Under the pieces are notes generated by a model. That model was not told where the DNA came from, made no database searches, and saw only the letters and a program-made list of their open reading frames with translations. The translations under genes were made by a program, and so were the position numbers. Positions 1-52,627 of a stretch of 52,627 nucleotides of DNA are shown piece by piece. This stretch comes from Defluviitaleaceae bacterium (GTDB lineage Bacteria > Bacillota > Clostridia > Lachnospirales > WRAX01): contig WRAC01000015.1 of the NCBI GenBank assembly GCA_009780415.1, positions 1 to 52,627 on the forward strand. Direction: 5' to 3'. The number at the start of each line of letters is the position of its first letter. Positions within the stretch are counted from its first letter, which is position 1.

Positions 1-2691
1 ACCATCTACGCCGAGGGCCAGCGCCGTTATATGGAATCCCTCTCATCCTACGCCCGCCAATTCTTAGGGCAGATGCAAAAACCCAACGTCGACAACATCG
101 AGGGTCTCTCCCCCGCTATCTCTATCGACCAGAAAACAACCAGCCACAACCCCCGCTCCACCGTCGGCACGGTCACGGAGATCTACGACTATTTCCGCCT
201 TCTTTTCGCGCGTATCGGCATTCCCCATTGCCCCGACTGCGGCAAGGAAATAAAAAAGCAAACCGTTGACCAGATTGTGGATAGCATTATGACAATGCCC
301 GAAGGTACGCGCATCCAGCTCCTTGCTCCCGTAGTACGCGCCAGAAAGGGCGAACATGCCCGCATACTTGAGGACGCCCGTCAGAGCGGCTACATCCGCG
401 CAAGGGTGGACGGCATAACCTATGAGCTTACCGAAGAAATCAAACTGGAAAAGAACAAGAAACACAGCATAGACATCGTGATCGACCGCCTAACCATCCG
501 CGACGGCATACAAAAACGCCTTACCGGCTCCATCGAAACCGTCATGAACCTCTCGGGCGGCTTACTGACCGTAAACGAGGGCGACAACGACCATGTGTTC
601 AGCCAGCTCTACAGCTGCCCCGACTGCGGCATCAGCCTTGAGGAGCTTGAACCCCGCATGTTTTCCTTCAACAACCCCTCCGGTGCCTGCGCGGACTGCA
701 CGGGGCTTGGCTTCCAAATGAAATTTGACCCGGAGCTTGTCGTGCCGGACGACAGCCTTTCCCTTGTAAACGGCGCAATTAACGCGCCGGGCTGGAACGC
801 CGCGTCTAACGACACATCCATGAACGGCAATATCTTCCGCGCCCTGGCCAAGCATTACGGCTTCGATATCGACACTCCCTTCCGAAACCTCCCCGACAAC
901 GTAAAAAATATAGTGTTTTACGGCAGCGGCGGAGAAAAAATCAAGATTGAATACACCTCCGGCGGAACGACTAAATATTACCAATGGGCCTATGAAGGCA
1001 TTATAAACTCCTTGAACCGCCGCTACCGTGAAACCTCCTCACCCGGCATGAAAGAGGTTTACGAAGCGTACATCACCCGCGCCGCCTGCCCCACATGCGG
1101 CGGCAGGCGCTTAAAGCCCGAAGTCCTTGCCGTTACGGTTAACGGCGCAAGCATCGCCGACCTGACCGACATGTCCGTTGTAAACATCAAACAGTTTTTT
1201 GATGACATAAAGCTAAACCCAACCGAATTTTTGATCGGCGAACTGATCCTAAAGGAAATCAAAGCCCGCCTGGGCTTTATGGTAAATGTGGGGCTGGACT
1301 ACCTCACCCTGTCCCGTACGGCAGGCACGTTAAGCGGCGGCGAATCCCAGCGCATCCGGCTGGCAACCCAGATCGGCTCCGGGCTTGTAGGCGTGGTATA
1401 TATTTTAGACGAACCCTCCATCGGCCTGCACCAACGCGATAACGACAAGCTCCTCACTACCCTCAAGGGCCTGCGCGACCTGGGCAACACCCTCATCGTG
1501 GTTGAGCACGACAACGACACAATGCTAAGCTCCGACTACATTGTAGATATCGGGCCGGCGGCCGGCAAAGGCGGCGGCGAGGTTGTTTTTACGGGCATGG
1601 CCTCCGATATCCTAAAATGCGAGAAAAGCATCACCGGCGCGTACCTAAGCGGGCGGCGGAAAATCGAAGTCCCCGCAAAACGCCGCCACATAAACGGAAC
1701 GTTCCTTAACATAAAGGGCGCGGCTGAAAACAACCTTAAATCAATCGACGTCTCCATTCCCCTCGGCGTTTTAACCTGCATCACGGGAGTTTCCGGTTCG
1801 GGCAAGTCCAGCCTTGTCAACGAAATCATCTACAAGCGGCTGGCCCGCGACCTGAACCGCGCCAAAATGAAGCCCGGCAGGCATAGCGACATGTCGGGGC
1901 AGGAGCATCTGGACAAGGTTATAAACATCGACCAAAGCCCCATCGGACGCACCCCGCGCTCAAACCCGGCCACATATACCGGCCTTTTCGACCTGATCCG
2001 CGACCTCTTCTCCCAGACAACCGAAGCTAAAATCCGCGGCTACTCCAAGGGCCGCTTCAGCTTCAACGTAAAGGGCGGGCGCTGCGAAGCCTGCGACGGC
2101 GACGGCATCAAGAAAATCTCCATGCACTTCCTGCCCGACGTTTACGTGCCTTGCGAGGTATGCCTGGGCAAACGTTACAACCGCGAAACACTCGAAGTTA
2201 AGTTTAAGGGCAAATCCATCGCAGACGTGCTGGAAATGACCGTTGAGGACGCGCTTGTCTTCTTTGAGAATCTGCCGCGCGTGCGGCAGATGGTGCAAAC
2301 CCTGTACGACGTGGGCCTTGGCTACATAACGCTGGGGCAGGGCTCAACCACCCTCTCCGGCGGCGAAGCCCAGCGCGTCAAATTAAGCACCGAGCTGGCC
2401 CGCCGCTCCACAGGCCGCACCATCTACATCCTCGACGAACCCACCACCGGCCTGCATTCCGCCGACGTACACAAGCTGACCGACATCCTCCAAAAGCTGA
2501 CGGACGGCGGCAACACCGTCATCGTTATCGAACACAACCTCGACGTAATAAAAACCGCCGACTATATCATTGACATGGGCCCGGAGGGCGGCGACCGCGG
2601 CGGTTCCATCGTTATTGCGGGAACCCCGGAAAAGGTTGCAAAAAACAAAAAATCCCATACCGCGCGGTATTTAAAAACCGTGTTATCGTAA
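1..2691 (+). CDS. uvrA: UvrA, excinuclease ABC subunit A (5' end missing)
   Basis: Damage-recognition ATPase of UvrABC nucleotide excision repair in the cytoplasm. The frame is open from base 1 and reads [20 protein letters not shown], an internal UvrA segment, so the start and the first Walker A motif lie upstream of the window. Visible in order: a Cys pair (CPDCGKEI), the zinc-binding insertion (CPDC...CADC), the first ABC signature [14 protein letters not shown] with Walker [13 protein letters not shown], the second Walker [10 protein letters not shown], the second zinc module (CEAC...CEVC), the second signature [12 protein letters not shown] and Walker [12 protein letters not shown]. The C-terminus is intact. 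It converges with the minus-strand gene at 2735, and no clear terminator is visible in the 43-base gap. Confidence 0.98.
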
Positions 2692-2734
2692 GGGATTATG
2701 TCAGATAAGCAAATCCAAAACCTGTTGAAGTAAA

Positions 2735-3517
2735 TCATTGCCAATGCTCGCGCCGCTGGTGCTCAGTCATATTTTTCCAAAAATATTTGGGGCTGAGCTG
2801 GCGGCGCAATTTGCTGTTCTTGCGTTCCTGTATGCCTATGGTATTGTAGAAGGTTGTCCACAGCTCCTGCCAGCTTTGCTCGTCGCTGTCTTCGTCGAAC
2901 GAGGCGCGGAGGTTTTTGGGCATCTCGGCAATGATGTACTCGCGGGTGTCGTAAACGCCGGCTAAACCGCGCGCGGTATCGTGAATTACGAACCGTTCGT
3001 TGCCCAGCCTGTCCGTGAAATGGTCCATAACAAGGGACAGGACGTTGTTTTTAGGCGAAATCTCGGCATAAAGCACGCCCTGCGACGTTTGTTTGAACCG
3101 CGCGAATCCCGTAAGCAGATGCGCTTCCATACCCACATTTCTGGTCAGTTTGTGGATCCTTATGACAAAATCGAACTGTTCACGGTCGTCCACATGTTTC
3201 GGGTCTTTGAAGGCCAGAAGGATATAGCGGAAGATGTCGAACAGCTTATCCTCCGCCGCGCTAAGGAGGGAAAGGCCGATACAGCGGCGCGTCTGGCCGC
3301 TGAATTTGCTTTCAATGGCGTTAAAGACCTTTTCCGCTGAGATTTGGTCCGTTTTAACAAAAACATACTCCGCGCCCAGGGTTTGTTGGAAGGACGGCAG
3401 CGAACCGTCCACAACCATTTCCGGGCGCAGATTCCCGTAATAGTACATGTAAAGCGCCGTCAGAAGACCTTCCGCGGTTCCGTCCGTTACCGCGGTTACA
3501 GCTGTCCGGTCAGGCAT
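2735..3517 (-). CDS. DNA metabolism protein, partner of the radical SAM protein (TIGR03915-like)
   Basis: 260-residue protein resembling the 'probable DNA metabolism protein' family (TIGR03915/DUF4130), which is nearly always encoded beside the radical SAM protein found here just upstream. In some organisms the family is fused to a uracil-DNA-glycosylase-like domain. That domain is absent here, because the protein stops soon after the basic stretch SPKYFWKNMTEHQ. It overlaps the upstream gene by about 22 bases, so translation is probably coupled. The exact reaction is unknown; a role in DNA base modification or repair is inferred from the family and from the nearby uvrA. Family call from memory of the sequence pattern, without a database search. 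Confidence 0.75.
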   Translation of the reverse strand: MPDRTAVTAVTDGTAEGLLTALYMYYYGNLRPEMVVDGSLPSFQQTLGAEYVFVKTDQISAEKVFNAIESKFSGQTRRCIGLSLLSAAEDKLFDIFRYILLAFKDPKHVDDREQFDFVIRIHKLTRNVGMEAHLLTGFARFKQTSQGVLYAEISPKNNVLSLVMDHFTDRLGNERFVIHDTARGLAGVYDTREYIIAEMPKNLRASFDEDSDEQSWQELWTTFYNTIGIQERKNSKLRRQLSPKYFWKNMTEHQRREHWQ

Positions 3518-4809
3518 TTTAACTCATCCTCAAAATTCGGCGCGGGCGCGGGAAGAAGCGAAAGGCCGAAATCGTCCGCCAGGCTTAATTGGTCGTACCG
3601 CTCGTCTATCTTGTTTTCGGAAAGCGTCATTGTCAGGAAATCCTCGTTCAGCTTGGTTTGCCGGTACATGCGCCCGCCGCAGGTGATGAAGTACTGGGCG
3701 CGCTTTAACACCACACCCATTTTTTTTAACGTTTCAAAGCTTATCGGCCCCTGACGCTGCGCCGCCGCAATGCGGTCGGCGCTGATTGTGCCGATGCCCG
3801 GAACGCGCAGCAGGGTCATTTTATCAGCTTTGTTTATCTCAACGGGGAATTTATCCAGATTGTTCATTGCCCAGCTGCATTTGGGATCCATGTTCATGTT
3901 AAGCGAACCGTCGGAGTTTTCAAATATCTCGCCGGAGTTGAAGCCGTAAAACCTGAGCAGGAAATCCGCCTGATAAAGCCTGTGTTCGCGCAGGAGCGGC
4001 GCGCGGGATGTGGGCAGCATCTTGTTTTTAGTCGGTACCGGCACATAGGCCGAGTAGAACACGCGCTTCAATGAGTAGGTGTTGTACAGGCCTTCCGCCA
4101 GCTCCACAATCTTGCGGTCATTGTCGGACGACGCGCCCACTACAAGCTGTGTGGCTTGTCCCGCCGGGACGAAGGACGGCGCGTGTTTGTACCGCACAAC
4201 CTCGGCTTTGGAGCGCGTAATGCCGTTTTTAATCTGCTTCATGGGCAGGAGGATGGATTCCTTCGTTTTTTCAGGCGCGAACAGCGCAAGGCTCTCCGCC
4301 GACGGCATTTCAATGTTTACGCTCATACGGTCGGCAAGCAAGCCCGTCGCCGCGATAAGCTCCTGGCTCGCGCCGGGAATGGCCTTGACATGGATATAAC
4401 CGTTAAAATGATGGACTTTGCGGACGTATTTTAAGGTTTGATACAAAAGCTCCATCGTATAGTCCGGGCTTTTGATAACCGTCGCGCTCAGGAAAAGGCC
4501 CTCAATGTAGTTGCGCCTGTAGAAATTGATGGTCAGCCGCGCTATTTCCTCGGGCGTGAAAGCCGCGCGCGGCACATCGTTGGAACGCCTGTTCACGCAG
4601 TATTGGCAGTCGTATATGCAATAATTTGTCATTAATATCTTCAGCAGCGAAATACAGCGCCCGTCCGCGGCGAAGGTGTGGCAGATCCCGCAGGCATTCG
4701 CGCTGCCAAGCTTGCCTTTAACGCCCTTCCTGTTTACGCCGCTCGATGTGCAGGCTACATCGTACTTAGCTGCGTCAGTCAATATACGCAGTTTTTCAAG
4801 AATGTCCAT
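3496..4809 (-). CDS. Putative DNA modification/repair radical SAM protein (TIGR03916-like)
   Basis: 437-residue radical SAM enzyme. The [4Fe-4S]/SAM motif is CIYDCQYC (CX3CX2C), preceded by further Cys residues (CTSSGV, CGICHTF) that are typical of this family. Near the C-terminus TLLRVPGIGTISADRIAAAQ is a helix-hairpin-helix that usually contacts DNA. I chose the ATG at 4809 because it follows a strong site (CGAGGTAAAAAC) and begins MDILEKL as in relatives; an upstream ATG at 4848 would add 13 residues and has no ribosome site. First gene of a two-gene operon with the DNA-metabolism protein. Substrate unknown; the name reflects family co-occurrence with uracil-DNA-glycosylase-like proteins. 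Confidence 0.85.
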   Translation of the reverse strand: MDILEKLRILTDAAKYDVACTSSGVNRKGVKGKLGSANACGICHTFAADGRCISLLKILMTNYCIYDCQYCVNRRSNDVPRAAFTPEEIARLTINFYRRNYIEGLFLSATVIKSPDYTMELLYQTLKYVRKVHHFNGYIHVKAIPGASQELIAATGLLADRMSVNIEMPSAESLALFAPEKTKESILLPMKQIKNGITRSKAEVVRYKHAPSFVPAGQATQLVVGASSDNDRKIVELAEGLYNTYSLKRVFYSAYVPVPTKNKMLPTSRAPLLREHRLYQADFLLRFYGFNSGEIFENSDGSLNMNMDPKCSWAMNNLDKFPVEINKADKMTLLRVPGIGTISADRIAAAQRQGPISFETLKKMGVVLKRAQYFITCGGRMYRQTKLNEDFLTMTLSENKIDERYDQLSLADDFGLSLLPAPAPNFEDELKCLTGQL

Positions 4810-4830
4810 GTTTTTACCTCGTTTTTTGAT

Positions 4831-4883
4831 TCTTTTTTGGCAATCCAAAAAGAATTCAAATCAAGATTTCGCGATAGCGAAAT
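4831..4883 (-). other. Two small hairpins in the leader of the radical SAM operon
   Basis: Two inverted repeats lie between the probable minus-strand -10 box (TATAAT, reading 4933 to 4928) and the start at 4809: a T-rich arm ending TTTTTGG at 4834-4840 pairs with CCAAAAA at 4845-4851, and ATTTCGC/GCGAAAT pair at 4866-4883 with a GATA loop. They would be in the 5' untranslated region of the operon. No known riboswitch class recognised. Confidence 0.4.
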
Positions 4884-4949
4884 TACCTCTTTTGATGATA
4901 GGGTGAACTAAGGTTCATCACATATTCATTATAATAACATAAAATCTAT

Positions 4950-4978
4950 TTGATTTCCAGTGTTTTTAGTTGTATACT
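4950..4978 (+). promoter_or_regulatory. Sigma-A promoter of the flavoenzyme operon
   Basis: TTGATT at 4950-4955, 17-base spacer, TATACT at 4973-4978 preceded by TG at 4971-4972, though not at the extended -10 position. Predicted transcript start is near 4985. This places the upstream TTG codon at 4970 outside the mRNA and helps decide the start of the next gene. A minus-strand -10 box for the radical SAM operon lies at 4928-4933, so the two operons share this short divergent region. Confidence 0.65.
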
Positions 4979-5014
4979 TACTATATAATCAAAAATTCTG
5001 AGAGGGGAATAAAT

Positions 5015-5320
5015 CTGAGGATCGAAGCCCATCCAATACTGGATTTCAAGCGCGGAAACCCCGTAAGCTTCACCTTCGACGGGGTAAGGGTCGAGGCGTG
5101 CGACAACATGACAATCGCCGTCGCGCTCCATGCCGCGGGTTTTAAGGGTATCTCGGAAAGCATGCTGAAAAAGCGCCCGCGCGGTTTGTTTTGCGCCATC
5201 GGCAACTGCTCGTCCTGCATGATGGTCGTTGACGGCGTGCCGAATGTGCGGACATGCCTTGAGCTTTGCAAAGACGGCATGGTTGTTGAAACACAGCGCG
5301 GCAAAGGAGCCCTAATATGA
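5015..5320 (+). CDS. (2Fe-2S)-binding small subunit of an amine/amino-acid dehydrogenase
   Basis: About 101-residue ferredoxin-like subunit similar to the N-terminal part of sarcosine oxidase alpha, HcnA and the small subunits of multi-subunit proline/hydroxyproline dehydrogenases. The cluster-binding stretch is FCAIGNCSSCMM with a further Cys in VRTCLELC. Start: relatives begin MRIxxHPxLDFKRG, which here corresponds to a CTG at 5015 preceded by AGAGGGG at 5001-5007 (7-base spacing). The only longer start, TTG at 4970, would precede the predicted transcript start. The stop overlaps the next start (ATGA). The electron-transfer role is inferred from the family. Confidence 0.8.
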   Translation: MRIEAHPILDFKRGNPVSFTFDGVRVEACDNMTIAVALHAAGFKGISESMLKKRPRGLFCAIGNCSSCMMVVDGVPNVRTCLELCKDGMVVETQRGKGALI

Positions 5321-6420
5321 TACATACAGGGGTATTGATCATCGGCGCGGGGCCGGCGGGGCTTTGCGCGGCGATAACTGCGGGCGGGGCCGGCGCGGAC
5401 ACGCTTGTCCTTGAGCGCAGCCACGAACCGGGCGGGCAGCTTGTTAAGCAGACGCACATGTTCTTCGGCTCCGAAAAACAGCACGCGGCGGCAAGGGGCT
5501 TTGATATTTCCGCTATCCTTTTGAATAAGATATCGAAATTAGAAAACGTCCGCATAATCACAAACGCCGCCGTTTTGGGCGCGTACGACGACGGCGTATG
5601 GACGGCTGACATCGGCGGAAGGTATGAAAAAATCCGCCCCGAAACCGTCGTCGTTTCAACGGGCGCAAGCGAAAAAAACCTCCCCTTCCCCGGCAACGAC
5701 CTGCCCGGCATTTACGGCGCGGGAGCTGTGCAGACGCTTATGAACCAATACGGCGTAAAACCCGCCGAACGCGTGGTTATGCTGGGCGCGGGAAATATCG
5801 GGCTTATCGTGAGTTACCAGCTTATTCAAGCGGGGGTTAAGGTTTTGGCCGTTGTAGAGGGCTCGCCGCGCATAGGCGGCTATCTCGTTCACGCGGCAAA
5901 GCTGCGGCGCATGGGCGTGCCGATTCTTACCGCCCATTCCGTAAAAGCGGCGCATGGAGAATCCGGGCTTGAATCCGTTACCGTTTGGGGCCTTGACCAG
6001 AACTGGCAGGGCATACCCGGGACGGAACGCGCGTTCAAGGCCGATACCCTCTGCGTGTCCGTCGGCCTTTCGCCGCTAACGGAGCTTTTGTGGCAGGCCG
6101 GGGCGAAAATGGCCTTCGTACCCGCGCTGGGCGGCTACGTGCCGTATAGGGACGATAATTTACGCACTTCGATAAACAATGTTTTCGCGGCGGGTGATTC
6201 CGGCGGCGTTGAGGAAGCCTCCAGCGCGATGGTTGAGGGCTCTTTAGCCGGTCTGGGCGCGGCGGAGCAGCTTGGATTAAACATTCCCAATATAGAAGAT
6301 AAAAAACAGGAGCTGCTTCGGCAGCTTGAAGCGTTAAGGCAGGGCGACGCCGCCGAAAGGCTGAGGGATGGACGCGCCGCAACGCGCCTACATATTAAAG
6401 GGGGATGCAAGAAATGCTGA
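5317..6420 (+). CDS. FAD/NAD(P)-dependent oxidoreductase, alpha-type subunit
   Basis: 367-residue pyridine nucleotide-disulfide-type flavoprotein. It has an N-terminal FAD-binding Rossmann motif VLIIGAGPAGLCAA (residues about 4-17), a family-typical GGQLVKQTHMFFGS segment, a second nucleotide-binding motif VVMLGAGNIGLIVSYQ near residue 160, and a C-terminal VFAAGDSGG FAD motif. It matches the alpha subunit of HcnB/sarcosine-oxidase-like and archaeal L-proline dehydrogenase complexes. Coupled to its neighbours by ATGA overlap upstream and a 7-base overlap downstream. Substrate is not determinable; the electron route from the DAO-family subunit through Fe-S clusters to NAD(P) or another acceptor is inferred. 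Confidence 0.88.
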   Translation: MIHTGVLIIGAGPAGLCAAITAGGAGADTLVLERSHEPGGQLVKQTHMFFGSEKQHAAARGFDISAILLNKISKLENVRIITNAAVLGAYDDGVWTADIGGRYEKIRPETVVVSTGASEKNLPFPGNDLPGIYGAGAVQTLMNQYGVKPAERVVMLGAGNIGLIVSYQLIQAGVKVLAVVEGSPRIGGYLVHAAKLRRMGVPILTAHSVKAAHGESGLESVTVWGLDQNWQGIPGTERAFKADTLCVSVGLSPLTELLWQAGAKMAFVPALGGYVPYRDDNLRTSINNVFAAGDSGGVEEASSAMVEGSLAGLGAAEQLGLNIPNIEDKKQELLRQLEALRQGDAAERLRDGRAATRLHIKGGCKKC

Positions 6421-7226
6421 TAAACACGGGAATCCCCACGAAAGAACAGGTGCTGTCGGTTTTTCCGCCGGCGGAGCGGCTGGAAAAAGGGCCCGTCGCC
6501 GTAATAGAATGCTTCCAGCGCATACCTTGTAATCCCTGCCAAACGGCATGCCGCAGAGGCGCAATTAAACCGTTTGAGGATATAAGCGATCTGCCCGTTA
6601 TCGACGGCGATAAATGCAACGGCTGCGGGCTGTGCGTTTCAATGTGCCCGGGGCTTGCGATAATGGTTGTGGATATGTCATATTCCAAGGATAAGGCCTT
6701 GGTGAAGCTGCCTTACGAATTCGCGCCGCTTCCAAAAGAAGGCGATACTGTCACCGCCTTGGACAGGGAGGGCAAGCCGGTATGCGATGCGGAGGTCATA
6801 AAAGTGTTAAATACCGCCGCAATGGATAAAACGCCCGTTGTTTCCCTTGCTGTAGATAAGGAATTCATTTACGGCGTGCGGCATTTTGGGAGCGCGGGCG
6901 TCCCGCCCGCACCCTATAACGAAGTTTCTTCGCAGCCTGACGATATCTCCATAATCTGCCGCTGCAACGACATAGACATAAAACAATTACACGACCTGAT
7001 TGCCCAAGGCTTCACATCAATCGACGAAATTAAGCGCATCTCCCGCCTGGGAATGGGCCCATGCCAGGGACGCAACTGCGTACCCCTCGTTCTTGCCGAA
7101 CTGTCCTGCGCCATGGGAAAAAATGTGTCGGAGATAAGCCCGGGCACATACAGGCCGGTAACGCGGAGCGTTTCCCTCGCCGCGATTGCGGCCTACAGTG
7201 AATCAAAGGAGACCCTTAATGAATAA
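6414..7226 (+). CDS. Fe-S protein with 4Fe-4S and BFD-like [2Fe-2S] domains
   Basis: 270-residue iron-sulfur subunit. The N-terminal half has CNPCQTAC and a ferredoxin-type motif CNGCGLCVSMCPG. The C-terminal half is a BFD-like [2Fe-2S] domain (CRCNDID ... GMGPCQGRNC), as in three- or four-subunit proline/hydroxyproline dehydrogenases. The start at 6414 is preferred to the ATG at 6405 because the GGGGG site ends at 6404. Between the two domains the linker HFGSAGVPPAPYNE is encoded by a 25-base GC-rich palindromic repeat (6887-6911) that also occurs outside genes at 45253-45277, so a repeat element seems to have inserted in frame. Confidence 0.82.
   Translation: MLINTGIPTKEQVLSVFPPAERLEKGPVAVIECFQRIPCNPCQTACRRGAIKPFEDISDLPVIDGDKCNGCGLCVSMCPGLAIMVVDMSYSKDKALVKLPYEFAPLPKEGDTVTALDREGKPVCDAEVIKVLNTAAMDKTPVVSLAVDKEFIYGVRHFGSAGVPPAPYNEVSSQPDDISIICRCNDIDIKQLHDLIAQGFTSIDEIKRISRLGMGPCQGRNCVPLVLAELSCAMGKNVSEISPGTYRPVTRSVSLAAIAAYSESKETLNE
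6887..6911. repeat. GC-rich palindromic (REP-like) repeat, copy 1, inside a CDS
   Basis: 25-base sequence containing GCGGGCGTCCCGCCCGC, which folds as GCGGGCG/CGCCCGC-type hairpin. It is identical over all 25 bases to the intergenic copy at 45253-45277. It is read in frame here as GSAGVPPA. Confidence 0.85.
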
Positions 7227-8367
7227 AACAGCGGATATTTGCGTAATCGGCGGGGGCATCTCCGGGGTTGCAATCGGGTACTTCCTATTGAAAAACGGCG
7301 CGAAAAACGTGCTTCTGCTTGAACGCGGGCATCTTGCTTACGGCGCCACGGGACGCTGCGGCGCAGGCATCCGCCAGCAATGGGGTACGGAATTGAACTG
7401 CGTCATTTCCAAATACAGCCTGGATTTCTTTGAAACCGCGCAGGATGAGCTTCAGTACAACGGTGATATTGAATTCCACCAAACAGGCTACATGCTTTTA
7501 ATCAGCAATGAGCGCGAACTGGAGCAAATGAAAAAGAATGTCGCGCTTCAAAACAGCCTTGGCATTGATTCCCAGCTCCTGACTTGCGAGGATGCCAGGC
7601 AAATCGTCCCCATCCTGAACACCGATAATCTGCTCGGAACCGCCTTTTGTCAAAAAGACGGGCACTTAAACCCCTTCCACATGACGCAGGCTTTCGCGGA
7701 CGCATTCAAGCGTTTGGGCGGCGAAATCATGACATATACGGACGTTACCGGCATAACCGCGGCAAACGGGCGCGTAACAGGCATTACGACAAACAAGGGT
7801 TTTATAGCGGCCGAAACGGTGGTGAACGCCGCCGTGGGCTGGGCGCAGGAAATCGCCGGGATAGCCGGGTTAGACCTGCCGCTGTTTTCCGAACGCCATA
7901 ATATTATGGTTACGGAGCCGGTTGAACCCATCCTCGGCCCGATGATCATGAGCTTTTCACTTAACCTTTACTGCCAGCAAACACCCCACGGCTCATTCCT
8001 TATGGGCCGCACGGACGACGCCCAGCCGCGCGACCTGCGCATGACATCCTACAGCGGCTTCCCCGAACTTATAGCCCAATCCGTTGTCAACGTAATGCCA
8101 GCCCTCAAAAACCTGCGCGTACTGCGCCAATGGGCAGGGCTTTACAATGTGTCGCCCGACAACGCCGCCATCTACAGCGCGGCAAGCGATCCCAAGGGAT
8201 TTTACACCGCCGCGGGCTTCAGCGGTCATGGTTTTATGACCTCCCCCGCCACGGGCCAATCCATGGCTGAGATGATTCTGGGCCTTCCGCCGACTTTGCC
8301 CTGGCAGAGGATGGACGTGTCCCGTTTTGACAGCGGCGAGTTATTGCTGGAACCGTCGGTGGTATAA
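7219..8367 (+). CDS. FAD-dependent oxidoreductase, DAO family (beta-type dehydrogenase subunit)
   Basis: 382-residue D-amino-acid-oxidase-fold flavoprotein with FAD motif ICVIGGGISGVAIGYFLL and the family-typical segment GATGRCGAGIRQQWGTE, close to the beta subunit of archaeal-type L-proline dehydrogenase and sarcosine oxidase beta. The C-terminal GFSGHGFMTSPATGQ is the conserved FAD-contacting end. Start at 7219 follows AAAGGAGA with 6-base spacing and overlaps the previous stop by 8 bases. It should be the catalytic subunit oxidising an imino or amino acid or amine; the substrate cannot be read from the sequence. Confidence 0.88.
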   Translation: MNKTADICVIGGGISGVAIGYFLLKNGAKNVLLLERGHLAYGATGRCGAGIRQQWGTELNCVISKYSLDFFETAQDELQYNGDIEFHQTGYMLLISNERELEQMKKNVALQNSLGIDSQLLTCEDARQIVPILNTDNLLGTAFCQKDGHLNPFHMTQAFADAFKRLGGEIMTYTDVTGITAANGRVTGITTNKGFIAAETVVNAAVGWAQEIAGIAGLDLPLFSERHNIMVTEPVEPILGPMIMSFSLNLYCQQTPHGSFLMGRTDDAQPRDLRMTSYSGFPELIAQSVVNVMPALKNLRVLRQWAGLYNVSPDNAAIYSAASDPKGFYTAAGFSGHGFMTSPATGQSMAEMILGLPPTLPWQRMDVSRFDSGELLLEPSVV

Positions 8368-8369
8368 AT

Positions 8370-9485
8370 ATGCGCAGACGGGAAGCCGGTATCGAAACAA
8401 TGCGTATAATACTGCTCGTGATGGTCATAGCGCTGCATGTTGTGGCGCCTTTCAGGATGGTACGGTTTGACAAATTTGAGCCGAACTGGATTTTTACCGA
8501 TACCGTCGCAAGCTTGTCCCGCATATGCACGAACTGCTTTGTTTTGATAAGCGGCTTCTTTTTTATGTCCTTTAAAAATAAACAACCCGCGCGGACTGTG
8601 CTGCGGCTGATACTGCCGGTAATGGTTTATCTGCCTTTTTACCTGTTTTTGGAGCTGGACCGGAGCTTTAGCGAAGCCGTAAGGCGGGTTTTCCTTGGCG
8701 CGCTGACAAATAGCTATAACCTATATCATTTATGGTTTGTGCAGACGTTTTTGGTGCTGTCTCTTATCGCGCCGCTGTTGGCTGCCGCATTGGAACAAAT
8801 CGACCAAAGGACGCACCGCGCCGTTATGCGCGTGTTACTGGCGGTTGCCTCGGTAATGCCGTCTTTTACGTCCTTAACCGGGTTAATGTGGTTTGATTTA
8901 TCGCTGTTCCGCGCTCAATTGACGCTGTTCACGGCGTTGTTTGTGACGGGGGCGTACATAAGGAAATACCCGCCCCGTATATCCCCGGCAAAGGCGGGCC
9001 TGATGTTCATGGCGGCGCAAATAATGATTATCCTTGGCAGCAGGCTGTATAACAGCAGATATAACCTTGCAAGCCTTATACAGCTGTTGGGGGGCGCAAT
9101 CGGTTCGCTGGAGGAAGCCGCGCGGATTGAAACGAACGGGCTTAACGTCACATTCGGCGATCCCAGCAATATAATAATCGTAGCCTCATCCGTTCTGTTC
9201 TTAATTCTTTTCACAAAGTTAAACATCCGCAGCGGCGCAACGACCAAAATGGCGCGGCATGTCTACGGCGCGTATATAATCCATGTTTTCTGGATACAGG
9301 TTTTTTCAAGGCTCGGCGGGAACAGGTTTGACCTGTTTTCGCAGGCACGGCACGAAAGCGGTTTTTATCCGTTGTTTATCATTGTTTTTATTCTGGCTGT
9401 CCTCGTTTTTTCACTGCTGACGGACGCGTTGTACGGTTTTGCCTACAAAAGCCTATTGCGTTTCGTAAAAGCCCGGGTTAGTTAA
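8370..9485 (+). CDS. Acyltransferase-3 family integral membrane protein
   Basis: 371 residues with about ten hydrophobic segments. The first carries the conserved His of the Acyl_transf_3 family (MVIALHVVAPF), followed by the typical CTNCFVLISGFFFM and YHLWFVQTFLVLSLIAPLL segments. Members acylate cell-surface polysaccharides or small molecules at the membrane. Only 2 bases separate it from the dehydrogenase operon, so it is probably co-transcribed, although the function gives no obvious link. The ribosome site is weak (GGTGG). Confidence 0.8.
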   Translation: MRRREAGIETMRIILLVMVIALHVVAPFRMVRFDKFEPNWIFTDTVASLSRICTNCFVLISGFFFMSFKNKQPARTVLRLILPVMVYLPFYLFLELDRSFSEAVRRVFLGALTNSYNLYHLWFVQTFLVLSLIAPLLAAALEQIDQRTHRAVMRVLLAVASVMPSFTSLTGLMWFDLSLFRAQLTLFTALFVTGAYIRKYPPRISPAKAGLMFMAAQIMIILGSRLYNSRYNLASLIQLLGGAIGSLEEAARIETNGLNVTFGDPSNIIIVASSVLFLILFTKLNIRSGATTKMARHVYGAYIIHVFWIQVFSRLGGNRFDLFSQARHESGFYPLFIIVFILAVLVFSLLTDALYGFAYKSLLRFVKARVS

Positions 9486-9512
9486 TCATAACGAAAAGAG
9501 AGAGGTTTATTT

Positions 9513-11774
9513 ATGACATCAATGGAATATAAGCAAGGCTCCGTTATATGCGGCGAAGGCAAGCCTATGGATCAGCTTTTATTCATAACCGGCGGAAAGG
9601 CGGAAGCTTCATTCAAAGGAAAACCGTTTATTTATGAGCAAGGCGACGTAATAGGTATCTGTGAGCTTAGCGACGGGGTTTACAGCAGTACTTACACCGC
9701 GGTTTCGGATGTAGTGGTATTTTCGTATCCATATAGAAATTTAAGCGCGCTGGAGGGGCTGCTGCGGGAAAAACCGGATATCGCCAGCCTGCTTATCAAT
9801 TCTATGTGCCGCCAGCTCCTGAGCCTTTTACAATATAAGATTGCGCTGAAAAACGAGGCTGAAATGGCATTTGAGTCGGTTAAGGGCATATACGCGCAAT
9901 ACGGCAATATGTGTACGCAATACGCGTTTACGGCTAAGAAGCACGAAGGGGTCGCGGGTGCCGATCCGTTTCCCGAAATCGATCTGGTAGACGAATGGAT
10001 ATATCCCTACTATATGGAAACAAAGGAATCTGACCCCGCCGTACGCAAGGCTTTTTTCAACAATAAGCCCGGGATAACGCTGGGTTTTATCCGTAAAGGC
10101 GCGGAGGATGCCCGCCTTGTGATAAATATATGCAAGGATTATATCAACTATATAAATAAAATCTTGCAGATTTTCCTGCGCAGCGGCGGGCATGACCTGT
10201 TCGCGCTTATTTCCGAGCTGCATTGCGTCTCGATAAATATAAAAGGCGCGGATGCCGCCGTAGGGGCACTAATGGCTTGGCTGACGAAGCTGCTTTCCGG
10301 CATGACGGGTTTAAATCACACCTATTATCAACAGCGCATGGCGGCATATAAAGGAAACCTTGCGGTTAAGCGGGCGTCGCAAACGGAAGAGGGCATGACC
10401 GAGGGTCCCGGCAGCACGGCGGATTCAATGAATCTTATTCTGGAATACTCCGGCCGCCCCAAAGACATATGCAGCAAATTCATCAGAAACGTACAGGAAT
10501 ATACGAAACTCAGCGACAGGGGTTCCGCCGAGGATGCCGTGTACCGCCTGCGCAGGGAATTAACGGCGGCTTTCTATGACATATATCAGGGCGTACTGAT
10601 TAAAAGCCTTAAAGACCCCGCCCCGCCCACAATCATTAAAATGTTCCTCAACTTCGGGTATGTTGACGCGGCGCTTGCCGGGCAGGAAAACGCGGACTAT
10701 TTATATTCGGTTGCGGATTCGTTGAAAGGCGACCCCGAGATGGGCGTTTACACGGCGTATGAATGGCTTGCCGCTATTTACGGCGGGCGGAAGGAGCCGT
10801 GCCGCAATGAGCTGGACGAGGATTACGCCGCTTATTTACGCGGTCAGAAGGCGACGCGTAAAATTGACGACAAGGAAGAGGCGCGGCTTTTAAATGATTT
10901 GGAAAGCAAGCTGCGTTTCGAGATAGAAAATGTGTTCCCGGTTACGAATAAGATAACATGCGGTATTATTTCAACATACTGCCCGCTGCTGTCCAGCCAT
11001 AATATACAGCGCAAGCTTGAGTTTTCATTGGTAACGCCTAAGCTTATTATGGATACGCTTGACGAAATACGCGGCGTTGATTTCTCCGCTTATTTCCGCG
11101 AGGTAATGTATTCAGACCCTGTGCTCGGCACGGCAAAAGAGGTTATACATGTGGAGGTACTGCCCGATTTCATCCTTATGCCCACCGTCGGCATACGCGG
11201 GATTATGTGGCAGGAGATTGAAGGCATGAAGCGCGCCACACCGTCGCGCATGTTTATGCCGCTGTTCCTGCAAAGCGACCTGAAAGCGCTGCTGATACGC
11301 CTGACAAGCGAGTTCCGCTGGGAAATGTGCAAGCGCGTCCAAGGCGTGCGCTGGACCGATATAACGGACCCCTCGCTTACCAGCGAGTACAGCGACTATT
11401 TGCAATTTTACAGGAACAACCGCGACCTTTCAGCGGAGGTAAAGGAATCTATCAAAACCGAGCTTACGCGCGCCCGGAACAACTATAAAACGGCGTTTTC
11501 ATTGAATTACACGGATTGGATGCAGTATGAGGCGAACGGCTCCTCGCGCCTTAACAGAACGGCCCGCCGGATAATTCTGGCATATTGCCCTTTCCCGTCC
11601 CAAACGCGGGAAAAGCTCAAACAAAACCCGCAATTCTCGGAGCTGCTTAACCGTTACAACGTAAAACAGAATCAACGCGTACAGCAACTGTCCCGGCTTA
11701 TTAATAAGGTAGGCCAGTCCGGCAAAAAGGTTCCGCAGGAATTGCATGATGAGTTGGAATACGCCAATAAATAA
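9513..11774 (+). CDS. Large protein with N-terminal cyclic-nucleotide-binding-like domain
   Basis: 753 residues. Residues about 1-110 follow the cNMP-binding jelly-roll pattern of Crp/Fnr proteins (YKQGSVICGEGKPMDQLLFITGGKAEASF...EQGDVIGICELSDGVYSSTYTAVSDVVVFSYP). No Crp-type DNA-binding helix-turn-helix is visible. The remaining ~640 residues are mostly predicted helical and soluble, with no domain I recognise. Similar large proteins occur in Clostridia, and their role is unknown. Well-placed ribosome site (GAGAGAGG). It stands alone, 27 bases after the acyltransferase gene. A ligand-sensing scaffold is one possibility; I do not assign a function. Confidence 0.7.
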   Translation: MTSMEYKQGSVICGEGKPMDQLLFITGGKAEASFKGKPFIYEQGDVIGICELSDGVYSSTYTAVSDVVVFSYPYRNLSALEGLLREKPDIASLLINSMCRQLLSLLQYKIALKNEAEMAFESVKGIYAQYGNMCTQYAFTAKKHEGVAGADPFPEIDLVDEWIYPYYMETKESDPAVRKAFFNNKPGITLGFIRKGAEDARLVINICKDYINYINKILQIFLRSGGHDLFALISELHCVSINIKGADAAVGALMAWLTKLLSGMTGLNHTYYQQRMAAYKGNLAVKRASQTEEGMTEGPGSTADSMNLILEYSGRPKDICSKFIRNVQEYTKLSDRGSAEDAVYRLRRELTAAFYDIYQGVLIKSLKDPAPPTIIKMFLNFGYVDAALAGQENADYLYSVADSLKGDPEMGVYTAYEWLAAIYGGRKEPCRNELDEDYAAYLRGQKATRKIDDKEEARLLNDLESKLRFEIENVFPVTNKITCGIISTYCPLLSSHNIQRKLEFSLVTPKLIMDTLDEIRGVDFSAYFREVMYSDPVLGTAKEVIHVEVLPDFILMPTVGIRGIMWQEIEGMKRATPSRMFMPLFLQSDLKALLIRLTSEFRWEMCKRVQGVRWTDITDPSLTSEYSDYLQFYRNNRDLSAEVKESIKTELTRARNNYKTAFSLNYTDWMQYEANGSSRLNRTARRIILAYCPFPSQTREKLKQNPQFSELLNRYNVKQNQRVQQLSRLINKVGQSGKKVPQELHDELEYANK

Positions 11775-11801
11775 AAACCTTGGGGCGCTGCCCGCATCGT
11801 G
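11773..11801. repeat. REP-like repeat, left inverted copy
   Basis: Contains GGGGCGCTGCCCGCATC. The reverse complement of 12613-12642 matches it over about 28 bases with a few differences (shared AAACCT, then GGGCGCTGCCCG and ATC). The two copies face each other around the transposase remnant and the GNAT gene. Confidence 0.65.
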
Positions 11802-11827
11802 TAACAACGGGTTGTTGAGTTGTGAAA

Positions 11828-11977
11828 ATGTACGAAAAGCCAATCAGAAAGAATATCCGTCTAAGAGGCTATGATTATTCAAGCGCAGGGTACTATTTTA
11901 TTACGATGTGCGTAAAAGATAAGAGGATTGTTATTATCAAAATGAGTAAATTTATTACCTTTGGAGGAATCGTATGA
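11828..11977 (+). pseudogene. Remnant of a REP-associated tyrosine (Y1/IS200-like) transposase
   Basis: Reads MYEKPIRKNIRLRGYDYSSA then GYYFITMCVKDKR, the typical N-terminus of RAYT/Y1 transposases. After about residue 34 (11929) the similarity stops, and the frame runs 15 more codons into the ribosome site of the next gene and ends at 11975-11977. The catalytic HUH motif and the active Tyr are absent, so this is a truncated relic of an element whose REP-like ends may be the repeats at 11773 and 12613. Confidence 0.75.
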
Positions 11978-12411
11978 ATATTTCGCTGGAGCCTGTAAAA
12001 TTTACAGAAAAGGAAATATTAAAGAATTTAGGTGAATTATATATTTATGAGCTTTCGCAGTATTCCTCTGTAGATGTTAATGATTTGGGTTTATATGATG
12101 ATTTAGATGATTTAGACCTTTATTGGGCAGAAGAAAATCGGCACCCATTTTTTATTAAAGTTAATAATAAGCTGGCTGGATTCGTACTTGTTTTTGATGG
12201 CCGCCAAATTGAAGAAATCGAATCAAATTATTCTATAGATGATTTCTTTATAATGTATCAATATAAGAAAAAGGGAATTGGGAAACATTGCGCAAAATAT
12301 ATTTTCGATAGGTTCAAAGGAAAATGGCAAATATGGTTTCATCCAAGAAATGAGATTGCAAAAAATTTCTGGATAAATACAGTGGATGAATATACTAAAG
12401 GAAAATTTTAA
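11974..12411 (+). CDS. GNAT-type N-acetyltransferase, truncated by a premature stop
   Basis: 145 residues of a GNAT-fold acetyltransferase: acetyl-CoA-binding P-loop equivalent YKKKGIGKHCAKYIF, then FHPRNEIAKNFWINTVDEYT, the usual second half of the fold. The gene is much more AT-rich than its neighbours and has a good site (GGAGGAATCGT). After the TAA at 12409-12411 the same frame continues to 12477 with IKKNDTPYYDGALGNTLVFD, which is the expected last strand of this family. The gene therefore seems to have lost its last ~21 residues to a nonsense change. It lies inside the REP-flanked island and was probably acquired. Substrate unknown. Confidence 0.75.
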   Translation: MNISLEPVKFTEKEILKNLGELYIYELSQYSSVDVNDLGLYDDLDDLDLYWAEENRHPFFIKVNNKLAGFVLVFDGRQIEEIESNYSIDDFFIMYQYKKKGIGKHCAKYIFDRFKGKWQIWFHPRNEIAKNFWINTVDEYTKGKF

Positions 12412-12477
12412 ATTAAGAAAAACGATACTCCTTATTATGACGGAGCTTTGGGGAATACATTAGTATTTGATTCTTAA
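12412..12477 (+). pseudogene. C-terminal piece of the GNAT gene beyond the in-frame stop
   Basis: In frame with 11974-12411 after TAA. It encodes 21 residues including YYDGALGNTLVF, the family's C-terminal strand, and ends at a second TAA (12475-12477). A single base change at 12409-12411 would restore one intact reading frame of about 167 residues. Confidence 0.65.
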
Positions 12478-12533
12478 AGACAATTTGCAACAATTTCCTC
12501 GTTAGGTAATTCGCGCATATTCAAAACGAAGGG

Positions 12534-12558
12534 GGGCAAGGGGCGAAACCCCTTGCTC
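12534..12558. repeat. Strong hairpin in the island
   Basis: GCAAGGGG (12536-12543) and CCCCTTGC (12549-12556) with a CGAAA loop, extended by two outer pairs. A second stem CCCGT..ATCA / TGAT.ACGGG lies at 12597-12622 beside the right REP-like copy. Neither is followed by a clear T-run, so these look like repeat-element hairpins more than terminators. Confidence 0.5.
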
Positions 12559-12612
12559 GGGCACTTCGATTGAAATACTTTCAACAGGACTATTTTCCCG
12601 TCATCAAAATTT

Positions 12613-12642
12613 ATGATACGGGCAGCGCCCTCCAGGTTTTAT
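12613..12642. repeat. REP-like repeat, right inverted copy
   Basis: Contains CGGGCAGCGCCCTCCAGG, the near reverse complement of the copy at 11773-11801. It ends 16 bases from the pheS stop codon. Between 12478 and 12657 nothing else is recognised apart from the hairpins listed. Confidence 0.65.
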
Positions 12643-12657
12643 CCTTTACAAAAGCCT

Positions 12658-13686
12658 TTAAGCAAATTGCCGTAAAAACCGTACGTCGTTCTCGAATAAA
12701 ATCCGTATGTCGGGTATCCTGAAACGCGCCAGAGCAACGCGCTCAAGGCCCATGCCAAACGCAAACCCCGAATACACGTCCGGGTCAATATCACGCATTT
12801 TCAATACGTTCGGATGCACCATGCCGCAGCCCAGAAGCTCCACCCAGCCTTCGCCCTTACATACGCGGCAGCCCTTACCCAGGCACATGTAGCAGCGCAC
12901 GTCCATCTCCCCGCTTGGCTCCGTAAACGGGAAATAATGCGGGCGGAAGCGTACCGCCGTGTCCGCTCCGAACAGCTCGCGGGCAAAAGTGGTCAGCGCG
13001 CCCTTTAAATGGCCAAGCGTAATCCCCTTATCCACAACAAGCCCTTCCATTTGGTGGAACACGGGCGTATGCGTCGCGTCAATTTCATCGGAGCGGAAAA
13101 CCTTGCCCGGACATATAACGCGGATGGGCGGCCTGTTCCGCATCATATATCTGACCTGCATGGGAGAGGTTTGCGTACGTAACAGAAAACCGCCGTCGCC
13201 CTCCATATAAAACGTATCCTGTTCATCGCGTGAGGAATGATGTTCCGGCGTGTTCAGGGCAATGAAATTATTATAATCCGTCTCAATCTCCGGGCCTTCG
13301 GCGATCTCGTAACCCATGCCCGTGAATATGCGGCACAGATCCTCGATCATTATGGTCATGGGATGCCGTCCCCCGGGCTTTTGCGCCCTTCCCGGCATTG
13401 TAACGTCAATAACCTCATTGGCAAGGCGTTCCTCAAGCTCCGCCATCCGCAGAACAGCCTGACGCGCTTCAAGCCTTTTCTCAATCTCGGCGCGGGCATC
13501 GTTCGCCGCCTGCCCCATCAGCGGGCGCTCATCGGGCGGCAGCGCGCCCATTCCTTTAAGAATCTGCGTCATGCTGCCCTTCTTGCCCAGGACCTCAACG
13601 CGCAGCTCCTCAAGCTCCCTGACCGTCCCCGCCTTATCGGCGGCCGCTACGGCCGACGCCGTTATCCCGCGTATTTTTTCAATCAT
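12658..13686 (-). CDS. pheS: Phenylalanine--tRNA ligase alpha subunit
   Basis: 342 residues; charges tRNA-Phe as an (alpha-beta)2 enzyme with PheT. It has an N-terminal coiled-coil arm (about residues 1-85) and class II motifs TPEHHSSRDEQDTFY, RTQTSPMQVRYM, VFRSDEIDATHTPVFHQMEG and motif 3 GFAFGMGLERVALARF. Start at 13686 follows GGAGGTAACT inside the last codons of ydcF; the ATG at 13698 lacks a site. pheT, which normally follows directly, is not downstream here. Instead the REP-flanked island begins 16 bases past the stop. No T-box leader precedes it because it lies at the end of the dprA-topA-ydcF operon. Confidence 0.97.
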   Translation of the reverse strand: MIEKIRGITASAVAAADKAGTVRELEELRVEVLGKKGSMTQILKGMGALPPDERPLMGQAANDARAEIEKRLEARQAVLRMAELEERLANEVIDVTMPGRAQKPGGRHPMTIMIEDLCRIFTGMGYEIAEGPEIETDYNNFIALNTPEHHSSRDEQDTFYMEGDGGFLLRTQTSPMQVRYMMRNRPPIRVICPGKVFRSDEIDATHTPVFHQMEGLVVDKGITLGHLKGALTTFARELFGADTAVRFRPHYFPFTEPSGEMDVRCYMCLGKGCRVCKGEGWVELLGCGMVHPNVLKMRDIDPDVYSGFAFGMGLERVALARFRIPDIRILFENDVRFLRQFA

Positions 13687-13688
13687 AG

Positions 13689-14288
13689 TTACCTCCATGA
13701 TTCCAGTAAGTAATAATACATCAACGCCGCATACTCCCGCGCGTAAAACCCCGGCAGCAGGCGCAGGGCGGAGCGGCTTGCCGCGGGCTGCGGATCGTTG
13801 AAGCCAATAAGCCTTGCTATGTTCAGCGAACGGAAGATATGGAAGTCGCTGGTTGCGACGACCACATTATATTCGCCGTCAAAATGCCCGTCCAGTAATA
13901 TTTTGGAAAAACTAAGATTTTGCATGGTATCTCTGGATTGTTTTTCCATTATTACCGCGCTCTCGGGAACGCCCTGCCTGACGAGGTAATTCCGCATAGC
14001 CTGAGCCTCGGGGATCAATTGATCCGGCCCTTGACCGCCGGACGCAACTATAACAGCGCTGGGATTCGCCCCGTAATATTCCAAAGCGCGGTCAAGCCTA
14101 AGCCGCAGTGTGGTTCCCGCCTCGTACCCGTCAAGCCCGCAGCCCAGCACTATAATAGCGTCCCTTCCGGGTTCAGGCTCACCGTACTTCGCAATCATAT
14201 TGGCGGCGAAGAGCATTGCGAATGTGCAAAATACAAACAAAGCCGAAATAAATATTAAACGCTTTAAAATATTAATCCTGGGATTCAT
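13689..14288 (-). CDS. YdcF/SanA-like DUF218 membrane-anchored protein
   Basis: 199 residues with an N-terminal membrane segment (about 8-28, LIFISALFVFCTFAMLFAAN) followed by a DUF218 domain: AIIVLGCGLDGYEAG, RLDRALEYY, VASGGQGPDQLIPEA, AMRNYLVRQGVP, NLSFSK and VATSDFHIFRS with the conserved acidic and His residues. YdcF/SanA proteins are linked to envelope integrity; the biochemical activity is unclear. ATG at 14288 preferred to TTG at 14297. The gene overlaps the end of topA by 17 bases and abuts pheS. Confidence 0.82.
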   Translation of the reverse strand: MNPRINILKRLIFISALFVFCTFAMLFAANMIAKYGEPEPGRDAIIVLGCGLDGYEAGTTLRLRLDRALEYYGANPSAVIVASGGQGPDQLIPEAQAMRNYLVRQGVPESAVIMEKQSRDTMQNLSFSKILLDGHFDGEYNVVVATSDFHIFRSLNIARLIGFNDPQPAASRSALRLLPGFYAREYAALMYYYLLESWR

Positions 14289-16377
14289 CGTCTTCAACCG
14301 CGTCTGAATACCCGCACCCGCCGCTCAGGCACATTACCCGTTTTTGCGTTTTTGTGTTCTTTTCCACAAGGAACTCGCCGCAGCGCGGGCAATTCATTCC
14401 CGCGGGCTTCTGCCATGACATGAACTCGCAGTCCGGGTGGTTGTCGCAGCCAAAGTATTTACGGCCTTTTTTTGTGTTCTTTATCAATATCTTGCCGTCG
14501 CACAGGGGGCAGTCCACACCGGCTTCGGGGAAGTAGGGCAGCGCGTTTTTGCATTCCGGGAAGCCGGGGCAGGCCAGGAATTTCCCGAACCGCCCGTATT
14601 TTATTACCATGTTGCGCTTGCAATGCTCGCAAACGACGTCCGTCTCCTCGTCCTTAACGTCCACCTCTCCGATGTTCTGCTCCGCAACCGCGATTTTTTC
14701 ATTAAACGGAAAATAAAACTCCCTAAGCAAGTCCTTCCAGTACATCTCGCCGAACTCGATTTTATCCAGCCCGTCCTCAAGCTTTGAGGTGAACTCAATA
14801 TCAACGACGTCACCGAAGTGCGTCTCCATGATATCGTTAACAATTTCGCCAAGCTCCGCCGGATACAGCACGTTTTTCTCCTTTGTCACATAACCGCGCG
14901 AAATAAGGGTCGTAATGGTGGGGGAATATGTGCTGGGGCGGCCCACGCCGTTTTCTTCAAGGGTTCTGACCAGCGTCGCCTCGGTAAAGCGCGGCGGCGG
15001 CTGGGTGAAATGCTGCAGCGGCGTGACGGTTTCCAGCTTCAGCTCATCCTTCTCGGCCATATCCGGCATTAAGGCGGATTCGTCCTTGTCCGTTTCTTTT
15101 TTATAGACCTTTTTATATCCCTCAAACGTCATTATCTGCCCGCTGGATTTAAGTGTATGCCCGCCGCAGGATATCTTTATTGAAACAGTGTCATAGGCGG
15201 CCGCCGTCATGCAGGACGCGGCGAACCGCTCCCAGATAAGGCCGTACAGACGCAGCTGGTCCCTGGTCAGGGAATCCTTCAATTTATCCGGCGTTAAGGT
15301 AATGTCCGTGGGGCGTATGGCTTCGTGGGCGTCCTGAATGCGTTCGCGGGTTTTGTGCTCCGGCTTGGTTTGCGCCGCGTAGTCCGTTCCAAAATTATCG
15401 GTGATGTAGGTTTTCGCAACAGCGAAAGCGTCGTCGGAAATACGCGCCGAATCCGTGCGGATATAGGAAACCAAACCCACAGTTCCAAGGCCTTTCAGGT
15501 CTACGCCCTCGTAAATCTGCTGCGCCACAAGCATGGTCTTTGACACGGCGAAGTTAAGCGCTTTTGACGCTTCCTGCTGCAAGGTGCTTGTGGTAAACGG
15601 CGCGGGGGGCTTGCGTACGCGCGTCCCGCGTTTTATCTCCTGAACCTTTGCCTTGGATTTTTTAATGTCCTCCGTGATTTTCTCGGCTTCTTCGCGGGTT
15701 TTCAGCTCTCCGCCGTAATGGGCGCTGAAAGCCTTTTTGCCCTTGGTAAGCAGCTGCGCGTCCACCGTCCAGTATTCGACGGGCTCAAAAGCGTCAATTT
15801 CGCGCTCACGGTCACAGATAAGCCGCAGGGTCACGCTTTGGACGCGCCCGGCGGACAGCCGCCTGCGCACCTTCCGCCACAGCAGCGGGCTGAGCTTGTA
15901 TCCTACTATACGGTCAAGCGCCCTTCTGGCTTGCTGGGAATCCACCAGCTTCATGTCGATGTCGCGCGCTTCGGATATGGATTTCTTGACCGCCGCCTTG
16001 GTGATTTCGTTGAAGGTTATGCGTTTATACGTTTTTCCGTCCAGATTAAGCGAATGCAGCAGATGCCAGGAAATGGCCTCCCCTTCGCGGTCCGGGTCCG
16101 TCGCCAGATACACGGTTGCCGCGTCTCCGGCTTCCTTGCGCAGTTTTTTCAAGATGTCGCCCTTGCCCCTGATGGTAATATATTTAGGCTCAAAGTCGTT
16201 ATCCGCGTCAACGCCGAGCTGACTTTTGGGAAGGTCGCGCACATGTCCCATAGAGGCCTCTATCTTATAGCTGTCGCCCAGGAATTTTTTCAGCGTTTTG
16301 GCCTTTGCGGGTGATTCGACTATTACCAGATTTCGTTTTTTTGGTTTAGATGTTTTTTTCGCTGTTTTTTCAGCCAC
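14272..16377 (-). CDS. topA: DNA topoisomerase I
   Basis: 701-residue type IA topoisomerase that relaxes negative supercoils. TOPRIM domain at the N-terminus (LVIVESPAKAKTLKKFLG ... YLATDPDREGEAISWHL), catalytic tyrosine in LVSYIRTDSARIS, and ENGVGRPSTYSPTI. The C-terminus carries three Cys4 zinc ribbons (CEHC...CPGFPEC, CPLC...CDNHPDC, CPRC...CLSGGC), the usual number for Firmicutes. A lysine-rich N-terminal extension (about 15 residues) precedes the TOPRIM domain. Second gene of the dprA-topA operon, 55 bases after dprA. Confidence 0.97.
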   Translation of the reverse strand: MAEKTAKKTSKPKKRNLVIVESPAKAKTLKKFLGDSYKIEASMGHVRDLPKSQLGVDADNDFEPKYITIRGKGDILKKLRKEAGDAATVYLATDPDREGEAISWHLLHSLNLDGKTYKRITFNEITKAAVKKSISEARDIDMKLVDSQQARRALDRIVGYKLSPLLWRKVRRRLSAGRVQSVTLRLICDREREIDAFEPVEYWTVDAQLLTKGKKAFSAHYGGELKTREEAEKITEDIKKSKAKVQEIKRGTRVRKPPAPFTTSTLQQEASKALNFAVSKTMLVAQQIYEGVDLKGLGTVGLVSYIRTDSARISDDAFAVAKTYITDNFGTDYAAQTKPEHKTRERIQDAHEAIRPTDITLTPDKLKDSLTRDQLRLYGLIWERFAASCMTAAAYDTVSIKISCGGHTLKSSGQIMTFEGYKKVYKKETDKDESALMPDMAEKDELKLETVTPLQHFTQPPPRFTEATLVRTLEENGVGRPSTYSPTITTLISRGYVTKEKNVLYPAELGEIVNDIMETHFGDVVDIEFTSKLEDGLDKIEFGEMYWKDLLREFYFPFNEKIAVAEQNIGEVDVKDEETDVVCEHCKRNMVIKYGRFGKFLACPGFPECKNALPYFPEAGVDCPLCDGKILIKNTKKGRKYFGCDNHPDCEFMSWQKPAGMNCPRCGEFLVEKNTKTQKRVMCLSGGCGYSDAVEDDESQD

Positions 16378-16432
16378 TATTATACCCCATTCTATTTTTT
16401 AAGCGCTCCGTGAAGCGCCGGACAGTTCGCCC

Positions 16433-17584
16433 CTACGAATATGTTTTTACGTATCCCAAGCCGCGCACCGGTTTTACAAGGCCGGCCAGCTCCAATTTGC
16501 TCATGAAAAACATAACGTCCTGCGCCGCGATGCCCGTTGACGCCGCAAGCGCGTCCACATCCACAGGCTCCGTTGACAGGGCGTTCAGCATCGTTTTTTC
16601 TTCCTTTGTCAGATTATGCTTTATATTATGTTCGCCGTTACCGGTTTCATGCGCGTTTAACGCGCTTCCAAAAAAATCGTGCCCAAGCTCCCGCCGCAGC
16701 GCCCATACCACATCCTCGTGGGAGGTAACGGGAATAGCCCCGTCCTTGATCATATTGTTCGTGCCCGCGCTCAGATGCGATAAAATACTGCCGGGTACAA
16801 CAAAAACCTCACGCCCCTGAGCAAGCGCCATATTCACCGTCGTACCGGTGCCGCTTCTCTCGGCGGCCTCAACCACGACGATACCCAGCGACAGGCCCGA
16901 TATTATACGGTTGCGCTGGGGGAACATGTATTTCGACGGCGCGGTGCCGGGCGGATACTCGCTCAGCACGCAGCCATGATTTAATATACGTTTATATTGG
17001 CTGTAATTCTCAGGCGGATAGCACACATCCACGCCGCAGCCGAGCACGGCGATTGTGACCGGACGCGCGGATTCCTCCCCATTGGCTTCCGTAACGGCGT
17101 CTATGGCGGATACATGCGCCTGGCAGTCGATGCCGCGGGCCAGTCCGCTGACTATTGCAAAACCCGCGCCTGCCAGCCCGTATGCTATTTTTTTCGCCAC
17201 GCTCAGGCCGTAGGACGAACATTTCCTCGCGCCGATAACGGCAACCCTCGGCATGCTTTCCGGGGGCATAGTCCCAAGGCCATACAGCAGTAATGGCGGG
17301 TCGTCTATGTCCTTCAAGCCGCCGGGATAATCCGCCCCGCCGTATGTAAGCAGCCATATGCCCTTCTTCGACAGCCCTTCCAGCTCCGAAACAACCGCGC
17401 GTTCGTTACGCCTTTGCAGCAGCCGGTTCGCCGCCTTGCCATGAAGCTGCGGCAGCATGAGGAGCCGGTTTTCAGGCATGTTCCAAAGCTCCTCCGGCCC
17501 GTATATTTCGCAAAGCCCGAGAGCGGCTTTCCTACCGACCTCCTGCGTCCCCGCCAGCCAGAGCATGTATGCGGTTTCGTTCAT
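16433..17584 (-). CDS. dprA: DNA-processing protein DprA
   Basis: 383-residue protein that loads RecA on incoming single-stranded DNA in transformation. N-terminal helical (SAM/HhH-like) region, then the Rossmann-like DprA core with GARKCSSYGLSVAKKIAYGL, AGFAIVSGLARGIDCQAH, CVLSEYPPGTAPSKYMFPQR, NRIISGLS and SGTGTTVNMALAQGREVFVV. A C-terminal winged-helix-like domain (LTKEEKTMLNALSTEPVDVD) ends the protein. First gene of the operon with topA, ydcF and pheS, with its own promoter at 17614-17641. Its presence does not by itself prove natural competence. Confidence 0.95.
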   Translation of the reverse strand: MNETAYMLWLAGTQEVGRKAALGLCEIYGPEELWNMPENRLLMLPQLHGKAANRLLQRRNERAVVSELEGLSKKGIWLLTYGGADYPGGLKDIDDPPLLLYGLGTMPPESMPRVAVIGARKCSSYGLSVAKKIAYGLAGAGFAIVSGLARGIDCQAHVSAIDAVTEANGEESARPVTIAVLGCGVDVCYPPENYSQYKRILNHGCVLSEYPPGTAPSKYMFPQRNRIISGLSLGIVVVEAAERSGTGTTVNMALAQGREVFVVPGSILSHLSAGTNNMIKDGAIPVTSHEDVVWALRRELGHDFFGSALNAHETGNGEHNIKHNLTKEEKTMLNALSTEPVDVDALAASTGIAAQDVMFFMSKLELAGLVKPVRGLGYVKTYS

Positions 17585-17613
17585 CCTATCCCCTCAAAAT
17601 GATTTCAAGAGTT

Positions 17614-17641
17614 ATTATATCATTTAATTCAACCATGTAAA
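17614..17641 (-). promoter_or_regulatory. Promoter of dprA-topA-ydcF-pheS
   Basis: On the minus strand TTTACA (17641-17636), 16-base spacer, TATAAT (17619-17614). It is followed by GAGGGG upstream of the ATG at 17584. Of the 250-base region to 17834, the rest holds the opposite promoter and its leader. Confidence 0.65.
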
Positions 17642-17728
17642 CAATTTTCTAAATTTTTCCTAGCTTTTTTTTCGGAGTTATTATATAATATGTAATGCTA
17701 AAAATCAATCGTTAAAAATTTACTGCTG

Positions 17729-17757
17729 TTGACGATTTCCAATTAGTGTAGTATACT
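17729..17757 (+). promoter_or_regulatory. Sigma-A promoter of the ECF-S/coaX operon
   Basis: TTGACG at 17729-17734, 17-base spacer, TATACT at 17752-17757. Predicted start near 17764. Confidence 0.75.
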
Positions 17758-17763
17758 GGTTTA

Positions 17764-17834
17764 ACCGGGGGTTTCCCGGAAAAGTGCGCCGCATCCTACG
17801 ATTAGGGAGGAGTGGCAGCAAGGAGAGTACGTTA
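17764..17834 (+). promoter_or_regulatory. Structured 5' leader of the ECF-S/coaX operon
   Basis: About 70-base leader with two possible stems: CCGGG/CCCGG at 17765-17780, and GCCGC pairing with GTGGC around an inner CCTA/TAGG (17788-17818). The second stem sits just before the AAGGAGAG ribosome site (17819-17826). It matches no riboswitch I can name. A short cis-regulatory RNA is possible but unproven. Confidence 0.3.
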
Positions 17835-18437
17835 ATGGTTATGCCTACGGCAGTAAAAACCCAGCGCATGGTAGGGGTCGCCATCCTTACCTCATTAACC
17901 GTCGTGTTTCAAGTGTTCGCCACTGCCATCAATTTTGTTACCCCCGGGGCAATCCCCTTTGCCCTTGCCGTCCCGCTGATTGTTATCGGAGCGGCTATGT
18001 ACGGGCCGAGAGCCGCCGCTTTACAAGGATTTTGCTTCGGGCTTGTCGTGCTGGGAAGCGGTATTATGGGTGTCGCGCCCACTTCCGCCATGATGTGGGG
18101 TATCAGTCCCGTTATAATGACCGCCGGCACATTGGGCCGGGGTTTGGCGGCGGGCCTTACCGCGGGGCTAGTCTATAAAGCTTTGGCAAGAAAGGAAACC
18201 TATTTCGGCGTATTGGGCGCGGCGATAATTACGCCGGTAGTAAACACAAGTATCTTTGTGGTTGTATTGTTTCTTTTTTCAGAGGTTTTGATTGAGCAAG
18301 GCGCGGGGCGGACAATCTTCCAGTACGCCTCAGGAATTATGATAGGATTTAACTTTTTTGTAGAGCTGGTTGTCAATATTGCCCTTGCCACCAATATCGA
18401 CCGGATAATCGGGATAGTCAAGAAAAAAAGGGTATAA
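17835..18437 (+). CDS. ECF transporter S component (possibly for pantothenate)
   Basis: About 200-residue integral membrane protein with five or six hydrophobic segments (VGVAILTSLTVVFQVFATAI, FALAVPLIVIGAAMYGPRAA, FGVLGAAIITPVVNTSIFVV and others), the pattern of substrate-binding S components of energy-coupling-factor vitamin importers. ATG at 17835 is chosen after AAGGAGAG; an ATG-less upstream extension has no site. The next gene is type III pantothenate kinase, 21 bases on, so pantothenate is the most likely substrate by context. No shared ATPase/EcfT genes are in the window, consistent with a group II ECF system. Confidence 0.75.
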   Translation: MVMPTAVKTQRMVGVAILTSLTVVFQVFATAINFVTPGAIPFALAVPLIVIGAAMYGPRAAALQGFCFGLVVLGSGIMGVAPTSAMMWGISPVIMTAGTLGRGLAAGLTAGLVYKALARKETYFGVLGAAIITPVVNTSIFVVVLFLFSEVLIEQGAGRTIFQYASGIMIGFNFFVELVVNIALATNIDRIIGIVKKKRV

Positions 18438-18458
18438 CATGTAAATGGAGATAATAAT

Positions 18459-19229
18459 ATGGTTATTGCGATTGATGTTGGAAACGCAAACATAGTAATA
18501 GGCTGTTTTAAAGACGAGGAACCGCCGCTTGTTTTTAGGATGTCCACCAATACGGCAATGACGGCGGACGAGTACGCGTCCTCCGTAAATGGCATGTTAA
18601 ATTTTCACGGGACAGACCGCCAGGGAATCAACGGGGCCGTTATTTCATCGGTTGTGCCGCCGCTTACGAAGGTTTTCAAGTCAGCCGTAAAGCTTCTGTC
18701 GGGCGTTAACGCGGTTGTTGTAAGCGCGGGCATAAAAACCGGATTGAATATACTTATTGACGACCCGGGGGCTCTCGGCGGCGATATGGTCGCTGCGGCG
18801 GTAGGCGCTCTTGCGGTTTACAAGCCGCCGTTCATCATTGTAGACATGGGCACGGCGACCACGATTACCGTTGTTGATAAAGACTCAACCTTTGTCGGCG
18901 GCGCGATAATGCCCGGGCTTGCGGTTTCCATGAACGCGCTTACGGACAGTACTTCGCAGCTCCCTAACGTACCGATTGAGGCCCCGGAGAAATGCATCAA
19001 CGGCAATACCATTGACTGCATGAAAAGCGGCGCCGTATTCGGGGCGGCCGCTATGATTGACGGCATGGCTGAACGCTTTGAGGAGGAGCTTGGCGAAAAT
19101 ACGCTTGTAATAGCTACCGGCGAGCTCTCGGAAACGGTGATGCGCCATTGTAAGCGTGAGATTATTTACGAACCCAATCTCGTGTTAAACGGGCTTCGTA
19201 TCATATATAATAAGAATAAACGTAGATAA
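18459..19229 (+). CDS. coaX: Type III pantothenate kinase
   Basis: 256 residues; phosphorylates pantothenate, the first step of coenzyme A synthesis, in the cytoplasm. ASKHA-fold motifs: N-terminal phosphate loop AIDVGNANIVIGCF, DDPGALGGDMVAAAVGA with the catalytic Asp region, FIIVDMGTATTITVVD, GGAIMPGLAVSMNAL and the C-terminal VIATGELSE. Length is normal for CoaX. It follows the ECF S component in one transcript and is separated from nagB by a hairpin. Confidence 0.96.
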   Translation: MVIAIDVGNANIVIGCFKDEEPPLVFRMSTNTAMTADEYASSVNGMLNFHGTDRQGINGAVISSVVPPLTKVFKSAVKLLSGVNAVVVSAGIKTGLNILIDDPGALGGDMVAAAVGALAVYKPPFIIVDMGTATTITVVDKDSTFVGGAIMPGLAVSMNALTDSTSQLPNVPIEAPEKCINGNTIDCMKSGAVFGAAAMIDGMAERFEEELGENTLVIATGELSETVMRHCKREIIYEPNLVLNGLRIIYNKNKRR

Positions 19230-19257
19230 CCGGCATATGCTGTTTTACCGGTTATCT
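19224..19257 (+). repeat. Intercistronic hairpin between coaX and nagB
   Basis: Perfect 10-base arms AGATAACCGG (19224-19233) and CCGGTTATCT (19248-19257) with a 14-base loop. There is no T-run, and the nagB ribosome site (GGAGG) begins 4 bases later. It may stabilise the upstream mRNA or reduce read-through. Confidence 0.5.
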
Positions 19258-19270
19258 TGTGGAGGTTTTG

Positions 19271-20041
19271 ATGATGGTATATCACATGGGGAATATAGTG
19301 ATAAACGTTTCGGGCGATTTGAATGAGTTCAACACAAACTGCGCTATGAATATTATGGAGCAGATTAATAAAAAACCCGACAGCGTCGTGGGCTTTGCTA
19401 CCGGCAGCACACCCGAGGGTGTTTATAAAAAGCTGGTTGAGCTGTACAGAAGCGGGCGCATTGACTTTGAACATGTCAAGGCCTTTAATCTGGATGAATA
19501 TTATCCCATCAAAAGGGATAACCCGCAGAGCTATTATTCTTACATGCAAAAGCATTTGTACAGTCAGGTAAATTTCAACCCCGCAAACATAAACATACAA
19601 AACGGCGAAGCTGAAGACCCCCGCGCCGAATGCGCGGAATACGAGAAAAAAATAAAGATGGCGGGGAATCTTGACTATCAGGTTCTGGGTATCGGCTCAA
19701 ACGGGCACATAGGCTTTAACGAGCCGGACGATAGGTTCCCCGGCAAAACGCATTTGGTGGCTTTGAACGAGAAAACGATATCGGATAATTCGCGGTTTTT
19801 CAACAGCGCCGAAGAAGTGCCGAAAACGGCGCTTACAATGGGCATTAAGACCATTATGAGCGCGAAAAAGATCCTTTTCATGGCTACCGGGGCGAAGAAG
19901 GCCGCCATCGTAAAAGAAGCCCTGGTGGGTGATATCACGCCCAAGGTGCCGGCGTCGGTTTTACAGCTTCACACAAACGTCATCGTAGTGCTTGACGGAG
20001 AGGCCGCGGCGGATATCTTGCCGCTTTTGGAGAATACATGA
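19271..20041 (+). CDS. nagB: Glucosamine-6-phosphate deaminase
   Basis: About 256 residues; converts glucosamine 6-phosphate to fructose 6-phosphate and ammonia. Motifs: GFATGSTPEGVYKKL (phosphate loop), FNLDEYYPIKRDNPQSYYSYM (catalytic Asp), VLGIGSNGHIGFNEPDD (catalytic His/Glu region) and MGIKTIMSAKKILFMATG. The start could be ATG 19271 or 19274 after GGAGG; a GTG at 19259 lies before the ribosome site. Its stop overlaps the yhbY start (ATGA). nagA is not in the window. Confidence 0.95.
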   Translation: MMVYHMGNIVINVSGDLNEFNTNCAMNIMEQINKKPDSVVGFATGSTPEGVYKKLVELYRSGRIDFEHVKAFNLDEYYPIKRDNPQSYYSYMQKHLYSQVNFNPANINIQNGEAEDPRAECAEYEKKIKMAGNLDYQVLGIGSNGHIGFNEPDDRFPGKTHLVALNEKTISDNSRFFNSAEEVPKTALTMGIKTIMSAKKILFMATGAKKAAIVKEALVGDITPKVPASVLQLHTNVIVVLDGEAAADILPLLENT

Positions 20042-20340
20042 TAAACAGCAGACAGCGCGCGCATTTGCGCGGATTGGCCAACGGTCTGGGCTCAATTATA
20101 ATGATAGGCAAGGCCGGCGTGACCCCGGAAGTGGTGAAGATGGTTGACGAGGCGCTGACCGCCCGGGAATTGATCAAGGTTGCTATGCTTGACAACACGG
20201 ACACTCCGGTGGCTGACGCCGCGCGGATGATGAGCGAGAGGACGCGGTCGGAGCTTGTGCAGGTTATAGGCAGGAAAATAATTTTATACAGGAAGCCCAA
20301 AGACCAGCACGCGGAGGCAAAGATTATGCTTCCCAAATGA
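20038..20340 (+). CDS. yhbY: YhbY-family (CRM domain) RNA-binding protein
   Basis: 100-residue single-domain CRM protein associated with the large ribosomal subunit or its assembly. Family features: SRQRAHLRGLANGL, IMIGKAGVTPEVVKMVDEAL, ARELIKVAMLDN, and IGRKIILYRKP near the end. Translationally coupled to nagB through ATGA. Confidence 0.92.
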   Translation: MINSRQRAHLRGLANGLGSIIMIGKAGVTPEVVKMVDEALTARELIKVAMLDNTDTPVADAARMMSERTRSELVQVIGRKIILYRKPKDQHAEAKIMLPK

Positions 20341-20369
20341 TTTTCAGCTAAAAACAGTACGGAGGAAAA

Positions 20370-21164
20370 ATGAAGGAAATAGATTCAAATAAACACGCTT
20401 GGAGCCAACTGTCAAAGAACCATTACGAAGCTTTCAAAAAAATGCTGTCCGATGGGGCGCACCGCTTTAATCCGTATATAAAGGATGAAATTGGGGATAT
20501 ATCCGGTAAAAAGGTTATCCATTTGCAATGCAATACCGGGGCCGATACAATTCTTTTGGCGCAAATGGCCGAGTTCGCGGCGGGCGTTGATTTAGTTCCT
20601 GACAATGTCCGTTACGCGAAGGCGCTTGCCGATGATTTGAATATAAAAAACATTGATTTTATCGAGTCCGATATAATGGAATTTACGGAAAAGCACAGCG
20701 AAAAATACGACGTCGTTTTTGTTTCCGAGGGCGCAATCGGCTGGCTTCCCGACCTTAAAAAATGGGGGAAGACGATAAGGCATTTACTCAAGGACGACGG
20801 TTTTTTTTATGTTTTTGACAGCCACCCGTTTTTCCTGATGTTTGATGAGTCTAAGCTTGCCGGTAATGTTATGGAAGTTAAGTACCCGTATTTCAGCAAG
20901 GAGCCCGATGTTGACGACTCAATCGGCGGCTATGCGTCCGAGTCCAAGGGCGGCGTAAAAGCATATTTTTGGATGTATACGGTTTCGGACATAATTAATG
21001 CGCTCTCCTCCGCCGGCCTGCATATCGAGTATTTCAACGAGTTTACGGAGAACTTCTTTGACGCGGAAGGCATGAGGGACGCGGACGGAAACGGCTTGTA
21101 TAACTATGATTATAACAACAAAAAGTTCCCGATGTCGTTCAGTTTAAAGGCAACCGTAAAATAG
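20370..21164 (+). CDS. Class I SAM-dependent methyltransferase
   Basis: 264-residue Rossmann-fold methyltransferase. Motif I is VIHLQCNTGADTILLAQM (SAM-binding, about residues 51-68), followed by the acidic GVDLVPDNVRYAKALAD and DVVFVSEGAIGWLPDLKKW. The C-terminal half (FDSHPFFLMF) may form the substrate site. Strong ribosome site GGAGG with 5-base spacing. Followed by a bidirectional terminator. Substrate not identifiable. Confidence 0.85.
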   Translation: MKEIDSNKHAWSQLSKNHYEAFKKMLSDGAHRFNPYIKDEIGDISGKKVIHLQCNTGADTILLAQMAEFAAGVDLVPDNVRYAKALADDLNIKNIDFIESDIMEFTEKHSEKYDVVFVSEGAIGWLPDLKKWGKTIRHLLKDDGFFYVFDSHPFFLMFDESKLAGNVMEVKYPYFSKEPDVDDSIGGYASESKGGVKAYFWMYTVSDIINALSSAGLHIEYFNEFTENFFDAEGMRDADGNGLYNYDYNNKKFPMSFSLKATVK

Positions 21165-21174
21165 CCGGAAACAT

Positions 21175-21211
21175 AAAAAGTGCCTGAGATTTTCATCTCC
21201 AGGCACTTTTT
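21175..21211. terminator. Bidirectional rho-independent terminator
   Basis: AAAAAGTGCCTG at 21175-21186 pairs with CAGGCACTTTTT at 21200-21211, with AGAT/ATCT continuing the stem and one bulged C. A-tract and T-tract on the two sides let it stop both the methyltransferase operon (+) and the spore-protein gene (-). Confidence 0.85.
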
Positions 21212-21226
21212 GCTGTTTACGCCGAT

Positions 21227-21466
21227 TTACCAAGAATGAGAACCGCCGGCCATCTGGCGCTCCTGCGCTTCGATCATTTTCTTGACCATATATCCGCCGA
21301 CCGAGCCGTTCTGGGCGCTGGTAAGGTCGCCGTTGTAGCCCTGCTTCAACGGTACGCCGATTTCGCTGGCGATTTCGTACTTAAAGCGGTTAAGGGCTTC
21401 CCTTGCTTCCGGGACCGCCGTCCTGCCTGTGGAGCTGCTCTGGCTCGAAGAATTCCATGTGTTCAT
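21227..21466 (-). CDS. Alpha/beta-type small acid-soluble spore protein
   Basis: 79 residues. SASPs coat and protect DNA in dormant spores and are cut by the protease GPR at germination. The GPR-type site is FKYEIASEIGV; the conserved second half is GYNGDLTSAQNGSVGGYMVK. Ser/Gln-rich N-terminus. Strong ribosome site AGGAGG. The forespore sigma-G promoter expected upstream could not be assigned with confidence. This gene is direct evidence that the organism forms endospores. Confidence 0.95.
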   Translation of the reverse strand: MNTWNSSSQSSSTGRTAVPEAREALNRFKYEIASEIGVPLKQGYNGDLTSAQNGSVGGYMVKKMIEAQERQMAGGSHSW

Positions 21467-21588
21467 TTATTTGCCTCCTATAAATTTCGTAATCTCCATC
21501 CGGCCAAGTTAACTTTGCGGATGTGTAATAGTATTATTGCTTTTACATTACATTTTTATAAGAGGTATTTTTTATGAATTTTCGCTAA

Positions 21589-22443
21589 TTATCCCAACAA
21601 CGCGCGTGTCAGCATGAAAACGCCGAACGCCACCGCCGCTCCCAGCAATATCATCAGTATGATAAACGATATCGCGCTGCCGATGTATTCGTAAAACGGG
21701 GCCTCTTTCGCATGGCGCCTTAACGACCTGTTTACCTCATCATCCGCCTCCGCGAAGGAATTTATCATTCTGGGGCTGTCCAAGATCCCCGTTATAACGC
21801 CGTGGTACTTATTTTCCTCAGGAATTAAATTCGGATTATAATCCTCCTCATAAAATTTCTTTGACAGCAGACAATATATCAATTTAGCCATGTTTTCCAG
21901 CATTTCCTGCTCACTAAAGCCAAAACGGTAATCAAACATAAAAGTAAGCGACCCCGTATTCTCGGCATAAATCATATCCGGGGTAGCATGCAGCGGTATT
22001 TGCTCTTTCGCGGTTGAACGCAGGGTTTCGTATACGCTGTCTATCATGTTTTCGCTAAAGACCGCGTCTTCCTCCATTTCCGAAATGAATTGGGCAAGCA
22101 TATCGCCCAAGGGCTTTTTAGACACCGCAAACGCCGTGCCCATCTCAGAAAGAATATCCCGCACGCCCCAAAAACGGTTTGCGGTCAAATGTGAAAGCCT
22201 GCGGCAATCGCTTGTAAATTTATCCAGATTGCTTTCAAATACCCCCGCGTTTTCCGGTGAAATCGTTACAAAGTCGTCCTCATCCCGGATCGCCATTTCG
22301 CGCGGGAAAAACTCTGTCAACAGAAACTCCTCGCCCAATGACGGAGCTTTTGCCAAATACATAATATAGTTGTCCGAGTCAAACAGACTGGACAAAATGA
22401 TATATTTGCCCGAAAGCACTACATTGGCGCCAAGATGCATCAT
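21589..22443 (-). CDS. Membrane-anchored protein kinase-like protein, predicted pseudokinase
   Basis: 284 residues. The N-terminal part follows a Hanks-type Ser/Thr kinase N-lobe: LLTEFFPREMAIRDEDDFV aligns with the VAIKEYFP...R pattern, SPENAGVFESNLDKFTSDCR with the alpha-C region, and FWGVRDILSEMGTAFAVSKK with the hinge strand. Catalytic residues are missing: the beta-3 Lys is Thr43, the HRDxxPDN loop is reduced to HATPDMI (152-158), and the DFG position reads FDYRFG (170-175). A C-terminal hydrophobic segment (about 255-281, ISFIILMILLGAAVAFGVFM) anchors it. Predicted non-catalytic scaffold or sensor. Ribosome site GAGGTG. Kinase relationship is my inference from motif order. Confidence 0.6.
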   Translation of the reverse strand: MMHLGANVVLSGKYIILSSLFDSDNYIMYLAKAPSLGEEFLLTEFFPREMAIRDEDDFVTISPENAGVFESNLDKFTSDCRRLSHLTANRFWGVRDILSEMGTAFAVSKKPLGDMLAQFISEMEEDAVFSENMIDSVYETLRSTAKEQIPLHATPDMIYAENTGSLTFMFDYRFGFSEQEMLENMAKLIYCLLSKKFYEEDYNPNLIPEENKYHGVITGILDSPRMINSFAEADDEVNRSLRRHAKEAPFYEYIGSAISFIILMILLGAAVAFGVFMLTRALLG

Positions 22444-22497
22444 AATTTCACCTCTGTATTATTATACGCCCAAATATTATTTTCCGCATAAATTTTT

Positions 22498-22715
22498 TTT
22501 ACAAAAATGTATAAAATTATGTAATATGGTAAAAATTAATAATGTAACCGACAGCCGTATATCCATAACTCTCCTTGGTTTAGATAAACGTACGGCCCGG
22601 TGCTGGAGCAAGATGCAGGGGTAAGAAATGTTTTCTAATCTCCGGTATCTAGCCTCTAGAATATATCCCCCCTCAAGCCTGGACTTAATCCCCCCCTTTA
22701 AGCCCAGGTTTCTTT
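22498..22715 (+). ncRNA. Possible small transcript between the pseudokinase and radA
   Basis: Upstream TTTACA (22498-22503), 18-base spacer, TAATAT (22522-22527). Near 22555-22600 GCCGTA pairs with TACGGC around a loop containing CTCTCCTT, an anti-ribosome-site-like stretch. At 22678-22708 an 11-base stem (CCTGG.CTTAA / TTAAG.CCAGG) is followed by TTTCTTTTATT, a terminator in the plus direction although no plus-strand gene ends here. A 32-codon open frame (22526-22624) lies inside but has no ribosome site. Weak, structural evidence only. Confidence 0.25.
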
Positions 22716-22719
22716 TATT

Positions 22720-23937
22720 CTAAATATTAAAAGCAATCTCCAGCATCTCATTAATATTCGCCGCGCCGAATACGCGTATGCCCTCCGGCGGTTTAAAACC
22801 CTTTAAATTCACCTGAGGTATAACGCATTGCGTAAATCCCAGCCGCGCGGCTTCGTAAACGCGTTTTTCGGCCTGAGCAACCGCCCGCGCTTCGCCCGTC
22901 AGCCCGGTTTCACCAAAAATTACCATACTGCCCGGAACCGGTTTATTTTTATAACTTGACGCAAGCGCGGCTATGGCGGCTAAATCCACCGCCGGCTCGT
23001 TGATGCTGAGCCCGCCGGCAATATTTACATAGCAGTCATAATTAGCAAAGCTCAAACCCGCGCGTTTTTCCAATATCGCGATAAGCATAACCACCCGGTT
23101 ATAATCCGTGCCGTCCGCGACACGCCGCGGCATTCCGAAGCTGGTGCGGCACACCAGCGCCTGAACCTCCGATAGAATGGGGCGCGAACCCTCCATTGCG
23201 CATGTAACGACGGAGCCCGGCGCGTCCTTAGGCCGCCCCGACAGCATGTACGCGGAGGGATTCGATATCTCAGCCAGCCCATCCCCGCGCATCTCAAAAA
23301 CACCGATCTCATTCGTACCGCCGAAGCGGTTCTTTACAGCCCTGATAATACGGTAAAGAAGCTGTTTGTCCCCCTCGAAATACAGCACCGTATCAACCAT
23401 ATGCTCAAGCATCCGCGGCCCGGCAATGGTTCCGTCCTTTGTGACGTGGCCTATCAGCACAACGCTTATGCCGCGCGACTTTGCCAGACGCATCAAAAAC
23501 CCCGCGCATTCCCGTATTTGGGTGGGACTGCCGGGCGTGTTCTGCAAGCTCTCGTCCGACATGGTCTGTATAGAATCAACTATCACCAGGCTCGGTTTTA
23601 GCTTATCAACGGCGTTTTCGATTGCGGCAAGGGCCGTCTCGGATATTATGTACAGTCCGGGGCGTTTTACTCCAAGGCGCGCCGCCCGCAGCTTTATCTG
23701 GGAAAGTGATTCCTCGCCCGAAACATACAATATCGGCGGCTGGAGCCGTACGCCCTGGCATAGCTGCAATAACAGCGTGGATTTCCCCACTCCCGGCTCG
23801 CCGCCCACAAGGGTCAGGGAGCCGCACACCAAACCGCCGGACAGCACCCTGTCCAGCTCCGCGATGCCTGTAGCCGCGCGGTTTTCCACGGCGGGAGCCG
23901 CGTCTTTCAAATCGTCCTTCATTGCTTCATCTATCAT
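22720..23937 (-). CDS. radA: DNA repair protein RadA (Sms) lacking the N-terminal zinc finger
   Basis: 405-residue RecA-like branch-migration helicase. Walker A GGEPGVGKSTLLLQL, Walker B LVIVDSIQTM, the RadA-specific KNRFG motif (RAVKNRFGGTNEIGVFEM) and a C-terminal Lon-protease-like domain (NYDCYVNIAGGLSINEPAVD ... GEARAVAQAEKRV). RadA normally begins with a Cys4 zinc finger (CxxCG...CPxC). Here the frame is closed by a stop five codons above the start at 23937, and the first residues (MIDEAMKDDLKDA) lack cysteines. The ribosome site is weak. Last gene of the rpoBC operon region. Confidence 0.93.
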   Translation of the reverse strand: MIDEAMKDDLKDAAPAVENRAATGIAELDRVLSGGLVCGSLTLVGGEPGVGKSTLLLQLCQGVRLQPPILYVSGEESLSQIKLRAARLGVKRPGLYIISETALAAIENAVDKLKPSLVIVDSIQTMSDESLQNTPGSPTQIRECAGFLMRLAKSRGISVVLIGHVTKDGTIAGPRMLEHMVDTVLYFEGDKQLLYRIIRAVKNRFGGTNEIGVFEMRGDGLAEISNPSAYMLSGRPKDAPGSVVTCAMEGSRPILSEVQALVCRTSFGMPRRVADGTDYNRVVMLIAILEKRAGLSFANYDCYVNIAGGLSINEPAVDLAAIAALASSYKNKPVPGSMVIFGETGLTGEARAVAQAEKRVYEAARLGFTQCVIPQVNLKGFKPPEGIRVFGAANINEMLEIAFNI

Positions 23938-23944
23938 AAAATGT

Positions 23945-24364
23945 TTAATTTACCTTTTGAATCTTAAACTCTACTCCCTCGTCATTAAGCTCCGCGCTGA
24001 AATTGATTTTACCCGACATATTGGATTTTTGGGAGCCGATTTTCTTACCGCCCACATAGAAAGCGTATTCCGTTTCCGGCGCAAGCTCCAGCGTCAGGCT
24101 CGTAACCCCGGCGCCCTTCGCCACGCAGACCAGCTCTTCCTCGCTCATGGCAAAATCCCAAAAAGACGCGCCCGGCACGCATTCCAGCAAAAGCTGCTCG
24201 TTCTGTTCAAGCCTCGTAACCTCATTATGGGTCTTAACGCTGTACAGATGCCCGTTAACGTCAAAATCCCTGACCTTCAGCTTCTCCCTGAGCAAATGAT
24301 TCCCAAAATTCAAGCTCTTATTTTCGTTTACAGAGATACCGTTCTCGACTACGATATCCGGCAT
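23945..24364 (-). CDS. Conserved clostridial protein of unknown function
   Basis: 139 residues, soluble, beta-rich in appearance: NHLLREKLKVRDFDVNGHLY, SVKTHNEVTRLEQNEQLLLE, then strand-like repeats LTLELAPETEYAFYVGGKKI and GKINFSAELN. I recall similar short proteins in Clostridia, sometimes with misleading names, none with a known role. Start at 24364 follows GAAAGGGTG with 8-base spacing; the ATG at 24385 precedes that site. It lies between rsmI and radA, 7 bases before radA, so probably co-transcribed. Confidence 0.7.
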   Translation of the reverse strand: MPDIVVENGISVNENKSLNFGNHLLREKLKVRDFDVNGHLYSVKTHNEVTRLEQNEQLLLECVPGASFWDFAMSEEELVCVAKGAGVTSLTLELAPETEYAFYVGGKKIGSQKSNMSGKINFSAELNDEGVEFKIQKVN

Positions 24365-24411
24365 TGGGTTCACCCTTTCTTTCATATATGCGTTAATTAT
24401 ATAATAACATA

Positions 24412-25305
24412 TCAGCGCGGTTTTGCAAAAAGATTTTTCAGATTAAGCGCGGCATTGTAGATTTCTTTCTTTGCCAGCGTTCCGCCGTTTCGCTCGTAAA
24501 GCAGCGCCGCCGCGTCCTTGGGCGTAACGCTGCTCTTTACGCAAATGTCAACGAGGCGGGCTTCGGTTGATATTAAATCCGTACCGTCCGTTTCATTCAC
24601 GGTAATACCGGGCAGCGCTTTTTCAGCTACCACGGTATATTCACCCTTTGAAGCATTGGGATTGCTTTTTAACCGCATAAGCACTTCATCAGGCGTTCCC
24701 CGGTAAATATGTTCAAATTTCTTGGTCAGGTCGTTGCATATGCACAGCCTGTTTATGCCGCCTATGTCATTCAACAGTTCCGCCGTTTGGATTATCCTGT
24801 GCGGTGATTCGTAAAAAACAAGGATTTCCGGGCTTGTTTTCAACGCTTCGGCAAGCGCCTTACGCGCCGCCGTTCCTTTTGGCAGGAAACCTAAAAATGT
24901 ATAAGACAGCCCTTTAAACCCGCATACGGACAACGCCGCCGTTACGGCGCACGCGCCCGGCACCGCGGTAATCTCAATCCCCGCCGCCGCGGCTATTTCC
25001 GCCAAAACCGCCCCGGGGTCTGAAATGCCCGGAGTTCCCGCGTCCGTTACCAGAGCGCAGCTCTGCCCCTCCATTATCCTTTGGATAATACGCTCCGCGC
25101 TCCCGGTTTCGTTGAATTTGTGGCAGGCGACCATCGGGGTGCGGATATCAAAGCGGTCAAGCAGTATGCGCGTAACGCGCGTATCCTCCGCCGCTATAAA
25201 ATTAACGGCGGCTAGAACTTCCGCCGCCCTTTGCGTCATATCGCCCAAGTTGCCGATTGGCGTGGCGACTATATAAAGTTTACCTTTAGTGGCCTCTTGC
25301 TTCAT
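24412..25305 (-). CDS. rsmI: 16S rRNA (cytidine(1402)-2'-O)-methyltransferase
   Basis: 297 residues; tetrapyrrole-methylase fold enzyme that methylates the 2'-OH of C1402 in the ribosomal decoding centre. Motifs: LYIVATPIGNLGDMTQRA, FIAAEDTRVTRILL, ALVTDAGTPGISDPGAVL (SAM loop) and LVFYESPHRI. A C-terminal helical extension (VTPKDAAALLYERNGGTLAK) is usual. Starts inside the end of pncB (20-base overlap), so translation is coupled. Confidence 0.95.
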   Translation of the reverse strand: MKQEATKGKLYIVATPIGNLGDMTQRAAEVLAAVNFIAAEDTRVTRILLDRFDIRTPMVACHKFNETGSAERIIQRIMEGQSCALVTDAGTPGISDPGAVLAEIAAAAGIEITAVPGACAVTAALSVCGFKGLSYTFLGFLPKGTAARKALAEALKTSPEILVFYESPHRIIQTAELLNDIGGINRLCICNDLTKKFEHIYRGTPDEVLMRLKSNPNASKGEYTVVAEKALPGITVNETDGTDLISTEARLVDICVKSSVTPKDAAALLYERNGGTLAKKEIYNAALNLKNLFAKPR

Positions 25306-26731
25306 GTATCATTCTCTGTTTCAATTCATAAAGCTCGTCGGACAAGTCCACCGGCACCTCATGGGGATTTGTCAGGCGCTTGTGCTCGTCCCAAAGCATC
25401 TTTTTCTGTTCCGCGCAGTATTCGCGGATTTTCATAACCGGCACGGAATCGTATACGCGTACGCCGTCCGTGAACACGGGCACCAGCAGTTCGCGCGCCT
25501 CGTATCGGCCCGCTTCAAGTGTCATGCGCCGCCATGTGTTGTTTGGGTCAAAAAGCGTCAGCGGCTTATCCATATCCGGCTTCTCATGCTCCAGCGTTAC
25601 CAGATCCGCCTTGATCTTGCCCGTTTCCTTATCAACCAGCCTGTATACCTTCTTAATGCCGGGGATCGTTATTTTTTCGGGATTATTGGAGATTTTAATG
25701 CGCGGTATAAACTCGCCGCCGTCGCTCTCCGCCGCCAGCTTGTATACGCCGCCGAAAGCCGAGCAGCCCTTTGAGGTTATCAGGTTTGTGCCAACACCCC
25801 AAACGGTTATCGTCGCGCCTTGGATTTTAAGCGACTGTATCAAATCCTCGTCCAGATCGTTCGACGCGCAGATAGCGACGCGCTGCAAGCCCGCCGCGTC
25901 CAGCATCTTCCGCGCGGCCTTGGAGAGGAAGGCCAGATCGCCGCTGTCCAGGCGTATGCCCAGACTCCTTATCTCCTGCCCGGATTCTATAAGCTCCTTA
26001 AACACCGTTATAGCGTTAGGTACGCCGGATTTCAGCGTATCGTACGTATCGACCAGCAGCAGGCAGTCACGGGGGAAGGCTTTGGCGTATGCGCGGAAAG
26101 CCGTAAGCTCGTCGGGGAAGCTCATTATCCAGCTATGGGCGTGGGTGCCCTTCACGGGGACGTCAAACATCTTGCCGCACAGAACATTGCTTGTGCCGAT
26201 ACAGCCGCCTATAACGGCCGCCCGCGCGCCGTACACGGACGAATCCGGCCCAAGGGCGCGGCGCAGGCCAAACTCCATGACAGGTTCGCCGTGGGTGGCT
26301 TCTATTACCCGCGACGCTTTGGTGGCAATCAAGCTCTGATGGTTAATGATGTTGAGCAATGCGCTCTCGATAAGCTGCGCTTCCATAATCGGCGCGCGGA
26401 CGCGGACAATCGGCTCGCAGGGGAACATTACCGTCCCCTCGCGCATGGCGTACAACTCGCCCGTAAACTTGAAATCCTTCAGATACGCAAGAAAACCCTC
26501 GGTAAACAGCCCCAGGCTCTTCAGATATTCCAAATCGCCGTCGTCAAACCTAAGGTTCTCAATATAGTCTATAAGCTGCTCCAGCCCCGCGAATACGCTG
26601 TATCCGTTGCCGCAGGGGTTCCCCCGGAAAAACATGTCGAACACGCACAGCTTGTTATGTGTCCCGGATTCAAAGTAACCCTGCATCATGGTCAGCTCGT
26701 ATAAGTCTGTCAGCAAAGTCAGGTTTTTCAC
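25286..26731 (-). CDS. pncB: Nicotinate phosphoribosyltransferase
   Basis: 481 residues; makes nicotinate mononucleotide from nicotinate and PRPP in NAD salvage. Motifs: TLLTDLYELTMMQGYFESG, the catalytic-His region GTHAHSWIMSFPDELTAF, LLVDTYDTLKSGVPNAI, GIRLDSGDLAFLSKAAR and WGVGTNLITSKGCSAFGGVY. GTG start at 26731 after AAGGAG. The 85-base gap from rpoC contains a 9-base hairpin, suggesting partial termination after rpoC. Confidence 0.96.
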   Translation of the reverse strand: MKNLTLLTDLYELTMMQGYFESGTHNKLCVFDMFFRGNPCGNGYSVFAGLEQLIDYIENLRFDDGDLEYLKSLGLFTEGFLAYLKDFKFTGELYAMREGTVMFPCEPIVRVRAPIMEAQLIESALLNIINHQSLIATKASRVIEATHGEPVMEFGLRRALGPDSSVYGARAAVIGGCIGTSNVLCGKMFDVPVKGTHAHSWIMSFPDELTAFRAYAKAFPRDCLLLVDTYDTLKSGVPNAITVFKELIESGQEIRSLGIRLDSGDLAFLSKAARKMLDAAGLQRVAICASNDLDEDLIQSLKIQGATITVWGVGTNLITSKGCSAFGGVYKLAAESDGGEFIPRIKISNNPEKITIPGIKKVYRLVDKETGKIKADLVTLEHEKPDMDKPLTLFDPNNTWRRMTLEAGRYEARELLVPVFTDGVRVYDSVPVMKIREYCAEQKKMLWDEHKRLTNPHEVPVDLSDELYELKQRMIHEARGH

Positions 26732-26779
26732 TTGTTCGTACTCCTTTTACATTGTAAGTTCAATCTGTACATATCCACA

Positions 26780-26801
26780 GGGGACACCAAGCGGTGTCCC
26801 C
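26780..26801. other. Hairpin between rpoC and pncB
   Basis: GGGGACACC (26780-26788) and GGTGTCCCC (26793-26801) with a 4-base loop. There is no T-run on either side, so it is at best an attenuator or mRNA-processing structure. Confidence 0.4.
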
Positions 26802-26816
26802 ATAGCTTCCTATTGC

Positions 26817-29800
26817 TTAACCCCTGCCTACATCATCCATGTAGCTTCCGCCTATGATATCGTCCGTACCGTCGGCGTCGCGCACCCCGATTTTGCGGTA
26901 CAGCGGCATACCCGTTCCCGCCGGGATCAGCTTACCTATGATAACGTTTTCCTTCAAGCCGATAAGCGGGTCGATCTTGCCCTTGATGGCGGATTCGGTA
27001 AGGACGCGCGTGGTTTCCTGGAAGGACGCCGCGCTGAGGAAGGAATCGGTGGCAAGCGACGCTTTCGTAATACCCAGAAGGACGCGGGAACCGACTATCG
27101 GCTCAAGCCCCAGACTGAGCAAACGCTCATTCTCCTCCTCGTATTCCAGCCAATCGACAAGGCTGCCGGGCAGGAACTCGCTGTCGCCGTTTTCCTCTAT
27201 TTTAACGCGTTTCAGCATCTGACGCACTATTACCTCAATGTGCTTGTCGTTGATGTCAACGCCCTGGGTGCGGTAGTTGCGCTGCACCTCTTGCAGCAGA
27301 TAGTCCTGCACGCCGCGCAGGCCTTTGATTTTGAGGATGTCATGGGGGTAAACGGAGCCCTCGGTCAGCTCGTCGCCCGCCTCAACCTCCTGCCCGGCGT
27401 AGACCTTGATGCGCGAACCGTATGGGATAAGGTAATCCTTAGCCTCGCCCCGCTCTGCGTTTGTAACGACGACCTCGCGCTTCTTCTTTGTCTCGTTTAT
27501 CGCAACTGTGCCGGCAAATTCGGAGATAATCGCCAAGCCCTTGGGTTTACGCGCCTCGAACAATTCCTCAACGCGGGGCAGACCCTGCGTTATGTCCTCG
27601 TTGGACGCTATGCCGCCCGTGTGGAATGTGCGCATCGTAAGCTGCGTACCCGGCTCGCCGATACTCTGCGCCGCGATGATCCCGACGGATTCGCCGATAC
27701 GGACTATGCGGCCCGACGCCATATTCGCTCCGTAGCATTTTGAGCACAGACCCACCTTGGAGCGGCAGCTGAGAATGGTACGGATGAACACGCTGCCGAT
27801 CCCGGCACTTTCGATAGCGTCGGCCTGATCCTGGGATATCATATTGTCGGCATGGACGATCACGTCGCCCGTACGCGGGTGCGTTACGGTGTCTATGGAC
27901 CAGCGCCCGGCTATGCGGTCGCGCAGGCTTTCGATGATTTCACTCTCGTCCTCGCTGTCCATGGCGGATTTTTCGGTGAACGCGGAGATGATAAGCCCCG
28001 GCTTCTGCTCGCTGTCGCCCACGCAGTCCCATTCGCGTATGATGATGTCCTGCGAAACGTCAACCAGCCGGCGGGTCAGATAACCCGAGTCCGCCGTACG
28101 CAGAGCCGTGTCGGACAGGGCTTTGCGCGTGCCGTGTGAGGATATGAAGTATTCAAGAACCGAAAGGCCCTCGCGGTAGTTCGATTTTATCGGCACCTCA
28201 ATCAAGCCGCCGGACGGGCTGGCAAGCAGGCCGCGCATTCCGGCAAGCTGGCGGATCTGGTCTTTGGAGCCGCGCGCGCCGGAGTCGGACATCATAAACA
28301 GGTTGTTGTAGCGGTCAAGGCCGGCGATAAGCGCCTCGGTTATCCTGTCCGTGGTTTCGTACCACGTCTCGATTATTTTTTCCTTGCGCTCCTCGTCCGT
28401 CATAAGGCCGCGGCGGAACATGCGCGTTACGTTTTCAACGGTCTTTTCGGCTTCTTCCATCATCTCGGCCTTGTTGCCGGGGATAACGATGTCCGAAACG
28501 GAGACGGTGATCGCGCTGCGCGTAGCGTATTCAAAGCCCAGCTCCTTGATTTTGTCCAGCACGATAGCCGTGTCCGTGGAGCCGTACTTATTTATGCAAA
28601 GGTTGATGATCTTGCCCAGCACCTTGCTGTTAACAAGGGTGTCCACCTCGTACATGAAGCGGCTTTCAAAATCCGTCCTGGCGGTAAGGCCGATATCCTG
28701 CGGTATGGCTTCGTTGAAGATAACGCGCCCGGCGGTAATCTCAATATTACGCGAGTGCAAAACGCCGTCGGCCTCAATGGCGCGCCGCACCTTTATCCTG
28801 TCATGCAGGCCGATTTCGCCCTCGAAATAGGCTTGCAGGGCTTCGTTGTCGCTTTTGAAAACGCGCCCCGAATCGGTGTCTTTCTTTATGGTAAGATAAT
28901 AAATGCCAAGAACCATGTCCTTCGTCGGCACGGTAACGGGCGCGCCGTCCGAGGGCTTGAGCAGATTGTTCGGGGCAAGCAGCAGGAAGCGGCATTCGCT
29001 CTGGGCTTCCACCGACAACGGTACGTGAACCGCCATTTGGTCGCCGTCAAAGTCGGCGTTATAAGCAGTACACACCAGCGGATGAAGCTTCAGCGCCCTG
29101 CCCTCTACCAAAACGGGCTCAAAGGCCTGTATGCCCAGGCGGTGCAGCGTGGGAGCGCGGTTCAGCATTACGGGATGCTCCTTGATAACTTCCTCCAGCA
29201 CATCCCAAACCTCCGGCTGCAAACGCTCAACCATGCGCTTTGCCGACTTGATATTATGCGAAAGCCCGCTCTGCACCAGCTTTTTCATAACGAAGGGCTT
29301 GAACAGCTCAATTGCCATTTCTTTGGGCAGACCGCACTGGTAGAGCTTCAGCGTCGGCCCTACGACGATAACGGAACGCCCGGAGTAGTCAACGCGCTTA
29401 CCCAAAAGGTTCTGCCTGAAACGCCCCTGTTTGCCGGTAAGCAAGTCCGAAAGGGATTTGAGCGGCCTGTTGCCCGGCCCGGTGACGGGACGCCCGCGCC
29501 GCCCGTTGTTTATCAGCGCGTCAACGGCCTCCTGCAGCATCCGTTTCTCGTTCCTTACTATAATATCCGGCGCGCCCAGCTCCAGCAGGCGGTTCAGCCT
29601 GTTGTTCCTGTTTATTACGCGCCTGTATAAATCGTTCAGGTCGCTTGTAGCGAACCTTCCGCCGTCAAGCTGCACCATGGGGCGCAAATCCGGCGGTATT
29701 ACGGGGATTGTATCCAAAATCATCCATTCCGGGCGGTTGCCGGAAATGCGGAACGATTCGATAACCTCAAGCTTTTTGATAATGCGGACGCGTTTCTGCC

Positions 29801-30443
29801 CCGCCGCGCTTTTAAGCTGACCCTTCAATTCCGCCGATTCGCGCTCCAGATCGACGGATTCCAGCAGCTCCTTGATCGCCTCCGCGCCCATTCCAACGAG
29901 AAAAGGCACGACAGTCTTTCCGGTGTGGTCTTTGTACGCGTATTTATCAAGGGCCTCGCGGTATTCCTTCTCCGTCAGAAGCTGTTTCCTCGTAAGTGCG
30001 GTGTCGCCTGCGTCAAGCACGATATAATTGGCGAAATACAAAACCTTCTCAAGGCTTCTGGGAGACATTTGCAATATAAGCCCCATACGGCTGGGTATGC
30101 CCCGGAAATACCAGATATGTGAGACGGGCGCGGCAAGCCTTATATGCCCCATGCGCTCGCGGCGCACCTTTTTCTTGGTAACCTCAACACCGCAGCGGTC
30201 ACAGACCACGCCTTTGTACCGGATGCGCTTATATTTACCGCAATGGCACTCCCAGTCCTTGTCCGGCCCGAAGATACGCTCGCAGAATAACCCGTCGCGC
30301 TCGGGCTTTAATGTCCTGTAGTTTATGGTTTCCGGTTTCTTGACCTCGCCGCGCGACCATTCCAATATCTTCTCCGGCGAAGCAAGGCCTATCTTTATAG
30401 AATCAAAAACTATCGCGTTTTGCTCGGCATTTTTATCAGGCAT
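26817..30443 (-). CDS. rpoC: RNA polymerase subunit beta'
   Basis: 1208 residues. N-terminal zinc finger [20 protein letters not shown], catalytic magnesium loop [17 protein letters not shown], the trigger-loop/bridge-helix region ([40 protein letters not shown]), second zinc site [13 protein letters not shown] and C-terminal [15 protein letters not shown]. Start at 30443 follows AGGAAGGAG; the upstream frame to 30464 precedes this site. Length is normal for Firmicutes. Downstream is pncB, not rpsL/rpsG as is common. Confidence 0.98.
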
Positions 30444-30490
30444 TGTAACGCTCCTTCCTATCAAACGGTTTTGTTGGCGGTTTTGGCGTA

Positions 30491-33400
30491 TTATTCCTCT
30501 TCCTTATCCATATCCCCGACATCGGCCGCCAGCTCCTCGGCCGCTACGATAAGCTCCGCGGGCAAGCCGTTTTCGATTATACCGCGGATAGCCTTGTCCA
30601 GTTCGGCGTCCAGTCCGGCGGTTTCCTTAATATCCAGGATATCGTCATCCATTTCGTCGTCCTCAAAGTCGTCGCCAAAGACATCGTCGTCGCTGCCGGA
30701 TTCGTCCGCGGAATCCTCGCCGTAATCGCCGGCATCGTCATCCTCTCCGTCATCCGGCCCGATGGGTACGGCGGCGTCGCGCCCCGCTCCCATCAGGAAC
30801 CCGCGCCCTTTGCCGCGCCTGTCGTCATCAAAGTCCAAATCGTTTTCCATGCCCGAGATGTTCACGTTCAGCTCGTCAACATCGTCCACCATTTCGCGTA
30901 TCACAACTTCCGTCTCGTCCTCAAGCAGTACCTTCACATCCAGCGCAAGGGCCTGCAGCTCCTTCAAAAGCACCTTGAAGCTCTCCGGCACGCCGGGTTC
31001 GGGGACGTTCTCGCCTTTTACAATCGCCTCGTAGGTCTTTACGCGGCCTACGATATCGTCGGATTTTACCGTCAGGATTTCCTGAAGGGTGTATGACGCG
31101 CCGTAAGCCTCCAGCGCCCAAACCTCCATCTCGCCAAACCTCTGTCCGCCGAACTGCGCCTTACCGCCCAGCGGCTGCTGGGTTACGAGGCTGTACGGGC
31201 CGGTTGAGCGGGCGTGGATCTTGTCGTCAACAAGGTGGTGGAGCTTCATGTAGTGCATAAACCCCACCGTTGCGGCCTGGTCGAAATACTCGCCGCTGCG
31301 CCCGTCGCGGAGCCAAATCTTGCCGTCGCGCGTGATGGGCATGCCCTTCCACTCGTTCGCTCCGCCAAAGCGGGCGATTAACTCTTCATAAATATCGGGT
31401 TCAAGGACATCCTGCCATTTCGCCTCAAAATGCTTCCGCTCCATATTGGAGAAGTCGTTGGCAAGGTCAAGTGTGTCCATAATATCAAATTCGTTCGCGC
31501 CGTCAAAAACGGGTGTCGCGACGCGCCAGTCCAAAACCTTCGCGGCAAGCCCCAAGTGGACTTCAAGCACCTGCCCGATGTTCATGCGCGAAGGCACGCC
31601 AAGGGGGTTCAGCACTATGTCCAGTGAGCGGCCGTTGGGCAGGAAAGGCATGTCCTCGGCGGGTATGATGCGCGAAATAACGCCCTTGTTGCCGTGGCGG
31701 CCCGCCATCTTGTCCCCCACGGATATCTTGCGTTTTTGGGCGATATAGACGCGTACAACCATGTTTACTCCGGGCGGCAGCTCGTCGCCGTTTTCCCGTG
31801 TAAAGACCTTAACGTCAACAACGGTGCCGCTTTCGCCGTGAGGTACCTTGAGGGAGGTATCGCGCACCTCGCGCGCCTTTTCGCCGAATATCGCGCGAAG
31901 CAGGCGTTCCTCGGCGGTCAGCTCCGTTTCGCCCTTGGGCGTTACCTTGCCAACCAATATATCGTTGGGGCCGACCTCCGCGCCGATGCGGATAATGCCG
32001 TTCTCGCTCAAATCCTTCAGCGAATCCTCGGAAACGTTGGGAATGTCGCGGGTAATCTCCTCCGCTCCCAGCTTCGTGTCGCGGGCTTCGGCCTCGTACT
32101 CCTCTATATGGATGGAGGTATATGCGTCCTCCATAACCAATCTTTCGCTTATAAGGATGGCGTCCTCGTAGTTATAGCCTTCCCATGCCATAAAGCCTAT
32201 CAGCGGGTTTTTGCCCAGCGCAAGCTCGCCGTACTGGGTAGACGGCCCGTCCGCAAGCACCTGACCCTTTTCCACGCGTTCGCCGGCCTTCACGATGGGC
32301 CTTTGGTTGATGCATGTGCCCTGGTTGCTTCTCTGGAACTTCGTAAGCTTGTAGATATCACGTTTGTCATTATCGTTCCTGACGAAAATCCTGTCGGCGG
32401 ACACGCGCTCGACGACGCCGGGTTCGCGGGCTATCGTCGTAACGCCTGAATCGCTGCCGGTCTTGTACTCCGTACCCGTGCCGATAATGGGGCTGGACGG
32501 GGCAAGGAGCGGCACGGCCTGGCGCTGCATGTTTGAGCCCATCAGCGCGCGGGTAACGTCGTCATTTTCAAGGAAGGGGATAAGCGCCGTCGCCACGGAC
32601 ACGATCTGTTTGGGCGAAACGTCCATCAAATCCAGCCTTTCGCGCTCTATTTCGATGAAATCGGCGCGGGAACGGCCTACCACCTTTTTATCCATAAATT
32701 CGTTGTTTTCATTAATCCTCGCGTTGGCCTGCGCCACAAGGTGGTTCTCCTCCTCGTCGGCGGTTAAGTAAATAACCTCGCTGGTAACGCGGCTTACGCC
32801 GTCCGTATGCACCACTTTGCGGTAAGGCGCTTCGATAAAGCCGTACTCGTTTATACGCGCGAAGGTTGCAAGGGAGTTTATAAGGCCGATATTCGGGCCT
32901 TCCGGGGTTTCGATGGGGCACATGCGCCCGTAGTGGGAGCTGTGCACGTCGCGCACCTCAAAGCTGGCGCGGTCGCGGGAAAGGCCGCCGGGGCCCAGCG
33001 CGGACAAACGGCGCTTATGGGTAAGCTCATCCAGCGGGTTGGTCTGCTGCATAAACTGGGAGAGCTGTGACGAACCGAAAAATTCCTTTATAGTCGCCGT
33101 AACGGGACGGATGTTTATCAGCATCTGCGGCGTGGCGGCCTCCATGTCCTGGATGGTCATACGCTCGCGGATAACGCGCTCCATACGCGTCAGGCCTATG
33201 CGGAACTGTGTTTGCAAAAGCTCGCCGACGGCGCGGATGCGCCTGTTGCCCAGGTGGTCTATATCGTCAACATTGCCTATGCCGTAGTCAAGGCCTATAA
33301 CATAGCTCATGCTGGCTATCATATCCTCCAGCGTGACATGCTTAGGCACAAGCTTATGGGTACTTTCCTTTATTGCGGCAATCAAGTCGTTGTTATCCGC

Positions 33401-34552
33401 ATGCGTGTCCAGAAGGTCGCGCAGGGTTGGGTAATGAACCGCCTCTTTAATCTTGATTTTGGCGGCTTCCATGTCGATGCCCCGGCCGGCCAGCCAAGAT
33501 TTTAAATCAACGGTCTGGTTGGTCAAAACACGGGTGTTCCTGTCCTCCTCAACCTTAACGAGGACATATTTCGTGCCGGTGTTCTGGATGGCGTCCGCCA
33601 GCTCCTGTGTGATGACGGCGCCTTCTTCGGCGATGATTTCGCCGGATTCGGGGTCCACAACGTTTTCGGCAAGCTTCATGCCCTTTACGCGGTTTCTGAG
33701 GGCAAGCTTCTTGTTGTATTTATACCGGCCCACCTTCGCCAGATCATAGCGTCTGGGGTCAAAGAACATGTTGCGGAGTAAGCTTTCGGAGCTTTCAACC
33801 GTAGGCGGCTCGCCGGGGCGTATCTTCTTATATATCTCAAGAAGGCCTTCGTCCTTGCTCTTGCTCACGTCTTTCTCAATGGTGGCCAGAATCTTCGGCT
33901 CCTCGCCGAAAAGCTCCAGAATCTCGGAATCCTTGCCGATGCCGAAGGAACGCAGCAAAATCGTAGCCGGGACCTTCCTCGTCCGCGCCACGCGCACGTA
34001 AAAAACATCGTTCGAATCCGTCTCGTACTCGATCCACTCGCCGCGGTTTGGGATAAGGGTGGTCGCATGGAGCTGCTTGCCGACCTTGTCGTATTCCGTG
34101 GAGTAATAAATGCCGGGGGAGCGGACAAGCTGGCTGACGATAACGCGTTCGGCCCCGTTTATAATAAAGGTGCCGTTTTCCGTCATCAGGGGGAATTCGC
34201 CCATGAAGATTTCCTGCTCTTTTATCTCGTCGGCCTCTTTGTTGCGCAAACGCGCCTTAACTTTAAGCGGAGCGGAGTATGTTGCGGCCCGCTCCTTGCA
34301 TTCCTCTATGGAATATTTAACGTCCGATGTGTCCAGCGAAAAGTCTATAAAATCCAACACCAGGTTGCCGCTGTAGTTTGTGATGGAAGCCATGTCGTTA
34401 AAAACTTCCTTCAGGCCTTCCGTCAGAAACCACCGGTAACTGTCCTTCTGAACCTCGATAAGGTTCGGCATCTCTAAAACTTCCGATATACGCGAGTAGC
34501 TGATCCGGTTTGTAATACCCATCTTTACTGGATGAATTCTGCCTTTTTCCAT
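30491..34552 (-). CDS. rpoB: RNA polymerase subunit beta with long acidic C-terminal tail
   Basis: 1353 residues. Conserved segments include the rifamycin-pocket region [20 protein letters not shown] and [59 protein letters not shown]-type segment [19 protein letters not shown], and the C-terminal [19 protein letters not shown]. After the usual end ([13 protein letters not shown]) there are about 143 extra residues, very rich in Asp/Glu (for example [18 protein letters not shown]). At Q502 (codon 33047-33049) the residue equivalent to E. coli D516 is Gln. Start at 34552 follows GGGAG. The rplJL genes that usually precede it are absent. Confidence 0.98.
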
Positions 34553-34623
34553 GCGTTCACTCCCAATAATTTTATCCATAAACGAAAAACGGCTGTTTAT
34601 TCACAATCAGCAAAAAATATATG

Positions 34624-34652
34624 TTGAAATTTGAAAAAAATGATGATATAAT
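34624..34652 (+). promoter_or_regulatory. Sigma-A promoter of the TRADD-N-associated membrane gene
   Basis: TTGAAA at 34624-34629, 17-base spacer, TATAAT at 34647-34652. It gives a leader of about 130 bases that crosses the palindrome at 34672-34687 and the opposite rpoB promoter. Confidence 0.7.
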
Positions 34653-34671
34653 GAATTTTAATATGGGAACA

Positions 34672-34687
34672 TATCGCCATGGCGATA
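34672..34687. promoter_or_regulatory. 16-base perfect palindrome between divergent promoters
   Basis: TATCGCCATGGCGATA. It lies just downstream of the predicted rpoB transcript start (about 34689) and inside the leader of the plus-strand gene. Position and symmetry suit an operator for a dimeric regulator, or a 5' hairpin on both transcripts. Confidence 0.5.
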
Positions 34688-34695
34688 CAGAAAAA

Positions 34696-34724
34696 TATTA
34701 TACTACATTTCATTTGCATTGTCA
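34696..34724 (-). promoter_or_regulatory. Consensus sigma-A promoter of rpoB
   Basis: On the minus strand TTGACA (34724-34719), 17-base spacer, TATAAT (34701-34696). A perfect consensus promoter, as expected for RNA polymerase genes that lack the upstream ribosomal-protein promoter. Leader to the ATG at 34552 is about 137 bases. Confidence 0.85.
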
Positions 34725-34787
34725 ACAGTTTTTTAGGTTTTTATAACAAGCAGCGGAATTTATGTTTTTTAGGCTGGGGGAATCCAA

Positions 34788-35510
34788 ATGATTGAAGAAT
34801 CTCCTAATATTTTAAGGACTCTATTGAATCCCATATATTTATCTACTGTTGTAGTGGCGCTTATGGCAATGCCCGCTACATATCTTTTAATGAAGGCTAC
34901 GAGCAGATTCGGAAAAACCGAAAAACAAGCCGACATATTATATAAGGCAATACGCGACAAGCAGCAAACGGATGATATAAAAACAATTCAAAATACCACA
35001 GCCAGTCTGCCGGATGGTTTAACAAAAGATGAATATTTCGCCAAATTAAAATCAATTTTATCGGAAATAAGCTATTCCCAACTAAAAAACATAGGCAGCG
35101 GCCCCAAGGACAATGATATTGAGAGCCTCATACGCAATCACCATGAACAGGCGCTGAATCAAGCTTCTATTCAGTTTTGGTTCAGCCTGATCGCGTCCGT
35201 TGTTGGTTTTGTCTTTATTATCACAATGATTTTAGTGTCCGCCGGTTCAGTTTGGTACGAATATTTATTGGGTATTTTACCCGGAATCGTTATCGAAGCG
35301 GTTTCCATTTTATTTTTTAAGCAGTCAAGCGAAACAAGGGAACGCGCGTCCGATTTCTTAAACAGGCTGCGAAGCGACGACCAAATAAACAAAAGCATTA
35401 TTATTGCGGACTCTATAAATGACGAAGCCTTAAAATCATCCATAAAGGCGCAAATAGCGCTGCATATATGCGGAATCAGCGAGCTGCATGGTTTTGACAA
35501 AAACAAATAA
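34788..35510 (+). CDS. TRADD-N-associated membrane domain protein
   Basis: 240 residues. One N-terminal membrane segment (about 15-36), a helical linker, then two close membrane segments (FWFSLIASVVGFVFIITMIL and YLLGILPGIVIEAVSILFF) and a conserved cytoplasmic tail: QSSETRERASDFLNRLRSDD and SIIIADSINDEALKSSIKAQ. This order matches the TRADD-N-associated two-transmembrane domain described computationally in bacterial conflict or death-like systems. Only that domain is clearly present; no effector domain was recognised. The gene is AT-rich compared with its surroundings and faces rpoB across shared promoters, suggesting acquisition. Function not demonstrated. Confidence 0.65.
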   Translation: MIEESPNILRTLLNPIYLSTVVVALMAMPATYLLMKATSRFGKTEKQADILYKAIRDKQQTDDIKTIQNTTASLPDGLTKDEYFAKLKSILSEISYSQLKNIGSGPKDNDIESLIRNHHEQALNQASIQFWFSLIASVVGFVFIITMILVSAGSVWYEYLLGILPGIVIEAVSILFFKQSSETRERASDFLNRLRSDDQINKSIIIADSINDEALKSSIKAQIALHICGISELHGFDKNK

Positions 35511-35554
35511 TAACACTCCGGCAGTATCATGTCAAGTTATGGTAAAACAACCTA

Positions 35555-35578
35555 AAAAGCAGCTCACAGGCTGCTTTT
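35555..35578. terminator. Rho-independent terminator, bidirectional
   Basis: AAAAGCAGC (35555-35563) and GCTGCTTTT (35570-35578), 6-base loop. It sits between the ends of the convergent genes at 35510 and 35616. Confidence 0.75.
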
Positions 35579-35615
35579 GGGCTTGCCGCTTAATTATAAC
35601 CTTCATTGCAAATTC

Positions 35616-36029
35616 CTACTTCTTCCTCTTAAAATTAATCCCGATAACCCCGCCGAACCCGCCGCCTGCTATGGACAGCGCTATGGAGGTTATGGTTTTT
35701 GAATCCACGGTGAATCTGTCGGACACCCAGGTTTCTATGCAGATAAGGATTATGGCGTACACAAGGCCCGCGGCCATTCCCCACAGCCAGCCGTTTTTTT
35801 CCGCGCCCTTGGCGGCGTCGAAGCCCGCTACGACTACGGATACGGCTACCGCGATAAGCATGACGGTCGGTACCATTTCCTCTGACAGTGACGAGTATGT
35901 AAGCCCCAGCGCGCAGCCAATAAAAAATATGCATGTAATGGCATAGGCGATCAATACGCCCAGAAGAATCGCGGTGATGCGGCCTTTCTCCACCGGTACG
36001 GCTAAAGCCGGCTTAAATTCGCTTTTCAT
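35616..36029 (-). CDS. TIGR04086-type small membrane protein
   Basis: 137 residues with four hydrophobic segments (ITAILLGVLIAYAITCIFF, VPTVMLIAVAVSVVVAGF, WGMAAGLVYAIILIC, and a Gly-rich last segment SIALSIAGGGFGGVIGINF). This matches the YrzE/TIGR04086 membrane family found in spore-forming Firmicutes. Start at 36029 follows GGAGG; the upstream TTG at 36038 touches the site. Role unknown. Confidence 0.7.
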   Translation of the reverse strand: MKSEFKPALAVPVEKGRITAILLGVLIAYAITCIFFIGCALGLTYSSLSEEMVPTVMLIAVAVSVVVAGFDAAKGAEKNGWLWGMAAGLVYAIILICIETWVSDRFTVDSKTITSIALSIAGGGFGGVIGINFKRKK

Positions 36030-36113
36030 TAAATACAACCTCCGGTCATGTCTGCTTTTTTACAGTTTATTAGAACAACCTTTGGTTTATGACAATAATC
36101 AATGTTCATTGGG

Positions 36114-36809
36114 CTAACCCCGTATAAACTTAACAATCTTCTTCGCCGGCGCGTCCGGGTTGATTTTCAGCACATGCTCCGTAATAGCTTCCTCGGCTTC
36201 CCCGGCGCTTAATTTATCGGCTTTGTTAAATACATCGCCGCCAAAAAACCGTTCTACGGCGCAGAAAACGGTGGAGTGCCAGCCGTATTCCTCACCCTTT
36301 TGCGAAACCTTCTGCTGATTGCCGCATACGGTCAGGTACAGCTTCATTTGCAGCTCTACCAAAGCGCGGTCAAAGCGGGGCTTATCCTCGCGCGTGAAAC
36401 CGGCAAGCTGTTTAATTTCGTGCATCGGTACGCTTCCCCCGGCCTCGGCCACATCGTAAATCCGCTTTGCGAAATGGCTTATTTTACCGTCCGTGTAGGT
36501 TTCCTCGAAAGAAGCGCCTCCGCGCCTTACCGCCAAAAAGTACGGGTACCATTCCTTTGTTATAAATCCGCCCTTGTTGAAGAATATCTTGCCGTAGGCT
36601 ATATCGTCCCGCTCGTTCAGCACGCGCATACGCCATTCCCACGGATCGGTTTCCGGGTCGCCCGTATGCCAGCGCACGGGTGTGTCGTACGGCGGCTGTT
36701 CGCACCAGTTCCATGATATTACGGAAAAGATGCCCTCGCTGTTGCCTCCGGCCATGGAAAATCCCGTTTCGGTCAGTTTTTCGGTAAAATCATTATAGTT
36801 TTTTATCAT
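36114..36809 (-). CDS. AlkZ-related protein
   Basis: 231 residues resembling proteins annotated as AlkZ-related (a winged-helix DNA glycosylase superfamily). Characteristic stretch: WHTGDPETDPWEWRMRVLNE, then YGKIFFNKGGFITKEWYPYF, and a helical SHFAKRIYDVAEAGGSVPMH. AlkZ itself removes crosslinks and alkylated bases; the catalytic QxQ/QxD motif of true AlkZ was not seen, so activity is doubtful. Divergent from the ThyX-like gene with only about 55 bases between their starts. Confidence 0.65.
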   Translation of the reverse strand: MIKNYNDFTEKLTETGFSMAGGNSEGIFSVISWNWCEQPPYDTPVRWHTGDPETDPWEWRMRVLNERDDIAYGKIFFNKGGFITKEWYPYFLAVRRGGASFEETYTDGKISHFAKRIYDVAEAGGSVPMHEIKQLAGFTREDKPRFDRALVELQMKLYLTVCGNQQKVSQKGEEYGWHSTVFCAVERFFGGDVFNKADKLSAGEAEEAITEHVLKINPDAPAKKIVKFIRG

Positions 36810-36864
36810 TTGCTTGCCATCCCCTTTTTTTTATTATATCATAAATATAAAAAAGAGGGATAAT

Positions 36865-37488
36865 TTGATTAAAATTGAAAGAACCGGAATTTTCAACATG
36901 GAAAACGCCGTACGCGGCGCGAGGAACGCTATGAACAGCTGGGGCAATATGGACAGCCGGACAGAGCCGGACGGCACCTTTGTCTTTGGGAACGCCGACC
37001 TTGAGCTGATGACGAAGCTCTGCGCGGCGGGCAGTTCCCACAGGAAGTTTATGCGCCAGATTTTTGTTTCGGCTGATATAACGGCGCCGCTGTACTGGTG
37101 GAAGGAATACGACACATACAAGGTAGGCACCACGGCAAATTCGCAAAGCACCATGCACAAGCTCCACGCCAAGCCCATAACGCCGGCGGATTTCAGCCAT
37201 GACAAGCTGCGCGGGGCATCGCTTGACGCTATTCTCGCGTTGATTGAAGTTATGGAAAGCCTGCGTTTAGAATATATAAAAACAAAGGATAAATCCCTTT
37301 GGTACGCGCTGATACAGCTTTTACCGTCCTCTTACAGGCAGATGCGCACCTGCACAATGAGTTATGAGAACCTGGTAAGCATGCGCCGCGACCGTCTTGG
37401 GCATAAGCTTGAGGAATGGCGTGTGTTCTGCGAATGGATCGAATCTTTGCCATATGCCAATCCTTTGATATTCAAACCTGAACCCTAA
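36865..37488 (+). CDS. ThyX-like conserved protein of Firmicutes
   Basis: About 207 residues. The segment YWWKEYDTYKVGTTANSQST, preceded by HRKFMRQIFVSADITAPL, has the layout of the FAD/dUMP-binding region of flavin-dependent thymidylate synthase, but the canonical RHRxxSxNxxSxR motif is not present. The C-terminal half contains IQLLPSSYRQMRTCTMSYEN and HKLEEWRVFCEWIESLPY. TTG start at 36865 chosen because AGAGGG lies just upstream and the resulting IKIERTGIF N-terminus fits relatives; ATG 36898 is an alternative. Family role unknown; related proteins also occur in phages. Confidence 0.5.
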   Translation: MIKIERTGIFNMENAVRGARNAMNSWGNMDSRTEPDGTFVFGNADLELMTKLCAAGSSHRKFMRQIFVSADITAPLYWWKEYDTYKVGTTANSQSTMHKLHAKPITPADFSHDKLRGASLDAILALIEVMESLRLEYIKTKDKSLWYALIQLLPSSYRQMRTCTMSYENLVSMRRDRLGHKLEEWRVFCEWIESLPYANPLIFKPEP

Positions 37489-37571
37489 TACTAATCTCCG
37501 GATAGCGGCAATATTCGCCTGATTGTGACATCCCATACGCTTTTTGTCAGCAAAAACATCTTGTTTAAATG

Positions 37572-37600
37572 TGGACATACAACGGCGCTTATGATATAAT
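37572..37600 (+). promoter_or_regulatory. Promoter of the metal-uptake operon
   Basis: TGGACA at 37572-37577, 17-base spacer, TATAAT at 37595-37600. The only gap in the operon upstream of the first gene; no Zur- or Fur-type operator was recognised around it. Confidence 0.65.
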
Positions 37601-37629
37601 TAATTTTGCTGTTGAAAGGCGGGAATGTA

Positions 37630-37923
37630 ATGGGAAAATTATTTATTCACCTTTCGCTTCTGCTGTGTTTTACCGCCGTATCACTGTTTCCCGGCACGCT
37701 TATTTTGTCCCGCGCGAACCATGTCCACAATCGCGAGGGCGCCTGCGCCACCTGCGTTAATATAATAGAGCTTGGCAATTTACTGAGGCAATTCCGTATG
37801 TCTGTAAGCGGCGTACTGTTCACGCCGGTCAGCTTATTGTTCATCATAACGGTTCAACGCGCCGCGCTTGGTTTTGACGAAGTTACGACACCCGTTAAGC
37901 TTAAAATCCTCATGAATAATTAA
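37630..37923 (+). CDS. Small membrane protein with His/Cys motif, metal-operon associated
   Basis: 97 residues: an N-terminal hydrophobic segment (FIHLSLLLCFTAVSLFPGTL), then a putative metal-binding stretch NHVHNREGACATC (two His, two Cys), then a second hydrophobic segment (VLFTPVSLLFIITV) and the tail TPVKLKILMNN. I recall short clostridial proteins with this layout and ending beside zinc-type ABC transporters. First gene of the operon. A role in metal capture or sensing at the membrane is inferred only. Confidence 0.55.
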   Translation: MGKLFIHLSLLLCFTAVSLFPGTLILSRANHVHNREGACATCVNIIELGNLLRQFRMSVSGVLFTPVSLLFIITVQRAALGFDEVTTPVKLKILMNN

Positions 37924-38014
37924 AATTACTTCCTAAAGGGAACGCCGCGGCCTTAATGGCTTATTTGCGTTGCCTTGTTTTTTGCGTACAAAAAATCCCA
38001 GGAGGAAATTAGCC

Positions 38015-38836
38015 ATGAAAAAGAAGATATTATTGACGCTTGCCGCGGCGGTTCTTTTGCTTGCTTTCGGCGCGCAGTCCCTCAGCGCAGCCGCATGGAT
38101 AAGCCCGATGCTCTCTATAAGCATAGACGGCGAAAATAAGGCGTCCGTCTTTTGCGGCGAGGCTCTTATTGAAATCGCCGCCAATGACTTCGGCAGGGAA
38201 AAAAGGGGAATGATCGCGGCGGAAACCCCGGCGGAGGGCGTACCCCTTGTATTGTCGGAGATCACCGCCGAGGAGCTTATCGCCGGCGGAGCCTTGAAGC
38301 TGACCGCAAGCTTCGCCTATGACGGCGATGAGGAATACGGCATCCGTTTCAGGTTCCGCGTAGACCGTTTCCAGGGTCACAGCGTTACGCAGTACGGATT
38401 GGGCGCTGACGCCGGCGTCCTCATCCTTTGGCAGGACGCTGACGGCATTTGGCGGAACATCCGCCGCACCGGCTGGGGCGGGGAATTCACCGGCGGCACG
38501 GATACCCCGGGCTGGTTCTATCCCGCAGCGCACGCGACGCTTTCGGGCACGCCGTATCCCGTGTTTACCTTTGATATAAACAGGGAAAACGCCGCCGATT
38601 TCGCGTCGCAGGATTTTTACCTTGTTTTCATTGAGGAAGTCCCGTTCAGAATAAATGACGACGGAGCCGCCGCCGATCACACAAGCGGCTATGTTATTAC
38701 CTATCAAGCCGAATTACCGGACGGCGACGGGCATTTCCACAACTTTTTAGTCCTGGCGTCGGCGTCGGTATACGTCCATGTGCCGGAGGTTATCGCGGAT
38801 GATTGTGACGACGTCCATGATGACTGTGAGCATTAA
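38015..38836 (+). CDS. Secreted protein with Asp/His-rich tail, metal-operon associated
   Basis: 273 residues. Cleavable signal peptide (KKKILLTLAAAVLLLAFGAQ, ending near residue 25), a beta-rich extracellular domain, and the tail DDCDDVHDDCEH, a likely divalent-metal-binding cluster. The middle (FRFRVDRFQGHSVTQYGLGA) is not a domain I know. Ribosome site AGGAGG. It directly precedes the metal-receptor lipoprotein, which carries a similar CGDDCDDDHDH stretch, so a shared job in metal scavenging is likely. Confidence 0.6.
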   Translation: MKKKILLTLAAAVLLLAFGAQSLSAAAWISPMLSISIDGENKASVFCGEALIEIAANDFGREKRGMIAAETPAEGVPLVLSEITAEELIAGGALKLTASFAYDGDEEYGIRFRFRVDRFQGHSVTQYGLGADAGVLILWQDADGIWRNIRRTGWGGEFTGGTDTPGWFYPAAHATLSGTPYPVFTFDINRENAADFASQDFYLVFIEEVPFRINDDGAAADHTSGYVITYQAELPDGDGHFHNFLVLASASVYVHVPEVIADDCDDVHDDCEH

Positions 38837-38857
38837 TACCGCGGGGAGCGCTAAGCC

Positions 38858-39832
38858 ATGAAACGTTTTTATTTAATCTTAACGGCACTGCTTTTGACGT
38901 TCGCCTTGTTTTCCGGCTGTTCCGGAGACGGAGCGCCGGAAAGCGGGCGTATCAGCATCGTTACGACAATCTTCCCCATATATGACTGGGTCCGGCAAAT
39001 CATCGGCGAAGAGAATATGGACGCATTCGACCTTAGTTTCGTTATCAACAGCCGCGTTGACCTGCACAGTTATAATCCGTCCGTGTCCGATATCGCGAGG
39101 ATCAAGACCAGCGACGCGTTTATCTACGTCGGCGGTCATTCCGACGATTGGGTCGCGGACGTACTGAGGGACGCGGGCCCCGATATGGTAACGCTTAATC
39201 TTCTCGGCATTCTGGGGGATTTCGTGATACGCGGCGAGGAATACGGCTGCGGCGACGACTGTGATGACGACCACGACCATGCCCCGGGCCAGCTTCACAC
39301 AGACGAGCATGTGTGGGTTTCGCTCCGGCGCGTTGAGGTGATCTGCGCCGCGATAGCCGCGGTTCTGTCGGAACTGGACCCGGCAAACGCGGGGGCGTAC
39401 AACGCTAACCTTAAAGCCTACACCGCCCGGTTATCCGCTTTGGATGCCGAATATCAGGCTGTTGCGGACGCCGCCGATGTTAAAACACTGGTATTTGCCG
39501 ACAGGTTCCCCTTCCGCTACCTGATTCAGGATTACGGGCTGACCCATTTCGCCGCGTTTGCCGGGTGCTCCGCCGAAACCGAGGCCAGCTTCTCCGTAAT
39601 CATTTCCCTTGCGGACGTGGTGAACAGGCTTGAACTAAACGCGGTTATGGTGACGGAAACCTCCGACCAATCCATCGCCCGCACCGTTATCGGCAATACG
39701 GCCGCCAAAAACCAGCGCATACTCGTGCTTGATTCCCTGAAATCCGTGACACTGGCCGACGCAAGAAACGGCGCGTCCTATCTTTCCGCAATGGAGAGCA
39801 ATTTAGCCGTTTTAAAGGAAGCATTGAACTAA
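38858..39832 (+). CDS. znuA: Metal ABC transporter substrate-binding lipoprotein (zinc type)
   Basis: 324 residues. Lipobox LFSGC (Cys21) after a signal peptide; cluster A-I fold of zinc/manganese receptors. Probable ligands: His in VDLHSYNPSVSD, His in DEHVWVSLRRVE, an Asp in VFADRFPFRYLI where many ZnuA proteins have His, and the acidic VMVTETSDQS. An Asp/His-rich loop (CGDDCDDDHDH) lies before the second His, as in zinc receptors. In an operon with the ATPase and permease. Zinc is inferred; manganese is not excluded. Confidence 0.88.
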   Translation: MKRFYLILTALLLTFALFSGCSGDGAPESGRISIVTTIFPIYDWVRQIIGEENMDAFDLSFVINSRVDLHSYNPSVSDIARIKTSDAFIYVGGHSDDWVADVLRDAGPDMVTLNLLGILGDFVIRGEEYGCGDDCDDDHDHAPGQLHTDEHVWVSLRRVEVICAAIAAVLSELDPANAGAYNANLKAYTARLSALDAEYQAVADAADVKTLVFADRFPFRYLIQDYGLTHFAAFAGCSAETEASFSVIISLADVVNRLELNAVMVTETSDQSIARTVIGNTAAKNQRILVLDSLKSVTLADARNGASYLSAMESNLAVLKEALN

Positions 39833-39835
39833 TAC

Positions 39836-39874
39836 CAAGTTGCAATCTAAAAGTGTTGTTTTGATTGCAACTTG
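39836..39874 (+). repeat. Intercistronic hairpin between receptor and ATPase genes
   Basis: Perfect 12-base arms CAAGTTGCAATC (39836-39847) and GATTGCAACTTG (39863-39874), 15-base loop in which AAAA and TTTT may extend the stem. The position after the receptor gene suits mRNA stabilisation giving more receptor than transporter. Confidence 0.65.
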
Positions 39875-39891
39875 ATATAAGGAGAAAATAC

Positions 39892-40605
39892 ATGCCGCAA
39901 TTGGAATGCAAGGACTTAATCCTCGGCTATGACGGGAAACCCGTGATTTCCGGCCTTTCCTTCGCCGTTAGCGCCGGGGATTATCTGTGTATAGTTGGGG
40001 AGAACGGTTCCGGCAAAAGCACGCTGATGAAGGCCGTTTTGGGCATAAAGCCGCCTATGTCGGGAACCGTCCGGGCCGGAGAGGGCCTGACGCAGAACGA
40101 AATCGGCTACCTTCCCCAGCAAACCGTGGTACAGAAGGATTTCCCCGCTTCCGTTGAGGAGGTCGTCCGCTCCGGCTGCCTGAACAGGCGCGGTTTGCGG
40201 CCCTTCTACAACAGCGCGGAAAAACAGATGGCGGAAGATAATATGGAAAGGCTCGGCATCGCTTCCCTGGCTAAGCATTGCTACCGCGAGCTGTCCGGCG
40301 GGCAGCAGCAGAGGGCGCTCCTGGCGCGGGCTTTATGCGCCGCGCGCAAGCTCCTTTTGCTGGACGAGCCCGTATCGGGGCTTGACCCCAAGGCGGCGGC
40401 CGAAATGTACGAAACAATTTCACAATTAAACAGTGACGGCACAACCATCATCATGATTTCCCACGATATCGTTTCTTCGGTGAAGCACGCCTCGCACATC
40501 CTGCATATAGGCAGCCGGTCCGCGCTGTTTTTCGGGACAAAGACGGAGTATGCGGACAGCGATATCGGGCGTTTATACGCCGGATCGCGGGGTGAGCGGG
40601 CATGA
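39892..40605 (+). CDS. znuC: Metal ABC transporter ATP-binding protein
   Basis: 237 residues. Walker A GENGSGKSTLMKAVLG, Q-loop YLPQQ, signature LSGGQQQRALLARAL, Walker B LLLDEPVSGLDPKA and switch His in MISHDIVS. Start at 39892 after AAGGAG. Overlaps the permease start by 4 bases. It powers import of the metal delivered by the lipoprotein. Confidence 0.93.
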   Translation: MPQLECKDLILGYDGKPVISGLSFAVSAGDYLCIVGENGSGKSTLMKAVLGIKPPMSGTVRAGEGLTQNEIGYLPQQTVVQKDFPASVEEVVRSGCLNRRGLRPFYNSAEKQMAEDNMERLGIASLAKHCYRELSGGQQQRALLARALCAARKLLLLDEPVSGLDPKAAAEMYETISQLNSDGTTIIMISHDIVSSVKHASHILHIGSRSALFFGTKTEYADSDIGRLYAGSRGERA

Positions 40606-41444
40606 CGGCGATGGAGCGGCTTGTTTATTATTTCACCTTCGATTTCGTCCGGTACGCGATGACCGTCGGCGTGCTTATCGCCCTCTGTTCCTCCCTTTTG
40701 GGCGTAACCCTGGTGCTGAAGCGGTTTTCCTTTATCGGTCACGGGCTGTCCAACGTCGCCTTCGGCACCATCGCGGTTGCGACGGCGGCGAACCTGACCA
40801 ATAACTTCTTTCTGGTTCTGCCCGTAACGGTAATCAGCTCCGTCCTGCTCCTTAGGACAGGAAAGAGCGCCAAAATCAACGGTGACGCCGCAATCGCAAT
40901 GATTTCGGTGGGCGCGCTGGGGATAGGTTATTTGATATTAAACCTCTTCCCCAATACGGCAAACCTCGCCGGGGACGTCTGCGCCACGCTGTTCGGCTCG
41001 ACGTCCATCCTAACCCTTACCTTAACGGACGTTTGGCTTTGCGCTGCCCTATCCGCCCTTGTAACCGCGGTGTTCCTGCTGTTTTATCATAAGATATTCT
41101 CGGTTACCTTTGACGAGGATTTTACCGCCGCAACCGGAACAAGGGCAAAAACATACAACCTTATCCTAGCCGTAATCATCGCCGTAATCATCGTGCTGGC
41201 AATAAACCTGGTCGGCACGCTCCTGATTTCCGCGCTGGTCATATTCCCCGCGCTGTCCGCCATGCGGGTGTTCAAAAGCTTCCTGTCCGTAACCGTATGC
41301 TCGGTAATCGTATCCGTGGTATGCGCCGCCCTTGGTATCCTCATCTCCATCTTCACGGGGACGCCGGTTGGCTCTACCATCGTTGCGGCGCAAATCGGCG
41401 GTTTTGGTATTTTCTGGATAATCGGGATAATAACACGGAGGTAA
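40602..41444 (+). CDS. znuB: Metal ABC transporter permease (ABC-3 family)
   Basis: 280 residues with about eight hydrophobic segments. Family features: DFVRYAMTVGVLIALCSSLL, VLKRFSFIGHGLSNVAFGTI, TLLISALVIFPALSAMRVFK and GTPVGSTIVAAQIGGF. Forms the membrane pore with the ATPase. ATGA overlap with the ATPase gene. Confidence 0.92.
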   Translation: MTAMERLVYYFTFDFVRYAMTVGVLIALCSSLLGVTLVLKRFSFIGHGLSNVAFGTIAVATAANLTNNFFLVLPVTVISSVLLLRTGKSAKINGDAAIAMISVGALGIGYLILNLFPNTANLAGDVCATLFGSTSILTLTLTDVWLCAALSALVTAVFLLFYHKIFSVTFDEDFTAATGTRAKTYNLILAVIIAVIIVLAINLVGTLLISALVIFPALSAMRVFKSFLSVTVCSVIVSVVCAALGILISIFTGTPVGSTIVAAQIGGFGIFWIIGIITRR

Positions 41445-41449
41445 CAAAG

Positions 41450-41956
41450 ATGGCATCAGGTAAAAAAGCCCGCCGGGCGCAGGCCCTTAAAAAGGCCAGA
41501 CGCAAGAAGATAGCCGTTATATCGGCCTGTGCCTTGGTTATAGCCGCCGCGGCGTTAATCATCATTAATTCGCCCCGGCCCGGTAACGATGACAGAACGG
41601 ACACGGCGGCGAGTATAACGGATTTTACGGCTATGAGCTCCACAATGGCCTACGCCGCGATTAACAGCATATATGAAAACCCAGCCGGGCATATAGGGCG
41701 GACGATAAGGGCAAGGGGCACCTACCATCCTTATTCCGACCCCTCGATGGGGCAATACTACCACTACATCACATTGACGGACGCGCCCGGCTGCTGCCCT
41801 CAGATATTGGAATTTAAGCTGAGCGGCGAGCCTTCGCGCCAGGATTATCCCCCGCAAAACGCGTTGATTGAGATAACCGGCGTATTCAGCAGCTACGAGG
41901 AACTCGGGCACACTTATTACTATTGGGCGGTTGAGGATTTAATAACGATGAATTAA
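41450..41956 (+). CDS. Membrane-anchored protein of unknown function, last gene of the metal operon
   Basis: 168 residues: a very basic N-terminus (KKARRAQALKKARRKK), one membrane segment (IAVISACALVIAAAALIIIN), then an extracytoplasmic domain with NPAGHIGRTIRARGTYHPYS, TLTDAPGCCPQILEFKLSGE and IEITGVFSSYEELGHTYYYW. The pattern of short strands suggests an OB-like fold. I recall similar domains in clostridial proteins beside zinc-type transporters. The CC pair and His residues could bind metal. Start at 41450 follows CGGAGGTAACAAAG. Confidence 0.6.
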   Translation: MASGKKARRAQALKKARRKKIAVISACALVIAAAALIIINSPRPGNDDRTDTAASITDFTAMSSTMAYAAINSIYENPAGHIGRTIRARGTYHPYSDPSMGQYYHYITLTDAPGCCPQILEFKLSGEPSRQDYPPQNALIEITGVFSSYEELGHTYYYWAVEDLITMN

Positions 41957-41970
41957 TTAACAAAAATTCC

Positions 41971-41999
41971 TTGCCACACATGGTTATATATGTTACAAT
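41971..41999 (+). promoter_or_regulatory. Promoter of the sugar ABC/lacZ operon
   Basis: TTGCCA at 41971-41976, 17-base spacer, TACAAT at 41994-41999 with TGT just before it (extended -10). No repressor gene or clear operator is in the window. Confidence 0.65.
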
Positions 42000-42087
42000 T
42001 TTATGTATAACGCGCGGATGTCCTATCGGTATTTAAAAACATTAACAAGTTCACCGCCGCGTTTTACTATTATTGGGAGGTATGAAA

Positions 42088-43380
42088 ATGAAGAAATTTA
42101 TCGCCGCAACACTGGTGCTTGCGCTCGTATTCGCGCTGGCCGCCTGTGACACGCCGGCTACGGGCGGAGACGCCGGGGACGCCGGAAGCAAACTGACCGT
42201 TTGGTGCTGGGATCCCGCTTTCAACCTTTTCGCCATGGAAGAGGCCGCCAAGGTTTACAAGCAGATAAACCCCGGCTTTGAGCTGGATATAGTTGAAATC
42301 GGCTGGGACGACCTTCAGACCAACCTGATAACCATAGCCATGTCCGGCCAGCTGCAAGCATTGCCGGATATCTTCCTTGTACAGAACAACGCGTTCCAGA
42401 AGAACGTTATGAATTATCCCGAATTGTTCGCCGACCTTACGGATTTCAGCGTGCCTTACCACCAGTTCGGGCCCTCCGTCGTGGCGTATTCCACAATCGG
42501 CGGCAGGAACTTCGGTGTACCCTTCGACAACGGCGCGGCTGTCGCGGCTTACCGTCTGGATATCCTTGAGGAAGCCGGATACACGCTGGAGGATTTCACC
42601 GATATCACCTGGGACACCTACATAGAGCAAGCCAAAGACATCCTTGCCAAGACGGGCAAACCCCTGCTTTCCGGCGGCGCGGGCGACATGGACCTTATCT
42701 GCATCCTGCTGCAGAGCATGGGCGCAAGCTTCTTTGACGCAGACGGCAACCCGGACATCGTGGGCAACGAATACATCTCACTCGCTTTCGACGTATACGT
42801 GCAGCTTGTTTCAAACGGCTTAATGGTTGAGGTTAACAGCTGGGACGAGTACATCGGCACCTTCAACAACGGCATCGTCGCCGGCGTTATCAACGGCTGC
42901 TGGATCCTTGGTTCCGTACAGCAGGCCGACGATCAGTTCGGGCTGTGGGGCATCACTAATCTGCCGAAATTCTCAAACGTCTCCGGCGCAACCCACTATT
43001 CCGCCAACGGCGGCTCAAGCTGGGCCGTGGCGTCCAGCAGCAGCAACGTCGATTTGGCTGTGGATTTCCTTACCCAGACCTTCGGCGGAAGCATTGAGTT
43101 CTATGAAAACATCCTCTTCGCGGCTGGCGCGCTTGCGAACTGGCTCCCGGCCGGTGAAAGCGACGTTTACAACGAGCCGCAGCCCTTCTTCCGCGATGTG
43201 CCCATCTACGCCCTCATAACCGAGTTCGCGGGGCTTATCCCCAGCAACTACACAGGCGTATACTACTACGAAGCCCGCGACGCCATCGGCAACGCAATCG
43301 TCCTCGTGCTTGCCGGCGCGGACAAAGACGAGGCCCTTAAAGACGCCGAGGATACCCTTCGGTTCTGGATGATGCAATAA
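42088..43380 (+). CDS. Sugar ABC transporter substrate-binding lipoprotein
   Basis: 430 residues, family 1 extracellular solute-binding protein (MalE/LacE-like). Lipobox LAAC at Cys20 (ALVFALAACDTP). Conserved parts: KLTVWCWDPAFNLFAMEEAA, MSGQLQALPDIFLVQNNAF, FGVPFDNGAAVAAYRLDILE and INGCWILGSV. ATG at 42088 is 7 bases from GGGAGG; ATG 42082 is too close. The downstream permeases and beta-galactosidase suggest a galactoside as substrate; arabino- or other oligosaccharides are possible. Confidence 0.9.
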   Translation: MKKFIAATLVLALVFALAACDTPATGGDAGDAGSKLTVWCWDPAFNLFAMEEAAKVYKQINPGFELDIVEIGWDDLQTNLITIAMSGQLQALPDIFLVQNNAFQKNVMNYPELFADLTDFSVPYHQFGPSVVAYSTIGGRNFGVPFDNGAAVAAYRLDILEEAGYTLEDFTDITWDTYIEQAKDILAKTGKPLLSGGAGDMDLICILLQSMGASFFDADGNPDIVGNEYISLAFDVYVQLVSNGLMVEVNSWDEYIGTFNNGIVAGVINGCWILGSVQQADDQFGLWGITNLPKFSNVSGATHYSANGGSSWAVASSSSNVDLAVDFLTQTFGGSIEFYENILFAAGALANWLPAGESDVYNEPQPFFRDVPIYALITEFAGLIPSNYTGVYYYEARDAIGNAIVLVLAGADKDEALKDAEDTLRFWMMQ

Positions 43381-43467
43381 AAAAATAAAACCCCCATCCC
43401 ATCAAAATTTATCGTTTGGGTGTTCTTATAAAAGTTCCTATGACCGGCTTTTTGAAGGAGAGGGGGG

Positions 43468-43518
43468 TTGGGGGAGAGGAAACTTTTTCGCCGTGTGAAA
43501 AAGTTTCCTCTCCCCCAA
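43468..43518 (+). repeat. Perfect 22-base inverted repeat with 7-base loop
   Basis: Left arm 43468-43489 (GGGGGAGAGGAAACTTTTTC core) and right arm 43497-43518 are exact reverse complements; loop GCCGTGT. It lies between the receptor and first permease gene of the sugar operon. It looks like a dispersed palindromic element and can act as an mRNA-stabilising or partially terminating hairpin. Confidence 0.85.
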
Positions 43519-43550
43519 GATTTATCTACATATATAAAGGGGTGGATCGA

Positions 43551-44426
43551 TTGAACCTATACAAGCGCCGGAACCTTACGGGCTGGGCGTTCCTGCTGCC
43601 GGCTGCGCTGATGATTTGCTGGATGAGCTTCTGGCCCATGGCGCAGTCGTTCATGCTCAGCTTCCAGACCGGCACGGGGGCGCGGATGCGTTATGCCGAG
43701 CCATTGAACCTCAATTACGGCAGGATATTTAACGACAGGGTTTTTATCCAGGCTTTGCAGAACAATTTTTATTATTTGCTTATACAGGTTCCGATAATGC
43801 TGATTCTGGCATTAATCCTCGCGACAATGCTGAACAATAAGAATTTGAAATTCAGAGGATTGTTCCGCACCGCGATTTTTCTGCCCTGCGCAACGTCTTT
43901 GGTATCGTATTCCATGATTTTCAGGACATTATTCGCCTTTAACGGTTTTATAAACACAGCTTTGGTAAGGGTCGGCATCCTCGACGCCCCCTATAACTTT
44001 CTGACGAACGCCCCGTCCGCGCGTATCGTTATCATCATCGCCCTGATATGGCGGTGGACGGGATATAATATGGTCTTTTACCTCGCCGGATTGCAAAACA
44101 TCGACGGCAATGTCTACGAAGCGGCAAAGATAGACGGGGCCGGCCCCGTGCGCCTGTTTACGCGGATAACCGTTCCGCTCCTCCGCCCGATTATCCTGCT
44201 GACCGTCATCATGTCCACAAACGGCACGCTTCAGCTCTTTGACGAAAGCTTCAACCTGACCAGCGGCGGCCCCGCCAACGGCACGATAACCATGTCGCAC
44301 TACCTGTACAACGTCAGCTTCGTGCACAGCGCCAACTTTGGCTACGCCTCCGCCATTTCCTTCGTTATTATGAGCATGGTCGCGGTGCTTGCGCTTATCC
44401 AGATGAAGGTAGGTGACAAGCGATGA
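43551..44426 (+). CDS. Sugar ABC transporter permease (MalF-like)
   Basis: About 291 residues, six membrane segments, beginning NLYKRRNLTGWAFLLPAALM. The EAA loop is NVYEAAKIDGAGPVRLFTRI. TTG start at 43551 chosen: AAAGGGG ends about 8 bases before it, and the longer frame from 43416 would run through the palindromic element. Overlaps the next permease by ATGA. Confidence 0.92.
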   Translation: MNLYKRRNLTGWAFLLPAALMICWMSFWPMAQSFMLSFQTGTGARMRYAEPLNLNYGRIFNDRVFIQALQNNFYYLLIQVPIMLILALILATMLNNKNLKFRGLFRTAIFLPCATSLVSYSMIFRTLFAFNGFINTALVRVGILDAPYNFLTNAPSARIVIIIALIWRWTGYNMVFYLAGLQNIDGNVYEAAKIDGAGPVRLFTRITVPLLRPIILLTVIMSTNGTLQLFDESFNLTSGGPANGTITMSHYLYNVSFVHSANFGYASAISFVIMSMVAVLALIQMKVGDKR

Positions 44427-45247
44427 GTCATGCGGCCAAACGCAGGATAGGGACAGCGTTTCGTTATACTTTCCTGTCCGCGGTATCGCTTCTCAGCATT
44501 TTCCCGCTGTACTGGATGGCCGTCGCCTCCACCAACCGCACCGTGGACATCCTGCGCGGCACGCTTATACCGGGTACGGAATTCCTTAACAACCTCCGGT
44601 TTTTATTGGAAGGGCAGAACATCACGGGGGCCATGCGGAACTCTTTTGTAAACGCCGCTTCCACAACCCTTGCGGCGCTGGTAATCTGCTCCCTGGCGGG
44701 CTACGGCTTCGAGGTATACCACACAAAAAATAACGACCGCATGAAGATTGTTCTGCTGACGGCGATGATGATACCCTTTGCCACAACCATGATCCCGCTG
44801 TTCCGCATGTTTGCGCAGATGGGCCTGCTAAACGCGACCTTGGCGGTTATTCTGCCCTCCATTTCCACGCCGTTCCTCATCATGCTGTTCCGGCAGTCAA
44901 CGCGCTCCTTCCCCCACGACATCATCGAAGCCGCGCGCCTGGACGGCCTTAACGAAATAAGCATCTTCTTCCGCATGTTCATCCCCACCATGCGCCCCAC
45001 CTACGCCGCCGCCATGACAATAACCTTCATGGGCGCGTGGAACAACTTCCTCTGGCCGCGCGTCATAATTATGAACAATGAAATGATGACCATGCCCATG
45101 CTGGTAGCCAACCTCACCGCCGGCTACGTCACCAACTACGGCGTTCTGATGCTTGCCGTTCTGCTTTCAACCATTCCGACAGTAATCGTATTCTTCCTAT
45201 TGCAAAAAAGCTTCGCCGAAGGCATCACAGGCGCGGTAAAAGGGTAG
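44423..45247 (+). CDS. Sugar ABC transporter permease (MalG-like)
   Basis: 274 residues, six membrane segments, EAA loop DIIEAARLDGLNEISIFFRM followed by FIPTMRPTYAAAMTITFMGA and WNNFLWPRVI, the standard CUT1 signature. Partner of the MalF-like permease. The ATPase is not encoded in this operon, as is common for CUT1 systems that share an MsmK-type ATPase. Confidence 0.93.
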   Translation: MSHAAKRRIGTAFRYTFLSAVSLLSIFPLYWMAVASTNRTVDILRGTLIPGTEFLNNLRFLLEGQNITGAMRNSFVNAASTTLAALVICSLAGYGFEVYHTKNNDRMKIVLLTAMMIPFATTMIPLFRMFAQMGLLNATLAVILPSISTPFLIMLFRQSTRSFPHDIIEAARLDGLNEISIFFRMFIPTMRPTYAAAMTITFMGAWNNFLWPRVIIMNNEMMTMPMLVANLTAGYVTNYGVLMLAVLLSTIPTVIVFFLLQKSFAEGITGAVKG

Positions 45248-45252
45248 GGTTC

Positions 45253-45277
45253 TGGGAGCGCGGGCGTCCCGCCCGCA
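45253..45277. repeat. GC-rich palindromic (REP-like) repeat, copy 2, intergenic
   Basis: All 25 bases are identical and in the same orientation as 6887-6911. Located between the MalG-like permease and lacZ, where it can form a GCGGGCG/CGCCCGC hairpin in the mRNA. Confidence 0.85.
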
Positions 45278-45314
45278 ATTTCCCCGTTTTATTAATAAAA
45301 ACGGAGGTTATAAA

Positions 45315-48300
45315 ATGCCATTCAATTATACGCGGATTACGGATCCGCGGTATTTTGCCGAAAATCGTGTTAACGCCCATTCGGATCACAAATTTTACGG
45401 CAGCCGCGAAGAAGCGGATCGCGGGGAAAGCAGTTTAATCCGCTCACTTAACGGTTTGTGGAAATTTCACTGCGCCAAAAACTACGCAAGCGCCATACCG
45501 GGCTTTGAAGCCGAGGGTTACGATTCCCGCGGATGGGATACCATCCGCGTCCCGTCCTGTATCCAGATGGAGGGCTACGACGCGCCTCATTACGCCAATG
45601 TCCAGCACCCCTGGGACGGATGGGAGCAAATCCTGCCCGGGCAGATACCGGAGCGGTTTAACCCGGTTGCCAGCTATATCAAATCTTTCAATATGCCGGA
45701 AAACTGGGACGGCATGCAGATATTCATCTCGTTCAAAGGTGCGGAGAGCTCCTTCGCCCTTTGGCTGAACGGGCAATACGTGGGTTACGGCTCCGACGGG
45801 TACACCTCCTCGGATTTCGAGCTTACGGCCTATTTAAAGAAAACAGGGAACAAGCTGGCTGTTCAGGTCTTTAAATGGAGCGGAAACTGCTGGATCGAGG
45901 ATCAGGATTTCATACGCCTTTCCGGAATATTCCGGGATGTTGAACTCTACGCCGCGCCGCCCGCACACATCTTTGACCTGAAAGCCGAAACCATCCTAAA
46001 CGATGATCTAAACAAAGCGGAATTACGCGTATCCTGCGTCAGTAAAGGGATTGACGAGGTTAAGCTGACATTGAAGCACGGCGTTCTCCAACAACCCGTA
46101 CAAGCAAGCTGCCCGGCGCTTCGTGAAGCGCTAGGCCCGGATAACGGCTTTACCATCAGCTTGAATGTAGAAAATCCCCTATTATGGAGCGCGGAACACC
46201 CTCATTTATACGAACTGGAAATAGAGCTTCTCAAAGACGGCAATGTCCACGAATTTATCCGCCAAACCATAGGCTTCCGTAAATTTGAGCTGAAAAACGG
46301 CTTGATGTGCATTAACGGCAAACGCATAGAGTTCAGGGGCGTTAACAGGCATGAGTTCAGCCCCAGCGCAGGACGCGCCGTAACCCGCGAAGAGACCGAG
46401 AAAGATATAATCGCCATGAAACGCGCAAATATCAACGCCCTGCGCACCAGCCACTATCCCAACAACTCGTTTGTATATGAATTGTGCGATCTATATGGGC
46501 TATACGTTATAGACGAAGCCAATCTGGAATCCCACGGCTGCTGGGACGCCGTAAACCAGGGCAAGCTAACTTTGGAGGAAGCCGTGCCCGGCGACTTGCC
46601 CGAATGGCGGGACAACCTTCTGGATCGGGTAAACAGCGTATACCAGCGGGATAAAAACCATCCCTGCGTGTTGATTTGGTCTTGCGGAAACGAATCACTG
46701 GGCGGTAAAAACATCTTGGAAATGTCGGAGTTGTTCCGGCGCCTGGACCCCTCCCGGCTTGTCCATTACGAGGGCGTGCATTGGGATCCGCGCTACCCGG
46801 ACACCACCGACATGGTCAGCACAATGTATACCCCCGCCGCGCAGGTTGAGGCGTATCTTAGGGAAAATCGCGGCAAACCATACATTTTATGCGAATACGC
46901 CCACGCCATGTCAAACTCATTCGGGGCGGTTTATAAATACACGGAGCTGGCCGAGAAGGAACCCCTGTACCAGGGCGGGTTTATCTGGGACTTTGTGGAT
47001 CAGACCATGTGGAAGAAAGACCGGTACGGCAAGGAGTTTCTGGCATACGGCGGCGATTTCGGCGACCGCCCCACAGACGCGCATTTCTGCGCAAACGGCA
47101 TAATGTTTGCCGACCGAAGCCCCACGCCGATGATGCAGGAAGTCAAATTCCTCTACCAAGGGATCAAAATTACCGTCAGCGAGGCTTCCGTTGAGATAAA
47201 TAACCGCTGTCTCTTTACAAATACAGAGGATTTTAATTGTTTTGTAACATTGGAGAAAGAAGGGCGGCTGCTGGTTAAGACGACCCTGGAAACAAGCGTC
47301 CCGCCCCTGTCCCGGCAGGAATACGCCCTTCCGCTGGAAATGCCCGGGGAACCCGGCGAATACGTGATTACCGTGTCGTTCCATTTGAAAGGGGATACAC
47401 TTTGGGCGGAAAAAGGCTTTGAAACAGCCTTCGGTCAGTATGCGCATGTTGTCAGGAACTGTGTGAAGAATGCGCCGTACCGCGCAAAATCCCCCGAATT
47501 TATCGAGGGCTGGCAGAATTACGGCTTCAGAGGGGATCATTTCAGCGTATTGTTCTCAAAGCTGCACGGAGGTCTTGTTTCCTACCGTTATGCCGGAGCT
47601 GAGTATATCGGCGCCATTCCCAAACCCAACTTCTGGCGCGCTCCAACGCCCAACGACAAGGGCAACGATATGCCCGCGCGGCACGGTCAATGGCTTCTGG
47701 CCAGCCGGTATGCCAGCCACAGGCCGCCCGCCGGAATAAAAGCCGATAACCCGCGTGTAGACCGGTTGGGTGATGCCATACGTATAACATACACATATTA
47801 TCTGCCTACCAACCCCGAAACATCCTGCGATGTGGCGTACTGCGTACACGGGGACGGCACGGTGGATGTTACGCTTTTCTGCGAACCGCCCGCCGAACTC
47901 GGCCCCATGCCGGAGTTTAGCTTATTAATGAAACTGCCCGCCGACCTGGACAATCTGGAATGGTACGGCAACGGCCCGGCCGAATCTTATTGCGACCGTA
48001 AATCCGGCGCGAAGCTGGGCGTTTACAGAAGCAGCGTCGCTGATTGCATGGCCAGCTACATTATTCCGCAGGAGACGGGTAATAAAACGGATGTGCGCTG
48101 GGCAAGGGTCACGGACAGACGTGGGCGCGGTTTACTGTTCCGCGCCGGTTCAATGGAATTTTCGGCGCTGCCGTACACGCCCTTCGAGCTGGAAAACGCC
48201 GCCCATCCCCATGAATTGCCGCCTGTTCATTATACCGTGGTCCGCGCGATGATGAAACAGATGGGCGTTGCCGGCGACAACGGCTGGGGCGCCAGAACCC

Positions 48301-48365
48301 ACCCGGAGCATCTGCTACCGTCGGGTGAGCCTGTTTTATTTACGTTTACTTTTAAGGGAGTTTAG
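45315..48365 (+). CDS. lacZ: Beta-galactosidase, glycoside hydrolase family 2
   Basis: 1016 residues, the usual LacZ length. N-terminal jelly-roll (LIRSLNGLWKFHCAKNYA, GWDTIRVPSCIQMEGYD), Ig-like domains, catalytic barrel with FRGVNRHEFSPSAGRAVTRE and LRTSHYPNNSFVYELCD, acid/base Glu460 in SCGNES, nucleophile Glu527 in LCEYAHAMSN, and the C-terminal beta-sandwich (domain 5, FWRAPTPNDKGNDM). No signal peptide, so it acts in the cytoplasm on sugar imported by the preceding ABC transporter. Confidence 0.97.
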   Translation: MPFNYTRITDPRYFAENRVNAHSDHKFYGSREEADRGESSLIRSLNGLWKFHCAKNYASAIPGFEAEGYDSRGWDTIRVPSCIQMEGYDAPHYANVQHPWDGWEQILPGQIPERFNPVASYIKSFNMPENWDGMQIFISFKGAESSFALWLNGQYVGYGSDGYTSSDFELTAYLKKTGNKLAVQVFKWSGNCWIEDQDFIRLSGIFRDVELYAAPPAHIFDLKAETILNDDLNKAELRVSCVSKGIDEVKLTLKHGVLQQPVQASCPALREALGPDNGFTISLNVENPLLWSAEHPHLYELEIELLKDGNVHEFIRQTIGFRKFELKNGLMCINGKRIEFRGVNRHEFSPSAGRAVTREETEKDIIAMKRANINALRTSHYPNNSFVYELCDLYGLYVIDEANLESHGCWDAVNQGKLTLEEAVPGDLPEWRDNLLDRVNSVYQRDKNHPCVLIWSCGNESLGGKNILEMSELFRRLDPSRLVHYEGVHWDPRYPDTTDMVSTMYTPAAQVEAYLRENRGKPYILCEYAHAMSNSFGAVYKYTELAEKEPLYQGGFIWDFVDQTMWKKDRYGKEFLAYGGDFGDRPTDAHFCANGIMFADRSPTPMMQEVKFLYQGIKITVSEASVEINNRCLFTNTEDFNCFVTLEKEGRLLVKTTLETSVPPLSRQEYALPLEMPGEPGEYVITVSFHLKGDTLWAEKGFETAFGQYAHVVRNCVKNAPYRAKSPEFIEGWQNYGFRGDHFSVLFSKLHGGLVSYRYAGAEYIGAIPKPNFWRAPTPNDKGNDMPARHGQWLLASRYASHRPPAGIKADNPRVDRLGDAIRITYTYYLPTNPETSCDVAYCVHGDGTVDVTLFCEPPAELGPMPEFSLLMKLPADLDNLEWYGNGPAESYCDRKSGAKLGVYRSSVADCMASYIIPQETGNKTDVRWARVTDRRGRGLLFRAGSMEFSALPYTPFELENAAHPHELPPVHYTVVRAMMKQMGVAGDNGWGARTHPEHLLPSGEPVLFTFTFKGV

Positions 48366-48385
48366 ATACAATAAAATGATTAAAC

Positions 48386-48498
48386 ATATTTTTCAACCAC
48401 AAAATGCACAAAAAAACACAAAAAAAACCATTGTTTGAATATTAAATGTTTACAGGGTTTATTTTGTGTGTTTTTGTGCTTTTTGTGGTTGAAAATAT
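48386..48498. repeat. Long imperfect palindrome after lacZ
   Basis: Left arm 48386-48429 and right arm 48456-48498 are reverse complements over about 43 bases with few differences; 26-base loop. Shared core TTCAACCACAAAA..GCACAAAA. It fills nearly the whole gap between the convergent lacZ and oppF. It may serve as a bidirectional terminator, and its size suggests a MITE-like element. Confidence 0.75.
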
Positions 48499-48501
48499 AA
48501 A

Positions 48502-49458
48502 TTATCCTTTTATTATCCCTTCCGTTTTGTACCCGGCGATTTCGCTTTCGGAGGCGTAGACCAGGTGACCGTTGCCCAGATCATGCATCACGGGTTTTTC
48601 CGTGGAATAATCATGGACGGAGGGGTCGTAGGTAATGAACGAACGGCCTTTCTGATAGGCCGGGTCGGGTATGGGAATAGCCGTCAGCAGCGCTCTGGTA
48701 TAGGGATGGACGGGATTCTCGTAGATGTCGGAGGGCTTGCCCATCTCCATTATTTTACCGTAATACATTACGCCTATATAATCCGAGAAATATTTCACCA
48801 CGGACAGGTCATGGGCGATAAACAGGATCGTCAGGCCCATGGACTTTTTCAGCCGGTTTAACAGATTCAGCACCTGGGCCTGGATTGAAACGTCCAGCGC
48901 GGATACGGGTTCATCGGCTATTATGAGGCTTGGGTTGGAGATAAGGGCGCGGGCTATGCCTATCCTTTGCCGCTGTCCTCCGGAAAACTCGTGGGGGTAT
49001 CGGGTCATGTGATCCTCCTGCAGGCCAACGATACGCAGAATGTCCATAACGCGTTTGGACAGCTCATTATTGTTTTTTACAAGCTTATTAATTATCAAGC
49101 CCTCCCTCACAATCTCGCTGATTGTCATACGGGGGTTAAGGGAGGATACGGGGTCTTGAAATATCATCTGGATGCCCTGTGTAACCTTTTGCCGCTCCTC
49201 ATAACTTAGCTTTTTAGAGATAAGCTCGCCGTTAAAGTAAATATCACCGTCAGTGGGTTTATACAGCCTGATTATCGTCCGTCCGGTTGTGGTTTTGCCG
49301 CATCCCGATTCGCCCACCAGCCCGAAGGTCTGCCCGCGGCTTATCTTGAAATCAATCCCGTCCACGGCCTTGACGATCACCTTGTTCCTGCCGAAACCGC
49401 TGGTAAAATATTGCTTCAGCCCTCTTACGTCCAGCACGATATCGTTATGCTCAGCCAT
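48502..49458 (-). CDS. oppF: Oligopeptide ABC transporter ATP-binding protein (OppF type)
   Basis: 318 residues. Walker [21 protein letters not shown], signature [17 protein letters not shown], Walker [17 protein letters not shown], and the C-terminal oligopeptide-ATPase extension ([19 protein letters not shown]). Start at 49458 is the best spaced from AGGGG among three nearby starts. Last gene of the operon; it overlaps the end of oppD. Confidence 0.93.
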
Positions 49459-50527
49459 TGCCATCAACCCCTAATCCTTGCCGCTGTAAAGAATTCGTTA
49501 TCCTGCGCTCAAGCTGCGCCGGGCGCGCCACCTTAGGCGCGTTCGGATGAAGGAGCCATGTTGCCGCGTAATGGGTGTCGCTTACCCGGAACATAGGGGG
49601 ATGCTCCTTAAAATCAAGCTTTACCGCGTTTGGGTTCCGCTCCGCGAACGCGTCGCCGTCGGGCGGAAGCAGCATATTCGGCGGCGATCCCTGTATTACC
49701 GACAGTTCCTCGCCAACCTCAATGTCCATATCGGGCATGGAAGCCATCAGACTCCATGTATACGGATGCTGGGGGTTGTAGAAAACATCTTCCGCGGTGC
49801 CGTATTCGACGATTTTTCCGGCGTACATGACCGCGATCCTGTCGGCCAGATGCGCGACGACGCCTAAATCGTGGGTGATGAATATGGTCGTTATATTCCT
49901 GTCCTTCTGCAATTTTGTGATAAGCGACAGAACCTGCGCCTGAATCGTTACGTCCAGAGCCGTGGTAGGCTCGTCGCATATTAATATCTGCGGGTCCGAC
50001 GCCAGGGCAATCGCTATAACGATGCGCTGACGCATACCGCCCGAAAACTGGAACGGATACTGGTTATAGCGTTTTTCCGGCAACGGGATGCCCACATCGC
50101 GCATAAGCTGTAAACTGCGTTCCTTGGCCTCTTTTTTGGGAAGCTTGTGCTGCATGGTAAAAATCTCGGAAATCTGCTTGCCGATTTTTTTTATAGGGCT
50201 TAATGACGAGAAAGGGTCCTGGAAAACCATGGCAATCTCGCGCCCCCGGTACTTATCCCATTGTTTGTCCGTCAGCTTGGTTAAGTCCGTGCCGTTGTAC
50301 ATGGAGGTTCCTTTTTCGATAACCGCCGTCGGCGCAAGAAGGCCGATCAGCGACTTGGCCGAAACCGTTTTGCCCGAACCCGATTCGCCTACGATCGCCA
50401 GTGTTTCACCCTTGTAAAGATTAAAATTGATGCCGCGGACAGCCTGAACCTTCCCGGCGTATGTATTGAAGGAGATGGTCAGATCCCTGACTTCCAGTAT
50501 TGTTTCGGTGTTGTTGATTGATATCAC
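49451..50527 (-). CDS. oppD: Oligopeptide ABC transporter ATP-binding protein (OppD type)
   Basis: 358 residues. Walker [21 protein letters not shown], signature [17 protein letters not shown], Walker [17 protein letters not shown] and C-terminal [18 protein letters not shown] extension. The GTG start at 50527 is adjacent to the only Shine-Dalgarno-like run (GAGGTG), so the true start may be a few codons downstream; no ATG is present nearby. Confidence 0.92.
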
Positions 50528-50565
50528 CTCGGTTTAAGACCTTGGGGGCAGCGTGATACAATATA

Positions 50566-51054
50566 TCACATTTCAGAACCGTCCGTTACGGTAACGGTGG
50601 CCTTTTCGACAATCCTGACATGCTCGCCCGTATCCAAATCGTAAGATACCACGAGCTGCAGCGTGTGCTCGCCCGGCTCGGCTGCGAGGATTATGCCGTC
50701 GTAAAAATCAACCTCGCCCATTGCGAAGTTCCCGACTATGTACATTCCCGAAGCATGGTCGAAACCTTCACCTTCCGTGGTGACTTTCAGGTTTCTGAGG
50801 GGTACGAAACCCGTGTTGCGGATGAAGAAACTCAGTAAATGGAGGTCGCCCACATTCATAAACGCCGGGAAGTTTATCGGGCCCAGCTCCATTTCGCTGA
50901 GCCGGCAAACGGTGACGCTCACGTCTCGGGTGCTTGCGCGCGGCTTGCCTTCGCCGTCCTCATACACAAAAGTTATTTCATCGGAGATGATCGGACTAAC
51001 GCAGCCGGTTGTCATAATAACGAAACATAACACAAGAAAAAACACCTTTTTCAC
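50566..51054 (-). CDS. Small lipoprotein embedded in the oligopeptide transporter operon
   Basis: 162 residues. Signal peptide and lipobox TTGC (Cys18; KKVFFLVLCFVIMTTGCVSP). The mature part is beta-rich with FFIRNTGFVPLRNLKVTTEG and AAEPGEHTLQLVVSYDLDTG, the pattern of a CARDB/Ig-like adhesion or scaffold domain. GTG start at 51054 after AAAGGGG. It lies between oppC and oppD, an unusual place. It is too small to be the peptide receptor OppA; an accessory surface function is inferred. Confidence 0.6.
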   Translation of the reverse strand: MKKVFFLVLCFVIMTTGCVSPIISDEITFVYEDGEGKPRASTRDVSVTVCRLSEMELGPINFPAFMNVGDLHLLSFFIRNTGFVPLRNLKVTTEGEGFDHASGMYIVGNFAMGEVDFYDGIILAAEPGEHTLQLVVSYDLDTGEHVRIVEKATVTVTDGSEM

Positions 51055-51081
51055 TTCACATACCCCTTTCTTAAAATATCC

Positions 51082-52281
51082 TTATTTCCTCAAAGCCGGG
51101 TTAAACGCGTCTCGCAGGCCGTTGCCGAAGAGGTTGAAAGCCAGCATCAGGGTGACGATAATGATGCCCGGGGAGACGATCATGAACGGGTAGGACAGCA
51201 GGTTTACCTGGCCTTGCCGCAGCAGTACGCCGATGGACGGGTTGGGTGCCTCGATGCCCAGGCCCAGATAGGCCAGGAAAGCTTCGGTGAAGATGACGGA
51301 CGGAACCTGGAGGGCTATGAATGTGACGATAGTGCCTACGGCGTTGGGCAGGATGTGCTTGTACATAACACGCGCGTCCCGGGCGCCCATGGTGCGGGAG
51401 GCCAGAACATACTCCCTGCTTTTGAACCTGTAAAACTGCACGCGCACGTTGTTCGCCACGGGTATCCAGCCCTGTATCAGCAATACGATGATAAGCGTCC
51501 TAAGGCCGGAGCCCCAAAACATTATAAGGATTATAGCCAGCGGCAGGAACGGTATGTTGCTGATAACCTCCATGACACGCTGTAAGAGCATGTCGGTCTT
51601 GCCGCCGTAATACCCGCAGACGGAGCCTACCATAAGCCCGATCGTCAGGTTTATCATAACGACGGAGAAGCCCAGTATCAGCGAAACCCGTAGCCCCTGC
51701 CACAATCTGGTGAAGAGGTCGCGCCCCAGCGCGTCCGAACCGAACCAAAAGTACATGTCCGTTGGGTCGGGGGATATGCCGCGCGCTATCTCCCGTTCGT
51801 ATTCAAAAGCGCGGCGGGCGTATTCGTTTACCCTTATCCTCAGCGCGGGAATCGACCCCGCTCTGCTGGACATCTCAAATTCGCCAAGCACCTCAATTAA
51901 ATACGGCTCCCAGTTCGGCAGGTTTGCCGCCTGAATCTCCCTTACGCCGCTGCCGTCGAAAATACCGAAACGCTCCAGGCCGGGTATGCGCGGCGGCAGG
52001 TTGTTAAGCTCCAGATGCTGTATGGTGTGGGAGTACTCGTTTATATACGGGCCGACGACGCCCATAATAATGATTATGATAACGAAAACCGCCGCGATTA
52101 CGGTGACGGGGCTGCGCATAAAGCGTATCCACACATCCCTGCCGTAGGAAATGCTCTTCGTTCTGAATTCCGCGTCGTATATCACTTCTTCCCTTTCGAC
52201 AAGCCCGAACTCCTCCTTGGGGATGTTCAAGCGCTTTTCGTCCAAGGGAACGTTATGTTCAAGGAAAACGGGACTACTCAT
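51082..52281 (-). CDS. oppC: Oligopeptide ABC transporter permease (OppC type)
   Basis: 399 residues. A long cytoplasmic N-terminus, a first membrane segment (VTVIAAVFVIIIIIMGVVGP), then a large extracytoplasmic insertion (about residues 75-185, including LPPRIPGLERFGIFDGSG) before FGSDALGRDLFTRLWQGLRV and five further membrane segments. EAA-like loop SRTMGARDARVMYKHILPNA. This insertion is usual for Firmicutes OppC. Overlaps the oppB end by 8 bases. Confidence 0.92.
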   Translation of the reverse strand: MSSPVFLEHNVPLDEKRLNIPKEEFGLVEREEVIYDAEFRTKSISYGRDVWIRFMRSPVTVIAAVFVIIIIIMGVVGPYINEYSHTIQHLELNNLPPRIPGLERFGIFDGSGVREIQAANLPNWEPYLIEVLGEFEMSSRAGSIPALRIRVNEYARRAFEYEREIARGISPDPTDMYFWFGSDALGRDLFTRLWQGLRVSLILGFSVVMINLTIGLMVGSVCGYYGGKTDMLLQRVMEVISNIPFLPLAIILIMFWGSGLRTLIIVLLIQGWIPVANNVRVQFYRFKSREYVLASRTMGARDARVMYKHILPNAVGTIVTFIALQVPSVIFTEAFLAYLGLGIEAPNPSIGVLLRQGQVNLLSYPFMIVSPGIIIVTLMLAFNLFGNGLRDAFNPALRK

Positions 52282-52627
52282 CTTTCCTGCCCCCCATCCT
52301 GATGCGAGGATCGATAAAACCGAGGCTTATATCAGCCAATATGCTTGCAAGCAGGCCGATGACTACATAAAAATACATTATCGCCAGGGTAAGCTGATAA
52401 TCGTGGGAATTTATGGAACGCACCAATATCAGCGAAATCCCCGGTATGCTGAATATCTGCTCTATTACCAGCGAACCGTACAGCATAAATATGAACTGAT
52501 ATAAAAATGTACCGACCAACGGCACGCAGGACACGCGCAGCGCGTGCCTTGTTATCGCCTGGCCGTATGTCTGGCCCTTCGCGCGGGCAAGCAGCATAAA
52601 GTCGCTGGTCAGCGCCTCGCTCAGCTC
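52274..52627 (-). CDS. oppB: Oligopeptide ABC transporter permease (OppB type), 5' part outside the window
   Basis: The last 117 residues of an OppB/DppB permease. The frame is open to the window end (ELSEALTSDFMLLARAKGQT), so the start lies beyond 52627. Conserved DFMLLARAKGQTYGQAITRH (EAA loop), FSIPGISLILVRSINSHDYQ and a C-terminal FIDPRIRMGG. First visible gene of the minus-strand operon; OppA and the promoter are expected to the right. Confidence 0.92.
   Translation of the reverse strand, partial: ELSEALTSDFMLLARAKGQTYGQAITRHALRVSCVPLVGTFLYQFIFMLYGSLVIEQIFSIPGISLILVRSINSHDYQLTLAIMYFYVVIGLLASILADISLGFIDPRIRMGGRKDE

Follow-up and report, generated by a model that had tools for sequence, protein, structure and literature searches.

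According to Di Nocera et al. (2013, PMC3733652), the genes of REP-associated tyrosine transposases (RAYTs) have GTAG repeats on their flanks or else, as in the TIRtron, unrelated terminal inverted repeats, and Bertels and Rainey (2011, PMC3116915) describe a REPIN as two inverted REPs. Features reminiscent of both were observed in a window of 52,627 nucleotides from a Defluviitaleaceae bacterium (contig C15 of a genome of 2.53 Mb that is assembled into 85 contigs), where two inverted arms enclose a RAYT scrap and a GNAT acetyltransferase gene. This island corresponds to the gap between the stop codons of two converging genes (Table 1).

The comparison with the described systems is uneven. The N-terminal 33 residues of the scrap are homologous to full-length RAYT/TnpA-REP (NF047646) members of the order, whereas the scrap represents only about a fifth of such a protein and lacks the HUH motif, the tyrosine and an adjacent GTAG REP. 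As in the REPs and REPINs of PMC3116915, inverted, apparently palindromic units are present, and intact copies elsewhere in the genome consist of two inverted arms with a short inner stem. However, the arms of the window (28 nt, 79% complementary, the top-listed inverted pair of the region) carry no GTAG tag, lie 816 nt apart and have no identified cognate RAYT, so that the REPIN layout given there, two inverted REPs with a short spacer, is fitted by the copies on contigs C34 and C22 and not by these arms. The TIRtron of PMC3733652 shares with this locus the long inverted repeats around RAYT sequence, although the relatives of the window's RAYT do not have the arm repeats. Likewise, the GNAT gene stands above the Pfam cut-off for PF00583, but a stop codon interrupts it.

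The pieces are real, but we put at about three in four the probability that they are unrelated leftovers in a decayed gap between convergent genes, rather than one mobile element with cargo. The gap would hold three unrelated things: a pair of hairpins from one REP-like family, each placed just after the stop codon of the gene it belongs to; a 33-codon RAYT scrap co-directional with the left neighbour, of a kind whose relatives often lie behind host genes; and an AT-rich GNAT gene, now apparently broken by a nonsense codon. As it stands, the island would have little significance, serving as a worked example of how two independent 3′-end hairpins behind convergent genes can look like the inverted termini of a transposon. 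Should the arms prove to be RAYT ends, the island would instead exemplify the transport of a passenger by REP-type elements.

Table 1. Features of the island and its two flanking genes, in window coordinates.
Feature	Positions	Strand	Basis
Left neighbour, 753-aa protein with cyclic-nucleotide-binding domain (crp-like)	9513..11774	+	ORF; PF00027 above cut-off
Left arm, hairpin-family end of ATAAAACC type	11771..11798	+	Inverted-pair search; motif search
RAYT N-terminal scrap, about 33 codons, without HUH motif or catalytic tyrosine	11828..11926	+	Alignment of relatives; HMM
AT-rich spacer (25.5% GC); GGAGGA-like ribosome site upstream of the GNAT start	11927..11973	+	Composition; ribosome site by eye
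GNAT acetyltransferase gene, broken by in-frame stop 12409-12411	11974..12477	+	PF00583; alignment (ORF 11974-12411)
Inner hairpin, like the second hairpin seen in family copies from other genomes	12536..12556	-	Fold z -2.5; likeness by eye
Right arm, hairpin-family end of ATAAAACC type	12615..12642	-	Inverted-pair search
pheS, convergent right neighbour, without adjacent pheT	12658..13698	-	PF01409 + PF02912; comparison with 29 other pheS loci

Flanking genes and setting of the gap

The stop codon of the crp-like left neighbour adjoins the left arm, and homologues of this gene were found in 25 of 116 genomes, its own included. Its cyclic-nucleotide-binding domain is N-terminal, and the long C-terminal part gave no convincing Pfam or NCBIfam match. 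On the other side, the sequence-only reading had remarked that pheT would be expected after pheS, and its absence here is real: at most of the 30 inspected pheS loci, the ORF that follows downstream is PheT-like, as read from the ORFs without a family scan. The two pheS genes nearest to that of the window (67% each), found in genomes G006 and G004, also have no adjacent pheT, and both the arms and the island are absent there, indicating that the separation of pheS from pheT was not caused by the island. Opposite-strand genes follow pheS in these two genomes, in which its 3′ side is a variable site. The same convergent pair of crp-like gene and pheS was found in no other genome; among the crp-like loci examined, pheS was near only in G013, where both genes are on the same strand and not convergent. 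No empty site was therefore seen, which counts against the reading of a decayed gap.

The inverted arms and their hairpin family

Inverted REP-like copies had been proposed at 11773-11801 and 12613-12642, and the inverted-pair search confirmed them with the limits given in Table 1. The lone arms fold no better than shuffled sequences (z about -0.15); the inner hairpin and the minus strand of 12526-12650 (z -3.55) do fold better. No Rfam match was obtained within 11600-12800 at the gathering threshold, the arm sequences carry neither of the GTAG and CGTC tags that PMC3733652 places beside the palindrome, and the arm core, searched as one exact string only, had no match in the papers searched. 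It was also considered whether a single hairpin element had been split by an insertion; this was rejected on the observation that intact copies have two different ends and the window has the same end twice, a weak comparison of few bases made by eye.

Allowing up to 3 mismatches, a 20-base motif taken from the left arm matched four times in the 2.53 Mb genome versus 0 in the reversed control, these matches being the left arm itself, one copy on contig C4 and two on C34. A shorter arm motif added a copy on C22, although at up to 3 mismatches it gave 16 matches versus 5 in the control, and only the closest were trusted. This shorter motif missed the right arm itself, where a base is inserted. 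The copies on C34 and C22 are complete hairpins of ~85 nt, in which two inverted arms enclose an inner stem, and the C4 copy is a short version; the repeats thus form a family with intact members elsewhere in the genome. Their absence elsewhere, which the sequence-only reading had named as refuting it, is therefore not what was found. Among 112 genomes, the arm motif with at most 1 mismatch was present in 14 (control matches, 0), reaching 195 copies in G033 and 40 in G024. PF01797 had no match in either of these two genomes. With 195 copies in the first of them, the ACCTTGGGGC hairpin family would merit a study of its own, directed at what spreads it.

The intact copies of the window's own genome are polar with respect to genes, the ATAAAACC end adjoining the upstream gene's stop and the AGACC end preceding the start of the next, as read by eye. 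The C34 copy follows the end of an ABC-permease-like gene and precedes the start of a lipoprotein-like one, and the C4 copy follows the end of an Ffh-like gene and precedes an rpsP-like start, gene names being assigned by eye without a family scan. This polarity amounts to five ends read by eye, which was counted against the reading of a decayed gap. Both window arms belong to the ATAAAACC type, and each comes just after its own gene's stop codon. In G033 and G024, where 20 + 3 loci of the former (of ~195 copies) and 20 of the latter (of ~40) were sampled and copies less than 250 nt from the locus end were dropped beforehand, a same-strand gene end was found at -80 to +15 nt of the motif in 16 of 49 copies, compared with 91 of 1200 random positions, and the mirrored layout in 5 of 49. 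Polar hairpins behind two convergent genes would generate an inverted pair facing inward without any transposition of the whole. We infer that the hairpins likely act as 3′-end RNA hairpins, protecting or ending the mRNA.

The RAYT scrap and the repeats of its clade

The proposal of an N-terminal remnant of a RAYT found clear support. An HMM built from 22 full-length relatives matched the island with E=4e-16, the match covering model positions 2-38 of 168, and positions 39-168 had no significant match in any of the six frames of the island. The best-matching relatives within the order show 72-77% identity over 26-31 residues, and full-length ones have about 155-230 aa. The proteins of three out of four relatives matched NF047646, all below the curated cut-off, and the fourth, a 38-aa stretch, matched nothing; a 51-aa fragment matched neither NCBIfam nor Pfam because it is too short. 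A 34-residue query from the RAYT N-terminus (RAYT-N), with E up to 0.01, matched 28 of 392 genomes from the order, counting the window's own, and no plasmid. Judged by its sequence, the scrap is a true RAYT N-terminus, and its short length and missing catalytic parts suggest that it is inert.

Regarding a full-length RAYT in the same genome, the RAYT-N search matched only the scrap, and PF01797 found nothing even at E up to 10. This second result alone is no proof of absence and, as a weak test, counts against the decayed gap, since PF01797 misses relatives of this clade: in G015, G013, G011, G016 and G053, RAYT-N matches lie in open frames of 160-234 aa, and these genomes have no PF01797 match. 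The RAYT-N search is the better test, and one that would miss a RAYT with a divergent N-terminus. Twenty weaker PF01797 loci proved to lie outside the clade of the scrap. As a raw count among the 29 loci of RAYT relatives, 16 RAYT genes start -29 to +14 nt from the stop of a gene on the same strand with 100 codons or more, and the two often overlap; by eye, argC is the host gene in five cases and ispG in one.

The sequence-only reading took the repeats for the REPs of this RAYT, and the evidence went against it. The 29 relatives' loci have GTAGGGGC-type (GTAG) REPs within 400 nt in 22 cases and any arm-like match (up to 3 mismatches) in two. Among 25 chosen genomes, at least five GTAGGGGCG..CGCCC REPs were found in 10 of 13 with the RAYT clade versus 2 of 12 without it. 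The window's own genome has 17 such REPs (reversed control, 0) beside only the 33-codon scrap, so that they were apparently left behind after loss of the enzyme; the only GTAGGGGCG of the window is at 16428, and no clade-type GTAG REP flanks the scrap. Conversely, the RAYT clade is found in 2 of the 14 genomes with the arm motif versus 18 of 98 without, and the arm motif in 2 of 20 genomes with a RAYT-N match versus 12 of the other 92, counts which assume that all 112 genomes are among the 392 of the RAYT-N search, whose listing omits some genomes without matches. When PF01797 is used instead, the arm motif appears in 2 of 64 genomes with it and 12 of 48 without. All these figures are descriptive, given that PF01797 is insensitive for the clade and that the genomes are interrelated. 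The clade goes with GTAG-type REPs and the arm family is not associated with it, and it is mainly at this joint between arms and RAYT that the reading of the island as a single element fails.

Even so, the arms could be the terminal inverted repeats of this RAYT, as in a TIRtron, its core having been lost later and the GNAT gene having landed in the relic by chance. The arms do bracket the scrap, the left one lying 30 nt before its start codon, and RAYTs flanked by terminal inverted repeats exist, as PMC3733652 documents. The proximity of the scrap to both arms, all within 870 bases, and an arm copy in G033 placed 377 nt before a decayed RAYT of the scrap's clade also count against the decayed gap. 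We nevertheless hold the TIRtron origin to be unlikely: arms on both sides were found at 0 of the 29 relatives' loci, an exact inverted flank of at least 12 nt was found at one (13 nt, of another sequence), although several of these loci stop at contig ends, which limits the flank test, and the arm family thrives in genomes without a detected RAYT of the clade. One doubt that remains concerns a RAYT with terminal repeats of the arm kind, and the other the missing empty site. A broader version, in which the ACCTTGGGGC..GCCCC hairpins would be terminal repeats of a RAYT-like enzyme that moves non-autonomous passenger units, with the island as a dead example carrying an acetyltransferase, appears extremely improbable.

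The acetyltransferase gene and its origin

An AT-rich acetyltransferase had been recognized correctly as to family (PF00583 at 31.2 bits versus a cut-off of 20.7) and composition (29.6% GC versus 52.5% for the window); it is not, however, an intact gene, as its ORF ends at a premature stop. Nearly all whole relatives extend at least 10 residues past this stop in the alignment, and the 21 codons beyond 12411, in frame to 12477 and followed by the next stop, match the C-terminus of the family. This continuation indicates that the gene is broken, or else that the assembly has an error at the stop codon. Relatives were matched in 22 of 116 genomes, own included, with up to 51% identity within the order. 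A fragment in a Treponema metagenome-assembled genome is 74% identical, and the tree groups the window's GNAT with this copy (support 0.995). Only distant relatives were found on plasmids, and no match in phages. The gene was probably acquired from another bacterium.

A transfer in which the repeat pair was mobilised together with this gene, as cargo replacing the transposase core, is what had originally been proposed. Such an event would account for inverted family repeats bracketing both the scrap and a GNAT gene of foreign composition. Against it, the island is single-copy, with no second copy found in its own genome, the gene itself is interrupted by a nonsense codon, the RAYT fragment lies beside no other GNAT locus examined, and the arms and the RAYT clade are not associated. 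The HMM found no RAYT sequence left on the 3′ side of the GNAT gene. Cargo transport is accordingly very improbable, and the single-element reading draws no support from the GNAT gene. In the decayed gap that we favour, this gene would be unrelated to the arms and the scrap; the parts themselves, the premature stop and the distributions of the families are shown, and the order of events we infer.

It would be more improbable still that the GNAT gene is an old neighbour of pheST and that the repeats arrived later. A family GNAT behind pheST was seen only in G005, a genome of the same family, where it starts about 90 nt directly behind a PheT-like ORF. There it runs with pheST, whereas the window's GNAT runs against pheS, and it falls in another subclade (L039 with L041), apart from the window's gene and its Treponema partner; moreover, G006 and G004 have no GNAT behind pheS, as read by eye from their ORFs. 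On this evidence the G005 arrangement is a coincidence, and it does not amount to the conserved GNAT next to pheS that the sequence-only reading had named as refuting it. The G005 gene is itself followed by a GTAGGGGCG REP.
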